DNA of 39,469 nucleotides, taken from positions 1 to 39,469 of the forward strand of contig JAUVKT010000016.1 in NCBI GenBank assembly GCA_030596125.1, read 5' to 3'. Origin of the DNA: Bacteroidales bacterium (GTDB lineage: Bacteria; Bacteroidota; Bacteroidia; Bacteroidales; VadinHA17). The notes below the pieces were generated by a model. It saw only the letters and a program-made list of their open reading frames with translations. It was not told where the DNA came from and made no database searches. The position numbers were made by a program, and so were the translations under genes. Positions 1 through 39,469 of this stretch are shown one piece after another; positions within the stretch are counted from its first letter, which is position 1; each line of letters starts with the position of its first letter.

Positions 1-193
1 CTCCGGCTGACCATGTTTCTGCTTCAATGGTCCTGGTGGTACGAGCACCATGGATTACCATTTTTGATATAACATGTCTTGTGTCGGATGACATATTCTG
101 ATCAATTCGATCGAGGATGGTCTCTCCTGATGGTTGAGCGAGGAGGAACCCCTGGATAAATATTGCTGCTATTAGTGCCGTAATTTTTTTCAT
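1..193 (-). CDS. LolA-like outer membrane lipoprotein-sorting protein, N-terminal part
   Basis: Reading the minus strand from the ATG at 193 gives a signal peptide (MKKITALIAAIFIQGFLLAQ) followed by a segment resembling the start of the periplasmic outer-membrane lipoprotein-sorting family (LolA-like fold), including the typical run MVIHGARTTRTIEAETW at about residues 46-62. Only the first 64 residues lie inside the window; the frame is open to base 1. Family members are periplasmic and are often encoded beside FtsX-type ABC permeases, as here: the permease gene ends 114 bases upstream. By inference it is the periplasmic carrier of that transporter. The leader before the ATG (about 194-206) is A-rich and matches leaders found at 9209 and 37900. 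The family call rests on a short stretch, so the function is tentative. Confidence 0.7.
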   Translation of the reverse strand, partial: MKKITALIAAIFIQGFLLAQPSGETILDRIDQNMSSDTRHVISKMVIHGARTTRTIEAETWSAG

Positions 194-217
194 TTGTTTA
201 TAATTTATTAATTTCTA

Positions 218-305
218 TGTCATTCTGATCCCGATTTATCGGGTGAAGAATCTGCGGCTTCAAATTTCGAGATCCATCAGTCGCTCTGCTCCTTCAGGAT
301 GACAT
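218..305. repeat. Dispersed Bacteroidota palindromic repeat (GTCATTCTGA type)
   Basis: The left end TGTCATTCTGA (219-229) and the right end TCAGGATGACA (294-304) are near-perfect inverted copies. Inside is a small hairpin, CCCGA-ttta-TCGGG, followed by GAAGAATCTGC. I recognise this layout from non-coding dispersed repeats in Bacteroidota genomes. It lies between two genes of the same operon and could act as an mRNA 3' stabilising structure, which is inference. A related element lies at 26941. Confidence 0.65.
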
Positions 306-307
306 TA

Positions 308-1582
308 TTATGCCTGTAGTTCCTTAAACAACTGCGCTGTCTGACGCTTGTAGATACCAATGCCTGCCAGCGCTGCTCCGAAAACCGTTGCAAGTATTCC
401 GGGGATAAACCCGATATAGTAAGTTTCAGGTGTGATTTTTGCCTTATATATCCCCGACATCATCATAGTAGACCCTTCAAGCATATCGCTGAAATCCATC
501 CCATTCTCAAGCAATCTGGCAAAAAACAGACCAATCGCTGTCCCTACAACTGATCCCACTATTCCAATTATAAGGGATTCGCTGATCAGACTCCTGTAAA
601 TATGACCCTTATGCTCTCCTATAGCCATTCTCAGACCCATTTCGCCATAGCGTCTTAACCCTCCAAGCAGTCCTGCATTCCAGAGGACGATTGCCATAGC
701 TGCGAGGAATATGGAAATGATAATGCTCTGCATGTAGCCCACCATATCAAGATATCCGGATAAAAGGTCATCCTGATCACTGAGTTTAACCATTACAGGT
801 GAAAACGTATCATCAGGATCTGTATTGGCCAGGTTAAACAGATTGGAAAATGCTTCAGCTTTCTCATCGTCATATTCACCATCAATGAAGTAACCAAGAA
901 TTTCACCAACAGTATCCTCCATATCCATCGCCATTCTGATGCCTGATATATCAGCCAAAATTCCGCCACGGTCAAGCACCGGAGCTCCAAACTTAATTGT
1001 TCCGCTGACTGTGAAATTGGTAATTGACATTGCTCCATACATGGTAGATGTGATTAGAGTAACCTGATCTCCGGGATTTACTTTCAACCTTTGCGAGAAC
1101 ACTTCACTTAGCAGTACTTCATCATATGAGTCAGGAAGTTCTCCTCTTACGAGATTGTTCTGTAAACTCAACCGTTCAACTTCATGGCTCTCTTCAGACA
1201 GCAGGTCAACAGCCATACCCATTGCAGGTCCCTGTTCCCTGGTCTCACCATTCTCATCCGGAGAGTCTATCAGTCCACCGAATCCAATACGTTCAACCCA
1301 GATCATATCCGGATATTTTAATTTCAGTTTGGACATAAAATCTGAGGCCTTCATCAAAGCCAGGTCATTTGGTTTCTGGTCTTTTATATCATTATACGCC
1401 TGGCTCATGATCTTCACATGTCCGGTTGCGAATTTGGAGTTAAAATCTATGATATCACCGAGTATACCTGTAATCCAGGCCTGCATCAGCACTGCCAGCA
1501 TTACACCCAGTGAAACTACAATGATTGGCAGAAGGCTTCTCTGGCGGTCTCTGATCAATCCTTTTATAAAAAAACGTAACAT
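308..1582 (-). CDS. ABC transporter permease, FtsX/LolC-LolE-MacB type
   Basis: The 424-residue protein has the FtsX-type plan: an N-terminal membrane segment at about 17-40, a large periplasmic (MacB_PCD-like) domain up to about residue 275, then three hydrophobic segments near 282-305, 330-355 and 390-412. The C-terminal cytosolic tail is short. Such permeases work as pairs with a LolD/MacB-type ATPase and move substrates out of the inner membrane or periplasm instead of pumping solutes across the membrane. The partner permease ends 21 bases upstream, the ATPase gene precedes that, and a LolA-like gene follows, so this is the second permease of one transporter. The likely substrate is a lipoprotein or other lipidated molecule, by analogy only; nothing in the sequence identifies it. 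Confidence 0.88.
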   Translation of the reverse strand: MLRFFIKGLIRDRQRSLLPIIVVSLGVMLAVLMQAWITGILGDIIDFNSKFATGHVKIMSQAYNDIKDQKPNDLALMKASDFMSKLKLKYPDMIWVERIGFGGLIDSPDENGETREQGPAMGMAVDLLSEESHEVERLSLQNNLVRGELPDSYDEVLLSEVFSQRLKVNPGDQVTLITSTMYGAMSITNFTVSGTIKFGAPVLDRGGILADISGIRMAMDMEDTVGEILGYFIDGEYDDEKAEAFSNLFNLANTDPDDTFSPVMVKLSDQDDLLSGYLDMVGYMQSIIISIFLAAMAIVLWNAGLLGGLRRYGEMGLRMAIGEHKGHIYRSLISESLIIGIVGSVVGTAIGLFFARLLENGMDFSDMLEGSTMMMSGIYKAKITPETYYIGFIPGILATVFGAALAGIGIYKRQTAQLFKELQA

Positions 1583-1603
1583 ATCTTTATTTTTAGTAAT
1601 AAG

Positions 1604-2776
1604 TTATTGGATTTTTCCCCTGATAGCATCATTGGGATTCATCTTTGCTATCTTCCTGGCCGGCATATAGCTCACGATAGCTGTGGTTATTGTTACCAGA
1701 ATTATTGTTCCTAATACCAGGGCCACACTGTAGGCCGGGATAATGGTTTCACTTATTGGGAGACCCATCTGATCAACACCTTCAGGCATTTTAAATCCTA
1801 CCTGTTTTAGTTTGAGTAGTAACGGTATCCCCCAGAGCGCTCCAATCACTAAAGCCATGATTGCATGCATAGTTCCTTCAATAGTAAAAACTCCAATTAC
1901 CTGTCTTCTTGTCATTCCCATAGCAATAAAAGTTCCTATCTCTTTCTGACGTCGGAATATTGAAAGAACCTGAGTGTCGAAGATCGCAAGCATAGCGAGT
2001 GCGAGCAGTATAAGGTACATAACAGCATTTCCAATTGATTTACCCTTAATCATCTTATCCATATCGGCCAGTAGTTCTGAGTGATCCCAGAAATCCCATC
2101 CTTCAAGGTCCAATTCACGATCGGTTTCATCTTTAACTATTATAAGAGTTGCTTCCTTTTCAGTGCCTATCATTGATTGCATGGTTTTCAATGGAATCCA
2201 TATCTGTCCTGCATCAATTGCCGGAACATTTGTCCTGAACACTCCTGTAATTTTTACCTCAACTGCATCAAACATTCCGTTTGCATCTCTCCAGCGCACT
2301 AGTACAAAGTCGCCGATGTTTACATCAATATCGACAGCCATACGGGATCCGATTATCGCCGGGATTTCATCGTTTTCAGCCACAAGTTTATTTGTTGGCA
2401 GGGCTACTACTTTCTGTGCTGCATTAATACCCTTAAGCATAATGGTTTTTAACCTGCCTTCAGGGTAAATTGTAGCCTGTGAAACGAGGACTGCTGCAAT
2501 ATTGCCCTTTTCAAAAGAGGGTAGTAACTTATCAGGGATTGTCCCATGTGCATCTTCGTAGGTGAATGGGTCGTAGGGATCGTAGGTTTCATACCTGTAT
2601 TGGCCCTGACCGTATTCCCACTCTATAGTGTCATGCCGGGCCTGTTTATTCCATCCCTGTATAATTCCATTCTGCATAATGATTACAACGTAGGCTACAG
2701 AAAGGATAAAGACATTAAGGAAGGTCCTGAGTCCTGCACCGAACAGGTTTTTAATTGCTAGTTTAACTGCTAACAT
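1604..2776 (-). CDS. ABC transporter permease, FtsX/LolC-LolE-MacB type
   Basis: This is the first of the two FtsX-family permeases in the operon. I place the start at the ATG at 2776 (MLAVKLAIKNLFG, 390 residues) and not at the upstream in-frame ATG at 2833, because a strong Shine-Dalgarno AGGAGG lies six bases before 2776 and the longer version would overlap the ATPase gene. The plan is an N-terminal membrane helix at about 17-35, a periplasmic domain, then membrane helices near 255-275, 310-330 and 350-375 with the FtsX core between them. The tail ends with the typical NPNDAIRGK. It probably pairs with the 308-1582 permease as a heterodimer, like LolC with LolE. Confidence 0.88.
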   Translation of the reverse strand: MLAVKLAIKNLFGAGLRTFLNVFILSVAYVVIIMQNGIIQGWNKQARHDTIEWEYGQGQYRYETYDPYDPFTYEDAHGTIPDKLLPSFEKGNIAAVLVSQATIYPEGRLKTIMLKGINAAQKVVALPTNKLVAENDEIPAIIGSRMAVDIDVNIGDFVLVRWRDANGMFDAVEVKITGVFRTNVPAIDAGQIWIPLKTMQSMIGTEKEATLIIVKDETDRELDLEGWDFWDHSELLADMDKMIKGKSIGNAVMYLILLALAMLAIFDTQVLSIFRRQKEIGTFIAMGMTRRQVIGVFTIEGTMHAIMALVIGALWGIPLLLKLKQVGFKMPEGVDQMGLPISETIIPAYSVALVLGTIILVTITTAIVSYMPARKIAKMNPNDAIRGKIQ

Positions 2777-2782
2777 AACGTG

Positions 2783-2788
2783 CCTCCT
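2783..2788 (-). promoter_or_regulatory. Shine-Dalgarno AGGAGG deciding the permease start
   Basis: The minus strand carries AGGAGG with six bases to the ATG at 2776, just after the TGA stop of the ATPase gene (2790-2792). Strong Shine-Dalgarno sites are uncommon in this window, so it supports the shorter start and independent re-initiation after the ATPase gene. Confidence 0.7.
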
Positions 2789-2789
2789 T

Positions 2790-3488
2790 TCAGTTTTTAA
2801 CAAGATTGTCTGCAACCACTTTGCCATCTTCAAGGCGAATAATCCGTCTCATGTATTTAATGACTTTGTCGTCGTGGGTTGCAAATAAAAATGTAGTATT
2901 CAATTCCTTGTTCAGTTTCTCCATGGTACGGAGAATATGGTGAGAGTTTTCTGCATCCAGGTTGGCTGTAGGCTCATCTGCGAGCACCATTTGCGGACGT
3001 TTTACCATAGCCCTGGCTATCGCTACCCGCTGTGATTCTCCTCCGGATAGCTGTTTTGGTTTAGATTTGATCTTATCGGTAAGACCTACCCATTCAAGTG
3101 CGTTCAGTACTGCTTTTTTTCGTCCGGATGAAGTCATTTTCAAAAGGAGCAGGGGAAACTCTACATTTTCATATACCGTGTAAACCTGCATCAGGTTATA
3201 AGTTTGAAATATGAAACCCAGGTGCTGTTTTCTTAATGTTGAAGCTCTTTTTGCGCTTATCCCCCGCATGGAAGTATCCATCACAATGACATCTCCTTCC
3301 GAAGGATTGTCGAGTGAACCGATAATATTCAGCATGGTGGTTTTTCCGGAACCACTGGGTCCAACGAGACCGGTAAACTCCCCGGTTTCAATTTTAAGAT
3401 TAATATCTTCCAGGGCCGTAAAATGGCCTCCACCAATCGGGAATCGCTTGACAAGATTATCGATGGTGATAATTGTACCGTTTTTCAT
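2790..3488 (-). CDS. ABC transporter ATP-binding protein, LolD/MacB type
   Basis: The 232-residue nucleotide-binding subunit has all the ABC motifs: Walker A GPSGSGKT at 43-50, Q-loop Gln95 in FIFQTYNLM, signature LSGGESQR at 147-154, Walker B MVLADEP at 167-173, and switch His205. The IFQTYNLM and ESQRVAIARAMV context is that of the LolD/MacB/FtsE subgroup, which energises FtsX-type permeases from the cytosolic side. It is followed after 13 bases by the first permease and is preceded by the barrel gene, all in the same direction. It is an intact, full-length subunit and the least ambiguous gene of the operon. Confidence 0.95.
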   Translation of the reverse strand: MKNGTIITIDNLVKRFPIGGGHFTALEDINLKIETGEFTGLVGPSGSGKTTMLNIIGSLDNPSEGDVIVMDTSMRGISAKRASTLRKQHLGFIFQTYNLMQVYTVYENVEFPLLLLKMTSSGRKKAVLNALEWVGLTDKIKSKPKQLSGGESQRVAIARAMVKRPQMVLADEPTANLDAENSHHILRTMEKLNKELNTTFLFATHDDKVIKYMRRIIRLEDGKVVADNLVKN

Positions 3489-3513
3489 TGTTTCTAAGTT
3501 TATAATGATGCTT

Positions 3514-3545
3514 ATTGTTTAATCGTTTAATTGTTTAATCGTTAA
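3514..3545. repeat. 16-bp tandem direct repeat
   Basis: Two adjacent 16-base units, ATTGTTTAATCGTTTA and ATTGTTTAATCGTTAA, differ at one base. They lie between the barrel gene and the ATPase gene of the operon. No function is evident. Confidence 0.7.
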
Positions 3546-3558
3546 GTCGTTTGCTTTG

Positions 3559-3578
3559 TCCGCTGTAGCTTTAGCGGA
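3559..3578. repeat. Inverted repeat TCCGCT/AGCGGA
   Basis: TCCGCT and AGCGGA flank an 8-base loop, forming a six-base-pair stem in the barrel-ATPase gap. No T-run follows on the minus strand, so it does not look like an intrinsic terminator. It may be a dispersed intergenic repeat. Confidence 0.5.
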
Positions 3579-3602
3579 AGCGGGTCGTTCGTCATTCTAT
3601 AT

Positions 3603-4742
3603 TTAATGATTATAGACTACCATAATTTGTATTCCTGCTCCGTTAAATAGTGACGGGCCAGAGTCAAAATCAAAAATTTTAAATTTCTGAGGATTCCGGA
3701 ATCCCATTATATAGTAGCTAAACCTGTCGTAGGTTAAACCCATGTTCAGGAAACTGTATAGCTCATCACTTTCCCAGTCATAATAGATTATAGTTGATAT
3801 ATTGGCTGTTAATGAGACAGGGTAACTTGCAGACAAACTTGTAAAACTCACGGACAGATCATTACCGAACAGTTCATCTGATGATTGGTATATAAAGTGT
3901 TCGGTCATTAAGTTAAGTCCGTTTCCTAAGCCAAAAGTATAATCAGCTCCTGCTGTTAGCATGTTGGTGTATGGGTAGTCCCAGCCATGTTCCTGAAATT
4001 TTACAACATCTTCAACCCACAATCCTATTCCAAGATCAGCTTTAATGTCAATTCCAATCCTGTTTTCAGGAAAAACAATATCGTCTGTGTATCCTGTAAA
4101 TTCAGCAGGCAAAGTGGCTTCTCTGTTATGGTAAGAGATTCCTATCTCTGCTCCCGGAAGAGGAAGTTGTATGCGTCCGCCAAATTCTACTCTGGCATTT
4201 AACGATTCATAAATCTCCCAGCCTTTAGTATTCTTATTACCATAAAGTCCCCATAGCCAGATATTGATATTATTAAGAGTGTAATACCTTCCAAGCACAC
4301 CGTAGACACCGTCTGTGAGGTTGAGCGGATCCCTCGGATCAATTCTGTCGAACCACATTAATGGCCGTAAAATTGTAGCCGATCCAAAGTTAATCTTCTG
4401 TAATCCTGCCCGGATCTCAAACTGTTCGCCTGAGAATTTCATCCACATCCGATATGGTTTTATCTTACCGTACAACTTATCTTCATCAGTCGGATTGGTG
4501 TAGCTGCCTGCCAGGTTTGCAGAAAACTCTCCTTCAAAACTAAATTTCTCCTTTACCGGTAAATAAAATTTCATTTCAGGAATATACCTTAATCCTGTTT
4601 GACAGGCCCATTCACTGCTTTTTCCAAATGTTGACCATCCAACAGCCATACCTTTGAAATCAAGATCCTGTGAACAGATATTGGAAATCCCAACACTTAA
4701 CAGGGTCACAATCAGGAAAAAAATATTGGTTGACTGTTTCAT
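3603..4742 (-). CDS. Predicted outer-membrane beta-barrel protein
   Basis: The 379-residue protein has a signal peptide of about 25 residues (ending ISNICSQ). The remainder is rich in alternating hydrophobic/polar strands with aromatic girdle residues, and ends in a strand-like stretch (IQIMVVYNH), as expected for a barrel. The segment RAGLQKINFGSATILRP followed by DRIDPRDPLN recalls DUF1302-type barrels, whose members carry a similar Arg-x-Gly-x-Gln and Asp-x-x-x-Pro-x-Asp pattern; this likeness is from memory and not proven. It lies five bases downstream of the TetR gene and upstream of the ABC genes, so it may be the outer-membrane end of the transport route. I do not recognise a named family with certainty. 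Confidence 0.7.
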   Translation of the reverse strand: MKQSTNIFFLIVTLLSVGISNICSQDLDFKGMAVGWSTFGKSSEWACQTGLRYIPEMKFYLPVKEKFSFEGEFSANLAGSYTNPTDEDKLYGKIKPYRMWMKFSGEQFEIRAGLQKINFGSATILRPLMWFDRIDPRDPLNLTDGVYGVLGRYYTLNNINIWLWGLYGNKNTKGWEIYESLNARVEFGGRIQLPLPGAEIGISYHNREATLPAEFTGYTDDIVFPENRIGIDIKADLGIGLWVEDVVKFQEHGWDYPYTNMLTAGADYTFGLGNGLNLMTEHFIYQSSDELFGNDLSVSFTSLSASYPVSLTANISTIIYYDWESDELYSFLNMGLTYDRFSYYIMGFRNPQKFKIFDFDSGPSLFNGAGIQIMVVYNH

Positions 4743-4747
4743 TACAT

Positions 4748-5332
4748 TTAAGATTCTTTTCTTGGTAAAATACCATAGAAATAGAAATTCATCAGTTCTA
4801 ATATCATATCCTGTGCATCCGGATAGAGAGCCCTTAATGATGGATCGTCACTCATTGCAGTCAGGTGGTTAAGAAAATACATAATGAATTCCGGTTTTAT
4901 ATCTGCCCTGATATCTCCATTTTTCTGTGCAATTAAAATATCATTCATCATTATTGTAAGGCTTTCTTCTGTTTTTTGTTGCATGTAAGTTTTCAGTCCG
5001 GCATCTTCAAGATTATAAAAATCGCTTAGAAATTCATGGCTGATCTCTTTAGTGGATTCCATTTTTAGTACTACAAGATCAGAGACCTTATCCTTATAGT
5101 TTTTGTCACTGGCCATAATACTGTTGTATTTGCTAACCGATTCATCGAAGATGCGATCAAGGATGTGTCTGACTAATATGTTTTTATTGGTAAAAAACTT
5201 ATAAAAGGTCATCTTACTAACATCGGCAGTAGCGCATATCTCCTCAATGGTTACCCTCTTTATTCCATGCTTCCAGAAGAGTGTTTTGGCAGTTTTGATA
5301 ATCTGAATGTACTTCTTATTATGCTTATTCAT
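4748..5332 (-). CDS. TetR/AcrR family transcriptional regulator
   Basis: I start this at the ATG at 5332 (MNKHNKKYIQIIKTAKTLF, 194 residues). The longer open frame adds 35 residues that would be translated across the promoter and lack TetR similarity. The N-terminal helix-turn-helix spans about residues 27-50 with the typical TIEEICATADVSKMTFYKFF; the rest is the helical ligand-binding and dimerisation domain. It is the first gene of the minus-strand operon, five bases before the barrel gene, so it most likely represses its own operon and is relieved by a substrate of the transporter. A short palindrome sits between the promoter and the start codon (5338-5348). Confidence 0.9.
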   Translation of the reverse strand: MNKHNKKYIQIIKTAKTLFWKHGIKRVTIEEICATADVSKMTFYKFFTNKNILVRHILDRIFDESVSKYNSIMASDKNYKDKVSDLVVLKMESTKEISHEFLSDFYNLEDAGLKTYMQQKTEESLTIMMNDILIAQKNGDIRADIKPEFIMYFLNHLTAMSDDPSLRALYPDAQDMILELMNFYFYGILPRKES

Positions 5333-5337
5333 AATTT

Positions 5338-5348
5338 GTATAATATAC
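5338..5348. promoter_or_regulatory. Candidate TetR operator palindrome
   Basis: GTATA-A-TATAC is a perfect palindrome with a one-base centre. It lies directly downstream of the predicted -7 element and upstream of the regulator's start, where an autorepressor would bind. In AT-rich DNA an 11-base palindrome can arise by chance. Confidence 0.35.
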
Positions 5349-5358
5349 GAATACGATA

Positions 5359-5390
5359 CAAATATACAATAAACGTATAATAATGTCAAA
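5359..5390 (-). promoter_or_regulatory. Bacteroidota-type promoter of the TetR-transporter operon
   Basis: On the minus strand TTTG (5387-5390) is followed after 20 bases by TATATTTG (5359-5366). This fits the Bacteroidota sigma consensus TTTG-N19-21-TAnnTTTG. Transcription would start near 5352, about 20 bases before the ATG. Confidence 0.65.
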
Positions 5391-5471
5391 TTATTCTGAT
5401 ATTTTTTTTCAACATTAACATAACTGATATATGGCATATCGGAGGAAAATAGTAGTTAATTACAATTTTGC

Positions 5472-5479
5472 TACTTTTG
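5472..5479 (+). promoter_or_regulatory. -7 promoter element before mltG
   Basis: TACTTTTG matches TAnnTTTG and lies 21 bases before the mltG ATG. I see no good TTTG at the expected upstream distance, so only the -7 half is supported. Confidence 0.4.
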
Positions 5480-5500
5480 TGAACCGAAAAATATGTGTGA

Positions 5501-6526
5501 ATGAAAAGACTATTTGTTTTATTTCTATATGTTGGAGTTATTATTGCTTTGCTTGTAGCTGTTACTTTGTACAAGTCATTATTAAAGCCTGTAAAAGTAT
5601 CAGAGGAGGGTATTGAAATATTTATTCCTGCTGGTTCGGAGTTTGAGGATGTTAAGAACATCTTGCGGTCAGAAAACCTTATTGTAAATGAGTCTGCCTT
5701 TGACTTACTTGCCAAAAGAAAGAATTACTCTGACAATGTGAAACCCGGCAGGTATATTATTTCAGATGAAATGAGCTATAACGATATAATGAATCTTCTC
5801 AGATCGGGAAACCAGACTCCGGTAGTTGTAACGTTCAACAATATCAGAACCCTCGAAGAACTCTCATCAAGGTTATCAGTCCACCTGCAGGCAGATTCGA
5901 CTGAGATATTGAGATTCTTATTAACTGAATCGAACTATACTAAAGATGGCTTTAAGAATGAGACAATTATTGCACTATTCATTCCTGATACATATGAAAT
6001 GTACTGGACTGACACCCCCGAGGATATTTACGTCAGGATGTTGCGGGAGTTTAATTTATTCTGGAGCGATAAAAGAAAGAAGCAGGCCGGGGAAATAGGT
6101 TTGACTCCAATTGAAGTAAGCATGCTGGCATCAATTGTTGACGATGAAGTGCTTAAAGAGGATGAGAAATCCAAAATAGCAGGAGTGTATTTGAACAGGC
6201 TGAAAATGAAAATGCCTTTGCAAGCATGCCCAACAATAAAATTTGCACTTAATGATTTTACGATCAGGAGGGTACTCAATGAGCACCTGATTATTGAATC
6301 ACCATATAATACATATAAATACAGGGGGTTGCCTCCCGGGCCTGTTAGATGTGCCACCAAATCGGGTATCAATGCAGTCCTTAATGCCGAGAAACACGAC
6401 TATCTCTATTTCGTGGCAAAGTATGATTTTTCAGGTTATCACCATTTCTCTAAAACACTCAGAGAGCATAATAATTACGCCAACCGTTATCAGTCCGAAC
6501 TGGATAGAATGAGGATTTACAATTAA
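5501..6526 (+). CDS. mltG: Endolytic murein transglycosylase MltG (YceG-like)
   Basis: The 341-residue protein has one N-terminal membrane anchor (about 4-24), a LysM-like region and the YceG catalytic domain. The motif ASIVDDE at 210-216 aligns with E. coli ASIIEKE, whose last Glu (E218) is catalytic, so Glu216 is the expected catalytic residue. Downstream landmarks are also present: QACPTIKFAL, the YNTYKYRGLPPGPV loop, and YLYFVAKYDFSGYHHFS. The enzyme cuts nascent glycan strands in the periplasm and sets their length. It stands alone on the plus strand and ends two bases short of the convergent murB stop. The length is normal and I see no damage. Confidence 0.95.
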   Translation: MKRLFVLFLYVGVIIALLVAVTLYKSLLKPVKVSEEGIEIFIPAGSEFEDVKNILRSENLIVNESAFDLLAKRKNYSDNVKPGRYIISDEMSYNDIMNLLRSGNQTPVVVTFNNIRTLEELSSRLSVHLQADSTEILRFLLTESNYTKDGFKNETIIALFIPDTYEMYWTDTPEDIYVRMLREFNLFWSDKRKKQAGEIGLTPIEVSMLASIVDDEVLKEDEKSKIAGVYLNRLKMKMPLQACPTIKFALNDFTIRRVLNEHLIIESPYNTYKYRGLPPGPVRCATKSGINAVLNAEKHDYLYFVAKYDFSGYHHFSKTLREHNNYANRYQSELDRMRIYN

Positions 6527-6528
6527 TC

Positions 6529-7542
6529 CTATACTATTTCAACCTCTTTTTTGAGCTCTATACCGAACCTCTGGTTTACTGATTCAATGATCCGTTCAGC
6601 AAGGTTAAGGATTTCAATTCCTGTGGCATTACCGTAATTAACAAGAACAAGTGCCTGTTTGTTATGGACACCTGCATCACCATCCCTGAATCCTTTCCAT
6701 CCGCACTCCTCTATTAGCCAGCCGGCCGGAATTTTTATATGATCCTCGTTGGTTTCATAGTATGGCATTTCCCGGTTTTTATGATGTGTCGACTTAAAGA
6801 GTTGCCTGTTGATAACCGGGTTTTTGAAGAAACTGCCTGCGTTACCTGTAATAGCCGGATCAGGTAATTTTTCTCCCCTTATCTCCATTACAGCTTGCCT
6901 GATGGTGTGGAGGCTCTTTTTACCTATTCTGTTAACCCTCTCTTCGAGGTTCCCATATTGAGTATTGAATTGATCAGGGTTCTTTATTAGATTAAAATAG
7001 ACCTTGCTGATAAAATATTTTCCTTTCAATTCATTTTTAAAAATGCTTTCCCTGTAGCTAAACCTGCAATCATTTGCAGAAAAGAGCTCAGCCTTTCCTG
7101 TGGAGAGCCTGATTGCTCTTACCGCCCGAAGGACATCCTTTATTTCACTTCCATAGGCCCCGATATTCTGAACGGGTGCAGCCCCTACTGTTCCGGGAAT
7201 AGAGGAGAGGTTTTCAACACCTCCCAGGTTAATATTAACGCACCATTCTACGAAACTATCCCAGGTTAGCCCGGCATCAGCGCTAACAACAATATTTCTG
7301 TTCTTCTCTTCAACAATATTGACTGAATTACAGGATGCATTAATAATTACACCATCGTAATCGGAGGTAAAGAGTATATTGCTCCCTGCACCAAGAATGA
7401 AATATTTTAGTCCCGATTTAACTGCTTGCTCTGCCGCAGCGAGTATATCCTCCTCGTTCCCGACAGAGATAAACCTTCTGGCCCTGACGTTAAAACCAAA
7501 GCTGTTGTATTCTTTTAAGGAGTAGTTATCGTAAATTTCCAT
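6529..7542 (-). CDS. murB: UDP-N-acetylmuramate dehydrogenase, type I
   Basis: The 337-residue cytosolic flavoenzyme makes UDP-MurNAc from enolpyruvyl-UDP-GlcNAc with NADPH. The FAD-binding region is visible (GAGSNILFTSDYDG at 51-64; SIPGTVGAAPVQNIGAYG at 114-131). Catalytic residues can be placed by alignment with E. coli: Ser237 in GSFFKNP donates the proton, Arg164 lies in SYRESIF, and the C-terminal Glu333 sits in LKKEVEIV. The SYRESIFK signature and the length put it in type I. It converges on mltG, so two peptidoglycan genes lie tail to tail with only two bases between stops. Confidence 0.96.
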   Translation of the reverse strand: MEIYDNYSLKEYNSFGFNVRARRFISVGNEEDILAAAEQAVKSGLKYFILGAGSNILFTSDYDGVIINASCNSVNIVEEKNRNIVVSADAGLTWDSFVEWCVNINLGGVENLSSIPGTVGAAPVQNIGAYGSEIKDVLRAVRAIRLSTGKAELFSANDCRFSYRESIFKNELKGKYFISKVYFNLIKNPDQFNTQYGNLEERVNRIGKKSLHTIRQAVMEIRGEKLPDPAITGNAGSFFKNPVINRQLFKSTHHKNREMPYYETNEDHIKIPAGWLIEECGWKGFRDGDAGVHNKQALVLVNYGNATGIEILNLAERIIESVNQRFGIELKKEVEIV

Positions 7543-7716
7543 TATTGTGCTTAAAACTTCATTAGTATATTATGTTGAATCACAAACCAATCTCAGGTCA
7601 CTCCTGCAGGGCAGGTTAAGTACCCATTAGTTACTGTAAATTTACTATTATTGATCCGGTTATCTATACAGGCAGAGTTATTTTATTTATGTTATAGACA
7701 ATGGATTGATTTGACC

Positions 7717-7724
7717 TATCTTTG
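7717..7724 (+). promoter_or_regulatory. -7 promoter element almost touching a start codon
   Basis: TATCTTTG fits TAnnTTTG and ends five bases before the ATG at 7730. If it is used, transcription would begin at or near the start codon, giving a leaderless or nearly leaderless mRNA. No matching TTTG is visible 19-21 bases upstream. Confidence 0.4.
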
Positions 7725-7729
7725 CTGAA

Positions 7730-8854
7730 ATGTCGAAAAAGGTTATTATATCGGTGTCAAGTGATATAGTTACTGACCAACGTGTATTAAAAATGGCGGG
7801 GGTCATTAATGAAGCTGATTGTGATGTTATAATCCTGGGCCGGATTCTTCCTGATAGTTTACCGGTTGATGACCTTCCATTCAGGATCAGACGTTTCAGA
7901 ATGATATTTAAAAAGGGTTTTTTATTCTATAAGTGGCTGAATATTCGTATTTTCTTTTACCTGCTTTTCCACAGGGCAGATATCCTGGTTGCCAATGATC
8001 TTGATACTCTTCTGCCTAATTATATTATCTCCAGGTTTAAAAGAGTTGAGTTGATTTTCGACTCGCATGAGTACTTTACAGGTGTCCCGGAACTTGCCGG
8101 CCGCAAATTTGTAAAAGGTGTATGGAAGTATCTTGAGCGAAAAACAGTTCCTGCACTGGATCATGTAATAACAGTAAATGAATCAATCGCTGATCTTTAC
8201 AGGAAAGAATACAACATTGAACCGGTTGTAGTTAGAAATCTGAGCCAGACGCATGTTATCGATCCGGTTAATCGCAACCTGTTCTGTTCTGATAATGAAA
8301 ATCTGTTATTGGTGCATCAGGGTACATGGAATAATGACAGCCGGGGCCTGGATGACCTGCTTGAAGCAGTGCGCATAACCAATGGTGTTCATCTGATGGT
8401 TATCGGGAAAGGTACTTCACTTGATGCTTTAAAAAGTAAAATTAAAGTTGACGGATACTCAGACCGTGTAATATTCTTTCCGCATATGAAGTGGGAAGAG
8501 ATGATGTCATACACTAAAGCAGCTGATATTGGTTTTAGTCTTGAGAAAGGTGACAGTTTAAGTTACAGGTTAAGTTTACCGAATAAAGTATTTGAGTATA
8601 TATCAGCAGGTGTGGCCTTAATAACAAGCGGACAGCCTGAGGTGAAAAAGATACTTGATGAGTTTAATTGTGGAATTTGCGTAGATAGTAATGACCCCGG
8701 ATCAATTTCCAAAGCTCTTGTTCTGTTAAGGGATGACAGGGACCTGCTTTTGCGACTAAAAGAGAACTCAAGGAAGGCAGCGGCCCTGATAAATTGGGAA
8801 AACGAAAAAATAAAAGTCACAAGTATATACAGGAAAGCAGGTTTATATATTTAA
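7730..8854 (+). CDS. Glycosyltransferase, GT4 (Glycos_transf_1) type
   Basis: The 374-residue protein has the two-domain GT-B layout. The N-terminal acceptor domain starts with KKVIISVSSDIVTDQRVLKMA and contains DILVANDLDTLLPNYI (about 83-98) and an FDSHEYF motif. The C-terminal nucleotide-sugar domain has LLVHQGTW (about 197) and the donor-binding stretch LSLPNKVFEYISAGVALITS near 282-301, in which the Glu of FEYI fills the place of the GT4 EX7E motif. It should add a sugar to a surface polysaccharide or lipid carrier in the cytosol; the substrate cannot be read from sequence. A small DUF6132 gene follows nine bases later and is probably co-transcribed. Confidence 0.88.
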   Translation: MSKKVIISVSSDIVTDQRVLKMAGVINEADCDVIILGRILPDSLPVDDLPFRIRRFRMIFKKGFLFYKWLNIRIFFYLLFHRADILVANDLDTLLPNYIISRFKRVELIFDSHEYFTGVPELAGRKFVKGVWKYLERKTVPALDHVITVNESIADLYRKEYNIEPVVVRNLSQTHVIDPVNRNLFCSDNENLLLVHQGTWNNDSRGLDDLLEAVRITNGVHLMVIGKGTSLDALKSKIKVDGYSDRVIFFPHMKWEEMMSYTKAADIGFSLEKGDSLSYRLSLPNKVFEYISAGVALITSGQPEVKKILDEFNCGICVDSNDPGSISKALVLLRDDRDLLLRLKENSRKAAALINWENEKIKVTSIYRKAGLYI

Positions 8855-8863
8855 TTAACAAGC

Positions 8864-9088
8864 ATGCAAAGAATTTTAAAGAAATATTACCCGCAGATAA
8901 TTTTCACCCTTGTCGGCGGTCTTGGCGGTCTCCTTTACTGGAAATTTGTTGGTTGCAAATCAGGTACATGCCCTATAAAATCTGTCTGGTATTACAGTAC
9001 ACTCTATGGGATGGTTTTTGGGTACCTGATAGCAGATATTATTCTGGGCTTTATTAAAAAAAGGAAGAAGAAAACTGAGGATAAATAA
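8864..9088 (+). CDS. DUF6132 family small membrane protein
   Basis: This 74-residue protein has two hydrophobic segments (about 10-27 and 45-63) joined by a loop with the motif GCKSGTCPI at 30-38, and a basic C-terminal tail. The paired cysteines before a Pro are what I associate with DUF6132, a small family with no established function. The start is the ATG nine bases after the glycosyltransferase stop. The CxxxxxC loop could bind a metal or form a disulfide, which is speculation. Confidence 0.75.
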   Translation: MQRILKKYYPQIIFTLVGGLGGLLYWKFVGCKSGTCPIKSVWYYSTLYGMVFGYLIADIILGFIKKRKKKTEDK

Positions 9089-9208
9089 AATATGTCAGTG
9101 CGTAGAAATGATCGGTTACCGCTATGGGTTTTTATATATAAAATTGTATTTTAGGATTCATAATACTGATATTGTTCCATATGACCATTAAAAATAAATT
9201 ATAAACAT

Positions 9209-10702
9209 ATGAAAACCAGTAGGAGAGATTTTCTGAAAGCTGCAACTGTTGTAGGCGCAGGTGCAATGACAGGTGGCGTGATTAAAAGTTGCTCTGCCGG
9301 AGCCGGAAAAGAGACCAATCTTCATCATATAAAGGAGATTACCGGCAGCAGGCATACCCAGCTTTTTAATATGTCAGGTTATTCAGCCCCAAAAATTGAT
9401 ACTGTAAGGGTTGGGTTTATTGGCCTTGGGAGTCGTGGCAGCGGAGCCGTTTACAGGATGCTTAATATCGAGGGAACTGAGGTGCGGGCATTGTGTGATA
9501 AGCGCCCTGTTGCTGTTGAGGCATCCAGGGATAGGATGATAGTACATGGATTTGACGAACCTGCTCTCTATTCAGGTGATGAGGATTCCTGGAAAGAGAT
9601 GTGCCAGAGAGATGATATTGATCTGATTTATATCTGTACGCCATGGGATCTTCATACACCAATGTCTGTCTATGCAATGGAGCAGGGTAAGCATGTTGCA
9701 TGTGAAGTTCCGATAGCCCTGACGCTTGATGAAACATGGTTGTTGGTTGAGACATCTGAAAGAACAAAAAAACATTGTATGCAGCTTGAGAACTGCTGCT
9801 ATGACTTCTTTGAGCTTTTAACACTGAATATGGCCCGTCAGGGTATGTTCGGAGATATTGTTCACGGTGAAGGTGCTTATATACACACACTTATTGGTCA
9901 TAACTTCAGCAAGTTTGATAATAACAACCCTACAGGAAATGGTTATATTGATATGTGGAGGCTTAAGGAGAACTATAATCGTAACGGTAATCTCTATCCA
10001 ACACATGGCCTTGGTCCTGTTTGCCAGGTTATGAATATTAACAGGGGTGACAGGATGGAATATCTTACTTCAATGTCGACCAACGACTTTAATATGCATA
10101 AGCATGCTGAGGAACTGGCTGAGGTTGATGAGTTTTACCTTCCATATACAGAAGATAAGTATCGTGGCAATATGAATACTACTCTTGTGCGAACACTCCT
10201 TGGACGTACTATAATGATACAGCATGATGTGTCAACACCAAGGCCCTATTCACGTATACATCTCGTTAGTGGAACAAAGGGAGTAGCACGAAAGTGGCCC
10301 GGACCCGCCAGGATAGCTTTGGGTCACAGCTGGATGAATGATGAAGAGTTTAAGGAGATTGAAGAGAAATATACTCCTGAAATAATCAGAAGAGTAGGGG
10401 AGATGGCCCGCTCAGTAGGAGGTCATGGTGGAATGGATTTTATTATGGATTGGAGATTAATTGATTGTCTGCGTAATGGTTTACCTGTTGACCAGGATGT
10501 TTATGATTCAGCACTATGGAGTTCTATTACTCCGTTGAGTGAGTGGTCTGTTGCAAACAGGTCAGGCTCAATAGATGTGCCTGATTTTACCTGCGGATCG
10601 TGGGAAACCAATATACCACATAAAATAAATCTTGAAGAGGGTGGTTCTACCGGTGTAAGGAAGGTTGAAAGGGTTTTGGAATCTATTCAGCTAAATGTTT
10701 AA
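9209..10702 (+). CDS. Gfo/Idh/MocA family protein, glycoside hydrolase family 109 type
   Basis: The 497-residue protein begins with a Tat-like signal (SRRDFLKAATVVGAGAM, twin Arg at 5-6). A Rossmann NAD-binding motif, GFIGLGSRGSG, lies at 69-79. The usual EKP of the superfamily is replaced by CEVP at 165-168, and the segments ENCCYDFFELLTLNMA (194-209), HGLGPVCQVMNINRG and GGHGGMDFIMDWR (about 403) are characteristic of GH109. Characterised GH109 enzymes are alpha-N-acetylgalactosaminidases that hydrolyse through a tightly bound NAD+ and a transient 3-keto intermediate. It would act in the periplasm. The leader 9180-9208 is nearly identical to those at 37900 and 39333. Its stop codon overlaps that of the convergent AOR gene. 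The family is clear; the exact substrate is not. Confidence 0.85.
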   Translation: MKTSRRDFLKAATVVGAGAMTGGVIKSCSAGAGKETNLHHIKEITGSRHTQLFNMSGYSAPKIDTVRVGFIGLGSRGSGAVYRMLNIEGTEVRALCDKRPVAVEASRDRMIVHGFDEPALYSGDEDSWKEMCQRDDIDLIYICTPWDLHTPMSVYAMEQGKHVACEVPIALTLDETWLLVETSERTKKHCMQLENCCYDFFELLTLNMARQGMFGDIVHGEGAYIHTLIGHNFSKFDNNNPTGNGYIDMWRLKENYNRNGNLYPTHGLGPVCQVMNINRGDRMEYLTSMSTNDFNMHKHAEELAEVDEFYLPYTEDKYRGNMNTTLVRTLLGRTIMIQHDVSTPRPYSRIHLVSGTKGVARKWPGPARIALGHSWMNDEEFKEIEEKYTPEIIRRVGEMARSVGGHGGMDFIMDWRLIDCLRNGLPVDQDVYDSALWSSITPLSEWSVANRSGSIDVPDFTCGSWETNIPHKINLEEGGSTGVRKVERVLESIQLNV

Positions 10703-12561
10703 GGTATTGTAATACCCCATTTTTTCAGGGTTGATGGTTTTGGAATACCATTTCTGTCATACCCTCTGTACCAGTAGTATCGCCTAAGCATTTTGTGCAG
10801 TGGGACACGCCTGTTTTTCTTATCAGATGTTCTCGACTCATAGAGAAACCTGTGTGGAAGAGTATCATCTTTTGAGGTAATTCCTTCCCTGGTATTCATA
10901 TATCTTTCAAGGAGATGTCCTCTTTTGCCACATCTGCGGAATTTGTACTGGTTCAGTTTTATTCCTGTTATTGAGGTATACGTCCTGAAATAATGCTTAA
11001 CGCTAACAACCTGTAAGGCTATCTGCGGAATAATAAGGTTTAATATTCTGATAATTATTCCCGGCAGGTATTTTGTTAAATATCTCTCACCAAAAACCGC
11101 ATAGATAGTAAACTGACAGGTTTGTAACGAGTTAATGGCAAAGTTGAGGTCTTCCATAAACATGGTAATATAGGCATTACCCATGATTCTGAATTTATAT
11201 GAGAATCTGCTGAATGCCTGTAACGACATCATTGTGGCTGAAAGATGACATGCCCCCCGGTTAGCTGTGGCAAGTCCTAATCCATGGCCATATGATCCTC
11301 TCGGGTCATACGCTGCCGCCTCTAGACCTTTGGTATGAATAGCGTATTCCTTGCCTCCATATTTCTCCGAGAGCCATCGTGTTCCTTTTCCCAGTTCGGT
11401 TCCGGCTCCACGATTATATCCAATATCCTCAAGGATCTCGTTAACAAGATCTGCAGCACCAAACTTCAGGTTGGTTTTGTAAATCTTATTTTCTCCCGCT
11501 TCCATGGCCCAGGCCAGGGTTGCACCTGCTGAGATTGTATCTATTCCAACCAGTTTGCAAGTCTCATTCCATTCTGCTATTGCAACAGGATCAAAAATTC
11601 CCAGGGACGTTCCAAGTAATCCGATTGTTTCATACTCCGGGACCTGTAGCACCCTGTCGCCAAACTTACCTTTATGTCCGCACAATATTGAACAGGGTTT
11701 ACATGTTGAATAACCCAAAGTGTGATTTTCACCGATCTCCTCACCTGTAATATTTTCAAAATCAGGATGAGTACCATCCCTGAAGTTATTTACAGGAAGC
11801 ATTAAGTTCTTAATTGCCGGTTTTACATTTGATGCAGTGCCATATTTCCTGTATTCTATTGAGGTAAATTCATTTTTGTTTATATCTGCAATAAATGCAC
11901 TTCTGTTTTTCTTGAACTCCTCCCTGTTTTTAGCGACAATCTTGAATTCTCCGCCTTTTGCCGTAACAGCCTTTACTTTTTTTGATCCCAATACTGCACC
12001 CATACCACCTCTCCCTAAGAATCGGTTTCCGGATATGATATTGGCATAATTAACCAGGTTTTCGCCGGCCGGCCCAATAGCTATGGTTCCGGCACCTCTG
12101 TCTTTCAGGAAATTCTGGGTGTAGTCACTGTCTTTACCCCATATAGATTCTGCATTGTTAAATTTAGCGCCACCGGAGTCAATCTCAATCCAGACAGGTT
12201 TATCAGACGCACCATTTATTATCAGTCCATCCCATCCCGAGGTTTTTAATGCCATACCAAAAGGCCCGCCACATGATGAACTTGCAATAATACCTGTTAA
12301 GGGAGATTTTGATACAGCTGAAAAACGGCCTGAACATGGAGCCCCCGTGCCCATGTAAGCTCCTGTATGAAATACTATGATGTTATCTGGTGACAGGGCA
12401 TCGGTACCTGCAATAAATCTGTTATAAAACAACTTCAAAGCAAGTCCCTTTCCTCCAAGATATTTCACGGTATCCTCATAGGGTACTTCATACACACTGT
12501 AAGTCTGGTCAGTAACATTTATTTCCAGCACCCTGTTACTGAGTCCTGTAATCTCCTTCAT
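10699..12561 (-). CDS. aor: Aldehyde ferredoxin oxidoreductase (tungsten/molybdenum pterin enzyme)
   Basis: The 620-residue protein matches AOR-family length. The N-terminal pterin-binding domain is seen in YLGGKGLALKLFY (34-46), the GAPCSGRFS region (73-81) and GRGGMGAVLGSKKVKA (183-198). The [4Fe-4S] ligands are Cys287, Cys290 and Cys294 (CKPCSILC), with the fourth Cys482 in SLQTCQF. The C-terminal signature LLERYMNTREGITSKDD near 555-571 is also typical. The family oxidises aldehydes to acids in the cytosol and passes electrons to ferredoxin. No pterin synthesis, tungstate uptake or ferredoxin genes lie nearby, so the redox partner is unknown. The segment 490-545 departs most from the family pattern I know. 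Confidence 0.93.
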   Translation of the reverse strand: MKEITGLSNRVLEINVTDQTYSVYEVPYEDTVKYLGGKGLALKLFYNRFIAGTDALSPDNIIVFHTGAYMGTGAPCSGRFSAVSKSPLTGIIASSSCGGPFGMALKTSGWDGLIINGASDKPVWIEIDSGGAKFNNAESIWGKDSDYTQNFLKDRGAGTIAIGPAGENLVNYANIISGNRFLGRGGMGAVLGSKKVKAVTAKGGEFKIVAKNREEFKKNRSAFIADINKNEFTSIEYRKYGTASNVKPAIKNLMLPVNNFRDGTHPDFENITGEEIGENHTLGYSTCKPCSILCGHKGKFGDRVLQVPEYETIGLLGTSLGIFDPVAIAEWNETCKLVGIDTISAGATLAWAMEAGENKIYKTNLKFGAADLVNEILEDIGYNRGAGTELGKGTRWLSEKYGGKEYAIHTKGLEAAAYDPRGSYGHGLGLATANRGACHLSATMMSLQAFSRFSYKFRIMGNAYITMFMEDLNFAINSLQTCQFTIYAVFGERYLTKYLPGIIIRILNLIIPQIALQVVSVKHYFRTYTSITGIKLNQYKFRRCGKRGHLLERYMNTREGITSKDDTLPHRFLYESRTSDKKNRRVPLHKMLRRYYWYRGYDRNGIPKPSTLKKWGITIP

Positions 12562-12625
12562 TTGAATCTGACTTTTATTGGTAGTAAAAATAAGATACTT
12601 TTAATTAGTTTTGACCGGTTGGTAT

Positions 12626-13270
12626 ATGAATTTACCAACATTAATTGATTCTAAGCAGATGAACATGAATTTATTATTTTTAGATGGATTAACTTATAAG
12701 ATTTTTATTGACCCTTTATTAGCCTCTTCTCATAAAAAGGCTTTAAAGATGATCAATGGAGGTGGCAAGGTTATTGATATTGCGTGTGGAACCGGCTCAT
12801 TGGTATTTCGTTTATCAGAAAATGCTTTTCGTGTAACAGGTATCGATCTTTCGGAGCCGATGATATTGGGAGCGAGAAGAACCAAAGAACGCAAACTGAT
12901 ACAGAACGTTGATTTTTTTGTAAAGGATGTTACAAAGCTTTGTGAATACAGCGACAATGAGTTTGATTATGCCACTATTTCAATGGTAGTTCACCAATTT
13001 CCTGAGCAAATTGCAGAAGATGTTCTGAAAGAAGTATTCAGAATAGCAAAAGAAGTTATTATTATTGATTACATGTTTCCGATTTTAAGTAGCTTTCAAC
13101 GTTTACTTGTCTATTTTATTGAGAGGCTGGCAGGTGGTGAGCATTATCAAAATTTTTTGCACTACATGGAAAACAGTGGAATCGATCATTATTTAAATCA
13201 GCTGCAAATTAATAAGATTGAACAACCGGCAAATTCCAGAGGGGCACTTACTGTTCTCAGATGCAGGTAA
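12626..13270 (+). CDS. Class I SAM-dependent methyltransferase
   Basis: I start at the ATG at 12626 (MNLPTLIDSK, 214 residues); an in-frame TTG at 12611 would add five residues but sits within a TAGTTTTG promoter-like element. Motif I VIDIACGTGSLVFRL (about 49-63) binds SAM, followed by the acidic VTGIDLSEPMI (about 71-81). Motif post-II is FDYATISMVVHQF near 112-124. It resembles UbiE/COQ5-like small-molecule methyltransferases, but no substrate-specific feature is visible. It is divergent from the AOR gene and convergent with the broken GGT gene, eight bases from its stop. Confidence 0.85.
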   Translation: MNLPTLIDSKQMNMNLLFLDGLTYKIFIDPLLASSHKKALKMINGGGKVIDIACGTGSLVFRLSENAFRVTGIDLSEPMILGARRTKERKLIQNVDFFVKDVTKLCEYSDNEFDYATISMVVHQFPEQIAEDVLKEVFRIAKEVIIIDYMFPILSSFQRLLVYFIERLAGGEHYQNFLHYMENSGIDHYLNQLQINKIEQPANSRGALTVLRCR

Positions 13271-13278
13271 TCTCCAAT

Positions 13279-14684
13279 TTAAAACCCTGCTGCCTGTCCG
13301 TCTTTTCTTGATTCAGAAGCTCCATAATAGACTTTATTCTTATTATCCCACATAATCGCCTGGTAGCCACCATAGCCGCCCAGGTTCCATGCAATCTTAT
13401 GACCTTTCATAAGCAGCTTCCGGATATCTTCCCATCTTATGCCTGATTCGAGGTTTACAGTTCCTCCATCTGCCATAATTTCACCGGTTGGTTGAGATGA
13501 TCCAACATGGCGTATTCTTGGAGCGTCACCTGCTTCCTGAAGGTTCATGTCAAAATCAATCAGGTTAATAACGATCTGTGCATGACCCTGTGGTTGCATT
13601 GCACCACCCATAACTCCAAAGCTAATCCAGGGTTTACCATCTTTGGTAATAAATGCAGGTATGATAGTATGAAATGGCCGTTTCCCTGGAGCATATACGT
13701 TAGCATGACCTTCCTGCAATGAGAACAGTTCACCCCTGTCCTGAAGAATAAATCCGAGCCCGGGAGGAGACATACCGGAGCCCATCCCTCTGTAATTGCT
13801 CTGGATTAGTGAAACCATATTGCCATGATTGTCAGCAACAGTCAAATAAATTGTATTTCCGGATTCAATCTGGCCGGGCGGATAACTTCTGGCAGCCCTG
13901 TGAGGGTTTATTAACTTAGCCCTTTTGGCTCCATATTCTTTTGAAATAAGCTGATCAATTGGTATATCCACAAATGACGGATCGGCATAATACTTTGCCC
14001 TGTCTTCGAACGCTAGTTTTTTTGCTTCTACTAAGTAGTGTATATATTCGGCCGATCCGAACCCCATCTCTCTTAGATTGTATTGTTCGAGGATATTCAG
14101 AATCTGAAGCGCGGCAGTCCCCTGCCCGTTAGGTGGTAATTCCCAGACATCATAACCCCTGTAATTGATTTTGATGAGTTCGACCCATTCTGAATGATGT
14201 CTGGCAAGATCTTCATAACTCAGGAATCCTCCCTGCTCTTTAATAAAATCGGATATGGTTTTAGCGATGCTTCCCTTATAGAATTCGTCTCTTCCTCCCA
14301 TTGCAATTTTTTCAAGGGTGTTTGCCAATGCAGGGTTTTTGAAGATTTCACCTTTCCCGGGAGAATGGCCGTCAGGCATATATATGTCAGCTATGTTTGG
14401 AAAACGCCTGAGATAAGCTGTTCCGGTTTTCATATAGTGGGCTATCAATTCTGAAACAGGAAAACCCTCTCTGGCATAGGTGATTGCAGGTTGAAGTACA
14501 ATATCTACAGGAAGTGTCCCGAACATATCATGCATTTCAAACCATCCGTCAACACAACCCGGAACTGAAACGGGCAGGGGACCATAGGCAGGAATTTTTT
14601 CATACCCGTTTTCCTGTCCTGTGACTTCAACATCCAGCCAGGGGATAAAAATAAAAACAGAATAAGGATTTTTAATGTGTTCAT
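13279..14684 (-). pseudogene. Gamma-glutamyltransferase, broken by an internal frame-shifting deletion
   Basis: The open 418 codons from 14535 encode most of a gamma-glutamyltransferase: GTLPVDIVLQPAITYAREGF, the autoprocessing segment SGNTIYLTVADNHGNMVSL (the Thr in NTIY aligns with catalytic Thr391 of E. coli) and GMGSGMSPPG. The frame runs further upstream as YEKIPAYGPLPVSVPGCVDG, a family hallmark, but has no start. A separate frame from the ATG at 14684 encodes a signal peptide (LKILILFLFLSPGW) and the mature N-terminal start SQDRKTGM. Between them roughly 80 residues that the family normally has, including the glutamate-binding Arg region, are missing. The two frames meet at about 14603-14615. 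The gene should not make active enzyme unless the join is an assembly error. Confidence 0.85.
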
Positions 14685-14728
14685 AATATCATGTTGTAAG
14701 AAAAATAAGCATATTCATCCCTGGTTGA

Positions 14729-16738
14729 TTATAAATGCTTATTAATAATATTTAGCAGTTCAGTTTTATCAAATGGTTTGGCAATATAGTCGTTGCATCC
14801 CGACTTTAGTGCCATCTCCCGGTCGTGATCAGTAGCAAAAGCAGTCTGTGCAATAATCACAATATCTTTGTTTAGTTCTCTTATTCTCTTTGTAGTCTCG
14901 AATCCGTCTATTTCCGGGATTTTGATATCCATAAGTATAATGTCTGTATCAGGGTTCTTTTCAATAAGTTCAATCGCTTCAGTGCCTGTTTTCGCATGAA
15001 GTACCTCTCTTTGAATTTTTTCAACAACTACGGTTAAGTATATGTCCGAAGAGGGATCATCCTCAACAATAAGTATTTTAAGCCGGTTATTTTTAAAAGA
15101 TTCTTTCATCTCAGTTGACGACTCATTATTTTCATTCCTTTTTTTAGCAGGAGGTTTGTACGGAATTGTGAAATAGAATGTTGTTTCTTTACCGGGCTCA
15201 GATTCAATTCTAATCTCTCCTTTAAGCATTTCAACATAAGCTTTGGTAATTGCAAGACCAAGTCCTGCACCTTCATAGGTTTTAGACAAAGAGTGGTCAC
15301 CCTGTATAAATCTTTCAAATATCAGGTCCTGCTTGTTTTTTGGGATTCCAACACCCGTATCACGTACAAAAAAGTCAAGATATTTCCCGGTAAGCTTATA
15401 TCCAAAAGTAATCTTACCTTCAGATGTGAATTTGATTGCATTCTTGATCAGGTTAGTCAGAATAGCATAAATCTTATCATTATCACACTCAATTATACAA
15501 TTGTTTGATTCCAGCCCGGTAATATATTCAAGTTTAATTCCTTTTGCCTCTGCTTCAGGCTCAAAAAAGTGGTACAGGGTCTTCAGAACCTTATTTATAT
15601 CTACTCCGGATAGTGATAATGACATCTCTCCTGTTTCAAGTTTTGAGATATCTATCAGGTCATTTATGATATTCAGCATCCTGTTTCCGCTCTCTTCGAT
15701 TATTTCTAAATATTTTGAAGATTCATCACTACTAAGTTCAGAATCTTTCAGAAGACCGGCAAACCCAAGGATCCCGTTCATGGGAGTCCGTATTTCGTGA
15801 CTGATATTAGCCAGAAATGCAGATTTAAGATTGTCGCTCTCCTTTGCTTTTTCCATAGCACTAATAAGTTTCATCTCAATTTTCTCACGTTCACTTATCA
15901 TCAGGTTGGCTGAATCGGCAAGTTCGACAAATTCTGAATAGCTCAGGTTATCAACATCAATTGTTGTGTACTTTTTTGTCGATTTCCTGAAGAAATCATT
16001 AAAACGGATAAAATTATTTTTAACCCTTCTTTTGTATCGATACGTTACATAAAGAATTAGTAAAAGCAGAATGATAAGATAGAGTACAAAATACCAAATG
16101 TTGTTATTGAATATTCTTTTAAACTCCCTTATCTCATCATCTATAACGCTGTTTATATCATCCAGCCAGAATCCTCCGCCGATATACCATTCCAGTTCTG
16201 GGATTCCCAGTATATATGAACGTTTTTTCTCAATTTTACCGGAAGCTGGATTGAACCAGGAATAATCGGCAAATCCTCCTTTGGATTCTGAAACAATATT
16301 CATAAACAGTTCATGGGTATTTATTCCATCAGGGTCGGTCATATCTGAAACATCTTTACCAATAAGCCCGGGTGTACTTACACTCGCCAGCACTATTCCC
16401 TTATACGATCTGACAAACAGGATCCCGGGCTCATTTCCCCTGTTGGGGAATCGAATAAAGGAGATATGACCAAGTATCTCTTTCTGGGCTAATAGATCAT
16501 CATGATCATTATTATTGAACCATCGGTACACCCCGGTAACTGTTCTTTCAACCTGATACTTTATAAGCTTTTCCTGATCCTTTATATAATCTGATCTTAT
16601 TTTAGAGGTCTTCTCATTATAGATTTTGTTGACAACTAATGTGCTGACCAATATTATAGCAAACAGTGCTGAGAATGTTAATGTAGTAGTAATTATAAAA
16701 AATGATCTGCTAAGGCTGATGTTTTTATTAATTCTCAC
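14729..16738 (-). CDS. Hybrid sensor histidine kinase with Cache sensor and receiver domain
   Basis: The 669-residue protein starts at GTG (16738). A membrane helix at 12-36 and a second at 214-233 bracket an extracytoplasmic Cache domain (about 45-205, with the ligand-pocket-like FVRSYKGIVLASV and WYIGGGFWLDD). HisKA follows with phospho-acceptor His314 in NISHEIRTPM. The HATPase domain shows Asn433 in LIKNAIKF, DTGVGIP at 460-466 and GAGLGLAITK at 490-499. The C-terminal receiver has Asp560/Asp561, phospho-acceptor Asp604 and Lys654. No separate output domain or regulator gene is nearby, so the phosphoryl group must go elsewhere. It ends 44 bases before the GGT pseudogene on the same strand. 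The signal is probably a small extracellular ligand. Confidence 0.95.
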   Translation of the reverse strand: MRINKNISLSRSFFIITTTLTFSALFAIILVSTLVVNKIYNEKTSKIRSDYIKDQEKLIKYQVERTVTGVYRWFNNNDHDDLLAQKEILGHISFIRFPNRGNEPGILFVRSYKGIVLASVSTPGLIGKDVSDMTDPDGINTHELFMNIVSESKGGFADYSWFNPASGKIEKKRSYILGIPELEWYIGGGFWLDDINSVIDDEIREFKRIFNNNIWYFVLYLIILLLLILYVTYRYKRRVKNNFIRFNDFFRKSTKKYTTIDVDNLSYSEFVELADSANLMISEREKIEMKLISAMEKAKESDNLKSAFLANISHEIRTPMNGILGFAGLLKDSELSSDESSKYLEIIEESGNRMLNIINDLIDISKLETGEMSLSLSGVDINKVLKTLYHFFEPEAEAKGIKLEYITGLESNNCIIECDNDKIYAILTNLIKNAIKFTSEGKITFGYKLTGKYLDFFVRDTGVGIPKNKQDLIFERFIQGDHSLSKTYEGAGLGLAITKAYVEMLKGEIRIESEPGKETTFYFTIPYKPPAKKRNENNESSTEMKESFKNNRLKILIVEDDPSSDIYLTVVVEKIQREVLHAKTGTEAIELIEKNPDTDIILMDIKIPEIDGFETTKRIRELNKDIVIIAQTAFATDHDREMALKSGCNDYIAKPFDKTELLNIINKHL

Positions 16739-16827
16739 TGCCGGATAAGTTGAATGAAGATCGTTTTAGTCTGAATAAAAATAGTAAAAAATATAATGAA
16801 TAACACAATTATTATAAAGTAGCAATA

Positions 16828-16857
16828 AATCAGTGATAATCAGTGCAATCTGTGGCA
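16828..16857. repeat. Three imperfect 10-base direct repeats
   Basis: Units AATCAGTGAT, AATCAGTGCA and ATCTGTGGCA follow each other in the gap between the CYTH and kinase genes. The pattern resembles dispersed ATCAGTG/ATCTGTGG intergenic repeats that I associate with Bacteroidota. Function is unknown. Confidence 0.5.
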
Positions 16858-16917
16858 GCTTTTTTTCAAAATTTCAAATAAATGTATTTTCGGAGGGGAC
16901 TCAATATTACTTCTTCA

Positions 16918-17424
16918 CTATTTCCATTTAGTATAAGGATTAACTGATAAGCTGGAGTTGTGATACCTTATATCCTGCGAAACCTCTTTTCCAATCCAGG
17001 GTGGTAGCCTAACCAATTCTTCTTCTGACCTGAGTTCTGTTTCAGCAATGATCAGTCCGCTGTTAAGACCATGAAATTCATCAATCTCAATAATATGATT
17101 TCCAGCCGGTACAATATACCGTCTCTTTTCTATCAGGTGTGGCAGACAGAGTTTTAAAAGGTCAGAGGCATCACTTACTGATATCTCTTTTTCCCATTCA
17201 TACCTTGTTATGCCTGTTTGTCGCCCCTTGATAGTTAAGAATGCCCTGTCATTTTTAATTCTTACTCTTACGATCCTTTTGCTCTCATTAGAAAGATAAC
17301 CCTGGACTATCTTAAAAGAGCCGGTTACATCCTCTTTGAATTCACCTGTTACAAGGTACTTTCTTTCAATCTCCCTGTTTTCCGGATTGCCTCCTGTGGT
17401 CTCTTTGTCTATTCTTGAATGCAA
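16918..17424 (-). CDS. CYTH domain protein (triphosphate tunnel enzyme)
   Basis: The 168-residue protein shows the CYTH landmarks: EIERKYLV at 18-25, the RVRI and LTIKG basic strands, YEWEKEI, LIEKRRYIV, and the acidic IEIDEFHG and IIAETEL. These line the triphosphate tunnel and bind metal. Bacterial members are inorganic triphosphatases or close relatives acting on phosphate polymers; this one is the short single-domain form. No ATG exists in frame before the conserved core, so translation probably begins at the TTG at 17424. It is divergent from the aminotransferase gene. Confidence 0.88.
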   Translation of the reverse strand: MHSRIDKETTGGNPENREIERKYLVTGEFKEDVTGSFKIVQGYLSNESKRIVRVRIKNDRAFLTIKGRQTGITRYEWEKEISVSDASDLLKLCLPHLIEKRRYIVPAGNHIIEIDEFHGLNSGLIIAETELRSEEELVRLPPWIGKEVSQDIRYHNSSLSVNPYTKWK

Positions 17425-17455
17425 TTGATTTATTTTTATGCTAATATAGTCAGAA

Positions 17456-17488
17456 TTTGAGGTCGGGAGAGATAAGTTTCTATTTTTG
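17456..17488 (+). promoter_or_regulatory. Bacteroidota-type promoter of the aminotransferase gene
   Basis: TTTG at 17456-17459 is followed after 21 bases by TATTTTTG at 17481-17488, matching TTTG-N19-21-TAnnTTTG. Transcription would begin near 17495, about 11 bases before the ATG at 17506. Confidence 0.65.
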
Positions 17489-17505
17489 TAACTAAATCAG
17501 TTAAT

Positions 17506-18333
17506 ATGGGCGAGTGTACAGGTAGATTCTATTTTTATAACGGGGAACTTAAAAACTGTTCTGGTTTTGTTACTTCTGAACTATTCGAAGGCGAGTCGGT
17601 TTACGAAGTCATCAGGGTAATAGGAATGGTTCCGCTCTTTTTTGAGGATCATTTTAATAGGCTTGAAAACAGCGTCATGATGATTGGAAGGAAGACCGGA
17701 ATATCTTCATCCGGTTTACTTGATATGGTTAGACAACTTATTCTGAAAAATGATCTTGAGAATGGTAACCTTAAGATATTAATTAGTTTTACCGATTATA
17801 GTTATGAAGTGTATATATTTCTTGTTGAATCCCAATACCCGGACTCTGAGATGTATTACAAGGGTGTCCCGGCAATCCTCTATTATGCTGAACGGAGAAA
17901 TCCTACAGCCAAAATATTCAATCACAGGCTGAGATTATCTATTTACGAAAGGCTGATTATGGAGGGAGCATATGAGGCACTCCTTGTTAATAGGAACAGG
18001 TTTATAACAGAGGGTAGCAGATCTAACATTTTTATTGTTTTTAATGATACAGTTGTTACTGCACCCGATGAGTTTGTGCTCAGTGGAATAACCCGTCAGT
18101 ATATACTTAATATGTGCACCAATCTTCATATAAATCTGGAATTAAGATTGGTTTCAACGGAGGAGGTGCAGAAGGCTGATGCAGTTTTCCTTACAGGTAC
18201 TTCCCCCCATATTCTTGGTATCAACCGGATCGATGATGTCAGATTTAAGGTTGATCATCCCATTACTCTTCGGTTAAGTGAGGCTTACAGGGAGAAAGTG
18301 TCTGAATATATTAGAGAAAGGGGAATGGTTTAA
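17506..18333 (+). CDS. Class IV PLP-dependent aminotransferase/lyase (IlvE/PabC-like)
   Basis: The 275-residue protein has the class IV fold: FEGESVYEVIRVI (28-40), PLFFEDHFNRL (43-53), the PLP lysine Lys136 in PTAKIFNHR, and Glu169 in ITEGSRSNIF, which binds the PLP ring nitrogen. The length fits D-amino acid transaminases, branched-chain aminotransferases and aminodeoxychorismate lyase alike. Folate genes are not adjacent, so I cannot choose between PabC and an aminotransferase. The TGTSPHI loop near 230-236 is typical of the C-terminal cofactor region. A 95-codon gene follows after 56 bases and may be co-transcribed. Confidence 0.85.
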   Translation: MGECTGRFYFYNGELKNCSGFVTSELFEGESVYEVIRVIGMVPLFFEDHFNRLENSVMMIGRKTGISSSGLLDMVRQLILKNDLENGNLKILISFTDYSYEVYIFLVESQYPDSEMYYKGVPAILYYAERRNPTAKIFNHRLRLSIYERLIMEGAYEALLVNRNRFITEGSRSNIFIVFNDTVVTAPDEFVLSGITRQYILNMCTNLHINLELRLVSTEEVQKADAVFLTGTSPHILGINRIDDVRFKVDHPITLRLSEAYREKVSEYIRERGMV

Positions 18334-18389
18334 GGTAATAAAATCATTGTGAATTGAACAGGTATAGTTATATTTAAAAAAAATGAATC

Positions 18390-18677
18390 ATGGCTAATAT
18401 ACGAGAGTTGAAAAAAGATATAGATTACCTGGTATATGAGGTGATCTCAGATTGTTTCACTGCTATGTCTGTTCAACCTGAAAACAGATCGAAGAAGTTG
18501 GCAGAAATTGCTGGTGATGCGGTTGTCCTGAGAAACGAACTGTTTTCACGGGCCAGGCAGCCCGGTGGTAAGGATAGTAAAAAGGAGGTTAAAGATCATT
18601 ATAAAAAACTTAGGACAGATCTTATTGAGGGTGTCGATAAATTGTTTGAAAGAATAAGTAAGATTGTTAAGAAATAA
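18390..18677 (+). CDS. Small conserved protein of unknown function
   Basis: The 95-residue protein is predicted to be soluble and mostly helical, with many charged residues (ELKKDIDYLVYEV, DHYKKLRTDLIEGVDKLFERI) and no signal or membrane segment. I do not recognise a domain; it looks like a short protein kept in Bacteroidota genomes, possibly a coiled-coil adaptor. It lies downstream of the aminotransferase, and its last 11 bases overlap the end of the convergent AmrS gene. Confidence 0.7.
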   Translation: MANIRELKKDIDYLVYEVISDCFTAMSVQPENRSKKLAEIAGDAVVLRNELFSRARQPGGKDSKKEVKDHYKKLRTDLIEGVDKLFERISKIVKK

Positions 18678-19689
18678 AGTGTTTGTAAATTTGTGTATTA
18701 CAAGTTTTACAGTAGCCTTCTTCTTTTATATTAACGTGGATCGTATCATAACCATAGCGTGTTGTTACAACTGTTCCGCAACCAGGACATTTGGTGTCTT
18801 TTCCCAGAGTTGAGTTGATATTACCAAGGTAAACATAATCAAGTTTTTCGAGAGCAATTTCAGATAGACTTTCAAGAGTCTCTCCCGGTGTTACCGGTTC
18901 ATTGCTTTTGTACCTCGGGAAATATCTGCTTAGATGAAGCACCGAATCTCTACCGCAATTGTCAGATATCCATTCAATACATTTACTAAAAACACCCTGG
19001 TCGTCATTCAATCCGGGTATTATCAGCATAGTTAACTCTAAATGTTTGCCTGCTTCTGATACGGTCTTAATTGTATTAAGAACCGGTTTAAGTCTTCCTC
19101 CGGTCTGTTCTTTATAAAAACTGTTACTGAATGATTTAATATCGATATTAAAAGCATCCATTACATCCATTACCTCTTCCAGGGCTCCTGGATTAATAAA
19201 CCCGTTAGTGACCATTACATTTTTAAGGTTATTCTCTGCCGACATTGAGGCTATATCAAACATAAATTCATGCCATACTGTGGGTTCGTTGTAGGTAAAA
19301 GCCAGGCCAATATTATTATTTGTTGATAATGCCCTTCTTACTATCAATTCCGGTGAGAGATGCTTTCCTTTGGATACAACATCATATCCGGTTACCTGAG
19401 ATATTTCATGGTTTTGACAGAATTTACAGGAAAGGTTACAACCAAAGGATCCGACAGAAACTATTTCTGATCCCGGATAAAAATGGTAAAGAGGTTTTTT
19501 TTCAATAGGGTCAGATCCCAGCGATGATACAACACCATATACATCAGACATCAGTTTTCCATTGATGTTAGTTCGCACACCACATAAACCTCTGTTCCCC
19601 TTTTTGATAAAACAATCATGAGGACATAATCGGCAAGCTACCGCTGAATTCTCTTTTTTTATGTAATGCCTTGCTTCCAGAGTTTCAAT
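18667..19689 (-). CDS. amrS: AmmeMemoRadiSam-system radical SAM enzyme (AmrS), non-ATG start
   Basis: The radical SAM cluster motif CNLSCKFC is intact and is followed by family segments FTYNEPTVWHEFM, MLIIPGLND and LHLSRYFPRYK. A C-terminal zinc-ribbon-like CPGCG plus CKTC pair is also present. An ORF beginning at the GTG at 19578 gives 303 residues but cuts off a conserved N-terminal cysteine region. The same frame continues upstream, encoding CRLCPHDC and GLCGVR, the family's usual CxLCPHxC block, and is open to a TAA at 19693-19695. In this stretch there is no ATG, GTG or TTG; the possible starts are ATT at 19689 (340 residues) or CTG at 19680. I chose ATT because IETLEARHY aligns with a typical N-terminus. 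The reaction of the family is not settled. No AmrA or Memo partner is nearby. Confidence 0.85.
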   Translation of the reverse strand: METLEARHYIKKENSAVACRLCPHDCFIKKGNRGLCGVRTNINGKLMSDVYGVVSSLGSDPIEKKPLYHFYPGSEIVSVGSFGCNLSCKFCQNHEISQVTGYDVVSKGKHLSPELIVRRALSTNNNIGLAFTYNEPTVWHEFMFDIASMSAENNLKNVMVTNGFINPGALEEVMDVMDAFNIDIKSFSNSFYKEQTGGRLKPVLNTIKTVSEAGKHLELTMLIIPGLNDDQGVFSKCIEWISDNCGRDSVLHLSRYFPRYKSNEPVTPGETLESLSEIALEKLDYVYLGNINSTLGKDTKCPGCGTVVTTRYGYDTIHVNIKEEGYCKTCNTQIYKHFIS

Positions 19690-19710
19690 ATTTTAGTATT
19701 TATTAATAGT

Positions 19711-19739
19711 TATTAACCGGCGTTGGTTAAAAACCGACC
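19711..19739. repeat. Overlapping inverted repeats between amrS and doxX
   Basis: TTAACC-ggcgtt-GGTTAA (19711-19728) overlaps TTGGT-N9-ACCAA (19721-19739). They lie in the divergent gap between amrS and doxX and could be an operator or alternative RNA hairpins. No T-run follows. Confidence 0.35.
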
Positions 19740-19832
19740 AACATTACAGCACCAAGTTATAAAACAACACCAATTTATCAGGAACATTTTCAGTATAAAT
19801 TTATAAAAGATTTAATAAATCATTCCTCCCGG

Positions 19833-19863
19833 TTTGATCAGTTTTGAGAAAATGATAAATTTG
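19833..19863 (+). promoter_or_regulatory. Bacteroidota-type promoter of the DoxX-oxidoreductase operon
   Basis: TTTG at 19833-19836, then 19 bases, then TAAATTTG at 19856-19863, fits the phylum consensus. The predicted transcript starts near 19870, about 28 bases before the DoxX ATG. Confidence 0.65.
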
Positions 19864-19897
19864 CAGGTTAATAATCTAATAAATTTCTACATATATT

Positions 19898-20383
19898 ATG
19901 TTTAATTCCAAAACATTTTCATATAGCAGGTCTCAACTGATCTTGCTTGTAATCTTAAGAGTGGTTATAGGTTGGCACTTTTTATACGAAGGGATTGCAA
20001 AACTAGTGAATCCCGACTGGTGTTCTGTCGGTTTTCTTCTTGATTCAGGAGGAGTGCTTTCTCAATTTTTCATTTCTCTTGCCTCGAATCCAGAAATTCT
20101 GAGTATTGTTGATTTTCTCAATGTATGGGGTCTTATTACAATTGGATTGGGATTAATACTGGGATTTCTGACCCGTATATCTATACCTGCCGGGATCTTG
20201 CTTCTGGCTTTCTATTTTTTATCACATCCTCCAATGGCAGGGTTGTCATATTCGGTTCCGTCAGAGGGGAGTTACCTATGGGTTAATAAGAACCTTATTG
20301 AATTATTTGCCCTTGCGGTTCTGTTTTACTTTCCTACATCGGGAATAATCGGGCTTGACAGATTTTTTACAAAGACTAAATAA
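19898..20383 (+). CDS. DoxX family integral membrane protein
   Basis: The 161-residue protein has four predicted membrane helices (about 12-30, 68-85, 91-110, 131-150). It carries the DoxX start LILLVILRVVIGWHFLYEGIAKL and a conserved second half, LTRISIPAGILLLAFYFL. DoxX-type proteins are linked to quinone-coupled redox chemistry in a few studied cases (DoxD/DoxA thiosulfate:quinone oxidoreductase), but most members have no known role. Here it is the first gene of an operon with a Tat-type Gfo/Idh/MocA oxidoreductase starting 10 bases later. By inference it may anchor that enzyme or hand its electrons to the quinone pool. Confidence 0.85.
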   Translation: MFNSKTFSYSRSQLILLVILRVVIGWHFLYEGIAKLVNPDWCSVGFLLDSGGVLSQFFISLASNPEILSIVDFLNVWGLITIGLGLILGFLTRISIPAGILLLAFYFLSHPPMAGLSYSVPSEGSYLWVNKNLIELFALAVLFYFPTSGIIGLDRFFTKTK

Positions 20384-20393
20384 TATTTTTAAG

Positions 20394-21995
20394 ATGAGCA
20401 GTATCGAAGAAAAGAATATATCCAAACCGGAGAATGATTCCGGTATCTCAGATAGCAACAAGGGGATCTCAAGACGTGATATAGTAAAAGGATTGGCAAC
20501 TGTTCCCGTTCTTGGGGCATTTGCTTATGGATTTTATAGAAAAAGGAAACATGACAGGCAAATTAAGAACAGTATTCTTGGCGATCTTAAATTGTCTGAT
20601 AGTGAGCCTTATACTGAAGATAAGGGAAGCGAGGGAAGAAGAATACGGTTAGGTTTGATCGGTTTTGGTATCAGGGGACCCCAGATTGCTGGTGCAATAG
20701 GATTTCTTCACCCCGAAAGTGTTGAGGAAATGAAGCTTGCTTCTAAGGCAAGCAGGACGGATAAAAGGTACCAGGAATTCATGGAACAGGAAGACCTTAA
20801 TATTGAGGTAACAGCAGTTTGTGATATTTTCACGGTTTATGCCGCAAAAGCCCGGGAGACAGGCGCTAATATTAACAGGCAGGGCACTGATCTTATGCCT
20901 GACAAACTGCCTGTTATTTATGATAATTATCTCGATCTTATTAATGCTGATGATGTTGATGCTGTAATAATTGCGTCACCTGACCATTGGCATGCTCCAA
21001 TGGCAATAGAAGCTGCAAAAGCGGGTAAACATATATATTGCGAGAAACCATTGAGTTGGTCAGTTGAAGAGACTTATGCTTTGAGAGAGGCAGTCAGGGA
21101 GTCGGGAGTTGTGTTTCAGTTGGGCCATCAGAACAGACAGACCGATGCATATATGAAAGCGAGGGAGACTATAGATAATGATGTTCTGGGAGATGTTAAC
21201 CTGATTGAGGTTACAACAAACAGGAACTCTCCGAATGGGGCATGGGTCTATCCGATTCATCCCGAAGCCAACCCTGATACAATTGACTGGAAACAGTTTA
21301 TCGGACAGGCTCCCGACCATGAGTTCAGTCTTGAAAGATTTTTCAGGTGGAGATGCTGGTGGGATTACAGTACGGGATTATCAGGCGATCTGCTTACTCA
21401 TGAGTATGATGCTATGAACCAGATTTTCGGATTTGGGATACCTGACTCTGCTGTATCATCAGGAGGAATCTATCATTTTAAAGATGGAAGAACGGTGCCG
21501 GATGTATTGCATACTGTTTTTGAGTTTGATAAACAAGAACTGACTATGATGTATAGTGCTACACTGGCAAACGGCAGGTCCCGCGGCAAACTGATAATGG
21601 GTACTGATGCAACTATGGAATTAAGTAATTCGATGACAATTTATGCCGACATAGACTCTGAAAGGTATCGCGAAAAGATCGAAGCAGGAATAATTGACCC
21701 CGAACTGCCTATTCTGTCATTTGTGCCTGGTAAAAAGAGTGTTGATGCTGTTACGTCAGCCACGGAGCAGTATTTTGCCGGGAGAGGGCTTCTTTATACT
21801 TACAGGGGTGGCAAGAGGATCAATACTACTCATCTGCATATTAAAGAGTGGTTGAATGTTATTAGAAACGGCGGTAACACTTCCTGTAATATAGACAGGG
21901 GATTTGAAGAGGCTATTACCGCTCATATGGGTACTATCTCTTACCGTGAAGGACGCAGGGTTCGCTGGGACAGAGAAAATAAAAAAATAATTTAA
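20394..21995 (+). CDS. Membrane-anchored or Tat-exported Gfo/Idh/MocA oxidoreductase
   Basis: I use the ATG at 20394 (533 residues), 10 bases after the DoxX stop, over an upstream in-frame TTG overlapping DoxX. A twin-Arg stretch ISRRDIVKG (26-34) is followed by a hydrophobic segment at about 33-47 ending in basic FYRKRKHDR with no cleavage site, so it may stay anchored. The Rossmann motif is LGLIGFGIRG (86-95) and the superfamily EKP is at 217-219. A 40-residue insert separates the first two Rossmann strands. C-terminal landmarks are LSGDLLTHEYDAMNQIFG and TTHLHIKEWLNVIRNGG. Such enzymes oxidise sugars, often at C3, with tightly bound NAD. A TIM-barrel gene follows 11 bases later. Confidence 0.88.
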   Translation: MSSIEEKNISKPENDSGISDSNKGISRRDIVKGLATVPVLGAFAYGFYRKRKHDRQIKNSILGDLKLSDSEPYTEDKGSEGRRIRLGLIGFGIRGPQIAGAIGFLHPESVEEMKLASKASRTDKRYQEFMEQEDLNIEVTAVCDIFTVYAAKARETGANINRQGTDLMPDKLPVIYDNYLDLINADDVDAVIIASPDHWHAPMAIEAAKAGKHIYCEKPLSWSVEETYALREAVRESGVVFQLGHQNRQTDAYMKARETIDNDVLGDVNLIEVTTNRNSPNGAWVYPIHPEANPDTIDWKQFIGQAPDHEFSLERFFRWRCWWDYSTGLSGDLLTHEYDAMNQIFGFGIPDSAVSSGGIYHFKDGRTVPDVLHTVFEFDKQELTMMYSATLANGRSRGKLIMGTDATMELSNSMTIYADIDSERYREKIEAGIIDPELPILSFVPGKKSVDAVTSATEQYFAGRGLLYTYRGGKRINTTHLHIKEWLNVIRNGGNTSCNIDRGFEEAITAHMGTISYREGRRVRWDRENKKII

Positions 21996-22006
21996 ATTTT
22001 AAACAT

Positions 22007-22852
22007 ATGAAACGTAGAAATTTTATTAAAAGAACAGCTATTGCCTCAACAGCATTTGCTTTTATCCCTTCTGTTGCCTGTTCTTCTCCTGTAAAAAAGA
22101 CGGGTCTTATTCTTTATACTGTGAGGGATGATATGAATGCAAATCTGGAAGGTACACTCGACAAAATTGCTGAAATAGGATATAACTGGCTTGAAGCTGC
22201 AAATTATGCCAATGGTCAGTTTTATAATATGAAGCCTTCAAAATTCAGACAGGAAATTGAGAGCAGGGGTATGACCCTTATCAGCAGCCATAACAGACTC
22301 AGTACTGAAAATGTTGATGAGGTTGTAAATGCTGCTGCAGAAGCAGGACTAAAGTATTTGGTTATGCCTTCCCTGCCTCACAGCTGGATGGAGTCACTTG
22401 ATGGTTATAAAGAAGCTGCGGATTTTCTGAATATGGCAGGAGAGAAATGTAAATCAATGGGCATGAAGGCTGGATTTCATAATCACTCAATTGAATTCAA
22501 GCCTATTGATGGGCAGATACCTTACGACATTCTGGTTGAAAATACAGATCCTGACTTTGTTACATTCGAACTTGATCTTGCATGGATAACAGCAGGCGGT
22601 CATAAGCCTGAAGATTACTTCAGTAAATATCCCGGCAGATTTGAGTTATTGCATATAAAGGATATCTCAGAGGACCAAAAGGATGCTACACTTGGAGAGG
22701 GTACAATTGACTTTGTTCCTATATTTGACATGGTTTCCACAGCCGGGATGAACTATTTCTTTATTGAACAGGATAACTGCAAATCACATACTCCGTTTGA
22801 GAGTATTGAGATAAGCAGAAATTATCTGTTGGATAATGTGTTAACTAAGTAG
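22007..22852 (+). CDS. Exported TIM-barrel sugar isomerase/epimerase-like protein (AP endonuclease 2 family)
   Basis: The 281-residue protein starts MKRRNFIKRTAIA, a Tat-like signal, with a possible lipobox SVAC (Cys25). The remainder is a xylose-isomerase-like TIM barrel: GLILYTVRDDM, GFHNHSIEF at 156-164, FELDLAW at 187-193, HIKDI at 216-220 and FFIEQD at 251-256. Candidate metal ligands are Glu163, Asp190, His216 and Glu254. Relatives beside Gfo/Idh dehydrogenases act on 3-keto-sugars or 3-keto-glycosides as epimerases or lyases, which fits this gene's place 11 bases after such a dehydrogenase. The leader TTTTAAACATATGAAA resembles those of 9209 and 37900. It ends two bases from the convergent oxidoreductase gene. 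Confidence 0.85.
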   Translation: MKRRNFIKRTAIASTAFAFIPSVACSSPVKKTGLILYTVRDDMNANLEGTLDKIAEIGYNWLEAANYANGQFYNMKPSKFRQEIESRGMTLISSHNRLSTENVDEVVNAAAEAGLKYLVMPSLPHSWMESLDGYKEAADFLNMAGEKCKSMGMKAGFHNHSIEFKPIDGQIPYDILVENTDPDFVTFELDLAWITAGGHKPEDYFSKYPGRFELLHIKDISEDQKDATLGEGTIDFVPIFDMVSTAGMNYFFIEQDNCKSHTPFESIEISRNYLLDNVLTK

Positions 22853-22854
22853 GT

Positions 22855-24000
22855 TTAAATATCTGTCCATCTGTCGTTAACAGATGATTTGACAACTGCT
22901 TCAAGAAATTTCATCCCTCTTACACCATCTTCAATTCCGGGAAAATCGTAGGAGGGATCAATTTCTTTTCCATCACGTATAGCATGCACCGCGAGTGCAA
23001 AGTTCCTGTACAGGTTAGCAAAAGCCTCAATAAATCCTTCGGGATGCCCTGCCGGAATTCTTGAGTGAGCATTGGCTATTTTACCTATACTTTCAAAGCC
23101 TGTGGCTGTCCGGTAAACCTCATAAGGCTTATCTTTCCAACGAATAAGCAGGTTGTTTGGATTCATCTGCTCCCATAATAAACTCCCCTCAGATCCATAT
23201 ACTCTTATTCGAAGGTTATTTTCCTCGCCAAGAGCAACCTGACTTGCTATAAGGGTTCCTTTAATACCCTCCTCAAGATTTATAATTACATTCCCGTCAT
23301 CATCAAGCTGTCTTCCCTCAACTAAACTACTTAGCTGGCTGAAAAGCCTGATTATTTTTTTACCGGTAATATATTCCGTAAGCTGAAAAGCATGGGTTCC
23401 AATATCTGCCATACATCCCGCCATACCTGCTTTTTTTGGGTCAGCTCTCCATTCAGCCTGCTTGTTTCCACTCTCTTCAACCTTGTCTGATAACCAACCC
23501 TGGAGATATTCGACTACTACTTTCCGGATTGTTCCCAGTTCTCCATTTTGAGTGATCTCCCTTGCCTTTTTTACCATTGGATATCCGGTGTAATTATGTG
23601 TCAGGCAAAAGATCCTTTTATCTCTTTTAACTATTTTTTCGAGTTCAAGGGCTTCTTCCACGGTTATCGTTAACGGTTTATCACAAACAACCTCGAATCC
23701 TGCTTTCAGAGCCTCCAGAGCAGGCCTGTAATGAAGAAAGTTAGGCGTTACAATACAGATAAAATCGGGTCTTTTATCTTTCGATAATTTGCTCTCAATC
23801 GAGATCATCTCTTCCCAGTGGGAATATATCCTTTCATCAGGCAAGCCCAGTTGCCGTCCGCTGTTCAGAGAATTTTCGGGATTACTGCTAAAGGCTCCGC
23901 TAACCAGCTCGATCATACCATCCATGGCTGCAGCCATACGGTGTACCGGACCGATAAATGATCCGGTGCCTCCGCCTATCATACACATTTTAAGCTTCAT
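22855..24000 (-). CDS. Cytosolic Gfo/Idh/MocA oxidoreductase
   Basis: The 381-residue protein lacks any export signal. It begins with a Rossmann stretch KMCMIGGGTGSFIGPVHR (4-21), has IVTPNFLHYRPALEALKAG, and carries the superfamily CDKP at 106-109 with the catalytic Lys108. Further landmarks are GCMADIGTHAFQLTEYI and AGHPEGFIEAFANLY. The family oxidises or reduces sugars and inositols with NAD(P). Set between two loci with exported relatives, it could handle the keto-sugar after import, for example by reducing it; that is inference. A small membrane-protein gene lies 18 bases upstream on the same strand, so the two may be co-transcribed. Confidence 0.9.
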   Translation of the reverse strand: MKLKMCMIGGGTGSFIGPVHRMAAAMDGMIELVSGAFSSNPENSLNSGRQLGLPDERIYSHWEEMISIESKLSKDKRPDFICIVTPNFLHYRPALEALKAGFEVVCDKPLTITVEEALELEKIVKRDKRIFCLTHNYTGYPMVKKAREITQNGELGTIRKVVVEYLQGWLSDKVEESGNKQAEWRADPKKAGMAGCMADIGTHAFQLTEYITGKKIIRLFSQLSSLVEGRQLDDDGNVIINLEEGIKGTLIASQVALGEENNLRIRVYGSEGSLLWEQMNPNNLLIRWKDKPYEVYRTATGFESIGKIANAHSRIPAGHPEGFIEAFANLYRNFALAVHAIRDGKEIDPSYDFPGIEDGVRGMKFLEAVVKSSVNDRWTDI

Positions 24001-24018
24001 ATGTAGTAATTAATATGA

Positions 24019-24492
24019 TTATATCTTATCGTATTTATAGAATAGGTCAATGCTATTCTCTTCAGACCATGCAATTATTCTGGTTTTGACATTCTCCCCC
24101 AGGTCTGGGTATTTTAATCCAAGCCTGAGCCTGAAGATATTACCGTTATTCAGAAAAAATTTTATATCCATTGACCTGACTTCCAACTTACTGATTGAGT
24201 TTTTTGTTAACCTTTTTGCCGGTAGCAGTGAATTTTGTCTAATGGTAATATTAGTCTTTTCAACTATCAGATATCGTTTGGCAAAGCCAAGTCCGGAGTA
24301 GATCTGGAAAAGACCGAACAATAATAGGAAAATTGTACCAAGCCAGAAAACATTCTCATTTTCAGGTACTCGTACAAGAAAGAGTGCCCACCATCCTGAA
24401 GTGAGAAGACACGAAAATCCAAAAATCACAAGAAAAACAGAGACAAATTTTTTATCCGGTTTGTCATCCAGCCTGATATATTCGTACTTCAT
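24019..24492 (-). CDS. Small membrane protein with a PH-like C-terminal half
   Basis: The 157-residue protein has two membrane helices (about 17-40 and 48-68), then a soluble half with alternating beta-like strands (YLIVEKTNITIRQ, SISKLEVRSMDIKFFLNNG, IFRLRLG) that recalls bacterial PH-domain proteins. I do not recognise a specific family. It precedes the cytosolic oxidoreductase gene by 18 bases on the same strand. No catalytic residues are evident. Confidence 0.65.
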   Translation of the reverse strand: MKYEYIRLDDKPDKKFVSVFLVIFGFSCLLTSGWWALFLVRVPENENVFWLGTIFLLLFGLFQIYSGLGFAKRYLIVEKTNITIRQNSLLPAKRLTKNSISKLEVRSMDIKFFLNNGNIFRLRLGLKYPDLGENVKTRIIAWSEENSIDLFYKYDKI

Positions 24493-24621
24493 ATCTGTAT
24501 AAAAATTAGCGCAATTTATCCAATATTTTCGAAATCCTAAAGCAGAGCATATTTTTTAACAGGTTTTTTTTTTTGAAGATTTTCTTAACTTTATAGGTTG
24601 TTAATTAAAATTCACCTGAAA

Positions 24622-26106
24622 ATGAAAAATAAATCAGACAAAATTTCAAGACGTTCGTTTATTGGTAAAACCGGAGCTGTTGCTGCCGGGCTCACTGTTG
24701 TTCCAAGTTATGTGGTTAGCGGATTGGGACATAAAGCGCCGAGTGATAAACTTAATATTGCCGGAATTGGAGTAGGGGGTATGGGAAACTCAGACCTGAT
24801 GGCACTTAAGGATACGGAGAACATTGTTGCTGTTTGTGATGTTGATTGGGCCTATGCAAAGAAGAATATGGATGCATATTCAAAGGCAAAGCAATACTGG
24901 GACTTCCGTAAAATGTATGATGAGATGGGTAAGGATATTGATGCTGTAGTTATTGCTACTGCTGACCATACTCATGCCATTACTGCTGCCAATGCCATTG
25001 ATATGGGTAAACATGTATATGTTCAGAAGCCATTAACTCATACTGTTTATGAGTCAAGATTGCTTACCAAACTTGCTGCTAAGAACAAAGTGGCAACCCA
25101 GATGGGAAACCAGGGAGCATCACTTGAAGGTGTAAACAAGGTGATCGAATGGATCCAAAACGGTGAAATAGGTGAAGTAACAAGGGTGGAGGCATTTACA
25201 GACAGGCCAATCTGGCCCCAGGGATTAAATCGTCCTGAGGAGATGCCTGTGCCGGATACTCTTAACTGGGACCTGTTTATTGGCCCTGCTAAGATGCGGC
25301 CATATAACAGTATTTATACCCCATGGAATTTCAGGGGATGGTGGGATTTTGGTACCGGTGCACTTGGTGATATGGCATGTCATATACTGCATCCTGTATT
25401 TGCCGGTTTGAAGTTGACATACCCCACAAAAGTACAGGGAAGTTCTACCCTGTTATTAACTGATTGTGCTCCAAACGCTGAAATGGTAAAGTTGGTTTAT
25501 CCGGCAAGAGAAGACAGATCAGATTATAAGATTAAACTGCCTGAAGTTGAGGTAACATGGTATGATGGCGGACTACAGCCAATGAAACCCGAAGGCTGGC
25601 CTGAAGGCAGGGATATGAATCATCATGGAGGTGGAGTTATCTTCCACGGCACTAAGGATAAGCTTATTTGTGGTTGCTATGGAAGAGCCCCATGGCTCCT
25701 GTCAGGAAGAACACCTGATGTTGCGGAAACTGAAAGAAGGGTTACAGTAAATCATGAAATGGATTGGGCACGGGCTTGTAAGGAGAATCCGGAAAGCCGC
25801 ATGAAGCCTAAATCAGATTTCTCTGAGGCAGGTCCTTTTAATGAGATGGTAGTGATGGGAGTTCTTGCAGTCAGACTTCAGGGTCTTAATAAGGAACTTG
25901 AATGGGATGGCGAGAAAATGGAATTCACCAATATTGGCGATAATGAGGAGCTGAAGATAGTTCTTGAGGATAATTTCAGTATTAAGGATGGTCATCCTAC
26001 ATTCAATAAGGTGTGGACAGATCCGATGAATGCAAAAGAGTTTGCAAGTGAGATGATAAAACACACCTACCGTGATGGCTGGTCAATTCCGGATATGCCA
26101 AAATAG
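24622..26106 (+). CDS. Tat-exported Gfo/Idh/MocA oxidoreductase
   Basis: I use the ATG at 24622 (494 residues) instead of an in-frame TTG at 24598. The N-terminus has a classic Tat signal, ISRRSFIGKTGAVAAGL (twin Arg 10-11). The Rossmann motif IAGIGVGGMGNSD lies at 46-58, the acidic end of strand 2 is VAVCDVDW, and the superfamily EKP reads QKP at 135-137. The C-terminal half shows GWWDFGTGALGDMACH and MNHHGGGVIFHGTKDKL. It should work in the periplasm with pre-bound NAD. A DUF1080 gene follows 45 bases later on the same strand; that pairing is common and suggests oxidation of a glycoside to a 3-keto form, then hydrolysis. Confidence 0.9.
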   Translation: MKNKSDKISRRSFIGKTGAVAAGLTVVPSYVVSGLGHKAPSDKLNIAGIGVGGMGNSDLMALKDTENIVAVCDVDWAYAKKNMDAYSKAKQYWDFRKMYDEMGKDIDAVVIATADHTHAITAANAIDMGKHVYVQKPLTHTVYESRLLTKLAAKNKVATQMGNQGASLEGVNKVIEWIQNGEIGEVTRVEAFTDRPIWPQGLNRPEEMPVPDTLNWDLFIGPAKMRPYNSIYTPWNFRGWWDFGTGALGDMACHILHPVFAGLKLTYPTKVQGSSTLLLTDCAPNAEMVKLVYPAREDRSDYKIKLPEVEVTWYDGGLQPMKPEGWPEGRDMNHHGGGVIFHGTKDKLICGCYGRAPWLLSGRTPDVAETERRVTVNHEMDWARACKENPESRMKPKSDFSEAGPFNEMVVMGVLAVRLQGLNKELEWDGEKMEFTNIGDNEELKIVLEDNFSIKDGHPTFNKVWTDPMNAKEFASEMIKHTYRDGWSIPDMPK

Positions 26107-26151
26107 GAACAGGTGGATTAATTATATTTATAAATTTAAAATTTAAGGAGT

Positions 26152-26880
26152 ATGAAATTATTTAATGTTTTGATTATGGTTTCGTTGGCAGCATTTCTTG
26201 CTGTCTCATGCGGACCATCATCCGAAAATGCCAAAAAGGCTGAAGAGGACTGGGTTGTTTTGTTCGATGGGACATCTACTGATAACTTCAGAAGTTATGG
26301 TAAGGAGACATTCCCTGAGCAGGGCTGGATAATTGAAGATGGAGCACTTAAGGTAGAAGGATCAGGAAAAGGTGAAGCCGGCGGTGGAGGTGGTGATATT
26401 ATTACCATTAATAAGTATGGTGATTTTGAACTGAGCCTTGAATGGAAAGTCTCTGAAGGTGGTAACAGTGGGATCTTTTACCTGGCCCAGGAGTTGGAAG
26501 GTAAACCTATCTATGTGTCATCACCTGAAATGCAGATTCTTGACAACGAAAAGCATATCGATGCCAACCTTGGTAAAGAGGGCAACAGGCAGGCAGGATC
26601 GCTTTATGATCTGATACCCGCTGTTCCTCAGAATGCAAAACCTGCGGGAGAGTGGAATCATATTAAGATTCTTGTTTATAAGGGGACTGTTGTCCACTGG
26701 ATGAATGGGGAAAATGTTCTTGAGTACCATCTGTGGACTGACGCATGGAAAGAGATGTGTGCAAATTCCAAATTTAAGAATTGGCCAGACTTTGTGGATC
26801 CGGCCGAAGAGGGCCATATTGGACTCCAGGATCATGGAGATGATGTATGGTTCAGGAATATTAAAATCAGGGAGTTATAA
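26152..26880 (+). CDS. 3-keto-disaccharide hydrolase (DUF1080) family lipoprotein
   Basis: The 242-residue protein has a lipoprotein signal peptide with lipobox AVSC (Cys20). The DUF1080 concanavalin-like domain follows: WVVLFDGTSTDNFRSYG, WIIEDGALKVEG, FELSLEWKVSEGGNSGIFYL (92-111) and the C-terminal GHIGLQDHGDDVWFRNIKI. The family hydrolyses 3-keto-glycosides made by Gfo/Idh-type dehydrogenases, and it would sit on the outer or inner membrane facing the periplasm. It is the last gene of the operon and is followed by an intrinsic terminator. AAGGAG lies only one base before the ATG, too close for a normal Shine-Dalgarno role. Confidence 0.9.
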   Translation: MKLFNVLIMVSLAAFLAVSCGPSSENAKKAEEDWVVLFDGTSTDNFRSYGKETFPEQGWIIEDGALKVEGSGKGEAGGGGGDIITINKYGDFELSLEWKVSEGGNSGIFYLAQELEGKPIYVSSPEMQILDNEKHIDANLGKEGNRQAGSLYDLIPAVPQNAKPAGEWNHIKILVYKGTVVHWMNGENVLEYHLWTDAWKEMCANSKFKNWPDFVDPAEEGHIGLQDHGDDVWFRNIKIREL

Positions 26881-26900
26881 GATAATAATTCAAAAAAATA

Positions 26901-26931
26901 AAAAGCCTTGCTATACAGCAGGGCTTTTTTT
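26901..26931 (+). terminator. Intrinsic terminator after the DUF1080 gene
   Basis: AAAGCC-t-TGCT and AGCA-g-GGCTTT form a stem around the loop ATAC, followed by a T-run to 26931. It lies 20 bases after the stop at 26880. The A-tract on its 5' side could let it work in the other direction too. Confidence 0.85.
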
Positions 26932-26940
26932 GTTAAGATT

Positions 26941-26990
26941 GTCATTTCGAGCGATTCCGGTATTTTCCGGAAGACGAGAAATCTGTATCT
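26941..26990. repeat. Dispersed palindromic repeat (GTCATTTCGA type)
   Basis: GTCATTTCGAGCG leads into a hairpin TTCCGG-tattt-TCCGGAA and then GACGAGAAATCTG. This is the same general layout as the 218-305 element (GTCATT..., short GC hairpin, GARGAATCT-like end). GAGAAATCT at 26976-26984 also has a perfect inverted copy at 27007-27015, inside the end of the HD gene. Confidence 0.6.
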
Positions 26991-27004
26991 TAATAATCAA
27001 AGAA

Positions 27005-27586
27005 TTAGATTTCTCCCCCGAAAAGTCCAATCTCTTCAGCAACCTCACGCATTCCCATAATACAATCGTTGATCAGCTCAGGAATTTCCACACCTAACAT
27101 TTCGGCTCCCCTTTCGATAACATCTCTGTTAACACCGGCTGCGAATCGTTTGTCTTTCCATTTCTTTTTTACAGATTTCACCTGCATATCCATTACGCTT
27201 TTTGACGGCCTTACCAAGGCGCTTGTTGTAACGAGGCCGGTTAATTCATCCATGGCATACAGAGTTTTTTCGAGCTTGCTCAGAGGTTCCACATTTGTAA
27301 CTATATTCCATCCATGACTCATTACCGCCCTGATATACTCCTCGGGCCAATTGTTCTTTTTCAGTATCTCTTCGGTTTTTGTGCAATGTATTTCAGGATA
27401 CATCTCGTAGTCAAGATCATGAATAAGACCGATAACTCCCCATTTGTCTTCATCTTCACTGTTCTTGCGTGCCATATACCTCATAACACCCTCAACACTT
27501 AAGGCATGTTTCAACAAGCTTTCAGATTTGTTATATTCTTTAAAAAGTTTTATTGCATCGTTCCTGTCAGGAATATAATTGCTCAT
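27005..27586 (-). CDS. HD-domain hydrolase
   Basis: The 193-residue protein carries HD-superfamily metal ligands: His in LLKHALSVE (about 27), the HD doublet in GLIHDLDYE (about 55-56), His in the CTKTEE region, and SHGWN near 90, followed by an Asp in YAMDELTGLV. This is the compact HDIG-type fold, a metal-dependent phosphohydrolase acting on nucleotides or similar phosphate esters. No fused domain gives away the substrate. It lies 41 bases downstream of the protease gene on the same strand and could be read from the same transcript, though no functional link is obvious. Confidence 0.88.
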   Translation of the reverse strand: MSNYIPDRNDAIKLFKEYNKSESLLKHALSVEGVMRYMARKNSEDEDKWGVIGLIHDLDYEMYPEIHCTKTEEILKKNNWPEEYIRAVMSHGWNIVTNVEPLSKLEKTLYAMDELTGLVTTSALVRPSKSVMDMQVKSVKKKWKDKRFAAGVNRDVIERGAEMLGVEIPELINDCIMGMREVAEEIGLFGGEI

Positions 27587-27627
27587 AACATTTTTAAGTT
27601 TTAATGAACGGGAGTTATTTCAGGTAA

Positions 27628-30600
27628 TCAAAGTTTCAGCAATCTGTAAATATATGTACCCTCAGATGATGAAATTTTGAGGATATAGGTACCCTGCTGC
27701 AATAATCCTGAATTCATGGATATTACCTCACCGTGCAAAATAAACCGGTTTTTCCTGGTGATCAATATAATTCCTGATGGTGTGATAACCTCAATGGTAA
27801 CATTATGAAATTCCCCTTTGCTCTGGATAGAAATTTGATCTTTAAAAGGATTAGGAGCTATTTTGAATTCGTTGCTGTTAATAATAACATCATTAATGCC
27901 AGTGCTAATCACAACGCTTTTCGTTGTGTCATTTAAAGCATAGTCATCGGGTGAGGTTTGGTAAATACTTATTGAATAGGTCCCTTCAGAGGAGAAATCA
28001 AATAGCTGCATAAAGGTTAACTGAGTTGTATCTCCCGGAATCAGATCAACATTGAATGTTTCGTTTACAGCCTGATTATTATCAACAATATAGGTCAGAG
28101 AAACAGTAGAAAGTGTATCCCTCCCGATGTTTGTTAACTCAACAGTGATCTCTTCATCATGATACTCCTTATTAGGAACAGGGTTGATAATCTTATTCAG
28201 GGTAATATCATTATCAAGGAACGAAAGGAGAGGGAATCTTACCATGTCGATCCATGCCCTGTCGCTGCCGTGAGCTAAAGAGTGATCCTTGGAGTAGACC
28301 CACTCAAGATAATGAATCCCGGGGTTAAGCGGAACTATAGCCTGTTGCCACTCTGTTTCACCTGAGTCTTTTTCGTATTGTACGCTGTCTGAATAAAAAT
28401 AGAACCAGTCATAGGTATTTTCAGAAGAGACTTTATACCAGAATCTTAAAGTGTCATTTTCTGGTAAATTCAGATACATACTCAATATCGACTTTTGATT
28501 GGCCGAAATATATGCTGAGTGAGCTGAATACAAATTATTGTATGGTAAACTATTGTCAATAACCCACGGGTGATCTCCACTATTACTCCATGGGAATGTT
28601 GAAAAATTCTGCACCTCGAAATCTTCTGTTGTGCTGCCGGCGATAAAACTGAGAGATTTGCTGCTATAGTATGGCAGGGCTTCAACTTTACTCTCAAAAC
28701 CGATGATCTCTGCTTCAGGTGTGTCGGCTGCCAGGGTTGCACGGATCGGTATCTCCACTATCTCAGAGGGATTGACAATACCTGTGGGTATAGAGCTATA
28801 ATCAAATGTTATATAACTGTTTATATTTGAAAGGGACAGGTTACCCATATATGGACTGGATCCGTTATTGGTAATTCTGAATATAACATCAAACGTTTCA
28901 CCTGCTTCAGGCAGACCGTTTCCATTGCCGGTGACGGTATCATCAATATAACTATCGACTACTGCCGGTTCGGGCCCATGCAGACTGATATCCAGATTAA
29001 AATCAAAGATATTAATGCCGTAATATATTTTAATATTAAGGGGAACAATCTCAAGATCAGGGATACTATCTGCAATTGTAATATTAAAAGCATCTATGGT
29101 CATCTCAGACAGGGCAGGTACTGCTCCTATTAAAATGTAATTATTTGTTATAGTAATATATTCCGATGATGATGTAACAGTTGCATAAACATTATCAACG
29201 CCTGTGTTACCTGCATTTTGGAGATCAATTGAGAGAGAAATTTGCTCCGAATAGTCAGCAAGGTTATTACTGTTTCCAAGAGGATCATTGGCATTTACAT
29301 CTGTTATACTGATCCATGCTGTATCTGGCAAAGCAAAATAGATAGTTTTGATTATGGGGATCATATTCTGGCCGGTTATTACTACCTGGCATGAATCTTT
29401 CTCTAAAACAGGAATATTAAGATTCACTGCACCCGAAGGGGTGGCGTGTGTTGCATCCCATAGTGTGCCAAAATGAGAAATGGCCACGTATGAAAACGGA
29501 TCAACAGTAAGGCCAAAACTTTTCAGATCACGAGGCAGGGTGTCGGGCAGTACAATATCGAAGGTCCCGGGGATGCCAACAAAAGGGGTTATTGACGGAT
29601 CTCCAAGTAGTACATAATACTCCCAATAATATTTTTTCCATGGACTGGTACTCGATAATACAGCAAGATTTCCTGCAAAAACAGTCTGACCGAGTGAAGT
29701 GTACCAGTCTGAAGGGATTTCGCCATTTGAATGAAAAAGTCTGTCATAAAAACCCGGACCGGAATCTTCGTATGTTGGTGTGGATGATATTGATGAGACA
29801 CCCACGGCCCAGTAGAAGTCTTCATCCCAGTATGAATCAACAGTACAACCTATAAATGCGAGAGCTCCCTTGTTTTCAGCTCTGACAAAAGATGAACCAA
29901 AATTGTTTGAGTCAGTAAACTGGGCTGTTTTACACGCATTGCTGATAATAACAGGATATCTCGATTGGTTGGTCATGGTTGCAGGAAATGAATAATCAAT
30001 GCCGGTAGATACCCAGGCGGTCGGAGAACCATGACCGGTGTAGTTTACAAATCCTACTCCACTGTTGAACAAGGTTTTTACAGAATCATACATGATAGCT
30101 CTAAGCGAAGCATCATTCTGATGGTAAAAAGCATAAGGTGTTACCTTGTTGTCTTTATTAAGGTAGTTGTTATGTCCGTAAAACAGTTGTCCATTGATAT
30201 ATGATACATGACCGGCATCATATCCTGCAACAAGCATTGCATTTCTGAAATGATCTATGGTATCACCAAATTCGAATCTTTCGTATTGCAAAATTTTGCT
30301 GACAATGGCTTTCATCTGGCTTGTATCCTTAGCCGGTAATCTGCCCGTAAACATATCAGGGAGGTAATCACCTTCGCCATCAAACTCACTGTAATACAGG
30401 TCAGATAAACCAGAAGCACCTTCTGACTGGGGAATGATATTCAGGTCTCCGGCAATCATCAGGTAATCAGGGGCAGGTGACTCATCAGTGGCATTCTGGT
30501 AGATATAGGTAAGTGTGTCTTTTATCGATTCATAATTCCTTTCCAGACCATTTTCCCCCACATATAACTCAATAACGTTATAACCCTTTACTCTTTTCCA

Positions 30601-31413
30601 GTCAGCAAGCGGTTTAAGATGTTTTTTCATTGAGGTGTCCGACAATATTATCAATCCGGAAGGGAGGAGCGAAAATGTTGGAACTACATCTTCCTCATTA
30701 TAATAGATAAGTCCTTTATTTAGCAGGCCTTTAATATTATCTGATTTAAGACCTTTTATTTGCGGAACCGGTGAAGAAGAACTGTTAAATTCAATAATTA
30801 TATCCATCGACTCTATCAGGTCAATATAATTTGATGCAGCATGGTATATAACCGGATTAACCTGCAATACCCCGATAGTCTGGCCTCTTATTATACCATT
30901 GGTTGTAATGGTAACGGTATCCCTTAATACCGGAAAATCTGTTTTGTAAGCAGAGTGTTTTTTTACAAAAGGTCTATCCTGTGGAATCTCATTTTTAGTA
31001 ATTCCCGGCTGAGCAGGGAACATTTGCCCAGAGAAACCTCTGCTACCCGGGTAAATGCGGGTAGTAATAATCTTTTGAAGTTTAATATCGGTTATTTCAA
31101 TATCAGTAAGATCTATTAGTCTGCTTAATGCCGGTATTGCCGGAATTCCTTCATCAGTTATATGTGTGTGTCCGGGAATCTCGCATGTGAAATACTCTTC
31201 CTGTCCGGCTATCCTCTTTTTGAAAACAGGAATGTCTGAAGAGTAGTGCAATACAATCCTGTTTTGCTCAATTGTGACCAAATTGATACCCTTTTTATTT
31301 TCTTGCCCTGTTTCTACAGATTCATCTGTTTGCCTGGCATTGAGTGCAAACGAAATAAAAAGAGTAAGATTGAGTAATATGACGGTTTTACGAAATGTTC
31401 TCAAATCCAACAC
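27628..31413 (-). CDS. Gingipain-like C25 peptidase with T9SS C-terminal sorting domain
   Basis: The 1,261-residue protein has a signal peptide (VILLNLTLFISFALNA), a gingipain propeptide-like region to about 240, and a C25 catalytic domain at about 245-630. The catalytic dyad is visible as His461 in NYTGHGSPTAW and Cys494 in IISNACKTAQF. Then come Ig-like beta domains, a jelly-roll-like region near 970-1080 (SFSTFPWSN-type adhesin module), another Ig-like CARDB-type domain, and a type A sorting domain from about 1175 (FKIAPNPFKDQISI to YIYRLLKL). The type IX system would export it to the cell surface or outside. No ATG begins it; GTG at 31413 or TTG at 31404 are the likely starts. Cleavage specificity cannot be read. 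Confidence 0.92.
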   Translation of the reverse strand: MLDLRTFRKTVILLNLTLFISFALNARQTDESVETGQENKKGINLVTIEQNRIVLHYSSDIPVFKKRIAGQEEYFTCEIPGHTHITDEGIPAIPALSRLIDLTDIEITDIKLQKIITTRIYPGSRGFSGQMFPAQPGITKNEIPQDRPFVKKHSAYKTDFPVLRDTVTITTNGIIRGQTIGVLQVNPVIYHAASNYIDLIESMDIIIEFNSSSSPVPQIKGLKSDNIKGLLNKGLIYYNEEDVVPTFSLLPSGLIILSDTSMKKHLKPLADWKRVKGYNVIELYVGENGLERNYESIKDTLTYIYQNATDESPAPDYLMIAGDLNIIPQSEGASGLSDLYYSEFDGEGDYLPDMFTGRLPAKDTSQMKAIVSKILQYERFEFGDTIDHFRNAMLVAGYDAGHVSYINGQLFYGHNNYLNKDNKVTPYAFYHQNDASLRAIMYDSVKTLFNSGVGFVNYTGHGSPTAWVSTGIDYSFPATMTNQSRYPVIISNACKTAQFTDSNNFGSSFVRAENKGALAFIGCTVDSYWDEDFYWAVGVSSISSTPTYEDSGPGFYDRLFHSNGEIPSDWYTSLGQTVFAGNLAVLSSTSPWKKYYWEYYVLLGDPSITPFVGIPGTFDIVLPDTLPRDLKSFGLTVDPFSYVAISHFGTLWDATHATPSGAVNLNIPVLEKDSCQVVITGQNMIPIIKTIYFALPDTAWISITDVNANDPLGNSNNLADYSEQISLSIDLQNAGNTGVDNVYATVTSSSEYITITNNYILIGAVPALSEMTIDAFNITIADSIPDLEIVPLNIKIYYGINIFDFNLDISLHGPEPAVVDSYIDDTVTGNGNGLPEAGETFDVIFRITNNGSSPYMGNLSLSNINSYITFDYSSIPTGIVNPSEIVEIPIRATLAADTPEAEIIGFESKVEALPYYSSKSLSFIAGSTTEDFEVQNFSTFPWSNSGDHPWVIDNSLPYNNLYSAHSAYISANQKSILSMYLNLPENDTLRFWYKVSSENTYDWFYFYSDSVQYEKDSGETEWQQAIVPLNPGIHYLEWVYSKDHSLAHGSDRAWIDMVRFPLLSFLDNDITLNKIINPVPNKEYHDEEITVELTNIGRDTLSTVSLTYIVDNNQAVNETFNVDLIPGDTTQLTFMQLFDFSSEGTYSISIYQTSPDDYALNDTTKSVVISTGINDVIINSNEFKIAPNPFKDQISIQSKGEFHNVTIEVITPSGIILITRKNRFILHGEVISMNSGLLQQGTYILKISSSEGTYIYRLLKL

Positions 31414-31553
31414 AATATCTAAAACTTAAGTATCCTAAATCCTGTTGACAATATAATAAATAACTTTTATTATTAAAACTTATGATGATTATGATTGTAC
31501 TACAGGATTTGTATCTTTATATGTTTAATAGTAAAGAAAACCAGTTCTAATCC

Positions 31554-34500
31554 ATGAAAAGGAAAGTCCTATTTGTAATTATTGTTCTGTTTGCTATACA
31601 GATTACCAATGGCCAGGTCAATATTGAGGGTACTCCTATTATTCATTCATATAACACAATGATTACTGGGGGACATGAACAGAATCACTCAATTATGAGG
31701 GATAACAGGGGTGTTATGTATTTTGGTAATGAATCGAAAGGAATCATCGAGTACGACGGTGTCAACTGGCGGATCATCCCGGTTAGTAATAATCCCAGGA
31801 TTCTTGCTCTTGAAAAAGATCCGGAGGGAACAATATTTATTTCAGGGCCATATGAGTTGGGTTATCTTAGACCAGGCATGGCCGGCAATCTGGAATACGT
31901 TTCTCTTATTCCAAAGGTGGATTCCATGATCCTGGAAAGGATGGGGGATGTTTTTGATATTCAATATTTTGATGGTGAGATTTACTACTGTACAAAAGAC
32001 CGCCTTTTTGTTTACAATAAGGCCACAGATGAGCTACGGAATATTCACAATGGAGATGATTTTTATACGGCTATCAGGTTATTTAGTGTTCATGATAAAC
32101 TAATTGTTGCAGATAACAGATCCGGATTGGTCGAGTTAACAGGTGATACACTTAAGTTTCTTCCCGGGGGTGAAAAATTCAGTAGAATTATTAGTTTGTC
32201 GATATTAGAGTATAATTCTACTAAAGTCCTGGTGGGAACATATAATTATGGTATCATTTTATACGATATTGTCTCCGGAGAAGTTGATCCAGGTTTTGTT
32301 GATTCTGAATTAAATGAGCAACTTAAGATTGACCATGTATATAACGGAGTAAAACTCCCTGATGGCAATTTTGCTTTTGGCACAACTGCAGGGGGGGTTT
32401 ATATATTTGATGCTAGTGGTAATCTTGTGGAAAAATATTCCAATACTACATCTCCTCTCGAAGATGATCAGATATGGGCAATTTATCTCGACACTGTTAA
32501 CGGATCAAATAACCAGTTATGGATTAACAGTTATGGTTATATAAACAGAGTTTCATATAATGTGCCATTCAGGATACTGGGACAGGAAAACAATCTTACT
32601 TATGCGCTTAATGACCTTTGTGAGTTTAATGGTACTCTTTATGTTTCAGGCGATAAGGGAATTCTAAAGAGAAATTACCTGGAAGAAAAGGTTTATTTTA
32701 CAAAAATTGAGGGGATCAATGACCAGACTTTTTCACTGGTTCCGTTTAAGTCGGATGGCAGGGAGTTCTTACTGGCAGGTACGATAGACGGACTTTACAT
32801 TATTAATGAAAAGGATGAGTGCAGGTTGCTATCCGATCTGCTGAGTAACAAGCCCCCTGATTATAGTCCGGCCAATGTTAAGTCAATTCGTAAATCTGAT
32901 GAGTATGAAGGTCTGTTTTTTCTGGGTCTTAATCGAAATATTAGAATTATCAGATATCAGAATAAGAGATGGTACATTGTAAATGATGTAAATGATAACA
33001 TAATAGGAAGTGTTCAGTCGATAATAGAAGAGTCTGAGAATAAGCTCTGGTTTGCTACGGGAAATCCCAACGGGTTGTATACTCTCTTTATGAATGAGAC
33101 AGATACGATAGTTTCAGAATACACCGGAAATGAACTGGCCGATATTCAGATAAATTTCGTTACTGATATAGATGGGAAAATTATAATAGCAACTAATAAT
33201 GGTATCTATAAGTTTAACCCGGATTCCGGTCTGTTTGAGCCTGACAAGCAATTAATGAATAAGACACTCGATAATCTTAACTATTACAATGTGTGGGCAC
33301 TTCGTAGTAATTACAATTTTGTAAGCGGGGAGGATTATCAGAACTTTGATTTTATTGTTACACCCGACAGTTCAGATATTGTTACACCGCTTTTATTGCT
33401 TCCAAAGACTACAACATTTGATCTTCTCTGTATGGATAACTTGATTTGGCTTCCGAAGTCGAAAGAGATTTATGTCTTTGATTGTGAAAATCTTGATAAT
33501 TATGTTGATCAGAATGATGTTCTGATCAGGAAGGTTGTGATCAGCAGGGATTCTGTAATTTTCTGGGGCACATTTTTTGAAATAAATGAGCATGGTAATC
33601 ATATCCCGGTTAAACATCAGACGTTGATGCAAATTCCAAAAATAAGCCATAGCTATAATGATATTTCATTTCAATGGTCTTCAAATAATCTTGTTGTTGA
33701 GGATAGTACTGTTTATAGTTATATGATTGAAGGCTTTGACAATGACTGGTCTAACTGGGCGAAGGTTTATTACAAAGACTATACAAATTTCCCTCAGGGA
33801 AAATATAAGTTCAAAATTAAAGCCCGTACATTAACAAGAGTTGTAAGTGATGTGACCGTTTATGAATTTGAGATTTTGCGCCCATGGTATTTGAGTGTGG
33901 TAGCAATTATTGGTTATGTTATACTTGGTGTTTTGTTTATATGGCTTATCATAAAGATATATACCCGCAGACTAATAAATGAGAATATCAGACTGGAAGG
34001 AATAGTCACGGAACGTACCGAGGAGGTGGTAAGACAAAAAGAGGAACTTGAAGATAGTATACATTATGCCAGCCGAATTCAAAGGGCAATACTGCCATCC
34101 GAAACGGCTTTACAAGGTAAGGTTGAGGACTATTTTATCCTGTTTAAACCGAGGGATATTGTAAGTGGAGACTTTTATTGGATTTCAGAGAAGGGCCCAA
34201 GACTGTTTATAGTAGCAGCAGATTGTACTGGTCATGGTGTTCCCGGGGCTTTTATGAGTATTCTGGGAATTTCTTTTCTCGATGAGATTATTAATAAAAG
34301 TGATACTGCCGATACTGATAAGATACTAAATGAACTCAGGTTGCACATAACTAACTCTTTAAAACAAATGGGGGAGAGCGATGAGGAGACAAAGGATGGA
34401 ATGGACCTGGGTTTACTGATGATTAATCATAGCGAAGAGAGTATAGAGTTTTCAGGAGCATATAATCCTTGCTGGAAAGTGCGGCCTATGACTGATGATG

Positions 34501-34877
34501 AGAAAAAGGAAGATATGAACGGAACCCTTGAAATTGATCGTAATAGCCTGACAAATGGTGATTATATACTTGAGACAATTGCTGCCGACAGGATGCCTAT
34601 TGGAATATCATCCCGAATGGGAGAGTCATTTACTATGCATAAGCAAAAGCTTGAAAAAGGAGTTGTTTACTATCTGTTCTCTGATGGATACAGTGATCAG
34701 TTTGGAGGTGTAGCAGGAAGAAAATTCCTTAAGAAAAATCTTAAAAAGCTGGTTCTAGATATACAGGGCGAACCAATGGAGCAGCAAAAGGATCTGCTTG
34801 ATAAAAGGCTGATTGAATGGATGGGTGAATTTGAGCAGGTTGACGATATTCTTGTTGTTGGAGTTAGGGCAATCTGA
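31554..34877 (+). CDS. Transmembrane sensor with beta-propeller and SpoIIE/PP2C phosphatase output
   Basis: The 1,107-residue protein has a signal peptide of about 21 residues, then a two-component-regulator-type propeller (repeats such as DNRGVMYFGNESKGIIEYDG, NKLWFATGNPNGLY, DGKIIIATNNGIYKF) to about residue 640. A Y_Y_Y domain follows near 700-770 (YSYMIEGFDNDWSNW and FPQGKYKFKIKA), then one membrane helix at about 778-801 and a short coiled coil (TERTEEVVRQKEELE). The cytosolic SpoIIE phosphatase domain runs from about 845, with GDFYWI, AADCTGHGVPGAFMS and the metal-binding DDILVVGV at the end. It should turn an extracellular ligand signal into Ser/Thr dephosphorylation. The SpoIIE target is unknown; no anti-sigma antagonist gene lies next to it. 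Confidence 0.92.
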   Translation: MKRKVLFVIIVLFAIQITNGQVNIEGTPIIHSYNTMITGGHEQNHSIMRDNRGVMYFGNESKGIIEYDGVNWRIIPVSNNPRILALEKDPEGTIFISGPYELGYLRPGMAGNLEYVSLIPKVDSMILERMGDVFDIQYFDGEIYYCTKDRLFVYNKATDELRNIHNGDDFYTAIRLFSVHDKLIVADNRSGLVELTGDTLKFLPGGEKFSRIISLSILEYNSTKVLVGTYNYGIILYDIVSGEVDPGFVDSELNEQLKIDHVYNGVKLPDGNFAFGTTAGGVYIFDASGNLVEKYSNTTSPLEDDQIWAIYLDTVNGSNNQLWINSYGYINRVSYNVPFRILGQENNLTYALNDLCEFNGTLYVSGDKGILKRNYLEEKVYFTKIEGINDQTFSLVPFKSDGREFLLAGTIDGLYIINEKDECRLLSDLLSNKPPDYSPANVKSIRKSDEYEGLFFLGLNRNIRIIRYQNKRWYIVNDVNDNIIGSVQSIIEESENKLWFATGNPNGLYTLFMNETDTIVSEYTGNELADIQINFVTDIDGKIIIATNNGIYKFNPDSGLFEPDKQLMNKTLDNLNYYNVWALRSNYNFVSGEDYQNFDFIVTPDSSDIVTPLLLLPKTTTFDLLCMDNLIWLPKSKEIYVFDCENLDNYVDQNDVLIRKVVISRDSVIFWGTFFEINEHGNHIPVKHQTLMQIPKISHSYNDISFQWSSNNLVVEDSTVYSYMIEGFDNDWSNWAKVYYKDYTNFPQGKYKFKIKARTLTRVVSDVTVYEFEILRPWYLSVVAIIGYVILGVLFIWLIIKIYTRRLINENIRLEGIVTERTEEVVRQKEELEDSIHYASRIQRAILPSETALQGKVEDYFILFKPRDIVSGDFYWISEKGPRLFIVAADCTGHGVPGAFMSILGISFLDEIINKSDTADTDKILNELRLHITNSLKQMGESDEETKDGMDLGLLMINHSEESIEFSGAYNPCWKVRPMTDDEKKEDMNGTLEIDRNSLTNGDYILETIAADRMPIGISSRMGESFTMHKQKLEKGVVYYLFSDGYSDQFGGVAGRKFLKKNLKKLVLDIQGEPMEQQKDLLDKRLIEWMGEFEQVDDILVVGVRAI

Positions 34878-34890
34878 TTAGCTTAAAATA

Positions 34891-37083
34891 CTAGATCTCG
34901 AGGTTTGTAAGTTCGTTTGTTATTTCAAAATCATAGGAAGGATATTCAAAAACAGGAGATCTGTTTTCAGATTCTCCAATGGAGTAACCCCAGACATTTT
35001 TGTACTCCCCCGGATCTTCTCCCATTGCTTCCAATTGCTCGAGATAATTTTGTACAGGTTTGGCCTCAATAATATTTACTCGCCCCATTTTATTAATAAT
35101 AGGACTGTGGTTTCGGGTTGAGTCATGATCAAATTCCAGTATTCTCCTTCCACGCCTTGTAATACCTATGGTTCTGAATGTTAAACTCTTTCCGACACCC
35201 GGAAGATTCATTATATTTCTGTCGGTACTCAGGAAAGGGAGTCTGTTTCTTTTCCTGATAGAATTTATTATTTCTTCAATCTTTTCAGCATTATATGGAA
35301 TGTTAGAAACTATTTCATCCTCAGATGGGGGAACCAATCCAAGGATTTTCTCCTCTACCTGCTCCTGTATTGCCCTTTCGTTTGTTGCAAAGTTATGGTA
35401 GTTTTCCATATATCCTTTTACACTGAATGTGTAATAAGTAAGGATCCCAATATCATTTAGTGTTTTTCGTAGTTTTGCAGCAAATCCCCGCCTCGATGCA
35501 GCAGCCGTAAACACCATCTGGTTTACAGTCAGCCATCCTGCTGCACTCAGTTTCTTTACGGTTTTAACAACTTCAGGAGTAATTTCCATTGGAGAGACAA
35601 AGTGAGTTTGTATAATAAACTGTTTTATACCTGCTTCACTCCCTTTTTTTCTGAAATCAACCAGGATGTCAATCAGATCATCATTGAATCTCTGTGGAAT
35701 ATATACAGGTAACCTTGTGCCAAGTCTTACCCTTAGCATTTCAGCATATTTCAGACCGTCGGGTTTCAGTTTGTTTAATTCCCGTTTTCTTAAGGTCATT
35801 TTATAAACAGCATCAAGTATCTCCTGAAGTGATTTATTCGTACTCATAAAGGCGTCACCCCCGGTTATAAGAATATCCCTTAGCTGGCTGTCAGATTCAA
35901 AGTATTTCATAAGCCAGGAGAGTTTATCCTCCCATCTCTCGTTTGGTAATAGTTTGTCCAGGTTGAAGTTTAGCCTTCCTTTTTGAAAATCATACATCCT
36001 CTGGCATGATACACAAAGTCCGCCACATGCCCGTCCTGCTGTATCAGGAATTAGAATTGCAACCTCCGGATAGCGTCTGTGAATATTATTACTGTTAGGC
36101 AATAGCCAACCAGCAGCATTTGGCTTGCCGGGTTCTACCCTGTCCTCTTTTTCCCAGGCTACAATCGAGCCAAATTCATTGATAAGTTCCTTGCTGTAAA
36201 GCACATAGTCGCGCAAGGTAAGATCACTGTACCTGAGTGAAACCGGGGCATTTACATTCAGCAGTGAAAGATAATATGGGTTTACAAAGAATGGGATGCC
36301 GGAATCTCTTGCCTCTTCAAGAAGATGCATTGTATCAGGATCAAGGGAATAATCAAGCATCTCATTAAGTAGTGCGGGACTTCGGACGGCAAATTTAAGG
36401 TGGAATATATGCTGCTCGTCCCACCATTTACTTGCAAGATTAAATTTCTTTTTAGCAGATAAACCGGGTTCGAAACTAAACCTTTTTGAAGATATTAAGT
36501 CGTTATCGATATTCTTGATAATAACTTTGATTATGCGTTCTTTGTTCTCCCTGCGCATATTAATTATCTCAGGATCCAATCCGGACGGATGTCTGTCCAT
36601 CCACTCCAGAACCATCTTTTTTGTTGGTTTTTCCCTTTTCTCGCTACCGGTAAACTGTCTCAAAAGATGGATCATATCCAAAAAAAACTCAGGTTTCGCA
36701 CCGCCTTTCCCATGATGGGAGGCACTCCATACGAGATGTATAGGGTCAGAAACCGATTCCTTTATCTTCTTATTAAGATTCTCAAAAATGCGCCCTGCAT
36801 TATTAACATAGTCAAGCAATCTGATGGCTCCTACCTCTCTCCATGTTAATGACTTATATATTTCTCTTCCGGTTTTTCTATATTCAAAGTATTCAATCGC
36901 ATCTTCATGACCATCCTTCATCCAGTCCATAACCCACTTGTAAACCGCCCTGTTTGCCTCTTCACTGCTCTTTGCCTCCTTAATAATTTTTGCAAATTTC
37001 TTGTTCTCATCAAAAAGCTGCCAAAGGAGTTTTTGCGATTTTGGTGTTATTGTTATCTTATCTATAATGTCGATTAAATTCAT
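34891..37083 (-). CDS. KamA-like radical SAM/PLP aminomutase family protein, long form
   Basis: The 730-residue protein has the radical SAM cluster motif CGGLCVSC (Cys353, Cys357, Cys360), the GGDA motif at 408-411, and a PLP-type lysine Lys632 in LPGVGKSL, in the order of lysine 2,3-aminomutase. It is some 300 residues longer than the classic KamA, mostly through an N-terminal extension of about 260. Residues that bind the substrate amine in KamA (Asp in CDLSEG) read VKGYMEN here, and the HLNHP motif reads HFVSP. So it is unlikely to be an ordinary lysine 2,3-aminomutase. It is convergent with the phosphatase gene. A different amino acid or peptide substrate is possible. Confidence 0.85.
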   Translation of the reverse strand: MNLIDIIDKITITPKSQKLLWQLFDENKKFAKIIKEAKSSEEANRAVYKWVMDWMKDGHEDAIEYFEYRKTGREIYKSLTWREVGAIRLLDYVNNAGRIFENLNKKIKESVSDPIHLVWSASHHGKGGAKPEFFLDMIHLLRQFTGSEKREKPTKKMVLEWMDRHPSGLDPEIINMRRENKERIIKVIIKNIDNDLISSKRFSFEPGLSAKKKFNLASKWWDEQHIFHLKFAVRSPALLNEMLDYSLDPDTMHLLEEARDSGIPFFVNPYYLSLLNVNAPVSLRYSDLTLRDYVLYSKELINEFGSIVAWEKEDRVEPGKPNAAGWLLPNSNNIHRRYPEVAILIPDTAGRACGGLCVSCQRMYDFQKGRLNFNLDKLLPNERWEDKLSWLMKYFESDSQLRDILITGGDAFMSTNKSLQEILDAVYKMTLRKRELNKLKPDGLKYAEMLRVRLGTRLPVYIPQRFNDDLIDILVDFRKKGSEAGIKQFIIQTHFVSPMEITPEVVKTVKKLSAAGWLTVNQMVFTAAASRRGFAAKLRKTLNDIGILTYYTFSVKGYMENYHNFATNERAIQEQVEEKILGLVPPSEDEIVSNIPYNAEKIEEIINSIRKRNRLPFLSTDRNIMNLPGVGKSLTFRTIGITRRGRRILEFDHDSTRNHSPIINKMGRVNIIEAKPVQNYLEQLEAMGEDPGEYKNVWGYSIGESENRSPVFEYPSYDFEITNELTNLEI

Positions 37084-37264
37084 AATTATATAAATATTCT
37101 CAAATATTTATAACACATTGGTAATAAACCATATAGCATATATGGCTTTGGGATTGTAAAATTAATAAAAATAATAGTAATAGGCAAGATTAAGAGAAGA
37201 GAAGAGTGGGAGCCTGGAGTAAGCGAAACAAGTACGAATTTCCATTATCGTTTATCCCTTTTAC

Positions 37265-37277
37265 ACCCAACCTTTTT
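37265..37277 (+). promoter_or_regulatory. ACCCAACC-T-tract box upstream of the sigma gene
   Basis: ACCCAACCTTTTT lies 51 bases before the sigma-factor start. The same box occurs at 38423, before the thioredoxin-like gene. The AAC core resembles the -35 element of ECF-sigma promoters, so it may be an autoregulated site. The spacing to any -10 differs between the two copies, so this is tentative. Confidence 0.45.
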
Positions 37278-37327
37278 GCTGTTAAATTATCCTTATATTA
37301 GAAGTCCATAGTAAAAGAAGCAGGGAT

Positions 37328-37870
37328 TTGAAGAAAATTATCGCGGGCTGCATACGACGAGATGTTAAATCTCAGAAAGATTTATATGATAGGTTTGCAC
37401 CATTAATGTTAAGCCTTTGTAACAGGTATGCAAAAAACAGATCGGATGCGAAAGACATCTTTCAGGAAGGTTTTTTAAAAGTGTTTGAGAATATTCGACA
37501 ACTAAGGAATGCTGAAGCTGTGCAATGGTGGATGAAAAGAATATTTGTAAATGAAGCATTTATGTTTTATAAAAAACGAACAAGATTACACCTTGTTGAT
37601 GATATAACTTTATTGGAGAACCGTATAAGTGACGATATCAATGATGATATTTTAAATAAAATGGAAACAGATGAGCTTACACGGATTATTCAAAATTTAC
37701 CGGAGAGGATGCGAATGGTTTTCAACATGCATATTATTGAAGGTTTTTCTCATCAGGAAATTGCTGATATGTTAGAAATTTCCGTGGGTACATCAAAATC
37801 CCATTTACATGATGCGAGAAAACAATTACAACGTAATTTTATTATTAAAAAGGTCATGTTATACAGATAG
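37328..37870 (+). CDS. RNA polymerase sigma factor, sigma-70 family (ECF type)
   Basis: The 180-residue protein begins at TTG (KKIIAGCIRRDVKSQKDLYD); no ATG lies between the upstream in-frame stop and this point. Region 2 shows YDRFAPLMLSLCNRYAKN and DIFQEGFLKVFENI. Region 4 shows LPERMRMVFNMHIIEGFSH followed by the helix-turn-helix EIADMLEISVGTSKSHLHDA. Regions 1 and 3 are absent, as in ECF factors. It is followed 29 bases later by a membrane protein that looks like its anti-sigma partner. The ACCCAACC box in front suggests self-activation. Confidence 0.9.
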   Translation: MKKIIAGCIRRDVKSQKDLYDRFAPLMLSLCNRYAKNRSDAKDIFQEGFLKVFENIRQLRNAEAVQWWMKRIFVNEAFMFYKKRTRLHLVDDITLLENRISDDINDDILNKMETDELTRIIQNLPERMRMVFNMHIIEGFSHQEIADMLEISVGTSKSHLHDARKQLQRNFIIKKVMLYR

Positions 37871-37899
37871 CATGACCATGAAAAATACATTATAAACAT

Positions 37900-38352
37900 A
37901 TGAACAAATCTTTACCAAATAATCATTTTGATAATTTTTTCAGGGACAGATATAAAAAACATACCATTATTCCTGAAAAAGAGTTGTGGGAAAATATCAA
38001 CGGCCACATGAACAAAAAGAGACTTATTATCTCTTTAAGAAAAATACAACGATTGAAGATCGCTGTTGCAGTTTTTGCCTTTGCCCTTATCGGAACATTA
38101 TCTCTTATTGTAACAGATTTAATTAAACAGGAAAATGTAACTACAGATATACAAGAACAAACAGTGCCCGATTTACCTGCTAAGACCAAATCCGAAAAAC
38201 CTTTGAAATTATCGGTTCGTAAAGCTGACTTATCATACCAGGAGATGGAAGAACATAATATTCCGGAAATTGATTCTTCAGAAGTTATCTTATCTCAAAA
38301 AACTGATAGTAATACAGACAATATCAATTCTCCTGTAGTTGTCACAAAATAA
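37900..38352 (+). CDS. Single-pass membrane protein, probable anti-sigma-type partner
   Basis: The 150-residue protein has a charged N-terminal cytosolic part (NNHFDNFFRDRYKKHTIIPEKELWENI), one membrane helix at about 53-73 and an extracytoplasmic tail of about 75 residues rich in Glu, Lys and Ser. The FDNFFRDRY...P...LWENI pattern is like the N-terminus of Bacteroidota membrane proteins encoded right after ECF sigma genes, many of which continue into a long outer-membrane-type domain that is missing here. I see no zinc-binding anti-sigma motif. The start is the ATG after a leader (37872-37899) nearly identical to that of the GH109 gene. Confidence 0.65.
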   Translation: MNKSLPNNHFDNFFRDRYKKHTIIPEKELWENINGHMNKKRLIISLRKIQRLKIAVAVFAFALIGTLSLIVTDLIKQENVTTDIQEQTVPDLPAKTKSEKPLKLSVRKADLSYQEMEEHNIPEIDSSEVILSQKTDSNTDNINSPVVVTK

Positions 38353-38394
38353 GATTATCCGTAATTTCTCTGACAACATCTATATCAGGTTTTA

Positions 38395-38418
38395 TATACT
38401 CAATCTCTATACTCAATC
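38395..38418. repeat. Perfect 11-bp direct repeat next to a promoter box
   Basis: TATACTCAATC occurs twice with two bases between copies (38395-38405, 38408-38418), five bases before the ACCCAACC box. Tandem sites of this kind in front of a promoter often bind a regulator; none is identified here. Confidence 0.55.
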
Positions 38419-38422
38419 ATTG

Positions 38423-38436
38423 ACCCAACCTTTTTT
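38423..38436 (+). promoter_or_regulatory. Second ACCCAACC-T-tract box
   Basis: ACCCAACCTTTTTT lies 77 bases before the start of the thioredoxin-like gene and repeats the box at 37265 in front of the sigma gene. It is a candidate target of the neighbouring sigma factor. Confidence 0.45.
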
Positions 38437-38513
38437 AGTTATGTTAATCTTTATTATTACAGACGTCTATTCGGAATTTAATTAATTTAAATTATTTAAA
38501 AAAAATCAGTATT

Positions 38514-38930
38514 ATGAAAAATGTAAAAAAAGTAACAAGCATTACTCTGGGAATAATATTTATTTTCATAACAGGATTGGGGTTTTCAAATGTTCTTGGT
38601 CAGGAAAAAGAATCACTTACGTTATATGCTGTAATGTTCCATTCTGATAACTGTGCTGACAGCAAGGCTATGGCGCTTAAAGTTAAAGACTTACAAGCCA
38701 ATCTGGAAGGTAAGCAAGTGGAATTCATAAAATTCGATTTTTCTACTAATGAATCAAGAGAAAAGACCCGGGTTCTGGCAAACAAACTTGGACTTAGCAA
38801 AGTATTAGCTTCCAATGTGGGAACTGGCTTTGTAGTGTTGGTAGATTCAAAAAGCAAAGAGAAAAAGGCTATTCTAACAACAAAGCAGTCTTCGGATGAA
38901 ATGCTTGCCATCGTTATTAAGAATCTCTAG
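38514..38930 (+). CDS. Exported thioredoxin-fold protein with a single cysteine
   Basis: The 138-residue protein has a hydrophobic signal segment (about 8-28) ending near VLGQ, then a domain with thioredoxin-like spacing: LTLYAVMFHSDNCADSKAM, VEFIKFDFSTNESRE, TGFVVLVDSKSKEK. The place of the CxxC redox motif holds NCADS, that is one cysteine only, so a normal disulfide reductase role is unlikely. It may bind a thiol or metal or form mixed disulfides. It follows the sigma and anti-sigma-like genes in the same direction and has the same ACCCAACC box, so it may be part of their regulon. It is followed by an intrinsic terminator. Confidence 0.7.
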   Translation: MKNVKKVTSITLGIIFIFITGLGFSNVLGQEKESLTLYAVMFHSDNCADSKAMALKVKDLQANLEGKQVEFIKFDFSTNESREKTRVLANKLGLSKVLASNVGTGFVVLVDSKSKEKKAILTTKQSSDEMLAIVIKNL

Positions 38931-38980
38931 CCCGTGATTATTTATTGTCAGGTAAACAGAATTCGAAGAAGATGAATGAG

Positions 38981-39012
38981 AGCAAGGATCTTGAAAAGGT
39001 TCTTGCTTTTTT
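38981..39012 (+). terminator. Intrinsic terminator after the thioredoxin-like gene
   Basis: A 12-pair stem with AGCAAG and CTTGCT at its base and a three-base loop spans 38981-39007. It includes two G-T pairs and is followed by a T-tract to 39012. It lies 50 bases after the stop. Confidence 0.85.
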
Positions 39013-39037
39013 AATATAATATTTTTTTACCAAGCCT

Positions 39038-39154
<117 letters not shown>

Positions 39155-39242
39155 TTATTTATAATTAAACAAAATTAGGCAAACCTTGCCTATATCATGT
39201 TAGTAAACATCCCTTTGACATGCTTTATTATGAACCGAGCAT

Positions 39243-39291
39243 GACAAAATTTTATCTATTTTGACACACAGTGGAATGATTAAATTTTGTC
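39243..39291. repeat. 14-bp inverted repeat around a 21-base loop
   Basis: GACAAAATTTTATC (39243-39256) and GATTAAATTTTGTC (39278-39291) are inverted copies with one mismatch. They could form an AT-rich hairpin or a regulator site. They sit between the tandem repeat and the last partial ORF. Confidence 0.5.
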
Positions 39292-39332
39292 TTGCGAGCT
39301 GCATGTGACCATTGAAAATAAATTATTAACAC

Positions 39333-39401
39333 ATGAAACAGTCATGGCAAGGAATATTGGCACACAGGCGGATGATTATTCAGGTAGCTGCAAATATGTA
39401 A
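39333..39401 (+). CDS. Possible 22-residue small ORF behind a conserved leader
   Basis: An ATG at 39333 follows a leader (39308-39332) closely resembling the leaders of the GH109 gene and of the 37900 gene. The frame encodes 22 residues (MKQSWQGILAHRRM..., ending VAANM) before TAA. It has no recognisable feature. It may be a remnant of a gene interrupted here, or chance. Confidence 0.25.
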   Translation: MKQSWQGILAHRRMIIQVAANM

Positions 39402-39419
39402 CTTAGTAGTAAAAAAGAT

Positions 39420-39469
39420 ATGCCTAAAAAGAATCAATACATAGAATATGAGCAAGTAATAGAACGTGG
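39420..39469 (+). CDS. Start of an ORF, possibly an IS110-type transposase
   Basis: The last 50 bases encode MPKKNQYIEYEQVIERG and run off the window. The phrase YEQVIERG at this distance from the start resembles N-termini of IS110-family transposases, in which it is followed by a GIDVHK-type catalytic start; that part lies outside. With so few residues the call is weak. Confidence 0.3.
   Translation, partial: MPKKNQYIEYEQVIER

Follow-up and report, generated by a model that had tools for sequence, protein, structure and literature searches.

A radical SAM gene of the AmrS family without ATG, GTG, or TTG ahead of its conserved cysteine block: a possible CTG start in a draft Bacteroidales genome

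When analyzing the window, a stretch of 39,469 nucleotides that makes up contig C101 of a draft genome (2.70 Mb, 165 contigs, 96% complete), we noticed a gene for an AmrS-type radical SAM protein with no ATG, GTG, or TTG between the stop codon upstream and the conserved N-terminus. The frame runs from stop to stop on the minus strand (19692..18667) over 341 codons, and its earliest ATG, GTG, or TTG is the GTG at 19578. The 38 codons 5' of this GTG hold the CRLCPHDC...GLCGVR block and encode seven residues that are invariant across 48 aligned sequences, which shows that the pattern is no artifact of gene prediction. In frame there are ATT 19689, CTG 19680, ATA 19662, and AAT 19692. The frame, its TAA, and the positions of ATT and CTG are as the initial annotation had described them, and its view that the gene must either use a rare start codon or have lost its start is borne out. 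Judging from sequence comparison, the gene may well be an intact stand-alone AmrS paralog in which an ancestral ATG has become CTG, with initiation at CTG 19680 and perhaps some at ATT 19689; we favor this reading tentatively. The features are listed in Table 1.

Table 1. Features of the AmrS gene and its 5' region (positions in the window)
Feature	Coordinates	Strand	Basis
AmrS-type radical SAM protein, proposed coding sequence from CTG	18667..19680	-	337 aa + stop; TIGR04337, AlphaFold2 model
CTG, favored start codon	19678..19680	-	-15 spacing as ortholog ATG; context 7.4 bits
ATT, alternative start, three codons upstream of CTG	19687..19689	-	context 7.5 bits
GTG, first in-frame canonical codon, judged not to be a start	19576..19578	-	context -6.2 bits; predicted hairpins; would drop seven invariant residues
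CRLCPHDC...GLC conserved block, upstream of GTG	19580..19635	-	invariant residues in 48 sequences
TAA closing the AmrS frame upstream	19693..19695	-	sequence
A/T-rich stretch around ATT and CTG, predicted to be unstructured	19661..19710	-	predicted MFE 0 kcal/mol; A-rich

The assignment to AmrS, made in the initial annotation, was confirmed by a whole-length match to TIGR04337 (321.8 bits against a cut-off of 220, E = 4.4e-96), and the alignment begins at residue 7 of the ATT-started protein. The window protein shares with this family the CxLCPHxC...GxCxVR block, the CxxxCxxC radical SAM motif, and C-terminal CxxC pairs. Its gene differs from those of the family in having no ATG, GTG, or TTG ahead of the N-terminal block and in not adjoining Memo/AMMECR1, which sit beside a second AmrS copy. 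Numbered from CTG 19680, residues C16, L18, C19, P20, C23, G31, and C33 are invariant in 48 sequences, which bears out the claim that the cysteine block is part of the protein; the radical SAM cysteines C81, C85, and C88 are equally invariant. GTG 19578 corresponds to residue 35 in this numbering. All seven invariant N-terminal residues precede it, and because the block lies upstream, a product started at GTG would lose all four N-terminal cysteines. An AlphaFold2 model, built on aligned sequences, has a mean pLDDT of 96 and is ordered from residue 1, with values of 96 to 97 in the first four ten-residue blocks. A structure search with the model returned the fold of pyruvate formate-lyase activating enzyme (3cb8, 3c8f, and 8fo0), the nearest solved fold with a TM score of about 0.8 on the target. 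These enzymes are shorter and 16 to 18% identical to the window protein, and the sequence match begins only past its N-terminal cysteine block.

Start positions in the orthologs point to CTG 19680. An ATG or GTG start was found in 48 of 48 orthologs, 13 to 20 codons before the first cysteine (13 to 16 codons in 43 of them and 17 to 20 in 5). Start codons vary in the family, with GTG in L035 and L187. Where an ortholog had two possible starts, the one near -15 was chosen; loci L032, L184, and L186, in which the start-reading motif was unmatched, were excluded from the count. Maximum-likelihood phylogeny places the window protein with L004, L005, and L006 (support 91/92), and all three begin with an ATG at -15 that aligns without gaps to CTG 19680. 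ATG at -15 is also seen in L008, L011, L012, L013, and L020, and LEARHYIKK, read from the CTG in the window, aligns ungapped with MEARFYQKK of L008 and L011. CTG 19680 itself stands at -15 and ATT 19689 at -18. The window gene thus has a near-cognate codon in a normal context at the homologous start position, and, given the ATG of the sister clade and the ungapped alignment, a one-base change from ATG to CTG can account for it. The initial annotation had suggested looking for an ATG at 19689 or 19680 in orthologs, and the ATG of the nearest clade matches the latter; orthologs that lack the cysteine block and start at the GTG position were not found among the 48, all of which carry the block behind a canonical start. 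The same 48 of 48 show that a non-AUG codon is not conserved across these related species. At about 54%, the identity to the closest relative is low, so the ancestral start codon had to be deduced from other genera. The window genome is the sole representative of its genus in the comparison set, and no sequence from the same species was found (a GTDB contig scan peaked at about 50% identity, and megablast against phage records was empty).

We scored the candidate codons with a context model made from 252 unambiguous ATG starts in 1.25 Mb of the same genome, window included. True starts in this genome are A-rich at -10 to -13, are followed by A-rich codons, and have no Shine-Dalgarno signal. 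Their median score is 5.0 bits, against -4.4 bits for internal codons. ATT 19689 lies at the 78th percentile of true starts and CTG 19680, with A at -11 to -13, at the 77th, a context reached by 0.1% of internal codons, while GTG 19578 lies at the 0.8th percentile. Predicted folding energy is 0 kcal/mol around ATT and CTG and -6.4 kcal/mol, with hairpins, around GTG. Context and folding support initiation near ATT and CTG, and context does not distinguish the two. Further upstream, nothing closer to a promoter was seen than a loose match to TTG...TAATGTTG from 19767. A shorter enzyme from GTG 19578, which the initial annotation had offered as the result of a mutated ATG, is very improbable: this is the first standard start codon in frame and the expected choice of a gene caller, but it combines the worst context among the candidates and predicted hairpins with the loss of four invariant cysteines, and no ortholog that was read uses it. 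Gene callers would pick it nonetheless and cut the invariant cysteine block from AmrS; the annotated start should be CTG 19680. We also considered TTG 19688, which overlaps ATT in the +1 frame. Its context is good, at 7.1 bits, and the MKLW that opens its reading, MKLWKQGIT*, resembles the N-termini of some relatives, such as MKLWEKHND in L180. The stop after nine codons and the absence of a slippery sequence before it ruled out a start at this TTG with a -1 shift into the AmrS frame, to which we give practically no credence, and frame 0 fits the family already from EARHY onward.

The initial annotation had placed ATT first, with infC as its model. In E. coli, infC and pcnB have AUU starts, and translation of the window gene from ATT 19689 would similarly give three extra N-terminal residues (M-E-T-L-E-A-R...). 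Its context equals that of CTG, and L016 and L018 have extended N-termini (METFTEASWYEKKENS and MEPLFEATYYEKK) that resemble the ATT reading, IETLEARHYIKKENS. However, these two loci lie outside the sister clade and have their ATG at -19, not at -18. The sister clade begins at -15, and -18 was the sole start in none of the 48 orthologs read. ATN starts are probably used in this lineage, as infC in the family seems to begin at ATA. We located infC in L079 from base 1396 (contig C31 of the genome, about 7342-7950) and examined the relatives L199 to L216. No ATG, GTG, or TTG precedes the conserved N-terminus of infC, and a conserved ATA (ACC ATA GCA GGA...) is found there, which from these alignments is most likely the start in the window genome and in nearly all relatives whose start region was read. 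The ATA stands mostly behind a purine-rich Shine-Dalgarno-like sequence, otherwise unusual in the lineage, and ATT 19689 lacks such a sequence. As the orthologs put the ancestral ATG at CTG 19680, we regard the ATT reading as unlikely.

The initial annotation was too narrow in describing ATT starts as known chiefly from infC. In Staphylococcus aureus, infC begins at AUA, and AUU or AUA starts have been shown for cvfC1 (AUU) and for ccpN and citZ (AUA), with AUU giving about 10% and AUA up to 30% of AUG expression (PMC13009471). The window gene resembles these natural non-AUG genes (infC, pcnB, ccpN, citZ, and cvfC1) in that a conserved N-terminus stands behind near-cognate codons only and reduced expression is expected. 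It differs from them in that its codon is probably CUG, is seen in one species only, and has no Shine-Dalgarno sequence, and nothing points to a regulatory role that is conserved.

We next to this considered an assembly or sequencing error that hides a true ATG (or GTG or TTG) at 19680 or 19689. One wrong assembly base would yield an identical picture, and in a draft genome of 165 contigs one substitution would be enough. In about 46% of the genome, we ran a start-context screen over 724 genes to pick out those whose best canonical start scores poorly while a near-cognate codon further upstream has a good context. This screen was used in place of a coding-potential scan for missing starts, which was insensitive and left AmrS outside its top 45. 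Four of the 724 genes matched: AmrS, a ggt-like gene in the window, an SIS-domain gene (L102), and a gene for an FAD protein (L104). Start-less genes are few, and broken frames, in the SIS and ggt-like genes, explain two of the four, which leaves assembly error as a candidate explanation for the other two. The remainder of the 1-kb AmrS gene is nevertheless free of error signs, and assembled contigs seldom contain substitution errors. The FAD gene is start-less as well, and there a single substitution at the homologous position cannot restore ATG. We consider an error somewhat unlikely.

The possibility that the gene recently lost its ATG and is an early pseudogene is tied to its genomic setting. 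Its neighbors in the window are an apparent aminotransferase gene, a gene for a 95-aa protein, and a DoxX-like gene, and neither Memo nor AMMECR1 is among them, which weakens the case for a shared pathway but not that for membership in the sequence family. A complete AmmeMemoRadiSam locus is present on contig C102 (L094, 900-6031), with a Memo-AMMECR1 fusion, a large membrane protein, and the second AmrS, which carries an N-terminal extension. The two AmrS paralogs are 40% identical. Loss of the start might be tolerated owing to this second copy, and the broken ggt-like gene lies 4 to 5 kb away. Against decay, the 341 codons hold no other lesion, and the radical SAM and accessory cysteines and the other invariant residues of the family are all intact. 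Both paralogs are kept in relatives, which means that the two copies are not obviously redundant. We consider decay of the gene doubtful.

Under the favored reading, the ancestral ATG would have turned into CTG through one substitution at 19680 (A to C, coding strand). The A-rich, unstructured leader, normal for the lineage, would recruit the ribosome, and fMet-tRNA would initiate at CTG 19680 and perhaps partly at ATT 19689. Expression would be expected below the AUG level because the initiation machinery disfavors triplets other than AUG, GUG, and UUG. We found no literature record of a natural CTG start in this lineage and no measurement of CUG starts in Bacteroidota. The case is of an ordinary kind: a non-canonical start in one species, or an error, in a known gene family. 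If the CTG is used, it would be an example of natural CUG initiation in bacteria that make hardly any use of Shine-Dalgarno pairing; to our knowledge, little is known about non-AUG initiation in this group. If the codon is a base-call error, missing starts could serve as a quality check for draft genomes. It is also conceivable, though quite improbable, that the lineage is more tolerant of odd starts in general (CUG or AUU in AmrS, AUC or AUU in the FAD gene, and AUA in infC), through relaxed start-codon discrimination, with expression of such genes that tracks the level of IF3.

Several other start regions of the genome deserve description. The ggt-like gene (window 13282-14688, minus strand) encodes a gamma-glutamyltranspeptidase-like protein whose N-terminal part is gone, and a signal-peptide-like reading (MNTLKILILFLFLSPGWMLKS) lies in a different frame at the start of the gene, a pattern that points to a frameshifting deletion or to faulty assembly. 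The FAD-dependent oxidoreductase gene (L104, 18121-19428, contig C15) has no canonical start before its GGGPAG motif; its orthologs L217 and L218 have an ATG four codons ahead of a conserved Asp. In the SIS-domain gene (L102, 1780-2832, contig C13), an ATG lies one base out of frame (ATG AAA GAT TAA), which reflects an indel unless the gene uses a non-canonical start, and only distant orthologs were found, too far to date the frame break. Finally, prfB, encoding RF2 (L150, 5964-7001, contig C63), is split over two frames at AGGAGGTATCTTTGAC, in keeping with the programmed +1 frameshifting for which this gene is known.
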